DNA from: a bacterium
GTDB taxonomy: Bacteria > BMS3Abin14
DNA length: 64,000 nucleotides
Assembly: GCA_029210965.1 (NCBI GenBank)
Contig: JARGFZ010000004.1
Coordinates: 1 to 64,000, forward strand
Reading direction: 5' to 3'
Shown here: positions 1-64,000 of the stretch, piece by piece
Layout of the letters: each line of letters begins with the position of its first letter
Numbering within the stretch: position 1 is the first letter of the stretch
Position numbers and translations under genes: made by a program
Notes under the pieces: model-generated
Database searches by the model: none
The model's input: the letters and a program-made list of their open reading frames with translations, nothing else
What the model was told of the DNA's origin: nothing

Positions 1-212
1 CTTACTGTCGGAAGGTTCCCAGCCGATGGACGAGCAACGACAAGCGCAAGGGCAAAGGCAACATAAAAAACGGGATCGCTTCACTCGGGTAACGGTTCGC
101 GATGACAAACCTGGTGCCTTGATTTTTCTCCCAAACGCCCATGCCCCCAAGCACCTATGCACACGGTATTCCCCGTGTCTCCGCGTCTCCGTGTCCCCGC
201 GTCATGATTTTC
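1..212. other. No gene seen; phrase-like repeat
   Basis: No convincing reading frame with a ribosome site is visible here. Bases 168-240 are a run of imperfect copies of a short phrase (variants of CCGTGTCTCCGCGTC), which recurs at 735-782 and, on the other strand, near 21390-21425. The phrase repeat runs into the 3' end of the next gene. Confidence 0.5.
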
Positions 213-704
213 TCACCGTATCACCGCGTCTCCGTGTCCTGACGGCCCGGACATCAACCAGGCCTTCAGAATCTCAAAGTCTCCGGGTATTTCGAAGCTG
301 CGTTCCAGAAACACCAGCTTCCCCGTGCTGGTGGTGATCACCAGGTGTTCATTGGTGACCTTGACGTCGGCTGTATCCGGTTTGAGGAACTTCTCCGTTG
401 AATGTTCGCTGGTGACCACCATAAGGTCATCCTGAAGTTCTATCTCCTGGGGCGCGAGAAGCGTCACGTTACCGGCACCGAAGACGTTGATCCAGAACAT
501 GATATGGGAGATGCTCCAGTAAAGGGCTCCCATCAATACGGCCCAGACCAGTCCTTTGTCGTAGTTGCCGTCAATGGCATGTCCCAGAAAAACAAATCCC
601 GCCAATGCGGGCATGGCCACCCGTCTAAATGGACGCTGGGAAGCTGTAATGCGGATAATGTCGTATAGATCACGACGGGAGTGCTGGAACTTCAGTCTTT
701 TCAT
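213..704 (-). CDS. YcxB-like membrane protein
   Basis: A 163-residue protein whose layout resembles the YcxB-like family: a charged N-terminus (MKRLKFQHSRRD), one or two hydrophobic segments at about residues 28-75, then a soluble beta-rich tail. The tail holds the VTNEHLVITTSTGKLVF-type strand pattern and ends near FEILKAWL. The family has no established function. No clear ribosome site precedes the ATG. The last residues (GPSGHGDAVIR) are encoded inside a phrase-like repeat, so the C-terminus may have been extended by repeat DNA. Function unknown. Confidence 0.6.
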   Translation of the reverse strand: MKRLKFQHSRRDLYDIIRITASQRPFRRVAMPALAGFVFLGHAIDGNYDKGLVWAVLMGALYWSISHIMFWINVFGAGNVTLLAPQEIELQDDLMVVTSEHSTEKFLKPDTADVKVTNEHLVITTSTGKLVFLERSFEIPGDFEILKAWLMSGPSGHGDAVIR

Positions 705-734
705 ATGCTTTGTATGGCGGGTGGGTATGAGCCT

Positions 735-782
735 GGATGTCTCCGCGTCCCCGCGTCTCCGTGTCCCCGTGTCCCCGTGTCT
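735..782. repeat. Short phrase tandem repeat
   Basis: About five imperfect units of a ten-base phrase alternating CCGCGTC and CCGTGTC fill the gap between two genes. The same phrase appears at 168-240. Confidence 0.7.
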
Positions 783-1475
783 TTAAAAACCTCTCACACC
801 GAAAATGGCGGTCCCGACCCTCACGATAGTGGCGCCCTCTTCAATGGCAACCTCAAAATCTCCTGTCATTCCCATGGACAGCTCCTTCAGGGAGCTATCC
901 GGGTGACCCTCGGCCACCAGATTGTCCCTGAGCTCTCTAAGGGCCTTGAACCAGGGGCGGGACCTCTCCGGGTCGGGATCAAAGGGAGGCATGGTCATAA
1001 GCCCCACAGGCTGGGTACCTTCCTCTTCCATAAGAGCTGCAATGATGTCCCCGGTCTCGGACGGCTCACAGCCGTACTTGACCTTCTCACCAGATACGTT
1101 CACCTGGACAAGAGCCTTACACACCTTCCCTTCTTCCAGGTAACGATGGGAGACTTCCCTGGCAAGGAGGACAGAATCGATGGAGTGGACCCAATCAAAA
1201 AGGGCGGGACAGTATTTGGCCTTATTGCTTTGCAAATGCCCCACCAGGTGCCATATCAGACCCTCCGGCAGCTGCGGGATCTTTTCCCGTGACTCCTGGA
1301 TCCTATTTTCGCCAAAGTGAACCTGCCCCGCCAGAGCTGCCTCCTCGATCCGCTCTGTGGGCATGGTCTTACTGATGGCGAGGAGCATGATGTCGTCGGC
1401 CAGCCTGCCGGTTTTTTCAGCGGCCACCCTTATCCGGCCCAGAACCTTTGTGATGTTACCTTTTACAGTAGACAT
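783..1475 (-). CDS. yggS: YggS/PROSC family PLP-binding protein
   Basis: Cytosolic pyridoxal-5'-phosphate carrier/homeostasis protein of the YggS (PROSC, PLPBP) family, 230 residues, the usual family length. The PLP lysine is expected at K36 in LLAISKTMP. Other family signatures are FGENRIQE, WHLVGHLQSNKAK, MTMPP and the C-terminal LSMGMTGDFEVAIEEGAT block that binds phosphate. The ATG at 1475 is chosen because a strong GGGGG-type ribosome site lies just upstream and the family begins close to this point. An in-frame upstream start at 1556 would add 27 residues with no family match. The protein has no enzymatic activity in known homologues and buffers free PLP and amino-acid pools. Confidence 0.93.
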   Translation of the reverse strand: MSTVKGNITKVLGRIRVAAEKTGRLADDIMLLAISKTMPTERIEEAALAGQVHFGENRIQESREKIPQLPEGLIWHLVGHLQSNKAKYCPALFDWVHSIDSVLLAREVSHRYLEEGKVCKALVQVNVSGEKVKYGCEPSETGDIIAALMEEEGTQPVGLMTMPPFDPDPERSRPWFKALRELRDNLVAEGHPDSSLKELSMGMTGDFEVAIEEGATIVRVGTAIFGVRGF

Positions 1476-1703
1476 ATTCCCCCCGATCAGTCTCCCGGCG
1501 ATGACTTGTTGACACCGCCAGATTTGTCCAGCAGGGTCCGATACTGGGTCGCCCATTAAATAAACGCCTCGATCTTGTAAAACCTTGTCTGAGTTTTACG
1601 TTGCGGGGCATTATAGTGGTTATATCAGTTGTCAGGGGCAAAATCAGCCATCACTTGAAACGGATAAGCGCTGGCATATGAAAATTAAAGGTCGGGTCTA
1701 TTA

Positions 1704-2267
1704 CTATTGGACTGGGATCTTATGAGGACCTGATTGCAGGGAACGGAACTTTCCAGCAAGGTTATCATACCTCACTTGAGCCGTCTCGGCCCAGGTCGTT
1801 CCCGGGAATTTCTTGATGACATCTCCATACACAACTAAAGCTTTGTCAAAAATTTTCATGTATCCAATATCGAGCATGACCGCTGCCTTGAACAAGGCTT
1901 CAGAAGCAATTTGATCGTTTATCGCTTCCTCTGCAGCCAGCATATAATTTTCATAAGCTTTCTGGATCAGGGGGGCTGTATAGGTGGTGAGGAACATTCC
2001 TGTAATGTTCTTTTCTTTCCTTGCTGTATCGATCTGACCTTTGGTAGCTTCACCCAGCAGGAGGTATGCCTCAGCAGCAAGACTGCTTCGTGAATAATTT
2101 TGAAGATATTTCTCCATATCGTGAACAACCCAGTCATAGTCACCCCGCACCAGATCTTCTCTGGCATGCTGAATGATAACATTTTCCTGAACTGAAGGGG
2201 GCGGGGTGGAAACGCAGGAGAACAACAGAGTACACCATATCAATGAGCCAACTGTTATTTTTTTCAT
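1704..2267 (-). CDS. TPR-like outer-membrane lipoprotein
   Basis: A 187-residue lipoprotein. Residues 1-18 form a type II signal peptide with lipobox LFSC, followed by proline-rich VSTPPPS. The rest is all-helical with repeated 34-residue-like units (EDLVRGDYDWVVHDMEKYL..., SSLAAEAYLLLGEA..., QIASEALFKAAVML..., KALVVYGDVIKKFPGT), a pattern like the TPR domains of BamD/YbgF-type periplasmic proteins. It is shorter than BamD (about 240) and I cannot assign it there. It lies directly downstream of the tRNA-Asp terminator and so is probably transcribed separately. Confidence 0.65.
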   Translation of the reverse strand: MKKITVGSLIWCTLLFSCVSTPPPSVQENVIIQHAREDLVRGDYDWVVHDMEKYLQNYSRSSLAAEAYLLLGEATKGQIDTARKEKNITGMFLTTYTAPLIQKAYENYMLAAEEAINDQIASEALFKAAVMLDIGYMKIFDKALVVYGDVIKKFPGTTWAETAQVRYDNLAGKFRSLQSGPHKIPVQ

Positions 2268-2283
2268 CAGTTCACCATTACGT

Positions 2284-2308
2284 AAAAAGGGGCTGCATCC
2301 GCAGCCCC
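2284..2308 (-). terminator. Rho-independent terminator of tRNA unit
   Basis: Perfect 8-bp stem GGGGCTGC / GCAGCCCC with an ATCC loop. On the minus strand it is followed by five T. It ends the tRNA-Val/tRNA-Asp transcript. Confidence 0.85.
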
Positions 2309-2318
2309 TCGTGATCTT

Positions 2319-2395
<77 letters not shown>

Positions 2396-2424
2396 TATTT
2401 ATCTTCAACATTTTTTTAGAGAAC

Positions 2425-2500
2425 TGGTGGGCGGTACAAGGCTCGAACTTGTGACCCCCGGCTTGTAAGGCCGATGCTCTCCCAACTGAGCTAACCGCCC
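2425..2500 (-). tRNA. tRNA-Val (TAC)
   Basis: The minus strand gives a 76-nt cloverleaf beginning GGGCGGTTAGCTCAG, with anticodon loop CTTACAA (anticodon TAC), T-arm with GTTCGAGCC, discriminator A and encoded CCA. It is the first tRNA of a two-gene unit, downstream of lon. Confidence 0.97.
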
Positions 2501-2565
2501 GACAGGGAATTACTTATATTCTTCTTGGGTACTGCTGTCAACTACTGTTTAGTTTCTGGCGCCTA

Positions 2566-2610
2566 ATGTCCAGTGTCCAGGGTTTTGCCTGGAACCTGAA
2601 ACTTGGAACC
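2566..2610. repeat. Phrase-like repeat downstream of lon
   Basis: Two short phrases are repeated here: GTCCAGT/GTCCAGG and three imperfect copies of CCTGGAACCTGGAAC. Closely related strings occur at 8790-8812, 9472-9485, 21893-21950 and 31243-31290. Confidence 0.7.
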
Positions 2611-2622
2611 TGGAACAATATG

Positions 2623-5052
2623 TCAATGCGTCTGAACAGGATCCACCTTTGCTGTAACGGCGCTGGTGGGATCGGTGTCAAAAGGCCGCAGCGCAGGGAT
2701 CGGCTGCTCTTCCCGAGCCTCACACAGAGCTATTGCAAGCACTTCATCAACGCTCTCCACCGGGTGGATGCTGAGTCCCTTGAGAATCTCCCTGGGGACC
2801 TCTTTCAGGTTCATCTCGTTCTCAATGGGAATGATCACATGGGAGACTCCGCCGCGGTTAGCTGCCAGAAGTTTCTCCTTGAGTCCGCCTATCTTAAGTA
2901 CCCGGCCTCTCAGGGTGATCTCACCCGTCATGGCTATATCGTGCCTGACCGGCCTTCCTGTCAGAGCCGAAGCCAGGGACGTGGCAAGAGTGATACCGGC
3001 GGACGGGCCGTCTTTGGGAATAGCACCCTCAGGCACGTGAACGTGAATATCCACCTTCTGGTAAAAATCCCTTGGCAAACCAAGATCTTCCGCCCTGGAC
3101 CTGACATAACTGAGAGCTGCCCGAGCCGATTCCTGCATGACATCACCCAGTTTACCGGTGAGGATCAGGTTCCCCTTACCCTCCAGTATGGTCACTTCAG
3201 TCTGCAGGATCTCTCCTCCAACCTCGGTCCAGGCAAGGCCGGTTGTCAGACCAACCCGGTCCTTATCTTCGATGAGACCGTGCTTGAACTTAGGCACACC
3301 CAGGAATTCTCCCACCATCTTGGGTGAAATGGTTATTCGCTTGCCATTTTCTTTTTCCTTGACCACTTCACGAGCCACCTTACGGCACACGGATGCCAGC
3401 TCTCTCTCCAGGTTTCGGACACCACTCTCCCGCGTGTACCCGCGGATGAGCTCCAAAATCCCTTTATCGGTGAAATTGACGTTGTCCTCGGTAAGACCGT
3501 TGACCTCCATCTGTTTACTCACCAGGAAACTTTTGGCAATGTTGAGTTTGTCGAGCTCGGTGTAGCCAGCGATCCGGATGATCTCCATGCGGTCCCTCAG
3601 GGGCGCCGGGATGGGATCCAGTGAGTTGGCAGTTGTGATGAACATCACCTTGGAGAGATCGTAATCCACCTCGAGATAATGGTCGGAGAAGGCCCCGTTC
3701 TGCTCCGGGTCGAGGACCTCGAGCAGTGCCGAAGAGGGATCCCCTCTGAAGTCCATGCTCATCTTGTCGACCTCGTCCAGGAGGAAAACAGGGTTCAGGC
3801 TCTCAGCCCGTTTCATGGACTGAAGGATCCTGCCCGGAAGGGCTCCAATATAGGTCCGCCTGTGCCCGCGGATCTCGGCCTCGTCGCGGACTCCGCCTAA
3901 GGACAGCCGCACGAAGTTCCGGCCAATGGACCTGGCAATTGATTTTGCGAGGGAGGTCTTCCCAACACCGGGAGGGCCCACGAAGCACAGTATGGGACCC
4001 TTCAGCTGGCCCACCAACTGATGAACCGCGAGGTACTCGAGGATCCTTTCCTTCACTTTCTGAAGTCCGTAATGATCCTCATCCAGGATCTTTTCCGCCT
4101 CGAGGATGTCCAGTTTGTCTTCGGTGTATGTGTCCCACGGTACTGATATCAGCCAATCTATGTAATTTCGGACAACTGTGGCCTCTGCAGCCATGGGAGC
4201 CATCATCTTGAGCCGGCGGAGCTCTTTCATTGCCTTCTCGAGAACATCCTCAGGCATCCCGACCTTTTCGATCTTCTCTTCCAGTTCCTGCAGCTCGGCC
4301 TTGGACTCGTCCTTCTCCCCGAGCTCTTTCTGGATGGCTCGCATCTGTTCGTTAAGGTAATACTCCTTCTGCGTCCTCTCCATCTGGCGTTTAACCCTGC
4401 TGCGTATCTTTCGCTCGATCTGGAGGATCTCTATCTCCGATTCCAGTATCTGGAGGACCGTCTCAAGTCTCGGGGCAACTTCGATGGTTTCGAGGATATC
4501 CTGCTTGTCCTCCAGCTTTATGATAAGGTGTGCCGCCACTGTGTCGGCGAACTTTCCAGGCTCGTTGATAGTGGAAACCGTGGCCAGGACCTCCTGTGGA
4601 ACCTTCTTGTTGAGTTTGGCATACCTTTCCAGCCGATCTATAATGCTGCGCATCATGGCTTCCAGCTCGGCAGAAAGGGGAATGGAGGTATCGATCTCTT
4701 CGTAGGTGGCGGAAAGGTAGTCATCCATGATGCTGTACCGGGCAAGCCGCACCCTTTTCTGCCCCTCAACGAGAACCTTAACGGTTCCATCGGGCAGCCG
4801 CAGCATCTGCAGGATCGAGGAATGGGTACCAACAAGATTGATCTCATCCGGCTCAGGATCATCGATCTGGGCATCTTTCTGGGCTACCAGAAGGATGTTC
4901 TTGTCCGCCGCCATGGCCTCTTCCAGAGCCCGGATGGATTTATCCCGGCCCACAAATAGGGGAACTATCATATGTGGGAACACAACGATATCCCTCAGCG
5001 GCAGAACCGGCAGGGATTCCGTGGTTAAAACATTATCATTGCCTTCTGACAT
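2623..5052 (-). CDS. lon: ATP-dependent protease Lon
   Basis: Cytosolic AAA+ serine protease of 809 residues, the normal length for bacterial LonA. Order: N-terminal substrate-binding domain beginning [15 protein letters not shown] (about residues 14-205), a coiled region, the AAA+ module with Walker [10 protein letters not shown] (lysine near 364) and Walker [11 protein letters not shown], then the protease domain with the catalytic serine in [10 protein letters not shown] (near 680) and lysine in KIGGLKEKL (near 724). It is last in the order tig-clpP-clpX-lon on the minus strand, 94 bp after clpX, a widely conserved proteostasis cluster. A GGAG lies about 11 bases before the ATG. No heat-shock promoter was identified with confidence. 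Confidence 0.98.
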
Positions 5053-5146
5053 GATTTATCACACTCCGATCGCCTGCCCGGTCACTCAAGTCCGGGCGGC
5101 AGGAAACTATTTTTGACGTATACGGGCATCCAAAGGACCCTGGTAC

Positions 5147-6427
5147 TCAGGAGACTTTTTTCTCCTTCTCCTTCACCCCTTCTCCCTCACTATCACCCGA
5201 CTCGTAAAGCAGGATAGGATCTGTTCTATTGTTAACGACTTCTTCGTTAATGATGCACTCCCTGACGTTAGGCTGGGAGGGCAGATCATACATAATATCG
5301 AGCATGACCTCTTCGAGGATGGCCCGTAGTCCGCGTGCGCCGGACTTTCTTTTGATCGCTTCAATGGATACGGAGTCCAGGGCGCTATCGGTGAACTTCA
5401 GGTTCGTGTCCTCGAACTCGAAGAATTTCTGGTACTGCTTGACCAGTGCATTCTTCGGTTGCGTAAGGATCTGGACAAGCGCGTCCTTGTCAAGGTCGTG
5501 GAGAGTCGCCACCACCGGTACCCGCCCGACAAACTCCGGGATCATACCGTATTTGATCAGGTCTTCCGGCTGCATCTTCCCCAGGATCTCCCCGATGTTC
5601 TTTTCCGTTTCCGCTTTGATCTCGGCGCCGAAGCCAAGGTTCTTCGCCCCGACCCTCTGCCCGATGACATCGTCCAGCCCCACGAACGCTCCACCGCAGA
5701 TAAAAAGGATATCATTGGTGTTAACGGCAATGAACTCCTGCTGAGGATGCTTGCGCCCGCCCTGGGGCGGAACGTTGGCGATGGTTCCCTCGATGACCTT
5801 CAGTAGAGCCTGCTGGACACCCTCACCGGAAACGTCCCTGGTGATGGATGGATTGTCACTCTTGCGGGCAATCTTGTCGATCTCATCGATATATACGATC
5901 CCCTTCTCGGCCCGGGCAACATCGTAATCGGCGTTCTGGAGCAGCCGCAAGATGATGTTCTCCACATCCTCGCCGACGTATCCGGCCTCTGTGAGGGTAG
6001 TGGCGTCCACTATGGCAAAGGGGACGTTGATAATGCGCGCCAGTGTCTGTGCCAGGAGAGTCTTTCCTGATCCTGTGGGTCCAATGAGGAAAACGTTACT
6101 CTTTTGGAGTTCCACATCTTCCTGGGTCGACTCGATCCTCTTGTAGTGATTGTACACAGCCACGGCAAGGACCTTTTTGGCCCGTTCCTGCCCGATGACA
6201 TATTCGTCTAAAGCGGCCTTTAACTGGTCCGGTTTGAGGAGGCCGCTGGAAATACGCTCGCTCTCCTCCCGGTCCCACTCCTCCGCAATTATGTCAGTAC
6301 ACAGATCAACACACTCATTACAAATATAGACAGTAGGACCCGCAATGAGTTTGCGGACCTCGTCCTGCGTCTTGCCGCAGAAGGAGCACCTCAGTATTCC
6401 AGCATCTTTATTTCTAGTATCGCTCAT
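5147..6427 (-). CDS. clpX: ClpX ATPase subunit of ClpXP protease
   Basis: AAA+ unfoldase of 426 residues that feeds substrates to ClpP. The N-terminal zinc-binding domain has CSFCGKTQ and ICNECVDLC (two CxxC pairs). The AAA+ core has Walker A GPTGSGKT, Walker [12 protein letters not shown] and sensor-2 GARGLRAI. The pore-loop region and the ClpP-docking loop region are present. The ATG at 6427 (MSDTRNKD) is preferred over an in-frame start at 6514, because GGGGAG lies just upstream and the 29 extra residues would overlap clpP. It is 16 bp downstream of clpP, so the two are probably co-transcribed. Confidence 0.97.
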
Positions 6428-6443
6428 CTGGTCTCCCCGTTGG

Positions 6444-7043
6444 TTATTCCTTATTTTCGGTGAGCCTGGTGGAAATAATGGTGTCCACAATACCGTATTC
6501 AACGGCTTGCTCACCGGACATGAAGAAATCCCGGTCGGTATCGTTCTCGATCCTGTCCATGGGCTGACCCGTGTTATCGGACAGGATCCTGTTAAGTTCC
6601 TCTTTGAGCCTCAGAATTTCCTTTGCGTGGATATCAATATCCGAGGCCTGCCCTGAGAATCCGCCCATAGGCTGATGGATCATGATCCTCGAGTGGGGGA
6701 GGGCTAACCGCTTGCCCTTTGTTCCCGCCGAGAGGATCACCGCCGCCATACTGGCAGCCTGCCCGATGCAGATTGTCTCGATTTCGGGTTTAATGTAACG
6801 CAGGGTATCGTATATCGCAAGGCCAGCCGATACAGAACCACCCGGACTGTTTATATACAGGTGGATATCTTTCTCTGGCCCTTCAGACTCGAGATAGACA
6901 AGTTGGGCTATGAGCAGGTTGGAAACCTGGTCATCGATAGCGGTCCCCATGAAGAGGATCCTGTCCTTGAGGAGCCGGGAATATATATCATAAGCTCGTT
7001 CGCCCCGTCCTGATTGTTCGATCACCATAGGTATAAGATTCAT
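6444..7043 (-). CDS. clpP: ClpP proteolytic subunit
   Basis: Self-compartmentalising serine protease of 199 residues. The catalytic triad is visible: Ser98 in GQAASMAA, His123 in [10 protein letters not shown], and an aspartate in [10 protein letters not shown]. The N-terminus [25 protein letters not shown] is the standard ClpP start. A strong AGGAGG ribosome site precedes the ATG. It sits between tig and clpX on the minus strand. Confidence 0.98.
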
Positions 7044-7190
7044 AAAAAAAGCCTCCTGAACTATATGTATCGGTGTAACGGCGTATAGGGGTATCGGTGA
7101 AAAAACTATTTAATATATTGTTACGGCGATTGTGTCAGGTCTCACTCCAACACACCGGTTCTCCGACACTCCGATACATGTGATTTTCCG

Positions 7191-8537
7191 CTATTTATTC
7201 TTCGCCTTCGTTTTCTTCTCTTTCTTCGCCTTGGCCGGCTTCTCCGTCTCCGCTCCCACTTCTTTTACAGTCGCGTTGTCCAGAACCATAGCAAAAACCT
7301 TTTCCCTGACGACATTGAAACCAACTTCGCTCAGAGTCCCTTCTTTACTGTATTCCGCTACGAGCTCATCGGCGTTTTTGCCCATTCGGGAAGCCATCCC
7401 CTTCACCACGCTATAGATCTCTTCCTCACTTGCGACTATCTCCTCTTTTTCCCCGATGGCCGTGATGATGTACAGAAGCCTGATGGTCTCAGTGGCCGTC
7501 TTCCTCAAGTGTTCCTCATTTTCGAGAATCGACTCCTTGACCTTATTGTTGTCAAGCCCGGACTGGATCATGTTGTCGCCGTACTCCTGAACAATGCGCC
7601 TCAGCTCACTGTCCACGAGAGATGGAGGCACCTCGAAAACGTTGTCATCTACAAGACGCTGGGTCAGGTTCCGCCGTAGAGCCTTTTCAGAGTCCGAGGC
7701 CTTCATCCGGCCCATGTTCTCCCTGATGGCTGCCATGAGCTCCTCGACATTTTTAAATTCCCCCTGTTCTTTGGCAAAATCGTCGTCCAGATCAGGAAGG
7801 TGGAGTTCACGGATATCCTTCAAGTGAAGATCAAAGTGAACCAGCTGTCCAGCCAGCTCCGGCTTGAAAAAATCCTTTGGAAAGGTCAGATCGAACTCTT
7901 TTTTCTGGCCGGCCTCCATACCGAGGACCTGCTCCTCAAAGCCGGGAACAGTCTCAGAACTCCCGATGTGGACCAGGTAATCGGTGCCGTTCAGGTCCTG
8001 GACAGGCTCACCGTCCATACTACCGGTAAAATCGATATTAGCGACGTCACCGTCCTTTAAAGCGCGCTTCTCTTCAACGCTTACGGTCTCGGCCTGATTC
8101 TGTCGCATGTTCTGGAGGAACTTTTCAACCTCTTCATCAGTCACTTCGGAACCTGGCTTGACGAGTTCCAGAGCTTTATAGTCAGCAAGTTCAAAGGTGG
8201 GCTCCAGTTCCACCATGGCTTCCATTTTAACGAACTTACCCTCCTCGGTGTTAACACCCGTCAGATAAGGGCTGCCAAAAGGTTTCAGGTCGTGTTCGGC
8301 CAGAGCTTCCCTGACCGCCTCCCCCGCAAGAGCGTTGACCGCATCTTTGCCTGAGTCCTCAGAATAGATCCGGCGTACCATCTCCATGGGGGCTTTGCCC
8401 TTCCTGAACCCCTTTATCGCGGCACCTTTACGGATCTGAACCAGCTGACGGTCCAGCTCCTCCTGGTATTTATCCCAGGGAACCTCGATGTTAAGTTTGC
8501 GTTCTACTTCGCCTGTTACTTCAACGGTGGTTTTCAT
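7191..8537 (-). CDS. tig: Trigger factor chaperone
   Basis: Ribosome-bound folding chaperone and peptidyl-prolyl isomerase, 448 residues. The ribosome-binding domain carries the GFRKGKAP signature (residues about 43-50). The FKBP-like PPIase domain spans about 150-240 (GDVANIDFTGSMDGEPV...). The C-terminal substrate-cradle helices follow, ending in a lysine-rich tail (KPAKAKKEKKTKAKNK). It is the first gene of the tig-clpP-clpX-lon cluster, with a GAGGAAA ribosome site. The gap to clpP is 147 bp and contains no other gene. Confidence 0.97.
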   Translation of the reverse strand: MKTTVEVTGEVERKLNIEVPWDKYQEELDRQLVQIRKGAAIKGFRKGKAPMEMVRRIYSEDSGKDAVNALAGEAVREALAEHDLKPFGSPYLTGVNTEEGKFVKMEAMVELEPTFELADYKALELVKPGSEVTDEEVEKFLQNMRQNQAETVSVEEKRALKDGDVANIDFTGSMDGEPVQDLNGTDYLVHIGSSETVPGFEEQVLGMEAGQKKEFDLTFPKDFFKPELAGQLVHFDLHLKDIRELHLPDLDDDFAKEQGEFKNVEELMAAIRENMGRMKASDSEKALRRNLTQRLVDDNVFEVPPSLVDSELRRIVQEYGDNMIQSGLDNNKVKESILENEEHLRKTATETIRLLYIITAIGEKEEIVASEEEIYSVVKGMASRMGKNADELVAEYSKEGTLSEVGFNVVREKVFAMVLDNATVKEVGAETEKPAKAKKEKKTKAKNK

Positions 8538-8815
8538 GTATTTTCCTCGCTTCTATAATATGTTTAGTGCTTGCAACTCGGAAAATCGGTTTCGAGTTTC
8601 GAGTTTTAATAAAACCCCTGAAAAAGAGTGCCGATGCTACCTGAATTCTAAAGATTGGGCAAGTCAGGGGAAAAAACATCCTTTTTGTTGCAGATATCAG
8701 TACTTTTTGAAGGTGAATAACAGTTTTTTGTCATTTTTTCTTAACATTTCACAAAAAATCATAGATCAGGTATTCCAATTCTTTCACCCGGGACCTGGAA
8801 CCTGGAACTCCCAAC
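8538..8815. other. Intergenic, upstream of tig; no gene
   Basis: About 280 bases without a coding frame. It should contain the tig promoter, but I could not pick -35/-10 boxes confidently. A CCTGGAACCTGGAAC phrase repeat lies at 8790-8812. Confidence 0.4.
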
Positions 8816-8837
8816 AAAAAGCCCTTCGCCCGGCTTT
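8816..8837 (-). terminator. Terminator downstream of tRNA-Leu
   Basis: On the minus strand, stem AAGCC / GGGCTT with a short loop runs into five T. It lies 75 bases downstream of tRNA-Leu. A second hairpin (CCAGTGG / CCACTGG arms at 8863 and 8886) lies between them. Confidence 0.6.
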
Positions 8838-8911
8838 ATAAAGGTTTTCGTCCCCCTTTGAGCCAGTGGCCTGCCATGAGCAAGCCCACTGGTATTTCAT
8901 GGCGCGTCGAA

Positions 8912-8996
8912 TGGTGCGAGAAGGGGGACTCGAACCCCCACACCGCAAGGTACAGGATCCTAAATCCTGCGCGTCTGCCAGTTCCGCCATTCTCGC
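8912..8996 (-). tRNA. tRNA-Leu (TAG)
   Basis: 85-nt class II tRNA on the minus strand beginning GCGAGAATGGCGGAACTGG, with anticodon TAG in GATTTAGGATC, a long variable arm, T-arm GGTTCGAGTCCCC, discriminator A and encoded CCA. The 5' end is placed so that GCGAGAA pairs with TTCTCGC. Confidence 0.96.
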
Positions 8997-8998
8997 AC

Positions 8999-9717
8999 GG
9001 CAAAGATTATACAACGGCGGAAAAATAAGGAAACCGCAAAGGACACAGAAGAAGTAAAATAACGCAGGGGATGATCAAATCAAGGGGACAGGCCGTAATT
9101 GGTTTGAACAATTGAGAACTGAGGATCCCTGATTCAGGATTCTAATGGATTCCGGGTCCTCGCGTTTATTTCACCCTCCCCTCAATCCCCTCCCCTCAAG
9201 GGAGGGGAAGAGTTTGGAATGGATTGAATCATGGCTCGGCCCGGAATGACTTTGGTGAGCGTTTTATCAGGCTTATATTTTCTCCGCTTGCCTCCCTGTC
9301 TCAACGTCTCCGTGGTGAAAAAAACCTTGCCTATATAGAAACTATTCTTTCCCAGGATTTACTTAGACACTTCGATACCTGGATACTTAGGAACAGATTT
9401 ACCCGGAATGACTGTCACGGAGGTTATTCTTCGACATTTAAATTACCGAGACACGCTCGGCGCTGCCGCGCCTCAGGTTCCAGGTTCACTCCCATGCCCC
9501 CACGCCCCCATGCTCCCAGGCCCCCCGCCCTGCCTTTCCTTTGGACATTGGACATTGGACTTTGGACTGCCCTTCACCCATCCTCCCCATCGCCCTTTTC
9601 CCCTTGCCTCCGAGTCACCCTGTCAGAGCATTCCTGGCCCAAATCCTTCCTATCGAGTTATAATTGTAAATATGCATATTTCAATGTCGGAACCGTGACG
9701 CTGCAAAGGGGGGAATC
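8999..9717. other. 719-bp intergenic stretch with phrase repeats
   Basis: No supported gene. The stretch contains several low-complexity phrases: a CCCCTC/GAGGGG hairpin (CCCTCCCCTCAAGGGAGGGG) near 9185-9208, CCCATGCCCCCACGCCCCC near 9491-9515, and TTGGACATTGGACATTGGAC at 9541-9570. Open frames crossing it show no family resemblance and no ribosome sites. Confidence 0.5.
9541..9570. repeat. TTGGACA/T heptamer repeat
   Basis: Four consecutive copies of the heptamer TTGGACA or TTGGACT, one of the phrase-like repeats seen throughout the intergenic DNA of this window. Confidence 0.8.
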
Positions 9718-10002
9718 ATGGGTACGGACGCCAGGGAGACTGGAAATCAGGGCGATATGGACCTGGAATTCGGAGCACAGATCGAGGAGATCCTTCAGAA
9801 GCAGCTAATGGATCTTGAAAGCAAGATCCGGCTCCAGCTGGAGGAAAAGGCAATAGCCATGGTCGAGGAGGAGTGTAAAAAACGGCTGGAAACCCTGCGG
9901 GAAAGTATCAGAGAGGAGATTCAGAACGAGGTTGAAAACTGGATCGATGGGGAGTTGGCGCGGCGCATGGAGGAGTTAAAGAAACGAAACGAGAAGATTT
10001 GA
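9718..10002 (+). CDS. Small coiled-coil protein
   Basis: A 94-residue, highly charged protein (rich in E, K and R) predicted by eye to be almost entirely coiled coil from about residue 18 onward (IEEILQKQLMDLESKIRLQL..., ECKKRLETLRESIREEIQ...). It has a very strong ribosome site (AAGGGGGG) before the ATG, so it is probably expressed. No family recognised. It stands alone on the plus strand and is followed by an A/T-stem hairpin at 10088-10111. Confidence 0.7.
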   Translation: MGTDARETGNQGDMDLEFGAQIEEILQKQLMDLESKIRLQLEEKAIAMVEEECKKRLETLRESIREEIQNEVENWIDGELARRMEELKKRNEKI

Positions 10003-10396
10003 CGCCCGAGTAATTCCAGTTTGCAGGGACGACAGGGGTACCTGGTGGAAACCCTGGTGAAAACCGTTTGACACGTGGACCCGGAGAAAAAACTGACAGC
10101 TAACAGTTTTTAACCATGAACAGTTTCTTCAGCATGACCCTACATTACAGCATTGACCGTTTCCTGAAAAACAAAACATAATACCAGAAGGTCACAGGTA
10201 GCGTTGCCTCCAAGGCGTCGTCGTAAAGGGCCACTGAGGAGGTCGATTTCCATTTTAAAATTCCCGATTGTGCATTAAAGTCTTTCATTCTCAATCCTCA
10301 ATACGCAATTCGCAATGTATTTCCTGTTTTGCCCGTGCTAAACCGGAGCTTGGAAGTTCTGTAATTGAGGGATCACTCGGAGTGAAGGACGGATAT
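10003..10396. other. Intergenic, hairpin and phrase repeat
   Basis: No gene seen in these 394 bases apart from the hairpin listed separately. A phrase repeat (CTCAATCCTCAATACGCAAT and related) occurs at 10290-10318. An in-frame extension of the next gene through this DNA is judged non-coding. Confidence 0.5.
10088..10111 (+). terminator. Possible terminator hairpin
   Basis: AAAAACTG / CAGTTTTT arms separated by eight bases, the right arm ending in T. It is about 85 bases downstream of the small coiled-coil gene. The weak A-T stem makes it a modest candidate. Confidence 0.4.
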
Positions 10397-11230
10397 GTGA
10401 GAAGGGAAAACTCAATCCTTCTGCTCGTAGGAGCAGCCCTGTGCTGGAGCCTGGGGGGGGTGCTCATCAAGTGGGTGGACTGGAACCCCATGGCCATTGC
10501 AGGGGTGCGCAGCTTGATCGCTGCTGTTTTCGTATGGATCGCCTTCCCGCGGATGAAATTTACGTGGTCCTTCTACCAACTCGCCGGCGCCGGAGCCTAC
10601 GCGGCAAACATGATCACCTTCGTGGTCGCCAACAAGATGACCACTTCCGCCAATGCCGTCCTGCTCCAGTACACCGCTCCGGCCTGGGTGGCCCTTTTTT
10701 CCGTCTGGTTTCTCAAGGAGAAAATAAGACGCTCCGACTGGGTGACCATATCCCTGGTCACGGGCGGGATCGTTCTGTTCTTTATGGACAAGCTCAGCTT
10801 CAGCGGTTTTTGGGGGAACATGGCAGCTGTCGCCAGCGGCTTTGCCTTTGCCTGGGTCTTTCTACTTTTCCGCCGACAGAAGGAACATGCGCCTTACGGG
10901 TCTTTGTTTATCGGGAATGTCCTGGCCGGGATAATCTGCATACCCTTCATGTTCCAGGGGTCTCCCGGCGGTAAGGATCTTGCCGCCCTCCTGCTGCTTG
11001 GAGTCGTTCAGTTGGGAGTCGCCTATTCCTTGTATTCAGTGGCCAGCAGATATATCACCGCCATCGAGGCGGCCCTCATCCTGCTCCTCGAACCGCTCCT
11101 CAACCCCGTGTGGACTTTTCTCGCCCATGGGGAGGTGCCGGGAAAATGGGCCATGGTCGGGGGTTCCGTAATTCTCGGTGCGATCACATTCCAGGCGGTT
11201 TTCCGCGCCCGGGAGCCTGCGGGAGTTTAA
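10397..11230 (+). CDS. DMT superfamily transporter (EamA)
   Basis: Inner-membrane drug/metabolite transporter of 277 residues with two EamA repeats and about ten hydrophobic helices. The first repeat begins ILLLVGAALCWSLGGVLIKW. The second ends with the typical TAIEAALILLLEPLLNPVW block. The GTG at 10397 (MRRENSILLL) is chosen because AAGGACGG lies upstream and the first helix follows directly. A longer frame from 10268 would add residues encoded in a phrase repeat. Substrate unknown; members export amino acids or other small metabolites. Confidence 0.88.
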   Translation: MRRENSILLLVGAALCWSLGGVLIKWVDWNPMAIAGVRSLIAAVFVWIAFPRMKFTWSFYQLAGAGAYAANMITFVVANKMTTSANAVLLQYTAPAWVALFSVWFLKEKIRRSDWVTISLVTGGIVLFFMDKLSFSGFWGNMAAVASGFAFAWVFLLFRRQKEHAPYGSLFIGNVLAGIICIPFMFQGSPGGKDLAALLLLGVVQLGVAYSLYSVASRYITAIEAALILLLEPLLNPVWTFLAHGEVPGKWAMVGGSVILGAITFQAVFRAREPAGV

Positions 11231-11435
11231 TTCTCCCGGCAGGCCGCAAAACCCGAAGTTTTCACCAGGGATCAAACCCGGACATCCTGTGAGCATACCC
11301 GGCTTATATCGGCATGAATGGGCAAAACAGCCGGCCGCCGACCTTTTCACCCGTGTCCTGGCTCTTCACAGTTCCGAACCCGAAAGGAAAAGGATCAGCA
11401 GACAGGCAGCCCGCCTCCATGCCGGAGGGGGGTCA

Positions 11436-12431
11436 TCACCCTTTCCGCTGGCGGTACCACGCCACGGTCCTCGCCACGGCCTCAGGGAAACCGACGACGG
11501 GACTGTAGCCCAGAAGACGCCTGGCCTTATCGATGGAGAAGTGATAGTCCCGGCCCCCGTTGGATGCGCGGTACCGGGTGAGCTGCGGTGGTGTTGAGAT
11601 GCCCAGGAGCCTGTAAGCTCCTTCCCACACAGCTCCTGCGGTGTAGGCCAGGGGAAAGGGAATGGAGAGTCTCGGGGGACGGATATCCAGTTCAGAGGCG
11701 AGACTTTCCGTGAACTTCCGCCAGGTGATGTCAAGACCGTCGGTGATGAAAAACGCCTCGCCAGACGCCTGCGGTATCGTGCATGCTGCCAGGATCCCCT
11801 CTGCCAGGTTCTCGACATAGGTGGGGCAGGTCCAGCTGCGTCCCCCTCCGATGTATCCCGCCTTGCCCGTTATCATGGCATCGAGGTACTTATCGATGAA
11901 TGTGTGGTCCCGGGGACCGAAGACGTTGCCCGGCCGGATGCTCGTCACCTCCATGGGAACCGAAGTGGAAAAGTCGAAGAGCCATCGCTCGGCGATCTTC
12001 TTGGTCTCGCAGTAGGGAAATGGGGTTCTGGCCATGGGAGACGACTCTTTAAGGTCCCGGAAACCGGGGAAACCGTGCACCGCGGTGGTTCCTATGTGGA
12101 CGAAACGACGCACCCCGGCGCCGGCGGCAGCGGCGGCCGTGTTTCGTGTCCCGGTGACGTTGACCTCGTAAAACCTGCTGTAGGGCCCCCAATCGGAAGC
12201 AAGGCCTGCCACGTGGACGACAGTATCCACATCTGCCATGGGTTTCGTAAGACTGGCACTGTCGGTCACGTCCCCTGTAAACAGATGAAGGTCAAGATCG
12301 CTGATAAGCGACAGATCCGAGGTCGACCGGACGAGCCCCCTGACCTGATACCCCGTGGACAGGAGTTTCCCGGCTACATGACTGCCGATAAAACCGTTGA
12401 TCCCGGTTATCAGGGCGGTTCTCATTTCCAT
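11436..12431 (-). CDS. NAD-dependent epimerase/3-beta-HSD-like
   Basis: Extended short-chain dehydrogenase of 331 residues. The Rossmann motif is GINGFIGSHVAG near the N-terminus, and the active-site YxxxK is in PYCETKKIAE (about residue 150). VRGLVRSTSDLS and RPGNVFGPRDHTF resemble the 3-beta-hydroxysteroid dehydrogenase/dihydroflavonol-reductase branch. It is the last gene of a three-gene minus-strand operon (PAP2, CPBP protease, this gene), 7 bp after the CPBP stop. The substrate is not visible; an isoprenoid or lipid-linked sugar role would fit the neighbours but is inference. Confidence 0.85.
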   Translation of the reverse strand: MEMRTALITGINGFIGSHVAGKLLSTGYQVRGLVRSTSDLSLISDLDLHLFTGDVTDSASLTKPMADVDTVVHVAGLASDWGPYSRFYEVNVTGTRNTAAAAAGAGVRRFVHIGTTAVHGFPGFRDLKESSPMARTPFPYCETKKIAERWLFDFSTSVPMEVTSIRPGNVFGPRDHTFIDKYLDAMITGKAGYIGGGRSWTCPTYVENLAEGILAACTIPQASGEAFFITDGLDITWRKFTESLASELDIRPPRLSIPFPLAYTAGAVWEGAYRLLGISTPPQLTRYRASNGGRDYHFSIDKARRLLGYSPVVGFPEAVARTVAWYRQRKG

Positions 12432-12438
12432 CCCGGTG

Positions 12439-13152
12439 TCATCCGAAGATCACGAGAAGGTCTACCAGGACGCCGAGGGCAGCGTGAATGATCCACCCGT
12501 ACCAGATAGAACCGGTCCTCAGGGCCAGGCCCCCCAGGATCAGCCCCGCGATGATGGAACCGATGAGCTCCCCCTCGGGCTTACCTATGTGGATGAGGCA
12601 GGAGGGGATCGTCTGTATCAGGATGGCGTTCACCCCCCCGAACGTGCGCGCAAGGGGAAACAGCAGGAACCCCCGGAAGAAAAACTCCCAGGCCAGGTAG
12701 TAAAGAAGGACATAGGCGGTCTCGTAGATCATCAACAGGTCGGTGCGGGTTGCCACGATCATGGCGAGGGGGTATTCCAGATGGACCTCGGGCATGGAGG
12801 ACGCCAGGAGGGAAAAAGGGACCACGAGGAGAGGAAGGGCGACAGCTGTGAAGATAAGCCCGAAGCGCCGGTCGCCCCACTTCAGCCCCAGTTCTCCCGG
12901 CTTAAGGCCCATCCCGAACCTGGCCACAAGAAAGGGGATCGCCATGACCAGGAGGAAAAAGGAGAGCCACTGGAAAAGGACCGCATGAAAACCTGCCAGG
13001 GGGCCGCCGGACAGAGCCGGGAACCATTCCGGGAACCGGTCCGCCCATCCCCAGGTGCGGTATATGGTGAGGAGGACAGGAGCGGAGAGGAGGATCACGT
13101 AGGTGGATGCCTGCTCCCGACCATCCCCGATGGAAATTTCCTGATCCTTCAA
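12439..13152 (-). CDS. CPBP-family intramembrane protease
   Basis: Multi-pass membrane protein of about 237 residues of the CPBP (Abi, CAAX-protease-like) family. The first motif is seen as WEFFFRGFLL (glutamate-xxx-arginine; the usual first glutamate of EExxxR is W here). The second motif region is IPSCLIHIGKPEGE, with the metal-ligand histidine, and a C-terminal HAALG follows. I place the start at a TTG at 13152, overlapping the stop of the PAP2 gene (TTGA), with GGAG eight bases upstream. An ATG-type start at 13323 would read through the neighbouring gene. Translational coupling is likely. Homologues cleave prenylated or peptide substrates; the substrate here is unknown. Confidence 0.8.
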   Translation of the reverse strand: MKDQEISIGDGREQASTYVILLSAPVLLTIYRTWGWADRFPEWFPALSGGPLAGFHAVLFQWLSFFLLVMAIPFLVARFGMGLKPGELGLKWGDRRFGLIFTAVALPLLVVPFSLLASSMPEVHLEYPLAMIVATRTDLLMIYETAYVLLYYLAWEFFFRGFLLFPLARTFGGVNAILIQTIPSCLIHIGKPEGELIGSIIAGLILGGLALRTGSIWYGWIIHAALGVLVDLLVIFG

Positions 13153-14087
13153 ATCTCGTCTCCAAAATGTGATGCCATGGCGGAATCGTATCTGTTGCTG
13201 AGTCGGCCCCCCAACCGCCAGCTGACCCACCCCCACGCCAGGCCGGCGATGACGTCCGAAAAGTAATGATACCTGAGGTACACGAGGGAAACAAGAATTC
13301 CGGAGCCAATCCCCAGGAACCAACGGAACATGGCCCTGTTCTCCCGGAAGGCGAGTATCAGGGTGACCAGTAAAATAGCTGCGTGAAGGCTTGGAAATGC
13401 GTCGAGTTTGTTAGGCTCGAGCAGATCGATAAGCCCGCGGATGGGGTCGGACAGAAACCAGCCCTTAAGCTCCACACTCTGCAGGTTGGCCAGGTGGAAA
13501 CGGGGCCCCTGGACCGGCACGAGGAAATAGACCACATAGGCCCCGTAATAGCAAAGCAGATAGCGGAAAACACCGTCCGACACGGCCCTGTACCGGCGCC
13601 TGGCCAGCATCCAGCCAAGGAGTATGACAGGCATTGGAAAATAGAAGGCGTAAAGGATGTACATGCCTTCCGTGAGGGCGGGATGGGTGACTCCCTCCAG
13701 CCAGACCGTGGGGTGAAGGCCGAACAGGGCATGATCCGCTGCCGTCATGAGCCAGTCGTAACGCCGGGGATTGAAATAGGGCAGGGTCAGGGCCAGGGAT
13801 TCAAAAGCGACGAAGAGAAAGAGCACTGTCAGCAGGAGCACAAGGGGAGCCGCCAGGCTGCGGCCCCGGTACCGATCCCTTAAGAATACGGTCGTTTCCA
13901 CCAGGAGGACCAGAAAGAGGTACAGGAAGGGCGCCGGGAGCAGATTGGGCAGATCTTGAAGGGTTAAGAGATAGAAAAGAAACAGGACGCCGACCATTAA
14001 CAGGTTTGTGAGATCGATAAGGCTGTAGCGGCGCGGGACCCAGTTGAAGGACCCGCCAGGTTTCATGGTTTGAGTTTCACGGTGCAT
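13149..14087 (-). CDS. PAP2-family lipid phosphatase/phosphotransferase
   Basis: Integral membrane protein of 312 residues resembling the inositol-phosphorylceramide-synthase/AUR1-like branch of the PAP2 superfamily. About six hydrophobic helices are visible. Catalytic motifs near the C-terminus are GPRFHL, FPSLHAA (histidine of motif C2) and YLRYHYFSDVIAG (motif C3, H-xxx-D). It is first in an operon with a CPBP protease and an epimerase. The ATG at 14087 is used; an alternative ATG lies at 14066, and neither has a strong ribosome site. Likely a lipid-phosphate phosphatase or head-group transferase in the membrane; the substrate is inference. Confidence 0.87.
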   Translation of the reverse strand: MHRETQTMKPGGSFNWVPRRYSLIDLTNLLMVGVLFLFYLLTLQDLPNLLPAPFLYLFLVLLVETTVFLRDRYRGRSLAAPLVLLLTVLFLFVAFESLALTLPYFNPRRYDWLMTAADHALFGLHPTVWLEGVTHPALTEGMYILYAFYFPMPVILLGWMLARRRYRAVSDGVFRYLLCYYGAYVVYFLVPVQGPRFHLANLQSVELKGWFLSDPIRGLIDLLEPNKLDAFPSLHAAILLVTLILAFRENRAMFRWFLGIGSGILVSLVYLRYHYFSDVIAGLAWGWVSWRLGGRLSNRYDSAMASHFGDEI

Positions 14088-14299
14088 TCACTCGAATGTA
14101 CTTCGAAACAAGGGGGAAATTCAAGTAAACCCTCAGACAGCACAATGTCCCAAGGTATTAATTAAACTGAATTCCCGGGCGGTCGGGACCCCCGGAATCT
14201 GTGACCCAGGCAGCTTGAAACCACCTGGTAAAAGGATCTCCCTTCCTTGTCGCAGCCATTTTCCAGGGGAGCCCCAAAAAGGTACTCCCAATCCTGGTC

Positions 14300-14821
14300 C
14301 TAATCCTGGTCCTTTCTCACCGACTCTTGCAGCGCAGTGACCGCTTGTTGACAATTCAGGAGCTCTGCCTCCTCTTCCGGTGTGTTGTGATCGTCCACCA
14401 GCGTCCTTGCGGTGGTATCTGCGCCGTTTTTAATGAGAAGCTCGATGGCCTGCACATCATCCCCCGCAGCCGCCCAGTGCAAGGGGGTGTAGCCGTTGTG
14501 CCCGTATTGCTGGATATCGGCGCCGTAAGAGAGCAGAAGCTCTACGACGTGGAGCCTGTCATCCCGGTCAGTGGACAGAGCCGCGATGAGGGAGGGGAAA
14601 CCGGCATGGTCTCCATAGTTGGGGTCAGCGCCCAGGTCGAGGAGAGTGCGGATAAAAGCAAAAAAACTGTGGTAGATGGCGTATTCCAGGACGATCTCGC
14701 CTATACCGCGCGGTCCACGGCAGTTGGGGAAGTCAGGGGGATCGTTGAGGAGGTATTTGATCCTCTCCAGATCACCGTTGACGTAGGCTTCGTGCAGCGC
14801 CAGGGCATCGCATTTGTCCAT
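14300..14821 (-). CDS. Ankyrin-repeat protein
   Basis: A 173-residue soluble protein with about four ankyrin repeats: ALHEAYVNGDLERIKYLL, ALDLGADPNYGDHAGFPSLIAAL-type units, VVELLLSYGADIQQYGHNG, and YTPLHWAAAGDDVQAIELLIKNGAD. No signal peptide is seen. Such proteins bind partner proteins. The last residues (ESVRKDQD) are encoded by a short repeated phrase (TCCTGGTCCTAATCC on the plus strand), so the natural C-terminus may have been altered. Confidence 0.85.
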   Translation of the reverse strand: MDKCDALALHEAYVNGDLERIKYLLNDPPDFPNCRGPRGIGEIVLEYAIYHSFFAFIRTLLDLGADPNYGDHAGFPSLIAALSTDRDDRLHVVELLLSYGADIQQYGHNGYTPLHWAAAGDDVQAIELLIKNGADTTARTLVDDHNTPEEEAELLNCQQAVTALQESVRKDQD

Positions 14822-14865
14822 ATTTAAAACCTAATGGAGCTAGGCCTGGATGTAAAGGGAAGGAA

Positions 14866-14921
14866 GGGTTTGGGGTTTGGGGTTTGGGGTTTGGGGTTTG
14901 GGGTTTGGGGTTTGGGGTTTG
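14866..14921. repeat. GGGGTTT tandem repeat (8 units)
   Basis: Seven exact GGGGTTT units preceded by a partial one, 56 bases without a mismatch. The plus strand is G-rich and could form a G-quadruplex. It lies 44 bases upstream of the ankyrin gene's start codon, in a transcript-proximal position. Confidence 0.97.
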
Positions 14922-15022
14922 TGTCCGTACGTCCGCAGGCCGTAAAGGAAAAAGTTCTGACGCACATACACATCCACGCTCTACGCACATACGAATAAAG
15001 GCGGCCCGAAGGCCGCCCGTGG

Positions 15023-15310
15023 TTACATATTGACTTCAGCGGTTATGGATCTCAATCCGTGATCCGCAATCCTTGATTGATTATTACACCTACCCTTCTC
15101 ATCCATCGCACGGGACAGGGTATCCCAGCAGGTTCCATTGCATTCACCTGGAAAATGATCCGTATAGAATGAGGTTTTGCTAGCAGTCCGCCCGTTCGGG
15201 TCCATGATGAAAATACCGCTTTCATCATATTCGTCTCCGCAGGAGATCACTCATGCGACCACCAATACAGTTAGAATGATTCCCAGTCCAACCATCAACC
15301 CACGCTTCAT
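15023..15310 (-). pseudogene. Small lipoprotein gene interrupted by TGA
   Basis: Reading from an ATG at 15310 gives a signal peptide (MKRGLMVGLGIILTVLVVA), then an in-frame TGA at 15251-15253, then VISCGDEYDESGIF. VISC is a perfect lipobox, so the TGA lies inside what should be one lipoprotein signal peptide. The mature part continues for about 70 residues with two cysteines (GECNGTCWD). It then runs into a phrase repeat translated as RIADHGLRSI. Reading through TGA as selenocysteine is possible in principle but improbable in a signal peptide. A nonsense mutation or sequence error is more likely. Family unknown. Confidence 0.6.
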
Positions 15311-15453
15311 ATTCCACATCCCGTTTTGCACTACAATACAGGACCAGCCAGGTCTTCACTCCCCTGGCCTATTTTACCCCCCTTTACACAAAGCGAGCGG
15401 AACCCGGCAGGTCCCGCTCGCTTTAAAAGGTGCAGTTACAAGCTGCCTCCCCG

Positions 15454-16785
15454 TCACTCAGGGCAGACAGACCACTGACAGACGCCGTCAACGCACAGGC
15501 AGCCGCCCTCAGGCTGGTAAGGCAGCTCCTCGCAGGTCGACCCAAGTGATTCTGCTGCACAGATCTCTAAACTGCATCCTCCAACGATGCCGTCTTCGTT
15601 AGTCTCGCAGCTGTTGTCAAAACCGATCCCCTCGAAGCGCTCTAAGTATGGGTCTTCCGGATTCACTGTCGCCTCGCACTCGTCATCACTGTCATCGTCG
15701 GCACAAAAATCCTTGCATTCGTCCTTGCAGACCTCCATGGAAACTTCCGGATACCCTTCCAGACATTCTTCCATACAGTCATTAATGCAGTCATCATCAC
15801 AATCGTTATACCAGTCATCGTCGTCATCGTGACAGAAACCGCCGATATCGATACGCTCGATCTGGCCCCTTATTTCTCCGGCGGGCCAGGTTTCAGTGTG
15901 GATATTGACGTAGGTCATCCCCTCGTCCATGGCGGCGACGAGAGCGCTCACCGGAGAGCCGGCGAAATCACCCATGAGCGAGGCCTCCAGGACCATCCCT
16001 GCCATGAGAAATTCACCCGAGTTATCAGAACCGTTGAAGAGGGTCGCTGCCGCAGGCCCGTTGGAACCCATGGCTCCATAATGGATGTGAGCCCCAATTA
16101 CGGTCCCGATGTGGGCAGCCTGAAGAATAAAGGCCAGCTGGTCTCCGCTACCGTTGTCGTAGAAGATGGTTTTGCCCGAGGCTTCAGTCATGACAGACGG
16201 GATTGCGGACGCCCCTGAAAGCTCAGCCAGCAGGACTCCCTCATCACACACCTCCTGCGCATCGCAGGCCGGTGTCCAGGTTATGGGCTCATCGGCTGCG
16301 AGAATGACCTCTTCCCACAGGTCGCCCCGCACAAGGTAGAGGTCCCACGGGAAAAGCTCTTCTTCGGGGAGTGCGCCCTTGATATGGACGTTGCCGCCGC
16401 CGTTGGACATGGCCTCACCCAGAAGCGTGGGCATGGGCTGAGGCATCATCATCCCCTCGGGGATCCTGGGTGAAGCGATGAGAGCATAGAGCATCTCCCT
16501 CTCGAGACCGTGGCCGTTAAAAACAAACCGGGAGGGCACACCGCAGAAGGTGTAGGATATCCTGGCCCATGCTTCACTGTCTTTCTTGCCCTTGAAGGGT
16601 TCATCCACCTGGTGAAAATAGAGGTGGGCCACATTATCCGAGTCGGCCCAGTCATCAAAAACCGCGGCGGGATTTCCGCACCCCATGGTCGGTTTTTTGC
16701 TGCCGTCGCTGGACATGCTAAACCCCGGCAGGATAACCATGCCGACAAAGAGAAGAGCAATCAGGATAGCTGTTTTGTTTCTCAC
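15454..16785 (-). CDS. Secreted CHRD-domain protein, Asp/Cys-rich tail
   Basis: A 443-residue exported protein. Residues 1-25 are a Sec signal peptide. Residues about 190-315 form a CHRD domain, recognised from HIGTVIGAHIHYGAMGSNGP and the closing YVNIHTETWPAGEIRGQI. The C-terminal 120 residues are remarkable: clusters of aspartate with evenly spaced cysteines (DCDDDCINDCMEEC, CKDECKDFC), then a cysteine-rich end (GGCLCVDGVCQWSVCPE). CHRD domains occur in extracellular proteins of unknown activity. The acidic tail suggests calcium binding and disulfide stabilisation, which is inference. It is a single-gene unit with a region of no genes on either side. Confidence 0.85.
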   Translation of the reverse strand: MRNKTAILIALLFVGMVILPGFSMSSDGSKKPTMGCGNPAAVFDDWADSDNVAHLYFHQVDEPFKGKKDSEAWARISYTFCGVPSRFVFNGHGLEREMLYALIASPRIPEGMMMPQPMPTLLGEAMSNGGGNVHIKGALPEEELFPWDLYLVRGDLWEEVILAADEPITWTPACDAQEVCDEGVLLAELSGASAIPSVMTEASGKTIFYDNGSGDQLAFILQAAHIGTVIGAHIHYGAMGSNGPAAATLFNGSDNSGEFLMAGMVLEASLMGDFAGSPVSALVAAMDEGMTYVNIHTETWPAGEIRGQIERIDIGGFCHDDDDDWYNDCDDDCINDCMEECLEGYPEVSMEVCKDECKDFCADDDSDDECEATVNPEDPYLERFEGIGFDNSCETNEDGIVGGCSLEICAAESLGSTCEELPYQPEGGCLCVDGVCQWSVCPE

Positions 16786-16988
16786 GGCTTTACCCCCTTG
16801 AAGCGATGCGGCGGTCTTCTGCCTGGCCGCCGTATTAACGTAACAAAGGAGAAAACACCAGGAAACCCCTCTGTTATCTTGATAAGGATAAGAATATCAG
16901 AGATCAGGCCCATTTCAAGGCCGTACGGGCAGTTCTGAACCTTTTAGATCAGCGAAAACACCGATAACAGCGCCCTATTAAAAACAAG

Positions 16989-17015
16989 GCCCTTCCCGCG
17001 CGATGCGGGAAGGGC
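16989..17015 (-). terminator. Rho-independent terminator
   Basis: Perfect 11-bp stem GCCCTTCCCGC / GCGGGAAGGGC with a five-base loop. On the minus strand it is followed by CTTGTTTTTAA. It sits just downstream of the broken phosphodiesterase gene. Confidence 0.85.
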
Positions 17016-17064
17016 ATGTTACCTGTAAGGTCAAATTAGCATAACCGATGTCGTCCCTTTGCCG

Positions 17065-17920
17065 TCAGTAACCCTCCATCATGAGCCCCATGGGAATGTC
17101 ATCGATGTACATCCCGTCGACCCCGGCCTCGGACATGAACAGCCACTCCAGCTGATTGTCGATGGTAAAGACCAGAACACTGAAACCGTAATAGTGCAGC
17201 GCAGCAACCACCAAAGCGGCCGCGGAAAGGGTGCGGCGGATCCGCGGTCATAAAGAGAAGGTTCTTATCGAGTGACGCGATGCTCGATCCCGTGGCGAAT
17301 AGTGTGGCGATGTAGTTGCCCAGAGCATCCCCGCCTCCTTCCGGAAAATACCCTGGTACACGAAACAGCCAGAGGATCGGATAGCCAGGCGCCGGTTCGA
17401 TGCCGACCTCTCCCCAGGTAAGACCAAAGGAATCTTTTTCGATGATCTGCACCTTGTAGTCCGAATACAGCTCTATTAACTCACGGGGGAGCAGCTGCAG
17501 CGCGTCCACAGCCAACATTCGGGGGATATCAGACTCCCCCGCCTTGGCCAGATCCAGTATCTCGGGCGAGTACGACTCAATAGTGACCTGATCCACCATC
17601 CTCGTGAAGCGGATGTCCTCCAGCACAGCGTCCACCAGGGTCTGGATGGCCTCGGGCTCATCCTCCAGGGGGACGCAGAACGGGGTCGGTATTTTGATCT
17701 CCACCACCACCTGCCCGCTGGGCCTGTCCGATCGATTCATAACACTGTAGGTGCGTGACACCCTCAGGATCTGCTTCAGGGAAGAAACGTCCGGGAGGAT
17801 CCCCTTGAGCCTTTTAAAGGTCAGGGTGTTAACGCAGGTCAGGTTGGGCAGAAAGTTGTCCCCTTCCCCGTAAAGCCAGTCATTTAAATTCGTAAAACCC
17901 CTGGAGTAAATGCCTCCTCC
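17065..17920 (-). pseudogene. Glycerophosphodiester phosphodiesterase remnant
   Basis: The minus strand encodes much of a GDPD-family enzyme in two frames. Frame one runs from about 17920 with HGGGIYSRGFTN, then LPDVSSLKQIL, VVVEIKIP (metal-binding glutamate strand) and IESYSPEILDLA. Near 17215-17235 the frame shifts, and a second frame continues AALVVAALHYYGFSV, ending GVDGMYIDDIPMG and a stop at 17065; this is the typical GDPD C-terminus. The N-terminal HRG...ENT block is missing, and no start codon with a ribosome site is seen. So the gene has lost its 5' end and carries at least one indel. The frame between 17761 and 17099 alone would give a wrong C-terminus. Confidence 0.75.
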
Positions 17921-18264
17921 ATGGCAGCGGAAGCTGCGGAAGGGAGGAGCGAAGATGAGCGATGTAAAGGATAAGAGTCCTGGTGTGGGGGTTCGTTCGG
18001 ATGCCAGGGAGGGTCGCTGGGCGATATTTGCATTGGAGACTGGGAGTTTATAGCAAGACGGCCGTAAAAGATGAAGAACGAGAAATTAGGAATGCTGGTG
18101 TCAGAGCATTTTAAAGGGCAGTCCGGGAATTTGGGGTTCGGAGTTTTGATCACAAAGAACTCTTAATCGCTTGTACGCAGAGCGTAAAAGAGAGGGAATT
18201 TTTGCGGGAGTGTGGAGTGTAGGGATGGAGGATGTGGGGGAAAGATCTGAAGCCTGGCCTTTTG
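17921..18264. other. Intergenic; no gene seen
   Basis: About 340 bases between the GDPD remnant and the regulator gene. Frames here show no family resemblance. It may include degraded 5' sequence of the phosphodiesterase. Confidence 0.4.
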
Positions 18265-18978
18265 TCACTGCTCTCTCCCTTTTTCCCCGTTTAACACCTC
18301 GAACAGCATGCCCTCAGTCTCCTCCAGGTGCTCGCGCATAACGTCCGCGGCGAGTCCCCCTTCACCAGCCTTGATGGCAGCAAGGATCTCCTTGTGGCGG
18401 GCAAGTGACATCTGCGGCCTGCTTTCAAGCTGCAGGTATTTGTCACGGGTTTCCGCCAGGGAATCCAGCAGGCTGTCCATAATGCTGATGAGGATCTTGT
18501 TCTTGGCAGCCTTGAAAATGAGATCGTGAAGTGTCTTCTCAGGGGTTAGCTGGGGATCACTGATGGTCAGTAGTTGTTCCTGCATGTTCACGATCTGTTC
18601 CATCTCATCTATTTCAGCCGGGGTGGCCCGTTGGGCAGCCAGATCGGCCAGTTGAGGTTCAATGAGCCGTCGCATCTCGAACAGTTCCAGTTGATCGAAC
18701 TTCTCCTTCATTATTACAGCTGCGAAAGGTTCGATTAATAGTTCAATGGGCTGTTGGGAGATGTATGTCCCGTCCCCCTGCCTGCTCACCAGAAACCTCT
18801 GGCTCTCCAGGGCTCTGAGAGCTTCCCTTACCGACGGTCTGCTCACCTTGAATGCTGCGGCAAGCTCCCTCTCGGCAGGCAGTTGATCTCCGGTTTTAAG
18901 CTTACCCTGCTCGATCATGTCCTTGATCTTGAAAACGATCTCTTCGTAAATTCTGGTTTTTTTAACAGGTTTAAACAT
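18265..18978 (-). CDS. FadR/GntR-family regulator (FCD domain)
   Basis: DNA-binding transcription factor of 237 residues. The N-terminal GntR winged helix-turn-helix is IYEEIVFKIKDMIEQGKL followed by LPAERELAAAF and VSRPSVREALRAL. The C-terminal all-helical FCD effector domain has the metal/ligand-type residues in RRLIEPQLADLAA, LHDLIFKAAKN and ARHKEILAAIKAG. The ATG at 18978 (MFKPVKKTR) is chosen for the GGGGAC ribosome site and family start; an upstream start at 19077 would add 33 unrelated residues. FCD regulators usually respond to organic acids. The adjacent genes give no clear target. Confidence 0.9.
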   Translation of the reverse strand: MFKPVKKTRIYEEIVFKIKDMIEQGKLKTGDQLPAERELAAAFKVSRPSVREALRALESQRFLVSRQGDGTYISQQPIELLIEPFAAVIMKEKFDQLELFEMRRLIEPQLADLAAQRATPAEIDEMEQIVNMQEQLLTISDPQLTPEKTLHDLIFKAAKNKILISIMDSLLDSLAETRDKYLQLESRPQMSLARHKEILAAIKAGEGGLAADVMREHLEETEGMLFEVLNGEKGREQ

Positions 18979-19141
18979 AGGCGTCCCCGTAAACACTTTG
19001 TGGAAGAAACCCGTGGCAACGGATCCTGATTTCCCCCATGCCAGCTTTATACCATATAATGGGGACCTAAAGCACAAAATAAACTGCGGGGGATAGAATC
19101 ATGTAGGAAAACCGACTCAAATCGGTCGGTTCTTGTTTGTC

Positions 19142-19169
19142 TTGATTTCAATCTATTCTTCCGTATAAT
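19142..19169 (+). promoter_or_regulatory. Sigma-70-type promoter
   Basis: TTGATT, 16-base spacer, then a perfect TATAAT, placed 51 bases before the ATG of the small CxxC protein gene. Confidence 0.75.
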
Positions 19170-19219
19170 GTGCCCTCGTTCAATGGAACCCAATATTATA
19201 ATACTGAGGAGATAAAAGG

Positions 19220-19492
19220 ATGTATTTTGATGATGGAAGAGTCACAATTAGGGAATGTCCGTGTTGCACCGAAGTTCATGAATACGACATTCAACTGATC
19301 ACCAAACCCATGCAGGTCATGCTCACCGATAATAAAGAGGCAGATAAATGTTCTACCCCCATCGAAGGTAAATACCTCTGCCCCAAAACCAACGAGGAAT
19401 TCGAGCATGAGGTTAACGTGATCCACCGATTCTACGAAATGCTCCGGGGCATCGAAACGAGGCTCGTGACTGAGAAAGCGGAAGAGGAATAG
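19220..19492 (+). CDS. Conserved-looking small CxxC protein
   Basis: A 90-residue soluble protein with a zinc-ribbon-like pair: RECPCCTEVHEY near residue 12 and a CSTP...YLCPKTNEEF segment further on. A GGAG ribosome site precedes the ATG. It is a self-contained unit with a consensus promoter upstream and a terminator hairpin downstream. No family recognised; a metal-binding or redox role is only suggested by the cysteines. Confidence 0.75.
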   Translation: MYFDDGRVTIRECPCCTEVHEYDIQLITKPMQVMLTDNKEADKCSTPIEGKYLCPKTNEEFEHEVNVIHRFYEMLRGIETRLVTEKAEEE

Positions 19493-19540
19493 ATTCCCTG
19501 ATCCGCCTGTCACACTGCTGACACAGCCGAATTTTTGAAA

Positions 19541-19569
19541 GGCCGCCTCTTACCCGGGGCGGTCTTTTT
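19541..19569 (+). terminator. Rho-independent terminator
   Basis: Stem GGCCGCC / GGCGGTC (one G-U pair) followed by five T, 48 bases after the stop of the small CxxC gene. Confidence 0.8.
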
Positions 19570-19702
19570 AGTTCCAGATCTCAGATCTCAAAAATGACCA
19601 TGTTTATACTCGCACACAAACACCCACCACCCTTTTTCCACAGCCGGTCCTTTTTCTGGTAAAATCATGATCCGGCCGTTCTGAAAACCAAAGGATGAAA
19701 AA

Positions 19703-20074
19703 TTGAGAAAAGTGTTTCTTCCGATCCTGATCCTGGTCCCCCTCCTCTTCTCTTGCTCGTCAGGCAAACCCCCCATCGAACTCTTTCAGGACAATGTGGA
19801 AAAAATGGTTCTGGTGGACCGCGCGATGGAGTTCAGGGAGGAGGTCACGAATATCAGCATTGTCAACACGACGGGATACGAGGACCAGGTGGAAGTTGAG
19901 GTCCGTGTAGAGGGTTGGGCCGTGCACCGCGACCTCGTCATTGGTGCAACCCTGCCTGTCTCAAAAGAAAAAAAGCCGGGTTGGGCCACCTGGAAGTTTT
20001 TCCTGGTAAAAGAGGACGATGCCTGGATCATCATGGAAAAGTTCAAGGTGGCGGAGGGGTTTGACGAACAGTAG
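19703..20074 (+). CDS. Small lipoprotein
   Basis: A 123-residue lipoprotein starting at a TTG (AAAGGA lies upstream). The signal peptide MRKVFLPILILVPLLFSC ends in lipobox LFSC, followed by SSGKPP. The mature part looks like a single alpha/beta domain (VEVEVRVEGWAVHRDLVIGA, WKFFLVKEDDAWIIMEKFKV), reminiscent of small NTF2/DUF-type periplasmic domains, but I cannot name the family. Membrane-anchored; function unknown. Confidence 0.75.
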   Translation: MRKVFLPILILVPLLFSCSSGKPPIELFQDNVEKMVLVDRAMEFREEVTNISIVNTTGYEDQVEVEVRVEGWAVHRDLVIGATLPVSKEKKPGWATWKFFLVKEDDAWIIMEKFKVAEGFDEQ

Positions 20075-20193
20075 ACAGGAGCCAGGAGAGTACTACGTGT
20101 TTGGATGATATAGTCAAGCTTTTCGCGTTACGCCTGACTTACCAACTCATCTAAAAGGATCCTCAACATCAAACAGTAAACCCCAAACTGCCT

Positions 20194-20514
20194 TTAAAGA
20201 ACCTTCCCCAGCACCAGAAACAATACCATCCCTACCCCCACAGACAGGATCAGATTTTTTGACCTGTAAGAGACAATAAAAGTTACCACCCCCGCCAGAC
20301 TGTAGGGATTTATTAAGGACAGTGTCACGGCCGAGCCTGGCAGCAGAAGATAAGGAGTGACAAGGGCTGTGAGGACCGCGAAGGGAATGAATGTCAGATA
20401 ATGCTCCCACCACGGTGAGATACGCACCCTGGATACTGATGCAGTGAAAAGTGCCCTGCACAGATAGGTCACCGCCGTCATGGCTAGGCAGGCGAGGATG
20501 AGTTCAACTCTCAT
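20194..20514 (-). CDS. azlD: AzlD-family branched-chain amino acid export subunit
   Basis: A 106-residue membrane protein with about four helices, the small partner of AzlC. Recognised from its size, MTAVTYLCRALF near the N-terminus, PFAVLTALVTPYLL, and its overlap with an AzlC gene. Its start overlaps the azlC stop by 11 bases, implying translational coupling. Homologous pairs (AzlCD, YgaZH) export branched-chain amino acids. Confidence 0.88.
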   Translation of the reverse strand: MRVELILACLAMTAVTYLCRALFTASVSRVRISPWWEHYLTFIPFAVLTALVTPYLLLPGSAVTLSLINPYSLAGVVTFIVSYRSKNLILSVGVGMVLFLVLGKVL

Positions 20515-21229
20515 TTTTCGACTCCCTGAATAACGTCGCGGCTGCCAAAGGTACCAGAAGTCCGGCGGCGAAAAGATGCCAGTGTCCCCCCGCCAGGGTA
20601 AAAACCAGTAAGGCCGTTACGACAGAAAGCCCGATAACGAACCAATCGGCTCTCCTTCGGAGGGAGGATCCCACCATGGAGATAAAGACAGCCAGCATGG
20701 CGAAATCCAGCTCCCCGGTACCAGGGGTACTAAGCGCCGCCATTGCTTTTCCTGCCAGTGCTCCTGCAAAAGTGCCCACGTTCCAGACTATATATGAACA
20801 GATCGCTGTTCCCGCGAAGTAAGGGATCGATTTTATGGGACCTCCCGGACCGATGGTGTTAAAGGCGTAAGTCTCGTCCACGATCCCAAGAGAAACACCC
20901 AGGAGCTTCCAGGTGTTCGCATCCGGATATTTCCTTCCGATATTAAGACCGTAGAGGAGGTGGCGCAGGTTGACCACCAGGGCCATGGCGGCCAAAGCCC
21001 AGGTGGTGGCACCCTCCTGGATCATGGGAAGAGCGATGAACTGGGATGCCCCGGCGAAGATGGTGAGGGACATGAGGCAGGCTTCCGCCACCGTAAGCCC
21101 GCTGTTTACCGCCAGGACCCCGAACACCAGGGCATAACCGAAGATCACCACCCCTACCGGCAGAAAATGCAGGAACCCGAGCCTCACATCAGACCACAGC
21201 GTTATGTTTTTTCGTTGGGTATTTTCCAT
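20504..21229 (-). CDS. azlC: AzlC-family branched-chain amino acid permease
   Basis: Large subunit of an AzlCD/YgaZH-type exporter, 241 residues from the ATG at 21229 (MENTQRKNITLWSDVRLGFL). Family signatures: GVVIFGYALVFGVLA, SLTIFAGASQFIALPM, RHLLYGLN and DETYAF. An upstream in-frame start at 21334 would add residues coded in an AGAATGC repeat and is rejected. Followed by the overlapping azlD. Confidence 0.92.
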   Translation of the reverse strand: MENTQRKNITLWSDVRLGFLHFLPVGVVIFGYALVFGVLAVNSGLTVAEACLMSLTIFAGASQFIALPMIQEGATTWALAAMALVVNLRHLLYGLNIGRKYPDANTWKLLGVSLGIVDETYAFNTIGPGGPIKSIPYFAGTAICSYIVWNVGTFAGALAGKAMAALSTPGTGELDFAMLAVFISMVGSSLRRRADWFVIGLSVVTALLVFTLAGGHWHLFAAGLLVPLAAATLFRESKNES

Positions 21230-21282
21230 GATGTCAGACGATACGCTCTGACAGTATTCGTGGCAAGAGGGGCGTGGGGAAA

Positions 21283-21312
21283 AGCAGAATGCAGAATGCA
21301 GAACGCAGAAGA
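21283..21312. repeat. GCAGAAT heptamer repeat
   Basis: Four imperfect copies of GCAGAAT/GCAGAAC directly upstream of azlC. Further phrase repeats follow at 21390-21425 (GACGCGG) and 21440-21475 (CTTCTACTTCTACTC). Confidence 0.8.
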
Positions 21313-21484
21313 AACCCGCAGACTGTGCGATCAATAACCCGAAACCTTAAACCTGAGGTGTGGGGGTTTGGGGGTGTGAGAGCGTGGGAAATGACACGGA
21401 GACGCGGGGACGCGGTGCGGGAAAGCCAGGCAGGATTAGCTACTACTCATACTTCTACTTCTACTCATACTGAATACCCCCACT

Positions 21485-21865
21485 TCACTTCCCGGTCCCG
21501 GTAGGCCCATTGCCCATCATCACCAGGGCTCCTGAAGCGAGGCCGCTGAAACTGGCTCCGGCCATGAGGGCATGGTTCAAGGGGACTCGCACTGCCTCAG
21601 CCGCGCCGCCACCGGTGCCGGTCATCACGCCGTACAGGATCGCACCCCCCGCAAAGAGAAGCAGGGGCACCAGCAGATCCTTTCGCCGGATAAAGACCAC
21701 ACAGGCAACTGCCTGCCCAGCCAAAAACAGGAGGACGAAGAGCAGCCCGAGACGGTCCATCACCTCGATCCCCAGGGTGGAGGATCCCCGGGATGATATA
21801 ACCAGCCCAAAGAGGATAAAGGAAGCGGCGGCCAGACAGCCGCCTACGAGACGGTTAATGATCAT
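21485..21865 (-). CDS. Four-helix membrane protein, unknown
   Basis: A 126-residue hydrophobic protein with about four transmembrane segments (CLAAASFILFGLVISS, LGLLFVLLFLAGQAVACVVF, VPLLLFAGGAILYGV, HALMAGASFSGLASGALVMM). No family recognised and no clear ribosome site. Overlapping frames on the other strand look like shadows. Moderate confidence that this is a real gene. Confidence 0.5.
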   Translation of the reverse strand: MIINRLVGGCLAAASFILFGLVISSRGSSTLGIEVMDRLGLLFVLLFLAGQAVACVVFIRRKDLLVPLLLFAGGAILYGVMTGTGGGAAEAVRVPLNHALMAGASFSGLASGALVMMGNGPTGTGK

Positions 21866-21892
21866 GGCGAGAGTATAGGGTAAATTATTCCA

Positions 21893-21950
21893 GGTTCCAA
21901 GTCCTGTCCTGGACAGTCCTGGACCTGGTCAAAGATCCAGTTCAAGTTCT
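21893..21950. repeat. TCCTGGAC phrase repeat
   Basis: Imperfect copies of GTCCTGGACA and CCTGGACCTGG, related to strings at 2566-2610 and 31243-31290. Confidence 0.6.
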
Positions 21951-22075
21951 GGTTCCGGAAAAACCGTATGAGGGCCCGGTTTGCCACCTTGCTCCAGAAG
22001 CAGATACAGTTAAGTAACCGTTCACAGAACCAGGCGCCGCGCACCCGGACCTCCCGTCCTTTCTACTACCTTCTC

Positions 22076-22732
22076 TTATTTCCCCAGGGCAACGGAAACG
22101 GCTGACAGGATGCCGAGGATAACAAACAGGGCCCCGATCCCCGTGCGAACACGGCCCAGCAGCACTTCACCCACCTTCATGTGGAACTTCCCTGCCACAG
22201 TACAAATGAGCACGAACCAGGTCATGGCTCCGAAAACGATCCCTCCACCGATAAAAAAAGACTGCCTGGCAAACAGATGCCCCGAACTCAGCCCCAGGAA
22301 GGCGAAGGCCGCCAGATAAAAAGTCAGGGTAAAGGGGTTGGAAAGGACCAGGGTGAAGTTTAGAAACCCGAGCTGCCACGGTCCGAAATTCTCTTTAATG
22401 CCGTTTTGTTTAAGCGACCGGAGAGTAAACAGCTTTACGCCCATGGCGATCAGGAGGGCGCTGCCGATAAGCTTGAGCCAGAACCTTGCACCCAGGATGG
22501 CTGTCGTAATGTACCCGGCGCTCAGAGCCGCGATAACTCCGAAAACAGCATCACCGGCAGCCGCCCCGAGAGTGGGCCAGAAAGCCAGCCAGAACCCCAT
22601 TGTCATGGCGCGCTGGATGGTCAGTATGCTGATGGGACCGATGGGAGCTGCTGCAGCCAGCGCCACACCCGCAGAGAGGAAAAACAGCAGGGGACCCGAT
22701 GGGTCACCCGAGATCATGGTTTCCGGGTACAT
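22076..22732 (-). CDS. LysE-family amino acid exporter
   Basis: Inner-membrane efflux protein of the LysE/RhtB family, 218 residues from ATG 22732 (MYPETMISG). The family hallmark near the N-terminus is AAPIGPISILTIQRAMTMG. About six hydrophobic helices follow, with the conserved NFTLVLSNPFTLTFYLA segment in the middle. The start is uncertain (22765 is possible) because no clear ribosome site is seen for either. It probably exports an amino acid or related compound. Confidence 0.85.
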   Translation of the reverse strand: MYPETMISGDPSGPLLFFLSAGVALAAAAPIGPISILTIQRAMTMGFWLAFWPTLGAAAGDAVFGVIAALSAGYITTAILGARFWLKLIGSALLIAMGVKLFTLRSLKQNGIKENFGPWQLGFLNFTLVLSNPFTLTFYLAAFAFLGLSSGHLFARQSFFIGGGIVFGAMTWFVLICTVAGKFHMKVGEVLLGRVRTGIGALFVILGILSAVSVALGK

Positions 22733-22899
22733 GATATTAATAGTACCAAGAGATCGGTAAACCACAAGTTCAAGGAGACAGACGCCAGGCCCAAAACTTC
22801 CTTGTCTCTTGTGTCCCGGAACCCGGGACGGCTTTCCACTTTTACCTGTTACCTTTTATTGTGATGTCACCATAATGCATACTGCGCCACCCGGGGTTA

Positions 22900-23523
22900 C
22901 TACAGCACCTTGTACACCCAGATGTCGTGGACCACTTCCTGCTCCTTCTCAGCGAAAGACTGGTGGCCCTTCTTTTCCAGCAGTTGCCACTTACCTTCAG
23001 CATCCAGATCCTTGATAATATCCTCGAACCCCATGGAATCGTAAGCGTCTGTCCTGAGAGAATACAGGAGGTGTCCCCCGGGTTTTGTCACCCGGACCAT
23101 CTCGTTCAGGGACTTGGCGGGAGCGTGGCTGAAGGTAAGGACACCCGCACACACGACAGCGTCAAAGGAATCATCGGGGAAACCAAGCGTCTCAGCCAGG
23201 TCCATCTGGTGAAACTCTCCATAGACGCCTTTTTCCCGGGCCTTATTAAGCATCTCATTGGAGAGATCCATAGCTACCAGGTCACCGTAGCCCAGCGCTC
23301 CGAGATATCGCCCCACCAGCCCTGTTCCGGCACCCGCATCCAGGATCCTGCCGCTTCTGGGAGTCAAGTGGGATAGCTCCTCCGCGATCAGCTGAGGGAT
23401 CTGCCAACCGTAGTCCTCTTCCAGCTCCTGGTCATAACTTTCCGCCCACTCATCGTACCGCTCAGCCAGCTCCTCATTGTTCTTTGAAGAGTAGATCCAC
23501 TTGAGTCTGTCTTCCCTGGACAT
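22900..23523 (-). CDS. Class I SAM-dependent methyltransferase
   Basis: Soluble methyltransferase of 207 residues. SAM-binding motif I is ILDAGAGTGLVGRYL (about residues 60-74), the acidic loop is VAMDLSNEML, and motif post-I/II is FDAVVCAGVLTF, with VRVTKPGGHLLYSLR closing the fold. A strong AAGGAGAAG ribosome site precedes the ATG. The substrate is not predictable; the N-terminal SSKNNEELAERYDEWAESYD is typical of small-molecule (ubiquinone/menaquinone-like or WBSCR27-like) methyltransferases. Confidence 0.9.
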   Translation of the reverse strand: MSREDRLKWIYSSKNNEELAERYDEWAESYDQELEEDYGWQIPQLIAEELSHLTPRSGRILDAGAGTGLVGRYLGALGYGDLVAMDLSNEMLNKAREKGVYGEFHQMDLAETLGFPDDSFDAVVCAGVLTFSHAPAKSLNEMVRVTKPGGHLLYSLRTDAYDSMGFEDIIKDLDAEGKWQLLEKKGHQSFAEKEQEVVHDIWVYKVL

Positions 23524-23629
23524 AGCTTCTCCTTGTTGTCATTTTTTTAAAATTTAACATAATTCACTCCATCTGTTCAAGGCTCCCCTTGTGGCCTCTG
23601 GTACCCTTCACATCGCCACGGACACAGGA

Positions 23630-23660
23630 ACGGCCCCGGGGAAAGATACCCCGGGGCCGT
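23630..23660 (-). terminator. GC-rich terminator-like hairpin
   Basis: Perfect 12-bp stem ACGGCCCCGGGG / CCCCGGGGCCGT with a seven-base loop, 27 bases past the stop of the propeller gene. There is no U-tract on either side, so termination strength is uncertain. Confidence 0.55.
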
Positions 23661-23686
23661 AAGAGATGACTATGAACGGTTTACGC

Positions 23687-24607
23687 CTAGGGAGCGGCGA
23701 TATAGGGCGCCAACTCGGTGCTCCAGGCAATGACCCCGCCTGCGCTGACAGGGTAGTGATCGTCGACCAGGTTGTCTGTCACCTGGGTCACCACCGGCGA
23801 AGCGGCGTTCAGGTCGTAGTAATAGACCTCGTAGTCCGTGTCGTCGCCATCGGCGCACCAGGTGATAAGACCGTTGTCCACCCGCGGATAATAGTCATAG
23901 ATGGCGTTGTCGGTCACCGGAACCACCACAAAGGTGGAGGCACCTACACTGATATCGGCGTAGTAGATCTCCGGATCGCTGCCGTCAGAGGCCCTCCAGG
24001 TGATGATGCCATCGTCAATATCAACGTCCTTGTCATCGTAGTCAGGGTTGTCGCTCACCTGGACCAGGGTGGGCGCCGCGGCGTTGATGTCGTAGTAGAA
24101 GATCTCGTAGTTGCCCTGGGCATCCACGTACTCCTCCCACGCGATGACCCCGTTGCTGATGGCCGGGTTCTCGCTGTAGTCGGTGCCGTGGGTGATCTGG
24201 ACGGTTGTGAAAGCAACGGCGTTAATATCCGCGTAGTGGATCTCGTAATAGTCGCCGTAGGTCTGGTAGGCGATGATCCCGTCGTCTATATCAACGTTAT
24301 AGGCTTCCAGGTCCGGAGGGGTAACGGTCCTCACCGGGGAACTGCTGTCCACCGGGGCGGCGTACAGGCGGTAGTTCTCGCTGGTCGTCAGCCAGTAGGT
24401 ATTGCCGCCCGAGGTCACGATGTAGCTTCCGCTTACATCGCGGAACGTTTCATCGGACAGGCGGATGAGCTCGCCCGTTGAGAATTTGTACCGATAGACA
24501 TAATTGCTGTCGTTTCCGTAGTAGGCCCGCCACACGGCCACATCTCCGTTTAGGGAAGGCTCTCCGTCATACCAGATGTTGGTCGTTATCCGCAGAACGC
24601 TGTTCAC
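23687..24607 (-). pseudogene. TolB-like beta-propeller protein, 5' truncated
   Basis: A 306-residue frame built of at least five tandem propeller blades. Each has a tyrosine-rich strand and a recurring DIDDGIITW / NGVIAWEEY / NGLITWCAD block, followed by EIYYADI-type strands. The pattern matches TolB/WD40-like PD40 repeats of secreted proteins. No signal peptide, ATG or ribosome site is found. The frame is open upstream only to a TGA about 80 bases before the GTG at 24607, through sequence that does not look like a blade. I infer that the secretion signal and first blades are missing, so it is probably a remnant, although a short cytosolic product is possible. Confidence 0.65.
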
Positions 24608-24710
24608 CGGGTCGCCGATGACGTGCTCCTTCAGCTTTTGCTTACACTGCGACTCCTGATTGGGGGGTCATTTCAAAACTATAATGAACCGTCCCCCTGG
24701 GAGCCCTGTT

Positions 24711-24732
24711 CACTGTTCACTGTTCACTGCCT
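24711..24732. repeat. GTTCACT heptamer repeat
   Basis: Three exact consecutive copies of the heptamer GTTCACT plus one base in the gap upstream of the acyltransferase gene. Confidence 0.85.
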
Positions 24733-24926
24733 TAACACTTTCTTCTCCACTTTCCTCTCTCTCCCGATTATCATTCACCATCACCAGTTTGTCCAAGGGT
24801 CGTTTTGAGTATCCCTTATTCCCGGTATTCCTCTTATACTGCAACTGTGTTTGGACTTTGCCCCAACTCCGGACCTGGACTTAAAAAAATGGACTCAAAA
24901 CCATATTTGATCAGGGAGTTCGCCTG

Positions 24927-26144
24927 ATGATCTACAGGATACTGCGTCATCTCGCATATTTCTCGGTGCGTATCTTCTTTCGGCGCATCGAGGTGGAGGG
25001 GGTCGAGAACGTGCCCGAGTCGGGCCCTGTTCTCCTTGTGCCCAACCACCCCAACGCCCTGGTGGACGCTCTCGTGGTCCTGATGCACCTGAAGCGGCCC
25101 ATTTCCATTACAGCAAAGAGCACCCTGGCCGACATCATTATCCTGAGGCAGATGATAAAATCCACCAACGTCATTTTGTTCCACCGCAAAAAAGACGCCG
25201 CAAAGGGCGCGGATCCATCCAGGAATGCCGGCGCCATAGCCCAATGCCGGGAAAGACTTGAACTGGGTGAAGCCATACTCATCTTCTCCGAGGGCCAGAG
25301 CCACTCCGACCCGAGCTTGAGGCCCCTGCGCACCGGCGCGGCCCGCATTGCCCTGGACTATCTGGATCCCGGGCTTGGCCCGGGGCTTACATCCGCGCTG
25401 GATTCCGGAGAAATGGCCGCGAACCTTGCGATCATCCCGGTGGGCCTGCACTTCCCGGAAAAAGACCGGTTCCGCTCGGATGTCTGGGTCCGCTTCGGGA
25501 AGCCCCTCGACCCGGGCAGGTGGCTGAAACTGATTCAGCTCCTTAACCAAGGGTATTAGCAGTTAAAGGAGGACCAGGCCGAAGACATAACGGAGCTTCG
25601 CAAGCGGGTTCAGGCATACCGGGTGGAGCTTCGCGACCTGGGGATAAAACCCTCCGAGGTATACCTCCGGATGCCAGCATGGCGGGTTGTGCGTTTTATC
25701 GTCAGAGAACTTGTGATCCTTGTGGTGGGGTTGCCCATCGCCGCCTGGGGGGCACTTAACCACCTCATCCCGGCTGCCATTATCAGGATGGTTGCAGTAA
25801 CTTTTTCCGTAGAAAAGGACAAGTGGGCCTCCAACGTCATCCTGCCTTCTTTCGTGATCATCCCCTTTTTCTACGTCATCCAGATAGCTGCCGCCTGGTT
25901 CTTCCTGCCCCCGGTGTGGATTCTGCTATACGCCGTCTCCCTGCCTGTTAGCGGACTATTCACCATCCTGTACCGTGACCGGGTGGGGGACATAAGGGAT
26001 CGCACCAGAACTTTTTTCCTGTTCCTTAAGAACCCTGATCTGAGAGAACGGCTCGGCAGCGAAGGGCGGGCCATCATCGATGACCTGACGAAGCTGGAAC
26101 CGAAGACGGAAGCTGGAAGCGAAGCCGGAAGCCGCAGGCGATGA
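24927..26144 (+). pseudogene. Glycerolipid acyltransferase split by in-frame TAG
   Basis: One reading frame of 405 codons is interrupted only by a TAG at 25557-25559. The first part (210 residues) is a PlsC/GPAT-type acyltransferase: NHPNALVDALVV (catalytic histidine motif), TAKSTLADI, ILIFSEGQSHSDP (acyl-acceptor motif) and LAIIPVGLHF. After the stop, the same frame continues without any shift into QLKEDQAEDITELRKRVQ and a C-terminal region with two or three hydrophobic helices (VILVVGLPIAAWGALNHLI, ILPSFVIIPFFYVIQIAAAW), as in longer bacterial acyltransferases. CAG to TAG is a single-base change. The first part could still fold and be active. Readthrough, nonsense mutation or sequence error cannot be separated here. 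Confidence 0.75.
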
Positions 26145-26477
26145 CGGAAGTCCAAAGAACGAAGACGGGAGCTCGTAAATAAAAGACTGAACCCGATTCC
26201 ACAAGGGTACCCCCTATCGTGGAAACATCTGCTGTAATTGATCCTGCAGAAAGGCGGGCTTTTACTCATTGCGGTACACGCCGACCCTGAGAGGGCTGGC
26301 ATCCGGGTGAGTCGCTGGGCACTTGTGCTCCTGAACGCCAAAGCCTGGGCCCACGCCTGATCTCGATTGCCGGGTGAAGGTGGTGGAACCGGCGGGGAAC
26401 GGCGACACTTCCCTCTGCCAGTTTTTCCTTCCAGCCGAGAGGCTTTGTTGAAATGAAGACAGGCAAGACCCCCGGTT
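26145..26477. other. Intergenic; possible coding debris
   Basis: No supported gene. A frame on the plus strand near 26280-26360 (SRWALVLLNAKAWAHA then a stop) looks protein-like, but I cannot match it to a family, so it is left unassigned. Confidence 0.35.
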
Positions 26478-26786
26478 TTATTTTGACCAGCAGACAACTA
26501 TCAATAACAATCCGAGATTGTATATGAAGCTGTCATTAGCGGAAACTGCCTGGGTGGCTGTGTCCGTAATTGTCTTTATATCAATGACCCCTCCCTCCAA
26601 CTCGATCTTTTCGAGAACGATAAATGCCTGTTGGACAGTTTTTAATGCCATCACCGCCATGCTGGCGGACACCGTAAACATCAAAGCAATGCGGCGTTTA
26701 TAATATCCTGAACGAACATGGCCAAGGCCTGGGAAAATTAATCCGGATAACAGAGCTCCTTTTAATGAATTATTCATTATGCTCAT
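26478..26786 (-). CDS. Small membrane protein, possibly truncated
   Basis: A 102-residue protein beginning MSIMNNSLKGALLSGLIFPGLGHVRSGYYKRR, a pattern common in short two- or three-helix membrane proteins with a conserved GLIFPGLG turn. A central hydrophilic stretch follows, then a final helix LGLLLIVVCWSK that stops abruptly. Relatives usually continue past the tryptophan into a short tail, so a frameshift near the end is possible. Function unknown. Confidence 0.55.
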   Translation of the reverse strand: MSIMNNSLKGALLSGLIFPGLGHVRSGYYKRRIALMFTVSASMAVMALKTVQQAFIVLEKIELEGGVIDIKTITDTATQAVSANDSFIYNLGLLLIVVCWSK

Positions 26787-26926
26787 CCTTAACGTTCTTT
26801 CAAACTTCCAGGCAGAACTTCACATGCCGGAATATGCATTTTAGCATAAACACGAAATTTGGAATGAAGTGGTGCTTAAGCTAATCAGGGTTGACCGACT
26901 CCTGCCGGGATATTAAGGTGTTTCCC

Positions 26927-28072
26927 ATGCTGACACGCATATTCAAACTTCTGAGCGTGACCTTGATCATAGTGCTGGTCGCTGCGTGTTCCTGGTCACC
27001 GCGCCCGGAGGGTCCGCCGGTATCCACCCCTCCCCTGGTGCCAGTGGACTGGAATCAGGTGGAAGGCTGGCTGGAGGACGATCCCAGGCTGGTCCTGGAC
27101 GCCTTTGGACAGAGTTGTTCGACCTTGCGTTATCGCCAGCAATGGCAGCAGGTCTGTGCCGAGGTGACTACGCTTTCCGATGGATCCGAAGCGGAGGTAC
27201 GGGCATTTTTCGAAGGCCGTTTCACCCCCTACCAGCTGAGCCAACCCGACAATAACCGGGTTGGCATGGTCACCGGCTACTATGTTCCCGACCTGAGAGG
27301 CAGCCGGGAAGCCTCCCCGGACTATCCCTACCCCATTTATCGCCGTCCCGACGATCTCCTTGTCATCGATCTGAGTGACTCCTACCCGGAACTCGGCAAG
27401 TACCGGCTGCGCGGCCGCCTCGATGAGCAGCGCGTGGTCCCTTACTGGGACCGGGGGGAGATCGAAGGGGATCGTAACCCTCTTGAGGGAAATGAACTGC
27501 TCTGGGTGGAAGACCCGGTAGAGCTTTTCTTTCTGCACATTCAGGGGTCGGGTCGCATCCTTTTTGAGGACGGCAGCCGGACGATGGTCAACTACGCTGA
27601 TCAGAACGGCCATCCTTACGGCTCCCTAAGCCAGTGGCTCATCAAACGGGGAATCATGACACGGGATGAGATGTCCATGCAGAACATCAAGGCGTGGGCG
27701 CGGGACAATCCATCCCAGGTGGCTGACCTGCTCAGCACGAACCCCAGCTACATATTCTTCCGGGAAGCGCCGTCCGACACCGAAAGCCCTCCAGGTGCCC
27801 TTGGTGTGCCCCTCACCCCGGGCCGAAGTGTCGCGGTGGATCGCCAGTATACACCGTTGGGCGCCCCGGTCTTTCTGGCCACGACCTGGCCCAACACCGA
27901 CCGACCGCTTTACCGACTGATGATGGCTCAGGATACCGGCGGGGCGATCAAGGGGCCGGTTCGGGCCGACTTCTTCTGGGGGATGGGTGATGACGCCGGG
28001 AACGAAGCCGGCCGGATGAAACAACCGCTCAAGATGTGGGTTCTGCTGCCGGTGGAAATTCCCGAGGAATGA
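26927..28072 (+). CDS. mltA: Membrane-bound lytic transglycosylase A
   Basis: Outer-membrane lipoprotein of 381 residues that cleaves peptidoglycan between MurNAc and GlcNAc. The signal peptide ends in lipobox VAAC. The MltA domain shows VGMVTGYYVPDLRGSR, YPYPIYRRP and VELFFLHIQGSGRI. The C-terminal 3D domain has SVAVDRQYTPLGAPVFL and LMMAQDTGGAIKGPVRADFFWG, containing the catalytic aspartate. The ATG at 26927 has AAGGTG upstream; a TTG at 26891 would put 12 polar residues before the signal peptide. The next gene starts 77 bp downstream. Confidence 0.95.
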   Translation: MLTRIFKLLSVTLIIVLVAACSWSPRPEGPPVSTPPLVPVDWNQVEGWLEDDPRLVLDAFGQSCSTLRYRQQWQQVCAEVTTLSDGSEAEVRAFFEGRFTPYQLSQPDNNRVGMVTGYYVPDLRGSREASPDYPYPIYRRPDDLLVIDLSDSYPELGKYRLRGRLDEQRVVPYWDRGEIEGDRNPLEGNELLWVEDPVELFFLHIQGSGRILFEDGSRTMVNYADQNGHPYGSLSQWLIKRGIMTRDEMSMQNIKAWARDNPSQVADLLSTNPSYIFFREAPSDTESPPGALGVPLTPGRSVAVDRQYTPLGAPVFLATTWPNTDRPLYRLMMAQDTGGAIKGPVRADFFWGMGDDAGNEAGRMKQPLKMWVLLPVEIPEE

Positions 28073-28149
28073 GCAAAGTGCGCTAGTGCAATGAATTGCT
28101 GCTCTTTCTGCTTTCTGGCCTTGCTCCCATAGAACCCGAGAGAAACAAG

Positions 28150-28884
28150 ATGAAGAAAAGACAGAAATTACGGATGGGGATCATCCTGTTTTCCTTCTTC
28201 TGGTTTCCCGCGACCTTTTACTACCTGTCCCCGGTCCTCATTTTACAGACTGCGTCACAGGGAATCATAAACGGCAGCTTTATCGTGTTCGGTCTGCAGT
28301 TTGCGGCCGCCCTTCTCCTTGGCAGGGCCTTTTGCGGCTGGGTGTGTCCCGCGGCCGGTTGCCAGGAAGCGCTCTTTCTGGCAAGGGACCGTAAGGTGAC
28401 CCGAGGGGACTTCATCAAGTGGGTCATCTGGGCGCCCTGGCTCGGCGCCATTGCTTTTCTTGTTTTCAGAAGAGGCGGCTACGAGAGGGTTGATTTCCTC
28501 TACGAGACCACCTACGGCTTTTCCGTTGCGGATGTCCCCAGCCTCACAGCCTACTTCACCGTCCTTTTTCTTCTCATCGTGTTTCCAGCATCCGCTGTCG
28601 GTAAACGTTCCTTCTGCCACCATCTCTGCTGGATGGCTCCTTTCATGATCCTGGGAAGAAAAGTGAGAAACACGGTGGGATGGTCCTCACTGCGTTTGTC
28701 GGCAGCCTCTGAAGGGTGCACCCACTGTCACACCTGTACCGATAACTGCCCCATGAGCCTCCCGGTGGAAACGATGATCAAGCAAGGGAAGATGGAAAAC
28801 GCCGAGTGCATCCTCTGCGGCAGCTGTGTCGACGGCTGCGAATTTGATATCCTCAAATATTCATTTAATTCCGGAGTTGAATAG
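28150..28884 (+). CDS. NapH/CcoG-like iron-sulfur membrane protein
   Basis: Inner-membrane polyferredoxin-like protein of 244 residues. Several hydrophobic helices are visible, with a cytoplasmic CGWVCPAAGCQE motif typical of NapH/RdxA-type quinol dehydrogenase components after the second. At the C-terminus are two 4Fe-4S sites, CTHCHTCTDNCPM and CILCGSCVDGC. The ATG at 28150 (MKKRQKLRMG) is preferred to an upstream start at 28096. It likely passes electrons between a membrane quinone pool and a soluble partner; no partner gene is adjacent, so the pathway is unknown. Confidence 0.88.
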   Translation: MKKRQKLRMGIILFSFFWFPATFYYLSPVLILQTASQGIINGSFIVFGLQFAAALLLGRAFCGWVCPAAGCQEALFLARDRKVTRGDFIKWVIWAPWLGAIAFLVFRRGGYERVDFLYETTYGFSVADVPSLTAYFTVLFLLIVFPASAVGKRSFCHHLCWMAPFMILGRKVRNTVGWSSLRLSAASEGCTHCHTCTDNCPMSLPVETMIKQGKMENAECILCGSCVDGCEFDILKYSFNSGVE

Positions 28885-29041
28885 AAATCAGGACAGGCGG
28901 CCTGACCCCCGGAATTTCTCCGAAAACTCCCCTTCTTACTGGTGTAAAAAGGGACTATAGTCCCAATTCTCCTATCGAGGTGGTGAACCTTTCCATCCTC
29001 TTTTGCGTTGGGCCGGCCACCGCCGGCCGGAGGGTAATCCG

Positions 29042-29545
29042 TTGGCCATGAAGATTCAGAACATTTGCTGGACATGCGCGTCATCCGGAGGGTCGTGCTG
29101 CGTCAACATGCAGATCTACCTGACAACCGGAGACATCGGAAGGATCAGTCAAGCACTGGGGCATGGGAGCTTTTTCAGATATGAGCGGCCGTGGTCGTGG
29201 TGCGAAAGGGACGGTCTGGACGCGGAGTGGAAGGAGCATGTCCTGGGTAGTTCCAGACGCCGGGTCCTCAAAAGGGGGCGGGACGGTTCCTGCCACCTTC
29301 TGGGAGATGAGGGGTGTGTCCTGGACCTTGAAACCCGTCCCCTGGTGTGCAGATTATATCCTTACGAATACATGCCCGAGGGTATTCAGGGCCTTCATCA
29401 CGGCTGCCCTGCTTCGAAGAACCCCCATCCTGACAAGGCCCTGGAGGAGATGAGGATGAGGTCAGACAGGGTTGGTGCCTGGCACCGAACCCTCTACGCT
29501 GAGCTTTCCAAAGCCCGCCGGACAAAAGGGTGCGCAGAAAAATAA
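29042..29545 (+). CDS. YkgJ-like CxxxCxxCC-type cluster protein
   Basis: Soluble protein of about 167 residues with the cysteine pattern of the YkgJ/Fli-B-like zinc or iron-sulfur family: an N-terminal ICWTCASSGGSCCV, then a middle GSCHLLGDEGCVLD, RPLVCRLYPYEY and a closing HHGCPAS. GGAGGG lies eight bases before a TTG at 29042, while the ATG at 29048 is two codons later; either could be the start. Family members are proposed metal-cluster proteins; some link to lysine-N-methylation of flagellin, for which there is no context here. Confidence 0.8.
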   Translation: MAMKIQNICWTCASSGGSCCVNMQIYLTTGDIGRISQALGHGSFFRYERPWSWCERDGLDAEWKEHVLGSSRRRVLKRGRDGSCHLLGDEGCVLDLETRPLVCRLYPYEYMPEGIQGLHHGCPASKNPHPDKALEEMRMRSDRVGAWHRTLYAELSKARRTKGCAEK

Positions 29546-29638
29546 TTTTAGCCCAAACCGTGGGGTGAGGTCCTTTTGTCTGATATTTTTCCCGTTTGCT
29601 TAGTGGCTGTCCTGTGGAGATCGGGAGAACTGCCGGGC

Positions 29639-30562
29639 TCAGAGGAAAACAGCGGCGCCGGCCAGGGCGATACAGGCAGCAATTACGGGCGTCAGGAACC
29701 ACCCGAACAAAATACCCGCAAGAGTTTTCCGGCTCACCGTGCTGGCCCCCTTGAGGACACCGATCCCCAGCACGGCTCCCACAATGGCCTGGGAGGTGGA
29801 TACCGGGACGCCGAGGAAGGTGTAAAAGTGCACGGTGAGAGCCTCGGCGAGCAGGACCACGAAGGCCGAAAAGCTGTCCAGCCGCACCAGGCGAGATCCC
29901 ACCGTGTTCATGACCGGTCGTCCGAAGGTCACGATACCCAATCCGATGCTCAAACCCCCGATGAGCAGGGCAAGGGTCATGCTCAGGTAATCAGCTCCCA
30001 CGAAGACAGCGGTGACGTTGGCCACATTATTGGCTCCCAGGGCGTAGGCTCCGTATGCCCCCGCGGCCAGAATACCCACTCTGAGCAGGCCGTCCGATAG
30101 GACTATGGGCAGGTTGAGGCGATTGTAAAGCAGGGCGATGACCTTGTAGACCAGAATGGCCGCGACAGTCCCCCCGATGGGTGTCCCTATCCAGCAGACA
30201 ACAACCTTTCCCAGACCGGTAAAATTGACATTCCGGTTAAAAAACCCGATCCCCAGGATGGCCCCGACCACCGCCTGAGATGAAGACACCGGCAGCCGGA
30301 AGATGGTCATGATGGTCACCGCAGCGGCGGCGGCCACGGAGGAGATGACCGCACGGGTGAGGCCCATATCGGTGAGACCCGATAGGGTGTGGACACCGGA
30401 ACTTCCCTGCAGGAGAGCCCCGGCAAGGACGAAAAGGGCGGCAATACCCGCAGCTGTGCGGAACCGGAGCATCTTTGTTGAAACCGCTGGCCCGATGACG
30501 TTGGAAGCATCGTTGGCGCCCAGGGCCCAACCCAGGAAGACCCCCCCCAGGAGGGAAAACAT
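29639..30562 (-). CDS. pit: Low-affinity inorganic phosphate transporter
   Basis: Inner-membrane PiT-family symporter of 307 residues. The duplicated signature is clear: GWALGANDASNVIGPAV at the N-terminus and YALGANNVANVTAVF in the second half, plus two copies of the GVPVSTSQAIVGA/LPVSSSQAVVGA motif. The start codon directly abuts the stop of the DUF47 gene (no spacer), a common pairing in which the PhoU-like partner regulates the channel. Confidence 0.95.
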   Translation of the reverse strand: MFSLLGGVFLGWALGANDASNVIGPAVSTKMLRFRTAAGIAALFVLAGALLQGSSGVHTLSGLTDMGLTRAVISSVAAAAAVTIMTIFRLPVSSSQAVVGAILGIGFFNRNVNFTGLGKVVVCWIGTPIGGTVAAILVYKVIALLYNRLNLPIVLSDGLLRVGILAAGAYGAYALGANNVANVTAVFVGADYLSMTLALLIGGLSIGLGIVTFGRPVMNTVGSRLVRLDSFSAFVVLLAEALTVHFYTFLGVPVSTSQAIVGAVLGIGVLKGASTVSRKTLAGILFGWFLTPVIAACIALAGAAVFL

Positions 30563-31216
30563 CTACACGCGCCTCTTGAGGCTCATGATATTGATCTGCT
30601 TGGAGATCGTGTCCACCTGGTCGGATATGTCCCCGAGGAAGATGACCAGCTCTTTAAGCTGCAGCTTCTGGAATCCATCCAGGTCCGACTCGAAGATAGC
30701 GGAGATGAGGCGCCTTTCTATTTTGTCGCACTGACTTTCCTTAAGATCGATGACGGCAAGCAACTCCTTTATCCGGCCCTTGCGCTTGAACAGGTCCTCC
30801 ACCTGCCATCTCATCAGTGCGCACGCTTCCAGGGAAGCGGCCACCAGTTCCCTGATGTCCGGGATAAGAAAATCGGGGATGACCAGCATCTGGGTCTTGA
30901 GTATATTAAGGACGATCTCCATGTACCTCGGAACGTAGTCTATCCCATCGAGAAGCCTCATGATGTCGCCCCGGGATTCGGGAAGAAGAACCTTGTCGTA
31001 CATGAGGGTCTTGATCTCCTCGCGGACATCGTCTGCCTGGGACTCGAACCGGTGGGTCTCATCGGAAAGAAAAGAAAAATCCCCGCAGGCCTTGTCATCC
31101 ATAAGGCACGTTTCAAGAGCGAGGGCAAAATTTTCCTGGGCCATCTCGATGGCCTCCAGATATTTGATAACGAGGGATTCCACCTGGTACTGCTTTTTAA
31201 AAATGGTTTGTAGCAT
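30563..31216 (-). CDS. DUF47/PhoU-like Pit accessory protein
   Basis: Cytosolic all-helical protein of 217 residues in the TIGR00153/DUF47 family, relatives of PhoU. Metal-binding-type acidic motifs occur in LDGIDYVPRYMEIVL and the surrounding helices (FESQADDVREEIKTLM). The ATG at 31216 has CAGGAG upstream; a longer frame from 31300 would start inside a repeat. It is upstream of and abutting the pit gene, and probably gates or stabilises the transporter. Confidence 0.9.
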   Translation of the reverse strand: MLQTIFKKQYQVESLVIKYLEAIEMAQENFALALETCLMDDKACGDFSFLSDETHRFESQADDVREEIKTLMYDKVLLPESRGDIMRLLDGIDYVPRYMEIVLNILKTQMLVIPDFLIPDIRELVAASLEACALMRWQVEDLFKRKGRIKELLAVIDLKESQCDKIERRLISAIFESDLDGFQKLQLKELVIFLGDISDQVDTISKQINIMSLKRRV

Positions 31217-31242
31217 TGCAGTCTCCTGCTGCCTGAACTCAG

Positions 31243-31290
31243 AGCATGGTGCCTGGTGCCTGGTCCAGGTACAAGGCACTAAGTACCAGG
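31243..31290. repeat. GGTGCCT / CCAGGTAC phrase repeat
   Basis: Copies of TGGTGCC and partially palindromic strings around TACCAGG fill the 5' region of the DUF47-pit operon. Confidence 0.55.
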
Positions 31291-31400
31291 AATAGCACAT
31301 CTCCCATAATTAACACCCCGACACCTGCAGCCAAAATGGGCGACAGCATTTTGATCCAGGGAATTCCGGATGTCTTCCGCTCTTCGGGAGGGGTGCTCAG

Positions 31401-32495
31401 TTAGAACAGGATCATACATTTTTGCGGATCTAAAAACAGATGGACTTCCTGTCCTTCCTCTTGAGACAAGTCGTGCGGAACCTGCGCCTGGATCATCGTT
31501 CCGTTCACATTTATGAAGAAATACAAGAAATTACCCAGGTACGCCTTGTGGGCAACAACACCCGTAAACAGGTTTTCCCTGTCTTGATTCGGCTCAGCAA
31601 AAACCTCCACGTCTTCAGGACGAATAGATACATAGACTTTTTTCCCCGGCGTTGCTTCCGTAACGCCGTCCGTTGTACACAAAATCTCCTCGCTGAATTC
31701 AGTGCGAACGCAAACCGCCCCGGATACCGATGGGGCGTCCCGGGGGGCCTGTATGATCTCACCGGATATAAAGTTCATGGTGCCGATGAAATCGGCCACA
31801 AATTTATTGGCGGGCTTTTTGTAGATCTCTGTAGCTGTGCCGATCTGAACGATGTCCCCTGAATCCATGACGGCGATCCGATCGGAAATGACCATGGCCT
31901 CAGCCTGGTCGTGGGTGACGTAGACAGCCGTGATACCCATGCGTTTTACCAGGCTCTTTATCTCGAACCGCATCTTCTCCCTCAGCTTCGCGTCCAGGTT
32001 GCTCAGAGGTTCATCGAGCAGCAGCACTTGGGGATTTCCCACCAGCGCCCGTGCCAGGGCCACCCGCTGCTGCTGTCCGCCGCTCAGCTGGGATGGATAC
32101 CTCTCCCCTAACCCCCCCAAACCCACCAGTTCCAGTGCCTCCAGCACTCTCTCCTGGATTTCCTTCCTGGGAACTTTCCTGAGTTTCAGGCCGTAACCGA
32201 CATTATTAAAGACCCTCATATGCGGCCACACGGCATAGTTCTGGAAAACCATGCCGATCCCCCGCTGTGACGCATGGACAAACCCTTCCGAAAGCATCGG
32301 CCTGCCGTCAATGACGATATCCCCATCTTCCGGTATTTCCAGCCCGGCGATGCACCTCAAGGTGGTTGTTTTGCCGCACCCGCTGGGACCGAGAAGCGTC
32401 ACAATTTCTCCCTCTTCCACTTCAAGGTGTATATGGTTGACCGCCACCACCTTCTTGTAGCGCTTGACCAGGTTTTTGATCTCGATAAATCCCAT
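31401..32495 (-). CDS. ABC importer ATPase (Fe3+/phosphonate type)
   Basis: Cytosolic ATP-binding subunit of 364 residues with Walker A GPSGCGKTT, Q-loop NYAVWPHM, signature LSGGQQQR, Walker B VLLLDEPLSNLDAK and switch histidine in VYVTHDQ. A C-terminal TOBE domain follows (SIRPEDVEVFAE...). This places it in the FbpC/PotA/PhnT-like group. AAGGAG precedes the ATG. It is the last gene of a minus-strand operon (binding protein, permease, ATPase). A cloverleaf repeat copy sits in the gap before it. Confidence 0.94.
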   Translation of the reverse strand: MGFIEIKNLVKRYKKVVAVNHIHLEVEEGEIVTLLGPSGCGKTTTLRCIAGLEIPEDGDIVIDGRPMLSEGFVHASQRGIGMVFQNYAVWPHMRVFNNVGYGLKLRKVPRKEIQERVLEALELVGLGGLGERYPSQLSGGQQQRVALARALVGNPQVLLLDEPLSNLDAKLREKMRFEIKSLVKRMGITAVYVTHDQAEAMVISDRIAVMDSGDIVQIGTATEIYKKPANKFVADFIGTMNFISGEIIQAPRDAPSVSGAVCVRTEFSEEILCTTDGVTEATPGKKVYVSIRPEDVEVFAEPNQDRENLFTGVVAHKAYLGNFLYFFINVNGTMIQAQVPHDLSQEEGQEVHLFLDPQKCMILF

Positions 32496-32513
32496 GGAAC
32501 TTTTCTCCTTTGG

Positions 32514-32611
32514 TAGGGTCGCACAATGTCCTGGCGGGACTTTGTGCTCCTCGGAAAACGAAAAGTGTCATTTTCGTTTTCCTCACAAGGGCGCATCGAG
32601 GATCGGCTGCC
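32514..32611. repeat. Cloverleaf repeat, copy A (partial)
   Basis: Part of the intergenic repeat family described in the findings. It begins TAGGGTCGCACAATGTCC, followed by hairpin GCACAATGTCC/GGGACTTTGTGC and hairpin GGAAAACGAAAA/TTTTCGTTTTCC. The right half is cut short at the stop codon of the permease gene. Confidence 0.85.
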
Positions 32612-34285
32612 CTATTCATCAGTGCTCCATGCCGCCTTTAGCATATTCCCGCCGATCCTCGATGCGATCAAAAGGAGGATGAAGGTGATCACGATCATCA
32701 GGAACGCCATGGCGGCGGCGATACCAAACTCCATGCCGCGGTGCCAGTTCAGATAAATACCGATGGGCAGCGTTTCCCAGCCTCCCCGGTAAAGGAATAT
32801 GGCAGTAGAGATCTCCTGGAACGCCATGATAAAGAACATCATCACACCGACGAGCACGCCTTTGAGGAGCAGAGGCAAAGATATGGTCATAAAAGTTCTG
32901 AGTCTGCCCGCGCCCGCCACTTCCGCGGCCTCCTCAAGAGAAACATCCAGCTGCAGGTAAGAGGCGTGCGCCATCCTCAAAAAGTATGGGAGTCGGCGAG
33001 CGAACAGGGCCAGAGGCATGATGATCCAGTACTTGGCCAGGGGTATGGTATCCCAAAATGCCAGCATGTAACCTACACCAATGGCGATACCAGGGAAAGC
33101 CAGCATCAGGGTGATGACAAAGTCGAGGGCATCTTTGCCCGGGACACGGGTGCGGACGATGATATAGGCGGCTGGAAGTCCAAAGGCGACCCCGAAGACC
33201 AGGGCCAGTCCGCTGAACAGGAAAGAGTTTTTGATCAGGAGCGGGCTTTCCAGGAGAATGAGTCTGAAGTTATCGAGGGTCCAGTAGGTGGGAAACGGTT
33301 CAAAGACCCATCTTCTGGAAAAGGCGGATAAACCCAGCACGATGGGGATCAGCAGGACAACGACGGCGATAAATATCAGGTAAGCGTATGCGCCCGCTTT
33401 CAGCAGCGGGCCCGGTTCGATCACCCTGCCTTCAGAGGTAGTTCCCTTGGAAAGGCCGGTATACTTTTTCTTTTCGACCCACCACCTGGCGAGCAGAAAG
33501 AGGGAGATGCAGATAACGGCAGAAACAACCACCGCCACGATCCCCATGTACTTGCGGTGCATATCTGTAAAATGATAGGCGATATTAATGTACGCCACCG
33601 AGGGAAGGAGATCCGTCTGCCCCAGGATCATTGGTGTGAGCCAGTCCGTGAAGGGCCACAGGAATACGAGGACGGCACCCGCCAGATAACTGGGGGTGCA
33701 CAGAGGCAGCGTTATTGTGATGAATCGCCGAAAGCCGCTGGCCCCCTCCACTTCGGCAGCTTCCTCAAAGGAAGGGTCGATGTTGGTAAAACCCGCCGAA
33801 AGACCGAGGACAATGAAAGGAAGCATGTGCAGGGATTGGACGAATACCAGCCCGTGCAGTCCGTATATGAAATTTACGGGCTTCTCGATGAGCCCTATCT
33901 GCATGAGCAGCAGGTTCATCGTACCGTACTTGCCGAAAAAGATGATGAACGCGAATACGCCGGCGAAAGCGGGCAGGACGATGGGCAAAAGGATGAGAGC
34001 TGTAAAAACAGTCTTTCCCCTGTGCCGGTATCTTGCCAGGATGTATGCCAGTGGCACCCCGAACACAGTGGTCGTCACGAGCAAAAGAGTACTGAGCAGC
34101 AGGGTATTGCCAAAGATCTTGAGATAATAGGTGTCCTTGAAGAACTCCAGGTAATTACCTATACCCCGGCCGTCAGTCCCGGTGAGGGTTAAACTTTCAC
34201 TGAGCAGAATGGAAAGCGGATAAATTATAAGGAAAGCAATGATCAACCACAGGACTGCTGCCAGAATGACGTTGCCTCGGGACAT
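32612..34285 (-). CDS. Fused double-domain ABC permease
   Basis: Inner-membrane permease of 557 residues containing two BPD_transp_1 domains in one chain, each with the EAA loop that docks the ATPase (FEEAAEVEGASGFRRFITITLPL in the first half; LEEAAEVAGAGRLR in the second). About twelve helices are seen. Fused permeases of this length occur in FbpB/AfuB iron(III) importers and in the PhnU2-type group annotated for 2-aminoethylphosphonate. The ATG at 34285 (MSRGNVIL) has AAGGTG upstream; a start at 34315 would lie in the repeat. The substrate cannot be decided from the sequence alone. Confidence 0.92.
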   Translation of the reverse strand: MSRGNVILAAVLWLIIAFLIIYPLSILLSESLTLTGTDGRGIGNYLEFFKDTYYLKIFGNTLLLSTLLLVTTTVFGVPLAYILARYRHRGKTVFTALILLPIVLPAFAGVFAFIIFFGKYGTMNLLLMQIGLIEKPVNFIYGLHGLVFVQSLHMLPFIVLGLSAGFTNIDPSFEEAAEVEGASGFRRFITITLPLCTPSYLAGAVLVFLWPFTDWLTPMILGQTDLLPSVAYINIAYHFTDMHRKYMGIVAVVVSAVICISLFLLARWWVEKKKYTGLSKGTTSEGRVIEPGPLLKAGAYAYLIFIAVVVLLIPIVLGLSAFSRRWVFEPFPTYWTLDNFRLILLESPLLIKNSFLFSGLALVFGVAFGLPAAYIIVRTRVPGKDALDFVITLMLAFPGIAIGVGYMLAFWDTIPLAKYWIIMPLALFARRLPYFLRMAHASYLQLDVSLEEAAEVAGAGRLRTFMTISLPLLLKGVLVGVMMFFIMAFQEISTAIFLYRGGWETLPIGIYLNWHRGMEFGIAAAMAFLMIVITFILLLIASRIGGNMLKAAWSTDE

Positions 34286-34300
34286 ATCACACCTTATCTT

Positions 34301-34472
34301 TAATAGGGTCGCCAAAGTCCGGGCGGGACTTTGGCTCTACGGGAAGGGAAAAGTGTCATTTGCCCTTCCCTCACGGATCGCTGACATTTTCCCGGTCATC
34401 GATCCGGGCGCCACTTCCAGGCGCGGCTACTGTTAATCGCAAAAGTCCGTGGGGCTTTTTACGAGGCCATCA
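34301..34472. repeat. Cloverleaf repeat, copy B
   Basis: Full-length but divergent copy. Hairpins from left to right: GCCAAAGTCC/GGGACTTTGGC, GGGAAGGGAAAA/TTTGCCCTTCCC, GGATCGCTGAC/GTCATCGATCC and GCGCC/GGCGC. The outer ends are TAGGGTCGC on the left and a diverged CTTTTTACGAGG on the right. It lies in the gap between the binding-protein gene and the permease gene. Confidence 0.85.
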
Positions 34473-34622
34473 ACTTGTCAGCCGGTTGACGGACTTGTAT
34501 GCAGTGGCCCGCCCTGCAGAATCCTCTTCAGGACCGCAAAGCGCAATTCCACAGGACGGGCCTGTATCTAAAGCTCGAAATATAATTATCCAGTTGAAAA
34601 AATTTCGCTGCCCGTATTGCCG

Positions 34623-35921
34623 TTACGGCGAGACAAGCAGTGCGCGGGCCTTGACTGCACCCAGGCGTGCCGCGGCATAATTGCCCTCATATTCGAAAAG
34701 TTTTCGGGCTTCGGCTATTTTCGCGGCAGCCTTTGTCACATTAATCTTTTCAGCTTTTGCCGCCTGAATCTCTCCCTCGACTTCCTCTATCAGGAACAGG
34801 CTGTTTTTCAGCTCGCCCCACTTCCGGTAGATCTCGTCCTCATACTTCTTGTTGACTTCGTCCCACCTATTTGCGGCGAGGTCCAGGTCGTACTCTATGA
34901 AGTCGACCTTCAGGTCCCAGAAGGAATCGACGCCCAGCGCCTGCGCGGCATGGGTGGCCATCTCGACGCCTTGCTTTTCCAGTTCGGAAAATTTAACGTC
35001 CGTGCTGGCTGCGAAGTAACGGCCTTTCAGTACGTATTTTTGCCCGTCCATGCTGAACAGCCAGTCCAGGAAGATCTTCCCCACCGCCTCGTTGGGCGCG
35101 CCTTTAAGCAAAGCCACAGCCTCCGGAACCAGGATCGTTTTTTCCGGGAGCAGGTCCCGCACAGGAAAACCATCTTTGCGTGCGGCCATTGCGTTCATCT
35201 GCGGCTGCGCCAATCCGATGGGAACTTCGCCGCGGGACACTAATTGCGTCGTATCCGTGCTGCCGGTGGAAAAGCGCGCTAAATTCGCCGCCAGCAATCT
35301 GAGATATTTCCATGCTTCATCTTCGCCAAAACCCTGTATGAGAATTTCAATGGCTTCATGCATTGTGCCGGAGGCATAGGGCAGCGTGTGCACGATGTTG
35401 CCCCTGTAGATGGGGTTGAGCAGATCGTTCCATGTTTTCGGAGGCGGCAATTTTAAGGATTTTAATACCTTTTCGTTGTACAGGTTGGTAACGATCCAGG
35501 GCGCGAAACAGGTCCACAGATCACCCTTATCCTTTACCTTCATACCGTGCCATGCGGCAGGAACCTTATCTGAACCCTTTGCCTTGTACGGTACAATAAG
35601 CCCCTCTTTCTTTAAAACTTCATGGGCCGGAGCTCCTGCGCCCAGGAAAATGTCAGCATCCGGTTTGCCATTCCATGATCTCACTTTATCCAGGCACACC
35701 GGCCAACCGCCCGGCCGAACGAAGGTTATGTCCACATCCTTACCGTAGGTCTCCTTGTAGTACGCTTTGAAACCCTCGGTCAGGCTGGCGGATAACTCCT
35801 TGTAAACGGGACCGACCCAGCCGAGTTTATCTGCGGCCTGTGCCTGCGTCGCAAAGGCTGGCAACAGCAGCAGCATTCCAAGTGCTGTTACGATCGCTGT
35901 GAGCGATATAAACTTTCTCAT
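34623..35921 (-). CDS. ABC importer substrate-binding protein
   Basis: Periplasmic type-2 solute-binding protein, 432 residues. A Sec signal peptide (MRKFISLTAIVTALGMLLLL...AQA) is followed by the fold seen in Fe3+ and aminoethylphosphonate binders: PDADIFLGAGAPAHEVLKKEG, PKTWNDLLNPIYRG, GEVPIGLAQPQMNAMA and LLKGAPNEAVGKIFLDWLF. The last 60 residues form an extra helical, lysine/alanine-rich tail. The ATG at 35921 has an excellent GGGGAGGTCAAA ribosome site. It is the first gene of the importer operon; a palindromic operator-like motif lies 400 bp upstream. Confidence 0.92.
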   Translation of the reverse strand: MRKFISLTAIVTALGMLLLLPAFATQAQAADKLGWVGPVYKELSASLTEGFKAYYKETYGKDVDITFVRPGGWPVCLDKVRSWNGKPDADIFLGAGAPAHEVLKKEGLIVPYKAKGSDKVPAAWHGMKVKDKGDLWTCFAPWIVTNLYNEKVLKSLKLPPPKTWNDLLNPIYRGNIVHTLPYASGTMHEAIEILIQGFGEDEAWKYLRLLAANLARFSTGSTDTTQLVSRGEVPIGLAQPQMNAMAARKDGFPVRDLLPEKTILVPEAVALLKGAPNEAVGKIFLDWLFSMDGQKYVLKGRYFAASTDVKFSELEKQGVEMATHAAQALGVDSFWDLKVDFIEYDLDLAANRWDEVNKKYEDEIYRKWGELKNSLFLIEEVEGEIQAAKAEKINVTKAAAKIAEARKLFEYEGNYAAARLGAVKARALLVSP

Positions 35922-36003
35922 TTTGACCTCCCCATAAGCATCACTGTCACATTTAAAAGAACAAATAGTTCCTCTACCCCAACCTCCTGCGTGATCCCCC
36001 GCC

Positions 36004-36017
36004 ATCACCTCCTTTCT
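36004..36017 (-). promoter_or_regulatory. Perfect anti-SD-complementary string
   Basis: The plus strand reads ATCACCTCCTTTCT, identical to the 3' tail of bacterial 16S rRNA. On the minus strand this is AGAAAGGAGGTGAT, a maximal Shine-Dalgarno, 84 bases before the chosen start of the binding protein and in frame with an ATG at 36005 (spacing is too short for normal use). It could serve a leader peptide or ribosome standby site. Confidence 0.5.
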
Positions 36018-36200
36018 GTAAAGTACCTGTTAGATTAATCCAGACACAAAAAAACCGGACGTATCCCAGCAGTTATTTGCTTCGGCAGCCCGGCAATCTT
36101 CTTCCCCAAAAGATGTGTATTAATGATGAATTGAGAAGACCCGATGTTTTCCGCCCTCGCCTCACAGCGAGTTTGGCTTTATCGGCATATCATCTACAAT

Positions 36201-36212
36201 ACTGTATACAGT
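36201..36212. promoter_or_regulatory. 12-bp palindrome ACTGTATACAGT
   Basis: Perfect palindrome upstream of the importer operon. TGTATACA-type centres are common in GntR/HutC-family operators. A candidate regulator site. Confidence 0.45.
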
Positions 36213-36321
36213 TAATCTACTACGTGATTCCCCGTCATCACAACATTATTGTAAAGGTTTTGATGATTTCCCCCAAAATCCCCGGGAGTTGGAATCCGGG
36301 TCAAGAAAGAAATATAAACTC

Positions 36322-36337
36322 AGTGCACTGGTGCACC
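36322..36337. promoter_or_regulatory. Operator-like palindrome, importer side
   Basis: AGTGCACTGGTGCACC: half-sites AGTGCAC and GTGCACC around a two-base centre. It matches the motif 22 bases upstream of the G1P-dehydrogenase family gene and lies between that gene's stop and the importer operon. Confidence 0.6.
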
Positions 36338-36352
36338 TGTGCGATTTCCTTT

Positions 36353-37684
36353 TCACGACAGCATTCTTATCGTCTCTTTGGCAGCAGCTTCAAGAGTGCC
36401 CGCGTGAGCCGACAGGTCGAGTACGGTGATCCTGTCCCTGATCGTCCGGGCCGAGGTCGCGGCCAGGTAAAATTCGTCTTTTGAAATACCAAGGGATGAC
36501 AGTGTCATTTCAAGCCCTGTCCTCCGGATAAGATCGACAATAAAGTCCGGTGTTCTGATCTGTCCGAAAAGCGCTTTGAGTTCTTGCCAGTTTGCCGGCA
36601 AGGCGGAATCGAATTGCAAAAGCCGATCACGTTTATTTGCGAACTGTTTTTCCACTTCGGATGCAAGGTTACCCCAGACAGCAGGGATCTTGCCAACGTT
36701 GGCCTCAAAAACCTCTTTAGCGCAATTTTTCAACTCCTTTTCTTCCAGGCTTGCCAACTTCTGATAGCATACGGTGGAAAGAACAACCCCCGTGCCTACC
36801 TGAAGACCATGCAGGTTCGGCTTTACCCCGGTCAAGCTTTCACGCATGTCCAGAAAATGGGAAATTAGATGTTCGCCCCCGGATGCCGGGGCGCTTGAAC
36901 CGGCAAGGCTCATCGCGACACCGGAGAACAAAAGCCCTTCAAAAAGCCCAAGCACGGCTTCCTGGTCACCCTGAAGGATCTTTTCCGGATGATCGATGTA
37001 TTTACTTTCCGGTTCACCGGCAATCGCTGACGGCAGGCTGCAATAGGCGCCATCAAGAAGTAAAGACTCGATCCGCCAGTCAAAGTCTGACACGGATTTG
37101 GCCAGCACATCACAGAATCCGGCCTGTCGGAGCTTTAAGGGAGAATCCTGGATGACCCGGGGATCAACATAGATAAACTGAGGGGGCAGCGCAGGGAGTG
37201 TCCTTTTTACGCCCTTGACCTTTATCGCTGCGATGGACGATGTGTACCCGTTCATGGAGGGTGCTGTGGGTACCGACCAGAATGGGATCCCCCTTTTATC
37301 GGAAACGTACTTTCCCAGATCGTTTATAGTCCCGGCCCCGACAGCAATGATCAAACTGTGTCCGACACTCAGATCATGGATCTCATCCGCCAGCTTATCG
37401 GTTGCGACCGTATCACCCGGCAGCGTGACCGATTTAAATACGACGGAACTTTTTTCGAGAAGTTCCGATACCAATGCCCCTGCCGCCAAGTGAGTGTTTT
37501 CATCATCAAGGAGCAATACGGACTCTTTGGCATATGTTTTGGCACAATCTCTGGCGAGCAGGTTGTAGGCATTTTTATCCAAAACAACTTTGACCGAAGG
37601 AATTTCGTGCTTGTGCCCGCAGCTGCAAAGAGCCTCGCATTTTTTCGCATCGACTATGGAATATTTGTTTTCGACACTGCTCAT
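36353..37684 (-). CDS. sn-Glycerol-1-phosphate dehydrogenase family protein
   Basis: Member of the iron-containing alcohol dehydrogenase superfamily, AraM/EgsA branch, 443 residues. NAD-binding motif AVGAGTINDLGKYV is followed by VPTAPSMNGYTSSIAAI. Metal-ligand histidines are expected in SGGEHLISHFLDM and GLQVGTG-type helices (PNLHGLQVG). Known family members reduce dihydroxyacetone phosphate to glycerol-1-phosphate. The sequence begins with about 30 cysteine-containing residues (CEALCSCGHKHE), which is unusual. GAGG lies before the ATG. An AGTGCAC-NN-GTGCACT operator lies 20 bp upstream and is repeated before the importer operon, suggesting co-regulation. Confidence 0.87.
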   Translation of the reverse strand: MSSVENKYSIVDAKKCEALCSCGHKHEIPSVKVVLDKNAYNLLARDCAKTYAKESVLLLDDENTHLAAGALVSELLEKSSVVFKSVTLPGDTVATDKLADEIHDLSVGHSLIIAVGAGTINDLGKYVSDKRGIPFWSVPTAPSMNGYTSSIAAIKVKGVKRTLPALPPQFIYVDPRVIQDSPLKLRQAGFCDVLAKSVSDFDWRIESLLLDGAYCSLPSAIAGEPESKYIDHPEKILQGDQEAVLGLFEGLLFSGVAMSLAGSSAPASGGEHLISHFLDMRESLTGVKPNLHGLQVGTGVVLSTVCYQKLASLEEKELKNCAKEVFEANVGKIPAVWGNLASEVEKQFANKRDRLLQFDSALPANWQELKALFGQIRTPDFIVDLIRRTGLEMTLSSLGISKDEFYLAATSARTIRDRITVLDLSAHAGTLEAAAKETIRMLS

Positions 37685-37703
37685 AAGGAATCCTCAGAAA
37701 TAA

Positions 37704-37719
37704 AGTGCACAGGTGCACT
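37704..37719. promoter_or_regulatory. Operator-like palindrome, G1PDH side
   Basis: AGTGCACAGGTGCACT: perfect 7-bp arms around AG, located 20-35 bases before the start codon, where a repressor would block transcription or initiation. It shares 13 of 16 positions or better with the site at 36322. Confidence 0.65.
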
Positions 37720-37971
37720 GGAACCTTATGCTCTCTTCAGATGATAGCACAGGTTATGGTGGCCATGGCCGGTTTCAGCCTTTCTGGTCTCCGGCATCGG
37801 GGTAAAATCAGGTAATGGTAGAAAGTAATAGAAATGTGTAATGGCGCGAATTGAGCTTTTCCTGTTACTTTCTCCTATTTCCAAAACTTGTCTTTACTTG
37901 CCTTTCCTATACCCCGGCACCCATGGTTTTCCAACCTGCGACCCTCGGAACCCTTCCCCTCGGACGGACCT
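37720..37971. other. Intergenic; nothing recognised
   Basis: No gene, terminator or repeat identified between the G1PDH-family gene and the 3' end of pyruvate kinase. Confidence 0.4.
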
Positions 37972-39399
37972 TCAGGAGATACGGTGAACCTTGAGAAAAT
38001 TGGTCTTGCCTGTGTCTGCCATAGGGAGACTGGCGGTGATGATCACGTCGTCGCCCCGTTTTACGTGACAGGTCTTCATGAGTGTCCTCTCCACCTCCCC
38101 AATCATGGCGTCAGTGCTGCCTAGATGCTTCATGTAATGGGGCACGACCCCCCAGTAGAACTTCATGCGGTTTATGGTCGCGGTATCGGACGTAAAGGCG
38201 ACGATGGACAAACCGGGGCGAAACTTGGCAAGGAGCCCCGCCGTATATCCGGAACGGGTAAAGGCAACGATACATTTGGCCTTGATGTCGGCAGCGGCCC
38301 TGACAGCGGCGTGGGCCACGGCAAAACTAAAACGGTCCGGATCTTTCCCCAGGACCGGCTCCGGGACCGGGAGGATGGCCTGAAAAAAACTCCCCTGTCC
38401 CTCGGCCTCCAGAATGATATCCTCCATGGTCTTTACTGTTTCAACAGGGTACCTCCCTACGGAGGTTTCGCCGGAGAGCATGACAGCGTCGGAACCGTCC
38501 AGGATGGCGTTGGCCACATCGGCGGCCTCGGCGCGGGTGGGGACAGGGCTGGTTCGCATGGACTCGAGCATCTGGGTGGCGGTTATGACGAGCCGCTGTT
38601 TCCTGTTGGCCCGCCGGATCAAGTCCTTCTGGAGGATGGGGACTGCCGCAGCTGAAAGTTCCACTCCCAGGTCACCGCGCGCGACCATGATCCCGTCGGC
38701 GACGTTCAGGATCTCCTCGATGTGGTCCACGGCGGAGGGTCTCTCTATCTTGGCGATGATCGGAGCCGCGCATCCGGCGCGGTCCAGATGCCTCTTCAAG
38801 GCTGAAACATCCCTGGCCCTGGTGACAAAGGAAAGGGCGAAGGCATCGACTCCCTCTTCGATACCGAACTGGAGGTCTCTCAGGTCCTTTGTTGTAATGG
38901 ACCCTGCCCGGATGACGGAATCAGGCAGGTTCACCCCTTTTCGGGAGGTGAGGAAACCGCCCCGCCTCACCCTGGCCTCCAGGGCGTTGCCTTTTCTCCC
39001 CGTGACCAGAAGCTCGACGAGACCGTCGTTTACGAGAACACGGTGGCCCTCCCTGACGTCCCCCAGAAGACGGGCGTAGGAGATGAAAACGGTCTCAGCT
39101 GTGGAGGGCCTGTCGCCCTGGCGCAGCCACACCCTGGAGCCTCCCTTCAGGAGCACACCCGGATCCTTTACGTCGCTTATCCGGATCTTGACCCCCTGAA
39201 GGTCGAGAAGGATGCCCGCCGGCCGGCCCATCTTTTTGCCGAGGGCCCTCAACCGCGCTATATAACCTCGATGCTCCTCATGGGTGCCGTAGGACATGTT
39301 GAGCCGTGCCACGTCCATACCGGCCCTCAGAAGTTTTTCCAGCATCCTCTCCGAACCTGTCGCCGGACCGAGGGTGCAGACGATCCTGGCCCTTCTCAC
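37972..39399 (-). CDS. pyk: Pyruvate kinase
   Basis: Glycolytic enzyme of 475 residues that makes pyruvate and ATP from phosphoenolpyruvate. The barrel begins RRARIVCTLGPATGS, with substrate/metal elements in VARLNMSYGTHEEH, the K+-type and catalytic lysine region AAPIIAKIERPSAVDHI, metal ligands in GIMVARGDLGVEL, and VITATQMLESM, PTRAEAADVANAILDGSDAVMLSGE. The C-terminal domain is complete. Two positions differ from textbook sequences: SYG for the usual SHG and DLQGVKIRIS for DTKGPEIRT-like. The GTG start has GGGAGGT upstream. A single gene with no clear operon partner. Confidence 0.95.
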   Translation of the reverse strand: MRRARIVCTLGPATGSERMLEKLLRAGMDVARLNMSYGTHEEHRGYIARLRALGKKMGRPAGILLDLQGVKIRISDVKDPGVLLKGGSRVWLRQGDRPSTAETVFISYARLLGDVREGHRVLVNDGLVELLVTGRKGNALEARVRRGGFLTSRKGVNLPDSVIRAGSITTKDLRDLQFGIEEGVDAFALSFVTRARDVSALKRHLDRAGCAAPIIAKIERPSAVDHIEEILNVADGIMVARGDLGVELSAAAVPILQKDLIRRANRKQRLVITATQMLESMRTSPVPTRAEAADVANAILDGSDAVMLSGETSVGRYPVETVKTMEDIILEAEGQGSFFQAILPVPEPVLGKDPDRFSFAVAHAAVRAAADIKAKCIVAFTRSGYTAGLLAKFRPGLSIVAFTSDTATINRMKFYWGVVPHYMKHLGSTDAMIGEVERTLMKTCHVKRGDDVIITASLPMADTGKTNFLKVHRIS

Positions 39400-39519
39400 A
39401 AATTACCTCCCAAGGTTCAAGGAAGAATGTGTACCTGCCATCTGCCCTGTCAAGGGTTATCGCTGAACATTGAGCATGAAACCTTGAACGATCTTTGCCC
39501 TCTGGACTCTGGACTGATT

Positions 39520-41274
39520 TTACATCAGCGCCTTGCGCACGTGATCCAGGGCCGACCTGATGTACTCCTCACTGAGCCCGGTTGCCGGTGCCCTGGTTTT
39601 CAGGATCCGCTCCGGTATCCGCAGCCCTTCGAAAGTAAACCCCTCCCGCGTCTTGAACCTGAACTTCTCCCGGTGGATATTTCTTCCTATCTTCAGCAGC
39701 CGGTTCGCGTCCAGTTCAAACCCGGCCGCTTTGAGGCAATCGAGAACCGTGTCCACATCGTAGATCTCCCGGGCGAAAAAGCATACGACGATGGAGGAGA
39801 GGACCTGTCTCCAGCTTTCCTCTTCCAGCAGAACGTCGCCAAGAGCCTCGGGACTGAGCTCCCCCTTTATCAGGACCTTCTGGTCCACACTGTAGCCCGC
39901 ATTGTCCAGGTGACTGTGTCTGGCGCCCATCAGGCAGCCCACGTGGGCCGCCGGGCCCGTGTGATAGCCGGGCATCTCGTTCCCTCCGAGAGCAAGGGCG
40001 AACTCCTCGCCTCCGTAAATGGACGACGCGTGGTCCACTCCCCTGGCCAGGGCGGCAAAAAAGTCGTTGGGCTGTTCGACGATCCTCCGGGTTGCCTCCA
40101 GGTAGGTTTTCCAGTCACCCCAGGAAAGGTTGAGTCCCCCCGTGTCTTTTTTAGAAATGAGCCCTTTTTCCTGGGCCTCAGTGGCCCAGGACAGAACGGG
40201 GCCGGTGGTCATGAGGTCCAGGCCCAGGACCTCGGCCCGGTCCAGCAGGCGCAGCAGGCCCTCGGGATCTCCCACCCCCAGCATAGAGCCCATGGCGTAG
40301 ATGGGCTCGTAGTCGTAGGAGATCATGGAGGTTTTGAAGAAGTACGGCTCGGCCTCGTGGGGTTCCCTGAGAGCAGCGATATGGATGCAGGCCACGGGGC
40401 AATGGGAACAGGCCAGCCGCCTTCCCAGGTACTTTTCGGCATAGGCTTCGCCGGAGATCTCCCGGGCCGCCTCGAACTTCGTCTCCAGCAGATTTCTGGT
40501 GGGAAAACCGCTCAGTTTGTTGAGTGGAAGGACATTCTGGGCCGTGCCGAGATCGTGGTACTTTTTCATGATCTCCGAGGAGGTGGCCGTCTGGTGAATG
40601 CCCTTGTATACGCTCCGGTAGGCCTTGTTGTCCGCCACAGGCAATGATCTTTTACCGGATACAACGACAGCCTTGAGGTTTTTGCTTCCGAACACGGCAC
40701 CCAGACCGAGCCTCCCGAAGTGCCGGTAGGTTTCAGCGGCGACACATGAATAGGTCACCATCTTCTCGCCTGCGAGGCCGATACGCATGATCGTACGCAG
40801 GCCCGATCCCGCCTCCCTTTCCCTGATGATATGGCCGGCGGTGAGGCTGCTGCTCATGCCCCACAGGGTGGAGGCGTCTCTAAAGTGCACCTCGCTGCCG
40901 TGAATGGCCAGGTAGACGGGGATCTCGCTCCTCCCCTCGATGACGATGGCTCCGTAACCGGCCATCCTTATGGCTACGGCGCTCCTTCCCCCGCAGTGGC
41001 TCTCGCCGAGGTTTCCTGTATGGGGTGACTTGAACATGGCCACCGTTTTGGAGGCTAGCGGGAACAGCCCGGTTAGCGGACCGACGGCAAAAACGATGGG
41101 GTTGTCCGGCCCGAGGGGATCGCACCCTTCCGGACAGGACTGGAGCAGGAGCTGCGTAGCCACACCCGCACCACCAAGGTACCTGTCGAAGAGGTTCTGT
41201 CTCTGTTCGACCCTGAACCGTTTCCGGGTAAGATCCACGTAAAGAACGTTACTGATCGGATCGCTACTCAGCAT
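39520..41274 (-). CDS. Aldehyde:ferredoxin oxidoreductase family (tungsten)
   Basis: Tungstopterin oxidoreductase of 584 residues. The N-terminal domain has VLYVDLTRKRFRVE, YLGGAGVATQLLL and ASKTVAMFKSPHTGN. The 4Fe-4S ligands CSHCPVAC (C-x2-C-x3-C, about residues 288-295) and a later cysteine in SIVVCFFAREIY are visible. MDxDGxGG-like pterin motifs are less exact. It starts inside the end of the polyferredoxin gene (11-base overlap), so the two are translated together, with the polyferredoxin as likely electron acceptor. The aldehyde substrate is unknown; the protein is slightly shorter than canonical AOR (about 605). Confidence 0.92.
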   Translation of the reverse strand: MLSSDPISNVLYVDLTRKRFRVEQRQNLFDRYLGGAGVATQLLLQSCPEGCDPLGPDNPIVFAVGPLTGLFPLASKTVAMFKSPHTGNLGESHCGGRSAVAIRMAGYGAIVIEGRSEIPVYLAIHGSEVHFRDASTLWGMSSSLTAGHIIREREAGSGLRTIMRIGLAGEKMVTYSCVAAETYRHFGRLGLGAVFGSKNLKAVVVSGKRSLPVADNKAYRSVYKGIHQTATSSEIMKKYHDLGTAQNVLPLNKLSGFPTRNLLETKFEAAREISGEAYAEKYLGRRLACSHCPVACIHIAALREPHEAEPYFFKTSMISYDYEPIYAMGSMLGVGDPEGLLRLLDRAEVLGLDLMTTGPVLSWATEAQEKGLISKKDTGGLNLSWGDWKTYLEATRRIVEQPNDFFAALARGVDHASSIYGGEEFALALGGNEMPGYHTGPAAHVGCLMGARHSHLDNAGYSVDQKVLIKGELSPEALGDVLLEEESWRQVLSSIVVCFFAREIYDVDTVLDCLKAAGFELDANRLLKIGRNIHREKFRFKTREGFTFEGLRIPERILKTRAPATGLSEEYIRSALDHVRKALM

Positions 41275-41683
41275 GGCTGGCCGCCTTTCTCTCCCTCAGC
41301 TTGAGGACACCGTGGGGACAGAAATCGACGCAGAAACCGCATTGAATGCAGATCATGGGTTTGTTGATCTCGCCGTCCCAGTACACGGCCCCCACCACGC
41401 ATGCATCCACACAACTGCCGCATCCGGTGCACTTCTCCCCGGTAAGGTGGATCCCTCTCTTTTCGGTTCGCTCAAGCGCGTCCATGGGGCAGGCCCTGAC
41501 ACAAGGGGGATCCTCACAGACCCTGCAGGTCACAACGGTGAACCCGTGCTCCACCCCGCCGCTGGATCTGACCCCGATGCACGCCTCCGAAAGGCCATGG
41601 CTGTTGGTTCTCCTCGAACACGCGAACATGCAGCATTGGCAACCGACACATCTTTCCGCATCAACAACAGACAACCTTTTCAT
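41264..41683 (-). CDS. Four-cluster polyferredoxin, AOR partner
   Basis: Ferredoxin-like subunit of 139 residues with four cysteine sets: CVGCQCCMFAC, CRVCEDPPCVRACP, CTGCGSCVDAC and CIQCGFCVDFCP, expected to hold four 4Fe-4S clusters. It resembles HycB/AorA-type electron-transfer subunits. AGGAGGTG is the ribosome site for the ATG at 41683; a longer frame to 41827 would run into repeat DNA. It is the first gene of the AOR operon, and its stop overlaps the AOR start. Confidence 0.93.
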   Translation of the reverse strand: MKRLSVVDAERCVGCQCCMFACSRRTNSHGLSEACIGVRSSGGVEHGFTVVTCRVCEDPPCVRACPMDALERTEKRGIHLTGEKCTGCGSCVDACVVGAVYWDGEINKPMICIQCGFCVDFCPHGVLKLRERKAASHAE

Positions 41684-41778
41684 CCGCAGGCACCTCCTGG
41701 TAGACCGTTTCTTTATATTATACGCTATAAATCGGGGTTTGGTCGTGAGCTTACGGTTAAATGAGGTTGTCCCTGATC

Positions 41779-41944
41779 CAATTATGATAAAGTCGCAAAA
41801 AGTCCAATCCGGGACTTTTCGCTCCACGGAAAGGGAAAAGCGTCGTTTTCCCTTTCCTTACAAATCAATGACTTACAGTGCGAGTCATTGATTTGGGCGC
41901 CCCGCGCGGGGCGCATTGATGACTTTTTGCGAGTCCATCAATTA
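41779..41944. repeat. Cloverleaf repeat, copy C (most symmetrical)
   Basis: The outer ends GTCGCAAAAAGTCC and GACTTTTTGCGAG are inverted. Inside are hairpins with arms GGAAAGGGAAAA/TTTTCCCTTTCC, ATCAATGACT/AGTCATTGAT and GCGCCCCG/CGGGGCGC. It lies upstream of the AOR operon and beside the small-peptide unit. Confidence 0.9.
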
Positions 41945-41954
41945 TAAAAAGGGG

Positions 41955-41982
41955 TTGAAATTTATTCAAAACGACTTAGATT
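41955..41982 (+). promoter_or_regulatory. Candidate promoter for the peptide unit
   Basis: TTGAAA, 16-base spacer, then TAGATT (four of six matches to TATAAT). Initiation a few bases later would give a leader of about 65 nt before the ATG at 42055. Confidence 0.5.
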
Positions 41983-42054
41983 AATGTAACAAAGGCGGTT
42001 CAACACTGAAGTTGGGTCGTCAAAAACTGGCTAACTATAAATGGAGGTGTGGAT

Positions 42055-42108
42055 ATGAAGCGATTTATGCTCCCACGTTTGGCTCACTGCTCCGAAGGCT
42101 GCGCGTAA
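42055..42108 (+). CDS. 17-residue cysteine peptide MKRFMLPRLAHCSEGCA
   Basis: A tiny frame with an ideal ribosome site (GGAGGTG, five bases before the ATG) and a stop after 17 codons. It is followed 33 bases later by a strong terminator, so the peptide is the only product of a ~180-nt transcript. The sequence MKRFMLPRLAHCSEGCA has two cysteines three residues apart. It could be an RNA leader, an sRNA that happens to be translated, or a precursor of a modified peptide. I do not recognise it. The next gene downstream is an SDR; upstream, on the other strand, is the AOR operon. Confidence 0.55.
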   Translation: MKRFMLPRLAHCSEGCA

Positions 42109-42140
42109 AGTCCTGGGCAGGACGCTAAAAGGCCCGAAAA

Positions 42141-42166
42141 AGCCCTCATATGAGGGCTTTTTTTTT
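42141..42166 (+). terminator. Strong rho-independent terminator
   Basis: Perfect stem AGCCCTCATATGAGGGCT followed by nine T. It separates the peptide unit from the SDR gene, whose own start is 32 bases further on; the SDR may depend on read-through. Confidence 0.92.
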
Positions 42167-42197
42167 GAATATCTAAGGGTGTAGAGGAGGGAGTGTC

Positions 42198-42974
42198 GTG
42201 AGCTTTTCAGATCTTAAGGGAAAGACGGTTCTGGTGACGGGAGGGGCTCAGGGGATCGGAAAGGGCATCGCCCTTCGCCTCCTTCGCGAGGGGATGGTCG
42301 TGGTCCTGGGAGACCTGAACCGGGAAGCAGGCGAGGAAACCCTCCGGGAGTTAGAAGGCGCGGGTGAGGTTCACTTCGTCCCTCTTGACGTTTCCGACGA
42401 GGACTCCGTCCGCGAGGCATTGGCCTGGACCCTTTCCAGCTGCGGCCGCCTTGACGCCCTGGTGAACAACGCCGGCATCGCCCGGTCAGGCTTCGCCCCG
42501 GTAGAGGACCTTCCGCTGGAGGAATGGAGCCGCGTGCTGGGTACCAACCTCACCGGAGCCTTCCTCTGCGTCAAGCACGCCGTACCCTCCCTGAAGGAGC
42601 GGGGCGGGGCGATTGTGAACATCTCCTCCACCCGCGCCCTGCAATCCGAGCCCAACACAGAGCCCTACACCGCTTCCAAAGGCGGGCTGATCGCGCTGAC
42701 CCACGCCCTGGCAGTGAGCCTGGGCCCCCTCGTCCGGGCGAACTGCATCAGCCCCGGGTGGATCGAGGTGTCCGACTGGAAGAGATCGGACCTGCGGCGC
42801 GAACCTTCACACAGCGACATTGATCGGGACCAGCATCCCGCGGGAAGGGTCGGGACACCCCATGACGTGGCGGGGCTGACTGCCTACCTCCTGTCCGGGG
42901 AATCCACCTTTATCACCGGGCAGAACTTTATCGTAGACGGCGGCATGACCCGCCGGATGATCTACGCAGAATAA
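42198..42974 (+). CDS. Short-chain dehydrogenase/reductase
   Basis: Classical SDR of 258 residues. Cofactor motif is TGGAQGIGKGIA, then NNAGIARSG, catalytic serine in NISSTRAL, YTASKGG (Tyr-xxx-Lys), and the C-terminal FITGQNFIVDGGMT. The GTG start at 42198 has GGAGGG upstream. The motif pattern suggests a 3-oxoacyl-ACP-reductase- or glucose-dehydrogenase-like enzyme; substrate unknown. It follows the terminator of the peptide unit, which could act as an attenuator for it. Confidence 0.9.
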   Translation: MSFSDLKGKTVLVTGGAQGIGKGIALRLLREGMVVVLGDLNREAGEETLRELEGAGEVHFVPLDVSDEDSVREALAWTLSSCGRLDALVNNAGIARSGFAPVEDLPLEEWSRVLGTNLTGAFLCVKHAVPSLKERGGAIVNISSTRALQSEPNTEPYTASKGGLIALTHALAVSLGPLVRANCISPGWIEVSDWKRSDLRREPSHSDIDRDQHPAGRVGTPHDVAGLTAYLLSGESTFITGQNFIVDGGMTRRMIYAE

Positions 42975-43107
42975 GGACAAGAGCTATCCTTTCCCGCCAG
43001 CAAGTCCTGCATCATTACAATCAGGGGATAGATCGGGGTCCAACACCACCACTTTCCGGAGGCTGAGATGGTGGGTCTTCGGGGCGAAGTCACGCCAAAA
43101 CCGTGAT

Positions 43108-43626
43108 CAAAAGGCAGGAGGGGTCCTCTACGTTTTTTTTGACGACAACCAGCGCCTGTACGGGCACAGCGACTCCCTGCCGCAGGACCTGGACGTCTTT
43201 CCCCTGACGAGGAACCTCAGGAACACAAAACCGATCCACCAACTGGCCAGCACCTATTATGCGGGGGGCAAACTGGTGGGCGCCGGGCCCGAGGGCAGGG
43301 AACCGAAGCTGGTCAAAGCCGATTCCGATGAGGCTGTCGTCAGGGAGGTCAGCCGTATTCTCAAGACTCTCGTCGGGGAGGAGAAGGTGCATCCGGAGGA
43401 TATCGCCGTTCTCACGGGCCGGTCGCGGGAGAAGAGCGTTCTTGGCAAGGACGATGTGATCGGGGCTTATTCTGTGTGCTGCGGGCGCACCGCCGAGAGG
43501 GGCAAGGTGGTTTTCGACTCGATCCGCCGCTTCAAGGGTCTCGAGCGGCCGGTGGTCATCCTCGTGGAACTGGAGGAGGTCCTGGACAAGGGGGTCAGGG
43601 CAGGAAATTGTCAATTCCCGGCATAA
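43108..43626 (+). pseudogene. Superfamily I helicase remnant
   Basis: The frame reads GGVLYVFFDDNQRLY (helicase motif III-like), then FPLTRNLRNTKPIHQLA (motif IV), HPEDIAVLTGRSREK, and IRRFKGLERPVVILVEL (motif V/VI). It then stops after an unrelated end. These are the C-terminal half motifs of a UvrD/Rep-like helicase of the kind fused to nuclease-related domains. No start codon, Walker A or Walker B is present upstream; the 5' part is gone and a 28-base palindromic string precedes it. A broken fragment. Confidence 0.75.
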
Positions 43627-43751
43627 AAAGTTAGTTATTTCTAAATTCCAGGCCTGACTCCGAAGGTTCCGAGGCAGACTTGAACCACCGGCTTTTGACA
43701 ACAGGAGTTTTATGTTAAAATGGAACGCAGGTAATAATTAAGGGGGAGATC

Positions 43752-44189
43752 ATGCCGGCAAACCGCCAGATCGTTCGGATCCTGAAAAAACTCTTCAACC
43801 TCGAGGTCATGGCCGTACAGATCTACGGGAACCAGCTCGGTGCCATGACTGAGGCAGGGGAACGTTCCATGATGTTGGCCGCCATGGAGAACGAAGAGCA
43901 TCACAGAGACACCTTTCGTTCTCTGCTGCAGGCCCGGAATGTAGCGCCATCACCCCTCCATGCCCTCTACTGGGTTGTGGGCCAGACCCTCGGAAGGACC
44001 ACCTCCCTGTTCGGAAGGAAGGCTGTCCTGCGGGGCGATATCGCTTTCGAGGACAAGGCCTCCAGGGAATACGCTGAATTCCTCAGGAAAGAGAAGAACT
44101 TTACGGAGGAAGAAAAGGCATTTATCGGTGAGTTCCTGGAGGACGAGAAACGACACTCTGCCAACTGGAGACGGTTGCTGACGGAATAA
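43752..44189 (+). CDS. Ferritin-like diiron protein
   Basis: A 145-residue four-helix protein with the ligand pattern of ferritin-like/COQ7-type diiron proteins: LFNLEVMAVQIYGNQ (helix 1 glutamate), AAMENEEHHRDTF (ExxH), ASREYAEFL (helix 3 glutamate) and EDEKRHSANW (ExxH). A GGGGGAG ribosome site precedes the ATG. A membrane anchor is not evident, although the WVVGQTLGRTTSLFG segment is moderately hydrophobic, as in demethoxyubiquinone hydroxylase. A role in iron or peroxide chemistry would fit the nearby katG, but this is inference. Confidence 0.8.
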   Translation: MPANRQIVRILKKLFNLEVMAVQIYGNQLGAMTEAGERSMMLAAMENEEHHRDTFRSLLQARNVAPSPLHALYWVVGQTLGRTTSLFGRKAVLRGDIAFEDKASREYAEFLRKEKNFTEEEKAFIGEFLEDEKRHSANWRRLLTE

Positions 44190-44223
44190 GGGGCTTACGT
44201 GAGCCCTGCGGGGTCAGAAGCTC
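44190..44223. other. Short gap with GGGGTCAG motif
   Basis: Contains an additional GGGGTCAG string (44210) just before the inverted-repeat element. Confidence 0.4.
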
Positions 44224-44473
44224 CGTGGGGTCAGGTCAACCCTTCCCCCAAAGCTGCCGAGGACCAGTCGCCAAGGCTACGGGTCGCAAGCCTGCCTTCT
44301 TGCCTTTTGAGTAATGTTCCCCCGACCAAAACCTTGGCCGCATTCCTACTTTCCTTTCCTGACAGATGTCAGAGTAATATCAGGTGGAACGGCCCTTGTG
44401 CCAGGGCGTGGCGATCCAATGCCCAGGACGCGGGGAGCGCGGGTGGCCTTGAAATACTATAACTGACCCCACG
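44224..44473. mobile_element. 250-bp element with 11-bp inverted ends
   Basis: CGTGGGGTCAG at 44224-44234 and its exact reverse complement CTGACCCCACG at 44463-44473 bound 228 bases with no protein motif. The size and ends suggest a miniature (non-autonomous) element or a pair of REP-type repeats. The same 11-mer occurs at 45639 and 46726. Confidence 0.5.
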
Positions 44474-44530
44474 TTTTATCGTCGTAGCACGAAGAGCGAA
44501 AGCTGGACACACCTGCAAGGCTCCCCTCTG

Positions 44531-44641
44531 CTACTGTTTCTTTTTCGGCTGCTTATCCTGTGCTTTTTTGACCTTTTGATCATGTTTCTTGTTCATCTGT
44601 TTTTTACTCTTGTCCTTATCTTTCTGGCCCTTGTCTCCCAT
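44531..44641 (-). CDS. 36-residue lysine-rich small protein
   Basis: ATG at 44641 with GGAAAGGAGAG upstream encodes a 36-residue protein starting MGDKGQKDKDKSKKQMNK, of which about 40% is lysine. Very short, highly basic proteins of this kind recur in proteobacteria without known function; nucleic-acid binding is plausible. It is too short for usual gene finders. Confidence 0.6.
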   Translation of the reverse strand: MGDKGQKDKDKSKKQMNKKHDQKVKKAQDKQPKKKQ

Positions 44642-45001
44642 TGCTCTCTCCTTTCCTCTTCCTTCTTCTCCTGATTGTCCTCTTCATCTCCGGATTAATC
44701 TACAAGATTTTTATCAACACTTTATCCGGACGGAACACAAGTGTCATTAGAAACAGTGAAGACAGTTTGAAAAAATTAACGGGAAGAAAGGGGGGTCGAC
44801 GAAAGGGGGTCAAGTGGTGAATTGTGGCATAATCTCCTAAAGACTTGATCAGACACACCACAATTCAGGGCCTGCCCACAATCTCCACAAACCAGAATGA
44901 GAAATACTCACAATCCGGTGTCAGGGCATTTTGCCGAAAAGCAGTGTCTGGATTCTATCATCTGCATCTCAGTCATAATTCATACTCCGGCACCCTTTAT
45001 T
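44642..45001. other. Intergenic with palindromic repeat
   Basis: 360 bases without a gene. Contains the GAATTGTGG hairpin repeat (44811-44872), listed separately. Confidence 0.5.
44811..44872. repeat. GAATTGTGGC hairpin repeat, copy 1
   Basis: GTGAATTGTGG and CCACAATTCA form arms of a hairpin with about 30 bases between, flanked by GGGGTCAA and GGGCCTGCCC. Same family as 52331-52400. Confidence 0.75.
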
Positions 45002-45037
45002 AAAAAAAAAGCCCCGCCGGCGTTATCGCCAGCGGGG
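45002..45037 (-). terminator. Terminator of cspA-like gene
   Basis: Stem GCCCCGC...CGGCG / CGCC...GCGGGGC (loop TTAT) followed on the minus strand by nine T, 25 bases past the cold-shock gene. Confidence 0.93.
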
Positions 45038-45061
45038 CTTTTGTGGTCTTTACCTTAAAAG

Positions 45062-45262
45062 TTACGCGCTCTGAAGGTTGGTGGCCTGGGGGCCTTTGGG
45101 ACCGTCTGTAACGTCGAAAGTTACGCGCTGACCCTCTTCAAGGGTCTTGAAGCCGTCACCGCCGATGGCCGAAAAATGCACGAAAACATCCGGGCCGTCA
45201 GCCTGCTCAATAAAACCAAAACCTTTTGCATCGCTAAACCACTTTACTGTTCCATCTACCAT
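45062..45262 (-). CDS. Cold-shock domain protein (CspA family)
   Basis: A 66-residue OB-fold RNA chaperone with both RNA-binding motifs: KGFGFIE (RNP1) and DVFVHFSAI (RNP2). It begins [14 protein letters not shown] as usual and ends [12 protein letters not shown] lies before the ATG. Typical targets are nascent mRNAs. An upstream terminator on the same strand (45316-45346) sits only 54 bases before the start codon, which may be part of its leader control. Confidence 0.97.
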
Positions 45263-45315
45263 TGTACTTCTCCTTCATCTTTGTAGCCTTTGGATCAGCT
45301 TTTCCCGGTTCATCC

Positions 45316-45346
45316 AAAAAAAAGCCCTGTAGCTTATAAGCTCAGG
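45316..45346 (-). terminator. Terminator in the cspA leader
   Basis: On the minus strand, stem CCTGAGCTT / AAGCTACAGG is followed by GC and eight T, ending 54 bases before the cspA-like start codon. Either a terminator of an unseen short transcript or an attenuator within the cold-shock leader. Confidence 0.65.
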
Positions 45347-45481
45347 ACCGTTGAACGTACTCCATCAAGCTTTTCCGCACCTACATTTTATCAACAAGCC
45401 GGAAGTAAATTCCACCAGCACCCCCGATCATACTCTGATATCCAACAATAGCAAGACAATTCGCAGCCATTGAGATCGTCG

Positions 45482-45536
45482 GTTGAATTGTGGAATTTCC
45501 AGCAATAGGAATGGGGGACATCGCAATTCAACCTCC
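45482..45536. repeat. GAATTGTGGAATTTCCAGC repeat, copy 1
   Basis: Arms GGTTGAATTG and CAATTCAACC enclose ATTTCCAGCAATAGGAAT. A close relative (TTGAATTGCGGCATTTCC) occurs at 54123-54176, both followed by CCTCGATAACG-like text. Confidence 0.7.
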
Positions 45537-45689
45537 GGCCCCGATAACGAAGAGCCGTTGATTCGTCAGTGCGAAGTCACGCGAAAGGCGTGATTGAAAA
45601 ACGAGGTTGTCAGCCGAAGTCTCGTACGCAGGTTGGAACTGACCCCACGGTTTCCGGCCTGTCCCCCGGAAGGTCCCCGAGATGCGCGG

Positions 45690-46605
45690 TCAACCATTGA
45701 TCGCCGCGGCGATACTTTCACTCAGCGGTGTGGTCGGGCAGCCAACGAGCTTACTGAGCTGGCGGCTGTCATCAAACAGCCCGCTCTTCGATGCGCCTGT
45801 ATCAGAATCGGCGAGCAGAGCGGCAAGACCTTCGGGTAAACCTGCGCTTACAAGGACTGCTTTATACTCAGCTTCCGTCATGTCCTTGTAAACGATCTTC
45901 TTCCCCGCCTGTTTGGTGACCTTATCGGCAAGTTCCGTCATGGTGTAGGCAGAATCACCGGCTAATTCGTAAACACGTCCCGCCTGATCATCGAGGAGCA
46001 GTACCGCAGCGGCGGCCGCAGCATAGTCCGCGCGTGCAGCGGATGAGAGTTGGCTGAGTCTAAGGAAGAAAGGGTAAGGAGGCATAGTCCGCGCGTGCAG
46101 CGGATGAGATGCGCCCTTCGCCGGCACAGCCGAGCAAAGTACCATGCTCTAAAGCAGCCGGGATACTCGCGGTATAGTTTTCGGTGTACCAGCCGTTTCG
46201 AAGCAGTACGAAGGACAGGCCCGATTGGCGAATTATTGCCTCGGTTTCCTTGTGCTCAACGGAAAGCGCCAGGGGTGAGGTGTCGGCATGAAGCCCGCTG
46301 GTATAGGCTAAAAAACCCACCTTGGCATAGCGGGCCGCGTCTATGGCCGCGCTATGCTGACGGACACGCTGACCCACCTCGTTGGATGAGATGAGCAGCA
46401 GCTTGTCGGTACCCTTGAAAGCGGCTTTCAAGGTGGCAGGCTGATCGTAGTCAGCCGCGCGAACCTGCACACCGAGAGCCGCCAGATCTTCTGCTTTGCC
46501 CGGATTTCGGACCGCGGCGACGATTTCGGATGGGGGAAGTTTTTGCAGCAGAGCGGAAATTACATGACGGCCAAGCTGGCCGGTAGCCCCGGTAACGGTG
46601 ATCAT
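45690..46605 (-). pseudogene. QorB-like NAD(P)H quinone reductase, 61-bp insertion
   Basis: Removing 61 bases (one 28-bp duplicate plus a 33-bp insert, 46021-46109) restores a single 284-residue frame, the usual length for QorB/NmrA-like enzymes. The N-terminal half starts MITVTGATGQLGRHVI and has VAAVRNPGKAEDL and LISSNEVGQRV. The C-terminal half has RVYELAGDSAYTMTELADKV and DSRQLSKLVGCPTTPL. The insertion falls at residue about 180 (ISSAARADY) and shifts the frame, so the protein would be split. CTGACCCCACG (45639) and CGTGGGGTCAG (46726) flank the gene on either side. Confidence 0.85.
46021..46109. repeat. 28-bp direct repeat around a 33-bp insert
   Basis: The string beginning GCATAGTCCGCGCGTGCAGC occurs at 46021-46048 and again, identically over 28 bases, at 46082-46109. 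Bases 46049-46081 are absent from the restored gene. Either a target-site duplication or a slippage product. Confidence 0.9.
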
Positions 46606-46760
46606 TATTTTTCCTCAGTATTCGAGTAGTGGAATCCTCATAGACACCTCACATCTCACTTTGTGGAGAATACCCGGTGTCAGAGCACTTTGGCAAGGAC
46701 TCTGCAGATCCCATGGCAGGCAAACCGTGGGGTCAGGGCTTATCCCGGTTTCTTTTGATT

Positions 46761-47159
46761 TCAAAGGGACTCAAATCTGATCAACCGTGGTGACAAGTCC
46801 CCCCCAACGTATCTTTTTACCTCAATCCTGTCTGGAGTGAGTTTCACTAACTTTGGAGTGTTATTTGATGGAGCGTATTTAAGTACCTCAATACCGTCTG
46901 AAGTTATTTGAATTTCCCTGGGAGTCCTGTTTGAGGAAATATACTTCTCAACCACCAGCCTTTTATTTGAAAGGTCATATTCATGATGGGTGTGCAAGAC
47001 ATACAATAAGATCCCCCAGAAAAAGATTTCCCCTCCTTCGCCGCTGGCCATGACATTGCCGGGCCTGATCATCATGGGAAGCAGAGGACTCCATGTCAGT
47101 CCCAGAAAGGCGGAACTTCTCAGGAGTAATTTTATAAATTCCCTGCGCTCTGAATACAT
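46761..47159 (-). CDS. Exported protein with three 22-residue repeats
   Basis: A 132-residue protein. The N-terminus MYSERREFIKLLLRSSAFLG resembles a twin-arginine signal (RRxFIK followed by a hydrophobic core) or a membrane anchor; a second hydrophobic stretch, IFFWGILLYVL, follows. The C-terminal half is three repeats of about 22 residues with the consensus EVxKYxxSxxTPRxIxxTxDG (VEKYISSNRTPREIQITSDG, IEVLKYAPSNNTPKLVKL, IEVKRYVGGDLSPRLIRF). No family recognised. Confidence 0.6.
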   Translation of the reverse strand: MYSERREFIKLLLRSSAFLGLTWSPLLPMMIRPGNVMASGEGGEIFFWGILLYVLHTHHEYDLSNKRLVVEKYISSNRTPREIQITSDGIEVLKYAPSNNTPKLVKLTPDRIEVKRYVGGDLSPRLIRFESL

Positions 47160-47258
47160 GATCGATCCTTTCGCTATCTGACTCCTTAATGGGAAGATAG
47201 TGAAGATATTAAGGTCAGTTATCTCCTTTATAATTTAAAAACAGACGTTACAATGCTG

Positions 47259-47412
47259 ATGACTTCGTAAAAAGTCATCAATGCGCCCCGGAGGGGGCGC
47301 CCAGATCAATGACTGCGGATGTAAGTCACTGATTTGTAAGGAAAGTGAAAATGACACTTTTCGCTTTCCGAGGAGCAAAAAGCCGATTACGGACTTTTTG
47401 CGACCCTATCAG
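47259..47412. repeat. Cloverleaf repeat, copy D (inverted)
   Basis: Reverse-complement orientation relative to copies A-C: GATGACTTCGTAAAAAGTC, then GCGCCCC/GGGGGCGC, then ATCAATGACT/AGTCACTGAT, then GGAAAGTGAAAA/TTTTCGCTTTCC, and finally GGACTTTTTGCGACCCTA. Confidence 0.9.
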
Positions 47413-47461
47413 CGTTACGAGATGGAAATGTGTCACAAAGGAACAAAAAAATAATACAATC

Positions 47462-47512
47462 AGGTTATAGGGGTCAGGTAGCGAATTGTGGAATTTACAA
47501 ACTTCCCTGTCA
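47462..47512. repeat. GGGGTCAGG-GAATTGTGG repeat, copy 2
   Basis: GGGGTCAGGTAGCGAATTGTGG followed by TCAGACACGCC; the right arm is incomplete. Same family as 52331-52400. Confidence 0.65.
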
Positions 47513-47680
47513 GACACGCCCCATTTAACCCTTCCCCTCGACACGCTTCCGTCTTCGCTCTGCGAGCTATAACGGACAGGCAGGGCTGGCGACAACCTTC
47601 CGCCGTCGCCTGAGGCTATGGCGGACAAGCAGGGCAGGCGCCTTGACCTGCTCGATCCCGATTTTCCTTATGGGGTAGCT

Positions 47681-48409
47681 ATGGCGACTAAACTATCAAT
47701 ACGCGTTTATTCCTCTACGATTCGAAAGCATATCCACCATTATCACCAGCTCTTCTTTCCTCTGCTCGGTGGGGCCACCTGTGTTATCTCTCAAGAGATC
47801 TACAAGGTAGGACTGGGACAGTGCATCCTGTACCCGGCAGGTATTGAGCATTACTGCATCCCTGACGACAATTCCAAATACCTGGTCGTGGACCTTGATG
47901 AGTTGCCGGAGAAGTTACAGGATTTCGAACACCTTGTGGTTCCAGTGCCTCCCCTACTACAGGCCTTTATTTATTTTGCAGAGAAGCAGTTGGACTATCG
48001 CGTCAATATGTCCCTGGAAAAACGTATGGGTGAGCTGGTTGACGAGTTGTTCAGAGAGCTTGACTTTCAGCCCAGGGTTGATCCCCGCATTGCACGGGTG
48101 ATGGCCTTTTTTGAAAGGGACCCCAGTTCTTCGGCATCACTGGATGAACTGTCCTCCCTCGCGGGCCTGAGTTTGAGCCAGTTCAAGGCCCTGTTCAAAA
48201 AACAGACCGGAAAGACCCCGGGTGGTTTTTTACGGGACCTGCGGATGGAAAAGGCCAAGGCCCTGCTGGTTAACACCGATTATCCCATCGGCATCATCGC
48301 AGAGATGGTCGGTTACTTCGATGCCTCTTCATTCAGCCACCGCTTTTCGTCCCACTTCGGCTTTCCACCGAGAAATTTACGAGGTGAACATCCTTTTTCA
48401 GGCGTTTGA
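47681..48409 (+). CDS. AraC-family transcription regulator
   Basis: Regulator of 242 residues. The N-terminal cupin-like sensor (HIHHYHQLFFPLLGGATCVI..., LGQCILYPAGIEHYC) is followed by two C-terminal helix-turn-helices: ASLDELSSLAGLSLSQFKALFKKQ, then RMEKAKALLV...PIGIIAEMVGYFDASSFSHRF. The ATG at 47681 has GGGGTAGC upstream; a longer frame from 47618 would run into repeat DNA. Target genes are unknown. Confidence 0.9.
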   Translation: MATKLSIRVYSSTIRKHIHHYHQLFFPLLGGATCVISQEIYKVGLGQCILYPAGIEHYCIPDDNSKYLVVDLDELPEKLQDFEHLVVPVPPLLQAFIYFAEKQLDYRVNMSLEKRMGELVDELFRELDFQPRVDPRIARVMAFFERDPSSSASLDELSSLAGLSLSQFKALFKKQTGKTPGGFLRDLRMEKAKALLVNTDYPIGIIAEMVGYFDASSFSHRFSSHFGFPPRNLRGEHPFSGV

Positions 48410-48713
48410 AACAATAAGTCCGGCTTTTCAACAAAGTATTATTCTTTTGCCTCTGGTAGGATGCACTCGCTATCTAGAGAAAGAGGCTATCTCTGGAACA
48501 CAAAACACTGAAAAACTCAGGCCAGGAACGTTGATGACTTCGCGAAAAGTCATCAACGCGCCCCGTGGGGGGCGCCCGAATCGATGACCGGCATCGTGGG
48601 TCATTGATTCGTGAGGAAAGCGGAAATGACACTTTTCGCTTTCCGAGGAGCAAATAGCCGATAACGGACTTTTTGCGACCCTATTATAGTTGGATTTTCG
48701 AGAGGAGAAAAAA
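48410..48713. other. Intergenic with cloverleaf copy E
   Basis: 304 bases with no gene other than the repeat listed separately. Confidence 0.5.
48531..48685. repeat. Cloverleaf repeat, copy E (inverted)
   Basis: TTGATGACTTCGCGAAAAGT, then GCGCCCC/GGGGCGC, TCGATGACC/GGTCATTGA, GGAAAGCGGAAA/TTTTCGCTTTCC, and GGACTTTTTGCGACCCTA at the end. Close to copy D in both sequence and orientation. Confidence 0.9.
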
Positions 48714-48926
48714 ATGAGCACGATACCTGTAAATGATGATCAGATTTTAAGGGAACTCCAGACTGAATCCGCCAAGTGGATTATGAGAACATTCCCTAAT
48801 CGAATGAGCAGTGGAGCTGATGAAGTTGCGGTCCGTCTGCAGCTGAAGGAGGACGCTGAAAAATGGGTTAAGGAAAACTTCGAGCTGCGCCGGCAAGGCA
48901 AGGAAAGCACACCACTACCGGCTTAG
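48714..48926 (+). CDS. Small helical protein
   Basis: A 70-residue mostly helical, charged protein (MSTIPVNDDQILRELQTESA...) with AGGAG before the ATG at 48714. A conserved-looking WIMRTFPNRMSSGADEVAVRL core. No family recognised. It begins 28 bases after the cloverleaf repeat. Confidence 0.6.
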   Translation: MSTIPVNDDQILRELQTESAKWIMRTFPNRMSSGADEVAVRLQLKEDAEKWVKENFELRRQGKESTPLPA

Positions 48927-49104
48927 GCATCTTGAGGTGGAAAAACCTGTAGCTGTTCTGAATGTAATTATTGGGGTCAGGTCGTGCATTGTACGGCCTA
49001 ACCCCTTTAGCTTCCGATTTAAATTGTGCATCGGTGCACTGAACCTCCCCCACAATTCACCCTTCGGCTGGGCTCAGGGCAGGAAGCCTGACACCATTGG
49101 CTTC
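48927..49104. other. Intergenic with GGGGTCAGG motif
   Basis: Contains GGGGTCAGGTCG at 48972 and GGCCTAACCCC at 49005, then CACAATTC at 49051, an incomplete member of the hairpin family seen at 52331. No gene. Confidence 0.4.
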
Positions 49105-49719
49105 CTATTCTTCTCTATGCCTTGAATCCTGCGAGCCCTTGACCTTTTCCCAAAGGCAAAGGAGACATGGACCGTGGCCTTTCGGGTATACCCCCAGGCG
49201 ACAAGGCTCTTGGCAGCCAGCCTGGCCATGTAAGCCGCCGAGCGGTCCACCTTGCCTGGATCCTTCCCTGAAAAGGCACCTCGTCAAAGCATGGGAGAGA
49301 GCAATGGGAAGAGGCATCAGCTCCGGAGTGTCATCACAGGCATAGCCCACCATCACACACTGGTCGCCGGCACCGCCCGTGTCCACATCTCGTGATATAT
49401 CTTCATTCTGGGGATGGATCAGGATCTGGACCTCGCATGAGTCAGCCGAGAAACCCTCCTCCGGGCGATCGTATCCGATCTCTCTGATGCATTTCCTGAC
49501 AACATCCTCAAGGTCCAACGTGGCGCTGGAAGTGATCTCACTGGCAACAATAACGCGGTCCCTTGTGACCAGGGTGTCACAGGCGATGCGCGATGTCGGG
49601 TCCAGGGCGAGGTATGCGTCCAGGACAGCATCCGAGATCCTGTCCGCCACCTTGTCCGGATGTCCTTGGGTGACCGATTCTGCGGTCTGGAAAATGGGGA
49701 TGGAAAGGTTGGGACTCAT
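49105..49719 (-). pseudogene. S-adenosylmethionine synthetase, internal deletion
   Basis: The first 147 residues are Met[78 protein letters not shown], ending LSHALTR. The sequence then jumps, in a shifted frame, to [18 protein letters not shown] and [13 protein letters not shown], which belong about 100 residues later in the family. It ends without the usual C-terminal 80 residues. So this copy has an internal deletion and a lost end and cannot make active enzyme. An intact metK must exist elsewhere if the cell makes its own SAM. Confidence 0.85.
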
Positions 49720-49856
49720 GGCATTCTCCTACCGGGCTGATGGGTAGCCGACCATTGAACACCCTGGGGTCGCCCATTGGCCTTTCACTTGCATTTCATA
49801 TCAACTGGAAGTTAAATTGACAAACCTATCTTTTTGGATACCACCGAAGTGAAGTA
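49720..49856. other. Intergenic; nothing recognised
   Basis: No gene, promoter or repeat identified between the metK remnant and the toxin remnant. Confidence 0.4.
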
Positions 49857-52306
<2,450 letters not shown>

Positions 52307-52330
52307 TCGCGGAATTCCTGTATCAGATCA

Positions 52331-52400
52331 GGGTCAGGTCGTGGATTTTGGCATTTCCAACCTTTTTTATCAGACACGCCACAATTCACCGGCCTGACCC
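52331..52400. repeat. GGGTCAGG hairpin repeat, copy 3 (complete)
   Basis: Best-preserved member: GGGTCAGGTCGTGG...TTTTGGCATTTCC on the left and ACGCCACAATTC...CGGCCTGACCC on the right form a 70-base hairpin. It lies 24 bases after the katG stop and could end its transcript. Confidence 0.85.
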
Positions 52401-52424
52401 CTTGATCACCCAAGGAGGTATATC

Positions 52425-53408
52425 GTGGAGTACATCACCATTCCTGGAACCGACCTGAAACCCTCGCGCATAGGGCTGGGGACATGGGCCATCGGGGGGT
52501 GGATGTGGGGCGGCACCGACGAGTCCGAATCCATCCTCACGATACACAAGGCCTTCGAGGCAGGCATTACGCTCATTGACACGGCGCCGATCTACGGGTT
52601 CGGAAGATCCGAAGAGATCGTGGGCAAAGCTCTCAAGGGCCTGGACCGGAGCAAGGTTGTGGTCGCCACCAAGTTGGGGCTTGAGTGGGAAGGGAACAAG
52701 GTCTTCCGCAACTCCACCAGGGAACGGATCCGCCAGGAAGTGGAGGACTCCCTGCGCCGGCTCGGTGTGGATGTCATCGACCTCTACCAGGTCCACTGGC
52801 CGGACCCGCTGGTGCCCATGGAAGACGCTGCCGAACAGATGAAAAAGCTCGTGGATGAAGGCAAGGTCAGGGCTGTGGGGGTGAGCAACCACTCTCCGGA
52901 GCAGATGGATGCCTTTGGCAAAGCCGTGAGGCTATCGACGGCCCAGCCTCCGTACAACCTTTTTGAAAGAGGCATTGAGGAAGACATCCTTCCCTATTGC
53001 CAGAACAAGGGGACCGCCTTACTCACCTACGGGGCCCTCTGCCGAGGGCTGCTTTCAGGCCGCATGAAACCAGACACACAATTTGTGGGGGACGACCTGA
53101 GAAAATGGGACCCGAAGTTCAAGGAACCCAGATTCGGGCATTACCTGGAAGCGGTGAACCGGCTCAACGCTTTTGCACGGGAACGCCACGGCAAGACCGT
53201 CATGGCGCTGGCCGTGCGCTGGATCCTGGACCAGGGGGTTGAGATCGCCCTTTGGGGAGCCAGGCATCCATCCCAACTGGACGCTGTGGACGAGGCCATG
53301 GGGTGGTCAGTGACAGAAGAGGACTATAGGGAGATCGATCGTATCCTTGCGGAAACGATCCGCGATCCTGTCGGACCGGAGTTTATGGCCCCGCCGGGGA
53401 GGGAATAG
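52425..53408 (+). CDS. Aldo/keto reductase
   Basis: NAD(P)H-dependent AKR of 327 residues, (beta/alpha)8 barrel. Catalytic residues: aspartate and tyrosine in LIDTAPIYGFGRSEEIVGKAL, lysine in VVVATKLGLEW, histidine in DLYQVHWPDP. The cofactor-binding end has ALAVRWILDQGVEIALWGA. The GTG start has AAGGAGGT upstream. It probably reduces or oxidises a small aldehyde or sugar; substrate unknown. It follows katG by about 120 bases across the hairpin repeat. Confidence 0.93.
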   Translation: MEYITIPGTDLKPSRIGLGTWAIGGWMWGGTDESESILTIHKAFEAGITLIDTAPIYGFGRSEEIVGKALKGLDRSKVVVATKLGLEWEGNKVFRNSTRERIRQEVEDSLRRLGVDVIDLYQVHWPDPLVPMEDAAEQMKKLVDEGKVRAVGVSNHSPEQMDAFGKAVRLSTAQPPYNLFERGIEEDILPYCQNKGTALLTYGALCRGLLSGRMKPDTQFVGDDLRKWDPKFKEPRFGHYLEAVNRLNAFARERHGKTVMALAVRWILDQGVEIALWGARHPSQLDAVDEAMGWSVTEEDYREIDRILAETIRDPVGPEFMAPPGRE

Positions 53409-53545
53409 GGGGATCTAGGGCTCAGGCGCGGCACAATTCCCCCATCGACGCGTTTCTTTTGTGTCGCAAGATCACGCCAACGGCGTGACTCCTTTCGACT
53501 AGCTTTAGGCAGGCAGGACAGGCGGCCTGGCCCTGATCTGTCCTC
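53409..53545. other. Intergenic with palindrome
   Basis: A CACGCCAACGGCGTG palindrome lies at 53472-53487, related to 43091-43106 and 45575-45595. No gene. Confidence 0.4.
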
Positions 53546-53995
53546 TCACTTCCCGGCCTTTTCCAGGTGCTTTTTCTCCCACTGGGCCAGCTCCAGACGG
53601 GCCTGGCTGAGTTTCCTCTGCTTGGCGGCTATTTTCTGGGCGTCCCCGGCCAAGAGGGCCTTAAAGATGTCCCCCTGGATCTCCGCCACCTCCAGCCGCA
53701 GATAGTAGTCGAGCATCTCCTTGAAATGGGCAATGACGATCTTGCCCGTGAGCAGGGGATGGTTATTGGTAATATTGGCGTCCTCGAACATGGTGCCGTG
53801 CTCCAGCTCGATCTCCAGCCCCTTTTGGAATTCCTCCAGGTTGATGCCCATTCCGGGAGAGTCCACCTTCTCGAAGATGATACGCGCCTCCTCCTCGGGA
53901 ACATCTGTCCCGGTCCGCACGGACCAGTCGCTGATCCCCAACTCTTCACAGACTTTACGGACCTCTTCCCTGCTGACATATTCCGGTGTACTCAT
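53546..53995 (-). CDS. DUF5661-like protein
   Basis: A 149-residue soluble protein with the segment ELEHGTMFEDANITNNHPLLTGKIVIAHFKEMLDYYLRL, which matches the pattern of a widespread uncharacterised family (DUF5661) with conserved HP-TGK and AHxKE. The N-terminal half has VRKVCEELGISDWSV, a helical domain. AAAGGAG precedes the ATG. Function unknown. Confidence 0.75.
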   Translation of the reverse strand: MSTPEYVSREEVRKVCEELGISDWSVRTGTDVPEEEARIIFEKVDSPGMGINLEEFQKGLEIELEHGTMFEDANITNNHPLLTGKIVIAHFKEMLDYYLRLEVAEIQGDIFKALLAGDAQKIAAKQRKLSQARLELAQWEKKHLEKAGK

Positions 53996-54122
53996 GGCTG
54001 TTCTCCTTTACTGGTGAATGATAAGCGAACCTATGGGGTCATGCCGCCGGTCCTGCTTGTCCGTGGTCTTGTCCGACGCAGCTTTAGCCCGCGTTTCTCA
54101 CCAGGGTAACCATTGGGGTGCC

Positions 54123-54176
54123 GGGTTGAATTGCGGCATTTCCAGCTATAGGAATCGGCAACATCAAAATTCATCC
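54123..54176. repeat. GAATTGCGGCATTTCCAGC repeat, copy 2
   Basis: Relative of 45482-45536: GGTTGAATTGCGGCATTTCC, AGCTATAGGAATCGG, then AAAATTCATCC. It overlaps the 3' end of the next gene. Confidence 0.7.
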
Positions 54177-54418
54177 TTCGGCCTCGATAACGCAGGGGCT
54201 TGTCTGGTTTTCAACCAACCACGGATGAGCCAGAACCCCAGGGCAAGGCCGATCACCACCTCCAGCCCTCCCAGGCTGCGCACAGGCCAACCGGTGGCCA
54301 CCGGGGGAATACCCTCCATCCTCACTCTGCCGTACAGTACCCCTGACAGCACCTTGGAGACTCCGTCCCAGACGAGGACCGCCGACACAAGCAAAAAACC
54401 CGATTTTCTGGAATTCAT
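54164..54418 (-). CDS. Small two-helix membrane protein
   Basis: An 84-residue protein with two hydrophobic helices (FLLVSAVLVWDGVSKVLSGVL and LGGLEVVIGLALGFWLI). The last 15 residues (KTRQAPALSRPKDEF) are encoded by the GAATTGCGG repeat, so the natural end may be lost. No ribosome site is obvious. Low confidence that it is functional. Confidence 0.4.
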   Translation of the reverse strand: MNSRKSGFLLVSAVLVWDGVSKVLSGVLYGRVRMEGIPPVATGWPVRSLGGLEVVIGLALGFWLIRGWLKTRQAPALSRPKDEF

Positions 54419-54868
54419 ATCAGGATATTACCACTTATCCGGGCAAACCGGTATAGTCAGGCATTTTTTATACTCGGCCAGTTTGAACCGGCAGCCTGGG
54501 CAAGACGATGTCCGAGCTCGGCAAAGATACGTAAGGGCAGAACCTCAATTTTCTGGAACCGTAATTCCAGCATCTTTAATTTGAGTATCTGTTTTTCAGT
54601 GATTGTTATGTCGCCCCACGGCACGAACAACGGCGGGTGCCAGAAACGGGAAAGGAAGCCGAAGGAAAAATGAAGTCCCCTGGGGTCAACTCCAACATTG
54701 GTACACCCCTTATACCCCATCCCCTATCGGGTGCGGATGGTCTGGAATCGCCATACTTTTTCGGGAATGCCGCCTGCGTTGCGGTAATGAACCGCCATCT
54801 GGGCCCTGCTCCTTTCAGCCTTTTTTGTCATCTTCGTACTGATACAGGGCCACAGGGCGCCGGCCGTC
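54419..54868. other. Gap with degraded 5' end of phosphoesterase
   Basis: 450 bases. The last 80 (54785-54868) still encode a membrane anchor (AIWALLLSAFFVIFVLI) in frame with the next gene, but two stop codons (TAATGA at 54785) cut it off from any start. The rest is unassigned. Confidence 0.5.
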
Positions 54869-55588
54869 GTGCGATACGAGGTCCAGTTAAACGGCCTGCC
54901 TGAAGAACTGGACGGGACTGTGCTTGTAGCCCTGTCAGACACGCACCTGAACAAGATCCTTGGTGAGCGCTGGCTGGAGGCCAGGATTCAGCAGGTCCGT
55001 GCCCTTTCTCCTGACATCGTTGCCCTGGTGGGGAACATCTTCGAAGGTCACGGCGGGCCGGAGGACGGAGCCCTGGCAACTCTACAAAGGTTATCGGCGC
55101 CCCTCGGTGTGTGGTTCGTCAGCGGCAACCACGAGGGCCACGGGGACAGGCAGGCCAACGGAGAGGTCCTGGACAGGGCGGGGTTCCATCGACTGGACGA
55201 CATCTGGAAAGAGGTCCGGCCGGGACTGGTCCTGGCCGGTGTGAGCGACCTGACCTCTCGAGGGCGACGGCAAAAGGGAGGCGACCCGGTGGGAGCAGCA
55301 CTGTCGGGGAACCCTCAAGGGGGGACGGTGTTTCTCTCCCATTCGCCACTGCAGGCGGAAAGGGCGGCGGAAGCCGGGGCGGGGCTGATGATATCCGGAC
55401 ACACCCACGGCGGCCAGATCTGGCCTTTTAACTACCTTGTACAGAGGAGATACCCCCTGGTGGCAGGCCTTTACGAGGTGGACGGTATGCCTGTGATCGT
55501 TACACGGGGCGCCGGCACATGGGGGCCGCGCATGCGCCTGTGGAGACAAGATGAGATTATCCACATAACTCTGCTTGCCAAGCCGTAG
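54869..55588 (+). CDS. Metallophosphoesterase, damaged
   Basis: Calcineurin-like phosphoesterase domain of 239 residues from a GTG. Metal motifs: LSDTHLNKI (D-x-H), IVALVGNIFEGHGG (normally GDxxD; here GN..E), SGNHEGHG (GNHE), and SGHTHGGQIW (GHxH). The GD-to-GN change replaces the bridging aspartate and probably harms activity. The membrane anchor upstream is out of reach because of two stops. It resembles the YkuE/YaeI-like group that acts at the membrane. I consider this a decaying gene that may still yield protein. Confidence 0.75.
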   Translation: MRYEVQLNGLPEELDGTVLVALSDTHLNKILGERWLEARIQQVRALSPDIVALVGNIFEGHGGPEDGALATLQRLSAPLGVWFVSGNHEGHGDRQANGEVLDRAGFHRLDDIWKEVRPGLVLAGVSDLTSRGRRQKGGDPVGAALSGNPQGGTVFLSHSPLQAERAAEAGAGLMISGHTHGGQIWPFNYLVQRRYPLVAGLYEVDGMPVIVTRGAGTWGPRMRLWRQDEIIHITLLAKP

Positions 55589-55715
55589 CCTCTTGTCCAC
55601 CATCTTGCTCATCGTAACCTGAAAGGTGAAATCGGAAGCTCGAATAGCGACGGTGGAAGCCTTGGCGGCCTGACCCCAACCTCTTCCCCACGGTTTTCCC
55701 TGGGATTCCCATGTG

Positions 55716-56600
55716 TCAGAACCAGTTTTTCTTTTTAAAGTACAGAACCTGTACCACCACCACAGCGATCAGGAAGATCAAAAAAAGCAGGAACGCCATA
55801 TTATTTTCCGCCCCCGGGAGTCCCCCAAGGTTGATTCCCAGCAGACCCGTCAGGAATCCGAGAGGCAGAAAGATCGCGGCAATGACAGAAAGAACGTACA
55901 TTCTCGAATTCATTTGTTCGGAGAGTCTGTTAACGAGTTCCTCCTGGGTGACGGAGGCCCTGTCTCTTACCGAATCAAGATCCTCAATGTAGCGTATGAG
56001 CTTGTCACTTGCCTCGCGCAGGCGCATGTAGTCATTTTCGCTTAGCCACGATAACTTTTCACTGCTCAGTTTCTGCATTGCCTCCCGCTGCGGTGCCAGA
56101 TATCGCCTCAGCATGATCGATTCACGGCGAATAGCTGAAATCTCACTGCGTATAGCGTGGCTGCCCCCCTCGACGATACGTTCCTCCAACTGGGCGACAC
56201 GATCCTCTATCTCCTCGATCGTGTCTTCCATTCGCGAGGTCATTCGACAGGCTAACTCAACGATGAGGTCTCCAGGCTTTTGGGGCCCTTTAGCCTTTCC
56301 CAGTGAATCGACGATGTCCGAAACGGAAAGAATTTTCCTGTTCCTGGTACTGATAATTCGATCCCCTTCAACCCACACCCTTATGGACACCATATCTTCG
56401 GCGTCCGAACCTGGATTCATGTTCACTTCACGCAGTGCCAGAAGAACAGCGTCACCAATGACTGTGGTCCTGGGACGTGTTTCTTCGGCAAGCAGCGCCT
56501 CGGAATAAACCTCATCCAGTCCACTTTCCTTTTTGATCCACTCTCTGGTTTGTTCCGCAGAATAATTAAAAAGTTCCGGGATGTTCACATAAAACCTCAA
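55716..56600 (-). CDS. CorA/ZntB-like divalent cation transporter
   Basis: Inner-membrane 2-TM-GxN transporter of 294 residues. Long N-terminal cytoplasmic domain with coiled coils (EDTIEEIEDRVAQLEERI, LREASDKLIRYIEDLDSVRDRA), then two C-terminal helices. The first ends in GFLTGLLGINLGGLPG, the GIN-type selectivity motif of ZntB, rather than GMN of CorA. The TTG at 56600 is used; ribosome site weak. It probably moves zinc or another divalent cation. Confidence 0.88.
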   Translation of the reverse strand: MRFYVNIPELFNYSAEQTREWIKKESGLDEVYSEALLAEETRPRTTVIGDAVLLALREVNMNPGSDAEDMVSIRVWVEGDRIISTRNRKILSVSDIVDSLGKAKGPQKPGDLIVELACRMTSRMEDTIEEIEDRVAQLEERIVEGGSHAIRSEISAIRRESIMLRRYLAPQREAMQKLSSEKLSWLSENDYMRLREASDKLIRYIEDLDSVRDRASVTQEELVNRLSEQMNSRMYVLSVIAAIFLPLGFLTGLLGINLGGLPGAENNMAFLLFLIFLIAVVVVQVLYFKKKNWF

Positions 56601-56651
56601 CTGTGGATCAGATTATAGTAAGAGTCGGCTACCTGCCCCCAACAGGCCCCC

Positions 56652-57476
56652 TCAACTCGTCACACCTGCATCCAGAAACGTCAGGAAGTCCTGCTGGGTG
56701 ACGACGCCTTCCCTGATAACGGCCTTCTTGACGCGTTCGAGGATATCGCTGGCGAGCAGTCTTTCATAGCGTACGTCCAGAACATAGGCCTTGATCCTGA
56801 AACGGGTCACCAAACGTTCCTGAAAAACGTCCTCCACTAGCACCAGGACCGGTTTTTTCAGGTAGACGTAGGGGGAAGAAGTTGCCGCCTGCCTGGCAAG
56901 GACCTTGACGCGATCGATATCCACACCCGCCGGGAGGTTGATCTTTACCACCACCATCTCGAACAGGTCGCCGCTGTTGGAGTTGGAGACCGCCATGTTG
57001 AGCACCATGGCGTTGGGAAGGGTGACAACGCTGTCATCGAAGGTGTAGATGGCCACCGACCGCAGGCCGATGTTAACTACTTCACCGTAATCCTCCCCCA
57101 CTTTGATCATGTCCCCTACCCGAAAGGGCCTTTCCATGAGCAGGATGATCCCCGCGATAATGTTGCGGATCAGGTCCTGGGCCCCCAGCCCAACGGCCAG
57201 ACCCACCGAAGCGGACAATGCCAGAACTGTGTTCATGGGAGGTTTGAATACATCAACGATGACAAAAGCTATCGCTCCCACCCATGTTGCCAGCCTCATA
57301 ATAGGGTAGAACCCCAGGATGAGCAGGCGATACCGGCTGAACTTCCGAGCCAGGAATATTAAGACCAGGTTCAGGACGTAGAGGAAAAGGATCGTCCCAA
57401 CGAGGATGATGACCATAGTGAAGATCTTGCTGGTGGTGACCAGGTTGGTCAGGTTCGAAAGGCTGTTCGGCTGCAT
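56652..57476 (-). CDS. Small MscS-family mechanosensitive channel
   Basis: Inner-membrane channel of 274 residues: two or three helices (VIILVGTILFLYVLNLVLIFL, YPIMRLATWVGAIAFVIVDV), then pore helix VLALSASVGLAVGLGAQDLI with the Ala/Gly pattern, then the beta-domain RPFRVGDMIKVGEDYGEVVNIGLRSVAIYT and the C-terminal alpha/beta domain. The ATG at 57476 has GAGAGG upstream. It is last in a minus-strand operon with a large ATPase (44 bases upstream) and another MscS. Confidence 0.9.
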   Translation of the reverse strand: MQPNSLSNLTNLVTTSKIFTMVIILVGTILFLYVLNLVLIFLARKFSRYRLLILGFYPIMRLATWVGAIAFVIVDVFKPPMNTVLALSASVGLAVGLGAQDLIRNIIAGIILLMERPFRVGDMIKVGEDYGEVVNIGLRSVAIYTFDDSVVTLPNAMVLNMAVSNSNSGDLFEMVVVKINLPAGVDIDRVKVLARQAATSSPYVYLKKPVLVLVEDVFQERLVTRFRIKAYVLDVRYERLLASDILERVKKAVIREGVVTQQDFLTFLDAGVTS

Positions 57477-57519
57477 GGTGGTTATACCTCTCAATGGAGA
57501 TAGACTGGCAATAAATCCA

Positions 57520-59928
57520 TCAATAAAGGATATTCATGGACTCAAGGGTAGCCGTTACCGGGGCGAAGAAGGCCGGATTCAGGATATAATTGTCAAGCTG
57601 GTAACCTTCCCCGATCGTTCGCTGAAAGAGATTAAGCTGCAGGAGATAACCGAGGATGAGATGGGCCTGCTGAATATCGATCATGAAGACCTCGGCGAAC
57701 TCTTCCGCTTTCATGCCTCCGTGACTGATTATTTCCGCAAGACCAAAAAGGTGGCCCGGTCCAGGCTGCGCAGGAAGATAAAGTCCAGGCACCCCAACGG
57801 GGCCATGCGGAAGAGGTCGTCCTCCTTATCCCAGGTCACGGAAACCATCCAGTAATACATGGCCGCCTCGAAGTTCCCGCTGCTGGCCGCGAAAAGGTCG
57901 GAGTAAAAACGGCTCTCGCGCCCGTGTTCAGCTTTCTGCCGGGCGGCCTGCGTAAGGGTGGCCTTCTCCTTCTCCTCCTGTATCTTTGACGAGAAGACGA
58001 GGGGATATCCCGATGTACGCTGGCGGATAAGCAGGGCTTCCTTTATCTCAGCCTGCTTTTGAAAAAGGGTGTGGACCTGGTGGGTGAAGTACCGGCTGAT
58101 CCCCACCAGGTAGTCCAACCGATTCCAGGGGGATTTACGGAAAGCCATGATCCACATGAAATGCTCACGGGTCTGGAGAAGGATGGTGAGAAAAAATTCC
58201 ACAGTCCGCTGCCCCCCCTGTTCTCAGCACCAGGTTGTGGCCCCCCTCCACGATGAGAACTGCACGAGGCTGTTTGCGCAGATAGTTCATTAGTTCCGTC
58301 ACGCTGCCAAAGTCCTTCTCTCTTTGGAACCACTCCGCAAACAGTTTAAGTATATCCTCCTCGGTGCGCAGGCGTCGGGTCATTTCCAACCGTTTGACGG
58401 TGATGGTGGAATCGCATTCGTTCTCAAGGCAGTTTAGCAGGGACATCTTGCCGCTTCCCGCCGGGCCTACCACAGCTACGCTGCACAGGAGGTCCTGCTC
58501 CCACCGCTTAACAAGCTGGCCAAGGGTCTCGAGTTCCTTATCCCGGCCCACCAGGAACTCCCTGGACTGGAGAGGACCAAGAGAAAACAGGCCGCGGTAG
58601 ACTGGCGGCAAGCTCTCGATAAAAGCGTCTGCCTCGGCTGTGGACGGCAGATCGGAATACTTGAGCATGTCTTCCACCACAGCGCGGGGGACTCCCAGGA
58701 AACGAAAGACCCAGCCCTGGAGGGTTTGCCAGCGATCCTTCAGGGCCTCAGCTGAATGTACCCTTTTCCGCATCCGGAGCAGTAAGATGCCCGCCAACCT
58801 CGTGAAGACACCACCAGCAAGGGAGAAAGCGTCTTGCTGAAACAGCAGGAATCGGGCCTCGAGATTCTGGGATTTGGATACATCACTGAGAACGACAGCT
58901 TTCAGGTCATTATGGCCTTCCTCGAGACGGGGCAGAATGGACTGGAGGTTCTCCCGGACCTGGGATTCCAGTTCCGGCAAAACCTCCGCCGATCTTGAGA
59001 ACAGGTTTTCCAGAAGCACATCGAGTCCGTCCAGCATCTCCTTGAGGCCGTCCGTGCCCTCTCCATTTTCCGGTGAAGCCTCCATGCCGGCGGCTCTTGC
59101 GTTCAGGTCCTTGATGGTGTTTTCCAGGTTGTACCGTATCCCTCGCCATAGGTCGGCTAACTGGGATTCCGGCCTGGCGTGGACATCGTCCCATTTCAGG
59201 ACAATGGGATGCCCGGCCAGCTTGTAACGGGTCGGCAGGCAGCGGTTGGCAATTTCCTGCAAAGGGACCCGCCGTATCCGGTAGCGCCATCGGCTCCGGA
59301 GAGCCCAGAGGTAAAACCTCAACAGGCAAAGGGGAAAGAACTTTCCTCTGCAGACGTAATCAAGGAGGGATCGGCTCTCTGCCTGAGCCACGCTGCGGCC
59401 CTGAAGGGGAGCCAGGTTGAGGTCCCTTGGATTGATGCGGTAAATTATCCGGGGGAGGTCCTTCACCGATTCACCGTACCGGTCGGCAAAGATCTGCAGG
59501 AGACCGGGCATAAAACCACTATGAGGGGACAACCGGTCGAGATATTTATCTGTACGGGCCCGGACCATCACATGCAGGAACTTCAGTTGAGCCTCCACCT
59601 GGTAAGCCAGATCCCGCAGCGCCTTCTGGTCGGGGGGCCATGGGTCGCAGGTTTTCTCCAGGGCTCCCTTGATCGTCTCCCGGCATTCATCCAGACGGCT
59701 GGCCGTTTCCTCCATGACCTCGCCCACGTCCGCCAGGACCTTGGTAATGCGCTGGAGCACATCCTCCTCCGCGACCTTGAAAGCCGTGTCCAGCTCCTTG
59801 AGAAACTGGTCTACCCTCGACTGCTCATCCGCTAGTCCCAGGAAGATGTGGGCGTCGGCCCGCTGCTGGAACTTTTTTTTCAGGTTTTCAGCAGCCGTTT
59901 CGGTTTTTTTATCGCTCTTATTTTTCAT
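57520..59928 (-). pseudogene. Large P-loop ATPase between two MscS genes (two frameshifts)
   Basis: Three successive frames encode one protein of about 800 residues. The N-terminal 400 are helical and charged (MKNKSDKKTETAAENLKKK). P-loop VVGPAGSGKMSLLN lies near residue 490, with methionine where Ser/Thr is normal, and Walker-B-like AVLIVEGGH near 560. The first shift is at a run of seven G (about 58212-58219), after which EFFLTILLQTREHF continues. The second is at TTTTT near 57749, after which AEIISHGGMKAEEFAEVF and LILGYLLQLNLFQRT end at 57520. Both are at homopolymers, so sequence error is a real alternative to mutation. The start overlaps the stop of the first MscS gene (translational coupling). 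The helical C-terminus and ATPase core resemble large STAND-like proteins, but I cannot name the family. Confidence 0.75.
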
Positions 59929-60835
59929 CGGGGTCGCGGTCCAGGATCCTGACGTCGAAATAGGGTGCCGCTGAAAGTTCAATGGATGACACTGCCAGAC
60001 TCACTCGCTCTCCACTGTCGCTGATCTCCTTGAGGATGCTCTTGAAAAGGAGGTTCTTGGTACTGCGCCGCATTTTGTAATCCACCACATACCTGACAGC
60101 GAAGGTAACCCAGTTCTCGTTGGCGGTCATGGTTACGGCAGGCTCCACACTCGCCTTATCGATGTAGTACTTGTTCACCATCTGACCCCAGTATTGGGAT
60201 GCCTCCGGAATGTATCCCCCCACAACCTCCTGCGTCACCCGCTCCAGGATCCGGCCGGCTTCGAGCAGATCGCTGCCGTGTCGGATGTGGACCGTGATCT
60301 CGTCCCAGAGAAAAGGGAAGTCACTCGAGTAGTTGAAGACGGGTTCCCTGAAGACGAGACTGTTGGAAACACGAACGATACGCCCGTTGTACTGGTCCGC
60401 GTTGACCCAGTCCCCCAGTTCCATGAGCGTGGTGCGCAGGACCCCTACATCGATGACATCGCCGCGGAGCCCCCCCACCATCACCCGGTCGCAGGTCTTG
60501 AGGCTGTGGCCGAAAGAGAGGGACACCCACCCCGCAACGCTGGCGATTACCTCCTGGAGAGCGAAGGCGATCCCTGCACCTGCCACGCCCAGGGCCACGG
60601 CGAACCCCTGCAGTTTGTCGCTGAAGGCGGAGAGGGCATAGAGGATTATGATAAGGTAGGCAAAAAAGGAAACGAACTTGCGCATCCTGTAACGGGTTTC
60701 GGTTTCCTTTATCCGCCCTACCAGGATGTGCTGTAAAACCTTGACAAGGAGCATGACGACGAGTGCAACAACAGCCACCCAGACCAGAGTCTGGACCTTG
60801 GGGTGGGCCTGCCAAAGAGTGTTAAATTTTTCCAA
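59918..60835 (-). CDS. MscS-family channel, first gene of operon
   Basis: Mechanosensitive-channel-type protein of 305 residues. Two helices at about 16-40 and 50-68, then the pore helix VALGVAGAGIAFALQEVIASV, a beta domain (GHSLKTCDRVMVGGLRGDVIDVGVLRTTLM) and a longer C-terminal domain than the other MscS. GRI-VRVSNSLVFREPVFNYSSD is characteristic of one small MscS subgroup. It overlaps the ATPase start by 11 bases. The two channels in the operon are distinct in sequence. Confidence 0.9.
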   Translation of the reverse strand: MEKFNTLWQAHPKVQTLVWVAVVALVVMLLVKVLQHILVGRIKETETRYRMRKFVSFFAYLIIILYALSAFSDKLQGFAVALGVAGAGIAFALQEVIASVAGWVSLSFGHSLKTCDRVMVGGLRGDVIDVGVLRTTLMELGDWVNADQYNGRIVRVSNSLVFREPVFNYSSDFPFLWDEITVHIRHGSDLLEAGRILERVTQEVVGGYIPEASQYWGQMVNKYYIDKASVEPAVTMTANENWVTFAVRYVVDYKMRRSTKNLLFKSILKEISDSGERVSLAVSSIELSAAPYFDVRILDRDPDEK

Positions 60836-61256
60836 CGGTTTTCACTTTTACCAGGCGTGGGAATGATAAGACAGGTCAACGGTCTGCGATAAATTATCAA
60901 GTTAACCTATTACCAACATGGAGTCTATTGTACCCCAAATCTTAGCCAGATAGTGGTTGATCATCCACAACGAAACCTGGAATCCCGGGCGGTTTGCAGG
61001 TGGACAAGGGAAGGTGCCCAGAGCCACATTGATCTTTCCTGTCAGCAGCTGCCTTTTTTGAAATTTGAGCTGCAGGATTTGGGGACAGATCGGGGTCAGG
61101 CATTATGTCCTGTCTGCCCTGCCTGTCCCGAGCCCGTCGAGGGGAAGGGTGAGATGGGGTATTTCTGATAAGCCTTATCGGATGCGCTGCAATTTAACCC
61201 CCGATCCCAACTTTCCAATCACGGGTCTTAACTTCAAACATCAAACGTCATGCTAT
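60836..61256. other. Intergenic, promoter region of MscS operon
   Basis: 421 bases without a gene. A GGGGTCAGG string lies at 61085 and a GGCAGG...CCTGCC-type string near 61110-61135. No promoter boxes chosen with confidence. Confidence 0.4.
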
Positions 61257-61799
61257 TCATACCCCCGCTCGCTCCATGAGATACATGGCGACGACCAGGA
61301 TGATGGACAGGGGCACGATCACCACCCAGTCATTGACTTTCAGAAGCTGCGGCAAAGTCATGTCTCCAAAAAAACCTTTTTTCAGGACCCCGTCCTTCAG
61401 CCTGGGGTAAACGGCAGCCAGGAGTCCAGAGCCGATGATTATCCCGGACAGACCTCCGACAATAGCATCCAGATATCCGTTGCCCGTGGCTCCCGCGATG
61501 GTTCCCGGGCAGTACCCGAGCACGGCAAACCCCAGACCGAAGATCAACCCACCTATGGCATTTTTGCCCCAGGAACCTGACTTTGGCTTCAATTGAACCA
61601 ATCCCAGGCCTTTCATCAGATGGAGACCAACCGCGCCTGTCACAACTGCGGTCAGCATGATCTTCACGACCGTGAAATCCTCCAGAAGGAGCTGGCCGAT
61701 GATCACGTCATATTTGGTCACGCCGCCTTTTTGAAGGAGGAAACCGAATATGATGCCAAAGAGTAAACCCCAGAACAGTGGTAATTTATCCGTTCTCAT
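61257..61799 (-). CDS. YeeE/YedE-family sulfur transporter (half A)
   Basis: A 180-residue membrane protein with about five helices and the family signature GFAVLGYCPGTIAGATGNGYLDAIVG, containing the conserved cysteine. YeeE/YedE proteins carry thiosulfate or other sulfur species. GAGGTGAA precedes the ATG. It is 11 bases downstream of a second YedE half; the pair probably makes one channel. Confidence 0.92.
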   Translation of the reverse strand: MRTDKLPLFWGLLFGIIFGFLLQKGGVTKYDVIIGQLLLEDFTVVKIMLTAVVTGAVGLHLMKGLGLVQLKPKSGSWGKNAIGGLIFGLGFAVLGYCPGTIAGATGNGYLDAIVGGLSGIIIGSGLLAAVYPRLKDGVLKKGFFGDMTLPQLLKVNDWVVIVPLSIILVVAMYLMERAGV

Positions 61800-61810
61800 A
61801 TTTCACCTCG

Positions 61811-62329
61811 TCAAACCAGGACCTTGAAAATAAACAGCGCTGCCAGAACACCGCCGATAAAAAAACAGATCGCCGAGATCCAGCTCGATATCGCGAGCTG
61901 CATCGTACCGCTGATGCCGTGTCCGCTGGTGCAGCCGTCGGCCCACCGAGAGCCGAAGCCGAGGAGAATGCCTCCGAGCAGGGCAACCACGATCCGGATG
62001 AGCCGGTTGGCACCGAATGCAGCCTCCCACCGCGGGGGGATCCACTGCCACTGGAAATCACCGGAAAGCAGCGAAGAGATGAGCGCGCCGATGACCATGC
62101 CGGCGACCAGCATCCACTGCCAGTCCACAATGGGCTCGATTTCCTGATAGTAAAGTTTGGATTCCACCTTCTTGCCCCGGAACAGTTTTTCCATCATTCC
62201 GGCGGAACGGGCAAAGGAAGTGGAGCAGCCCAGAGCGTTACCGGATATGAGGAAGGTGAACCAGCTCAGGACACCGATGCCGATACCAACGACATAAGGC
62301 GACCACCTGACTTCCGTTAACCAGTTCAT
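61811..62329 (-). CDS. YeeE/YedE-family sulfur transporter (half B)
   Basis: A 172-residue membrane protein. The signature GSRWADGCTSGHGISG carries the central cysteine. Another cysteine sits in the N-terminal helix (SGNALGCSTSFARS). AGGAGG precedes the ATG. Upstream in the same direction are an MBL-fold stub and an SLC13 transporter; together with half A this is a sulfur-handling cluster. Confidence 0.92.
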   Translation of the reverse strand: MNWLTEVRWSPYVVGIGIGVLSWFTFLISGNALGCSTSFARSAGMMEKLFRGKKVESKLYYQEIEPIVDWQWMLVAGMVIGALISSLLSGDFQWQWIPPRWEAAFGANRLIRIVVALLGGILLGFGSRWADGCTSGHGISGTMQLAISSWISAICFFIGGVLAALFIFKVLV

Positions 62330-62438
62330 AAAAAAATCCTCCTGACGGTTTCTGAATTAAATTGCACTGAATCTCCAACCGTGCGGGTTCTCGCAGACGG
62401 AACAATGCCTTACGTATCCCGCAGCACCGTACCCCGTC

Positions 62439-62534
62439 ATCCCGCCGGGGATCGATGACGGCGCAGATTTCTTTCCCGGCAAGGATGTAGGAGCTGTGGG
62501 CGATCTTTTCGAGAAAGAAATGTTTAAGCAGCAT
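62439..62534 (-). pseudogene. Persulfide-dioxygenase (MBL-fold) stub
   Basis: An intact start with a GAGGAG ribosome site encodes MLLKHFFLEKIAHSSYILAG then AVIDPRRD, the N-terminus of ETHE1/BLH-type metallo-beta-lactamase-fold persulfide dioxygenases. After about 32 residues the match ends and the frame continues with unrelated residues; the HxHxDH metal site is missing. It starts 11 bases after the SLC13 stop. Only the beginning of the gene survives. Confidence 0.7.
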
Positions 62535-62545
62535 GCATAGTCTCC

Positions 62546-64000
62546 TCACAGATAGAAGAAATAAAACATGGGGACGACGACCGCCAGAAAAATCAGCGTC
62601 ATACCCCCTCCCGCTTTTAAATAGTCGGCATTCCGGTACCCTCCCGGCGTCTTAAGCATGGCGTTGACCTGGTGTGTGGGTAAAATAAAGGAATTGGCGG
62701 CGCACACCGCCACCAGCAGCACCAGGGGCCGGGGATCAATCCCGGCGATCCGTGCCATGCTGATCACAAGAGGCGCCAGGATAACGGTGGATGCTACATT
62801 GGACATGAAGAGGGAAAAAACCGTGGACATGCCCGCAACGGCGAAAAGCAGAAGCAGGGGATGTCCTCCGTAAACGGCTCCCATGATCCCATCGGCCAGG
62901 AACGCGGCGGTGCCCGTTTTCTGCATGGCGATACCCATGGGAATGAGGCCGGCGAGGAAAAATACCACTTTCCAGTCGATGACCTGGTAAGCATCTTCCA
63001 TACGCAGCACCCGGGTCAATACCATAACAATGGCTCCGGAAAGGAATGCCGTGGAAATGGGAAACCCGGCAAGGGCCAGGCCGATGGCCAGGACAAAACA
63101 GATCGTCGCGACCCACGCCTTGGACTGGTCACGTTTGTCGGCCGAAACCGGGGTTGCCAGCACAAAATCCTTGTCTGTTTTCAGTTCAATGATGTTGTCC
63201 CACAGCCCGTGCACGATGAATGTATCACCTGGGGTTATGGGCATGTCCGAAAAGTCACCCCGGATATTTTCTCCCTGATGAAACAGGACCACAGGTTCAA
63301 CGGCGTAGCGTTTGCGCAGTCCAAACTTCCGAATGGTTTCGCCCACCAGGCTCGAACGCGGCGGGATGATGACCTCCGCAAAACCGGCGCTGTCAGGATC
63401 GTTCAGTTTTTCAAATTTCCCCAGCGGTTCCATATAAGACAGCCCGAAATCCGCTGCGAATTGCCGAACGTTACCTTCCTCCCCCAGCAAGGCAAGTTCA
63501 TGATGAACCTCGAACCTTGTTTGCCGCCAGGGCGCATACTCCACCGTTTTTCCCTTGGAAATACCCAGTATATTGAGATGATATCGATCCCAGATACCCG
63601 TTTCTTCGGGTGTCTTGCCGACCATCGTGCTCCCCTCGGGGATTTTGTAATGCCAGGTGGAAAAAGGCAGGTTCCAGGCTTCGATCAGTCCCTTTTGTGC
63701 GGATATGCGGTCATCTGTTGATGGTGAATCAGGCAGGACATATTTACCGATAAAGAGAAAGAACGCAATGCCGGCAGCCAGCAGGACCAGGCCTACCGGA
63801 GTAACGGCGAAAAGGCCATAGGGCTCAAGACCGGCATTGCCCAGAAAATCGTTGATCAGGATGAGGGGGCCCGAGCCAACCATGGTCAGGGTGCCCCCCA
63901 GGATAGCGGCAAACCCGATGGGCATGATCAATTTTGACGCTGGTATTTTCTCCCTGCGCGAAATGCTCAACACTGCCGGCAGAAAGAGTGCCGCCGCACC
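62546..64000 (-). CDS. SLC13/DASS-type transporter with RCK_C domains (5' partial)
   Basis: The visible 484 residues are a membrane transporter that extends beyond the window end. Helices with GGTLTMVGSGPLILINDFLG-type turns flank a cytoplasmic insert of two TrkA_C (RCK_C) domains: AEVIIPPRSSLVGETIRKFG and ITPGDTFIVHGL. Later helices have MSNVASTVILAPLVISMA and NSFILPTHQVNAML, which carry the SLC13 sodium/substrate signature (T-Q-x-N; TSTVILAP). Members with RCK_C inserts move sulfate or other anions; the two YedE genes downstream support a sulfur substrate. The start codon lies outside the window. Confidence 0.88.
   Translation of the reverse strand, partial: GAAALFLPAVLSISRREKIPASKLIMPIGFAAILGGTLTMVGSGPLILINDFLGNAGLEPYGLFAVTPVGLVLLAAGIAFFLFIGKYVLPDSPSTDDRISAQKGLIEAWNLPFSTWHYKIPEGSTMVGKTPEETGIWDRYHLNILGISKGKTVEYAPWRQTRFEVHHELALLGEEGNVRQFAADFGLSYMEPLGKFEKLNDPDSAGFAEVIIPPRSSLVGETIRKFGLRKRYAVEPVVLFHQGENIRGDFSDMPITPGDTFIVHGLWDNIIELKTDKDFVLATPVSADKRDQSKAWVATICFVLAIGLALAGFPISTAFLSGAIVMVLTRVLRMEDAYQVIDWKVVFFLAGLIPMGIAMQKTGTAAFLADGIMGAVYGGHPLLLLFAVAGMSTVFSLFMSNVASTVILAPLVISMARIAGIDPRPLVLLVAVCAANSFILPTHQVNAMLKTPGGYRNADYLKAGGGMTLIFLAVVVPMFYFFYL

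Follow-up and report, generated by a model that had tools for sequence, protein, structure and literature searches.

A new family of five-hairpin intergenic repeats, very probably MITEs moved by an IS1182-related transposase

Results and Discussion

The window analyzed here (the whole stretch of 64,000 nucleotides from one bacterial contig) contains five copies of a 154-bp repeat without genes. We describe the repeat as a MITE family that is new and well supported and for which there is a good candidate transposase. Very probably, its ends are recognized and moved by a DUF772/DDE transposase related to IS1182. A covariance model with 14 copies as input recovers all five window copies as members of the family. 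The copies that the original prediction had placed at 32514, 34301, 41779, 47259, and 48531 are all real (61 to 184.5 bits) and lie in the two orientations it had given, with those at 32512, 34302, and 41786 on the plus strand and those at 47258 and 48533 on the minus strand. The copy predicted at 41779 to 41944 is present with shifted borders: the element proper spans 41786 to 41939 (GATAAAGTCGC...GCGAGTCCATC), and an AATTAT duplication lies outside it on each side. Its ends, GAT...ATC with the inward motif GAYNNNNTCGCAAAAAGTC, are inverted. The sequence bears out the prediction on the inverted outer ends, the order of the hairpins, and the compensating arms that it cited, and the predicted three to four inner hairpins become five hairpins in series once both ends are counted, two of the five containing the element ends. 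The features are as follows.

41780 to 41785, no strand: target-site duplication, left copy AATTAT; the identical hexamer flanks GAT...ATC on both sides
41786 to 41939, plus strand: full-length 154-bp element, young subfamily (184.5 bits; 94 to 99% identity to the other best genomic copies)
41795 to 41822, plus strand: left hairpin GCAAAAAGTCC/GGGACTTTTCGC, the 5' arm doubling as left terminal repeat
41828 to 41857, plus strand: hairpin 2, GGAAAGGGAAAA/TTTTCCCTTTCC (fold and covariation)
41861 to 41895, plus strand: hairpin 3, CAAATCAATGACT/AGTCATTGATTTG (fold and covariation)
41897 to 41914, plus strand: hairpin 4, GCGCCCC/GGGGCGC (fold and covariation)
41918 to 41939, plus strand: right-end hairpin and right terminal repeat (inward GATGGACTCGCAAAAAGTC)
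41940 to 41945, no strand: target-site duplication, right copy AATTAT, same hexamer as the left copy
47258 to 47410, minus strand: full-length copy, older subfamily, with decayed duplications AACGCT/AGCATT (155.5 bits)
48533 to 48685, minus strand: full-length copy, older subfamily, with decayed duplications AACTAT/AACGTT (154.8 bits)
34302 to 34471 (model match 34302 to 34447), plus strand: diverged copy with an insertion or extra sequence ahead of the right end (78 bits)
32512 to 32660, plus strand: degenerate copy, clear only in the left hairpin and hairpin 2, about 32511 to 32588 (61 bits)

Two other repeats were seen in the window. An inverted repeat, GCATCGAGGATCGGC...GCCGATCCTCGATGC, lies at 32590 to 32715, where a permease gene ends, beside the degenerate 32512 copy. 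The segments 43065 to 43112 and 45552 to 45599 are a pair of direct repeats of 48 nt with 73% identity (GCGAAGTCACGC...CGTGAT).

Copy number and spread among genomes

The five copies originally counted are a small part of the family. In the window's own 3.19-Mb genome (G000) we observe at least 150 covariance-model matches and 309 occurrences of the end motif GAYNNNNTCGCAAAAAGTC, versus 22 of a reversed control. Young copies reach 99% identity, and copies decay and truncate freely. One copy stands at the same place in G001 and G000 and is thus older than the split of those genomes. The element is present in 11 of 12 genomes examined of the phylum (one family), at 5 to about 155 copies each, with no element found by the covariance model in the complete genome G003 of the same phylum. 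In the rest of the domain, weak model matches appear in 3 of 374 genomes. Plasmid and phage collections gave no match. IMG/VR likewise had none for the type A left end, and a related end brought up a few partial relatives there. Three IMG/VR contigs (L268, L269, and L270) contain a stretch that opens with TTGATGGCTTCGCAAAAAGTCC and has a GGCGTACGAAAAGTACGCC palindrome, which looks like a further relative on viral contigs.

Composite elements also occur, with repeated cassettes of left hairpin, hairpin 2, hairpin 3, and hairpin 4 nested between the ends (L120 10002-10415; L072 6192-6460 and 7562-7863; L067 14311-14543; L197 990-1290). At G000:C26 22810-23121, a tandem pair of similar-scoring elements has a common AATATT, as if one had inserted in the other's duplication or unequal exchange had taken place.

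Evidence for mobility

For the duplication count, 75 full-length copies were extracted from 2.0 Mb of the 3.19-Mb genome and the 72 better ones were used. Identical hexamers stand directly outside GAT/ATC in 49 of these 72, versus a mean of 4.5 and a maximum of 13 matching in 2000 permutations of the flanks. The duplicated hexamers are of 19 kinds with the consensus AANNTT, and some duplications measure 7 or 8 bp. We also observe one clean empty site: the element sits in the sister genome G001 between ...GTGGAAAGT and AAAGTAGAAAGGG (L034), and G000 reads GTGGAAAGTAGAAAGGG (L085). A second candidate empty site in G001 was not clean.

Shorter forms are informative about the ends. G009 harbors many elements of ~45 bp in which just a 7-base loop lies between the ends, with flanks AATCTT, AAAGTT, AATGTT, and others, and one ~45-bp end-only element with identical flanks is found in G000 (C5:63597). 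GACTTTT is repeated in the left hairpin and at the right end, and a deletion between these repeats is the probable origin of the short forms. They appear to have moved as such, because their duplications differ, and because end-only elements also carry duplications, only the ends seem to be needed for movement. In G009, ends that stand alone were also searched for a large autonomous element, and none was found.

The family is thus 154 bp long (below the limit of about 300 bp for MITEs) and noncoding, with terminal inverted repeats, target-site duplications of mostly 6 to 7 bp, an empty site, and an autonomous relative with matching ends. Of the two options left by the original prediction, the structured mobile element is the one that these features and the transposase clade described below bear out.

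A candidate transposase with matching ends

A transposase gene with the same ends, proposed alongside the original prediction as a check, was found in an IS1182-like clade that bears the same terminal motif. In G006, a 520-aa DUF772/DDE protein (DDE_Tnp_1 gene) lies between GATGGACCCGCAATTAGTC and GACGGCATCGCAAAAAGTATC, and at the right end all specified bases of the motif are present up to AAAAAGT. The second-best match to this protein among 386 genomes (61% identity) comes from a different phylum, in G370, where the insertion sequence ends in GATGGCTTCGTAAGAAGTC. G370 has also amplified a 153-bp hairpin MITE, and the right ends of the two agree in 19 of 19 bases. More distant members of the clade, in G130 and G146 (39 to 40% identity), show the same kind of ends, with exact 6- to 7-bp duplications (AAACATT, AAATCTA, and AGCTTT), and the insertion sequences of G006 and G370 show no clean duplication (AACCTT/AATATT and AATCCT/TTCTTT, respectively). 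The MITE and the transposase clade agree in duplication length, target type, and end motif. Against NCBIfam NF033551 (IS1182), four proteins score 116, 159, 184, and 190 bits, short of the cutoff of 270; the clade is thus related to IS1182 but lies outside the curated family and is unassigned.

The G006 copy is probably inactive, because about 78 aa, including the region of the conserved YR..IE motif, are missing from the protein. G009 and G010 hold transposase fragments only, so the copies found within the phylum are all defective, and in G000 there is no homologue of the G006 transposase at an E value of ≤1e-15. Given these defective copies and none in the window's own genome, movement of the element in trans by the clade's transposase is what we infer from the sequences. 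An active copy is likely to have been present recently, and the young copies in G000, together with the missing homologue, point toward a transposase source that was recently lost or is unassembled.

A self-comparison of 1.23 Mb for multicopy insertion sequences gave, as long high-identity matches, only a 248-bp MITE, the composite elements, and an EF-Tu duplication. The first is a second MITE-like family of the same genome, about 248 bp long with ends TAGCCCGG...GCGGGCTA and copies 89 to 98% identical (L066 12068-12315, L079 17353-17604, L081 17353-17603, L085 15029-15280, and L093 8087-8336). The EF-Tu gene has two 99.8% identical copies there (L068 11448-12663 and L069 8223-9439).

In the mechanism that we propose, a DUF772/DDE transposase, IS1182-related but below the curated cutoff, would recognize the element ends, for which the putative recognition consensus is GAY-N4-TCGCAAAAAGTC, read inward. 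The enzyme would cut with a 6- to 7-bp stagger at AANNTT-like targets, mostly in intergenic DNA, and, once the element is inserted, gap repair would produce the duplication. The ends alone would suffice for movement, leaving the interior hairpins as passengers or accessory structures. Such a model, a plain MITE, gives no reason for the constant presence of a row of covarying hairpins in the interior.

Covariation of the hairpins and its possible causes

The 41786 copy folds far beyond chance when compared with shuffled sequence (RNA z of -7.9, DNA z of -8.0). The main covariation alignment covers 11 genomes and 33 diverse copies. In it, 94% of the stem cells are paired, and 14 pairs show changes on both sides, amounting to 44 compensated cells; shuffled controls give 10.1 (SD, 2.6), and sliding the partner gives no more than 6. 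A set of 102 copies gives 76 compensated cells (75 over distinct rows), with a shuffled mean of 16.9 and a maximum of 27. The earlier statement that base pairing is conserved more than sequence therefore holds. The cloverleaf fold does not: the left and right-end hairpins have two covarying pairs each and the end-to-end stem has one, which favors local end hairpins, and five consecutive hairpins over a tRNA-like closed cloverleaf.

The further step taken in the original prediction, from covariation to a fold that matters, is less secure, since the covariation, though real, is of a kind that template switching can also produce (PMC8794818). Two causes are possible: selection on copies that are active or still moving, and template switching, in which one arm is copied anew from its partner. 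Of 51 variants confined to a single copy, 10 are compensated changes, as are 5 of the 24 shared ones, and this similar share does not decide between the two.

Template switching during replication could thus keep the stems perfect in a neutral passenger by copying arm onto arm, the hairpins themselves having no function. This explanation is compatible with a MITE, and we rate it at slightly below an even chance. Double changes do occur among the copy-private variants, and switching between hairpin arms can both create and repair hairpins (PMC8794818). However, another phylum repeats the multihairpin layout at nearly equal length with largely different hairpin sequences, and a purely neutral process need not keep such a recurring layout.

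That recurrence is seen in a wider group of related elements. The 153-bp element of G370, found by the covariance model, has the same hairpin plan with largely different hairpin sequences and is flanked by AATCTT, AATAAT, ATCTTT, and others. In G103, a genome of the same genus as G370, elements of about 115 to 210 bp have ends GATGGTGTCGTAAAAAGTC, some with clear duplications, and other palindromes inside (CCCTTCGAC...GGCTCAGG). G000 itself contains a degenerate 153-bp-type element (L071 10952-11109). Across the group, ends and duplication stay constant, and the interior varies but remains hairpin-rich. It is conceivable, and to us a rather unlikely possibility, that these form a cross-phylum superfamily of MITEs driven by IS1182-like transposases, in which ends and duplication stay constant and hairpin sequences are replaced while the row is kept, hairpins being required in the mobile DNA. 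If so, the hairpins, for example as cruciforms or in single-stranded form, may aid transposition or protect an intermediate, and structural covariation would arise at the DNA level. In a third lineage, G232 (L222 215-356 and L223 225-365), we observe a 142-bp relative with the order left hairpin, second hairpin, and CAAATCAA/TTGATTTG hairpin; its ends differ (CTGAAAAAGTCC) and duplications were not seen.

We consider unlikely a dispersed functional RNA, the other option of the original prediction, in which transcripts through the copies would adopt a conserved fold and act on neighboring mRNAs by processing, termination, or regulation, with mobility only spreading the copies. Its appeal lies in the significant covariation, the very stable fold, the mostly intergenic position of the copies, and the precedent of NEMIS transcripts processed by RNase III (PMC2229807). 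Yet on a rough gene map the copies use all gap types (38 tandem, 10 divergent, and 5 convergent), and their orientation relative to tandem genes is random (19:19). In the stems, A-C mismatches outnumber G-U pairs (126 versus 56) and both strands fold equally well, with no convincing RNA strand preference, so that of the features expected of a functional RNA we find covariation beyond controls and neither gene-strand bias nor a preference of G-U over A-C. Rfam 15 at the gathering threshold has no match at any of the five window copies, and the free decay and truncation of copies also argue against this reading. A cis-RNA role is unsupported, and significant covariation in repeats is, taken by itself, no evidence of functional RNA. 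Elsewhere in the window, 36080 to 36186 (minus strand) matches the c-di-GMP-I-GGC riboswitch (59.8 bits; gathering score, 59 bits) upstream of an ABC transporter solute-binding-protein gene (34623 to 36008).

REPs are not known to leave a staggered-cut duplication, so the duplications seen here already contradict REP/REPIN-type palindromes mobilized by a RAYT (Y1) transposase, an explanation that is highly improbable even though the element is palindromic, intergenic, and high in copy number and 8 of the 12 genomes encode Y1 transposases: the flanks of six Y1 loci contain no element ends, and G003 has Y1 genes without the element. Integrase-core (rve) transposases were also considered as movers and set aside, as none in the phylum has the element ends as its own termini.

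Our preferred reading, a MITE moved by an IS1182-related transposase, connects one specific clade of transposases with a repeat that is abundant and unannotated. With hundreds of copies, and the 45-bp forms as built-in controls, the family offers a natural set in which to weigh selection on structure against template-switch repair.

Comparison with known repeat systems

Correia/NEMIS repeats of Neisseria are non-autonomous, about 107 or 155 bp long, with terminal inverted repeats, target duplications, and a base-paired interior (PMC2229807). They share with the present family a similar size class, inverted ends, duplications, and a shorter form with the same ends (PMC2229807). They differ in their TA termini and other sequences, whereas here we observe 6- to 7-bp AANNTT duplications, five serial hairpins, and a 45-bp end-only form. 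The bcr1 repeats of the Bacillus cereus group (about 155 bp, up to 130 copies) are likewise similar in size, intergenic location, mobile-element features, and conserved fold (PMC6542083, PMC2267715). They are, however, TTTAT-associated, confined to one species group, and proposed to move in a manner resembling site-specific recombination, while the family described here has DDE-type duplications, a transposase candidate, and relatives in other phyla. RUP of Streptococcus pneumoniae is a MITE for which IS630-Spn1, with similar ends, has been proposed as the mover in trans (PMC2229807); it differs in its IS630 clade and TA target, the clade here being IS1182-like. The IS1182 family itself is the nearest curated family to the candidate transposase (116 to 190 bits), from which the four proteins tested are set apart by scores below 270 bits and by ends and a duplication length that are the clade's own.
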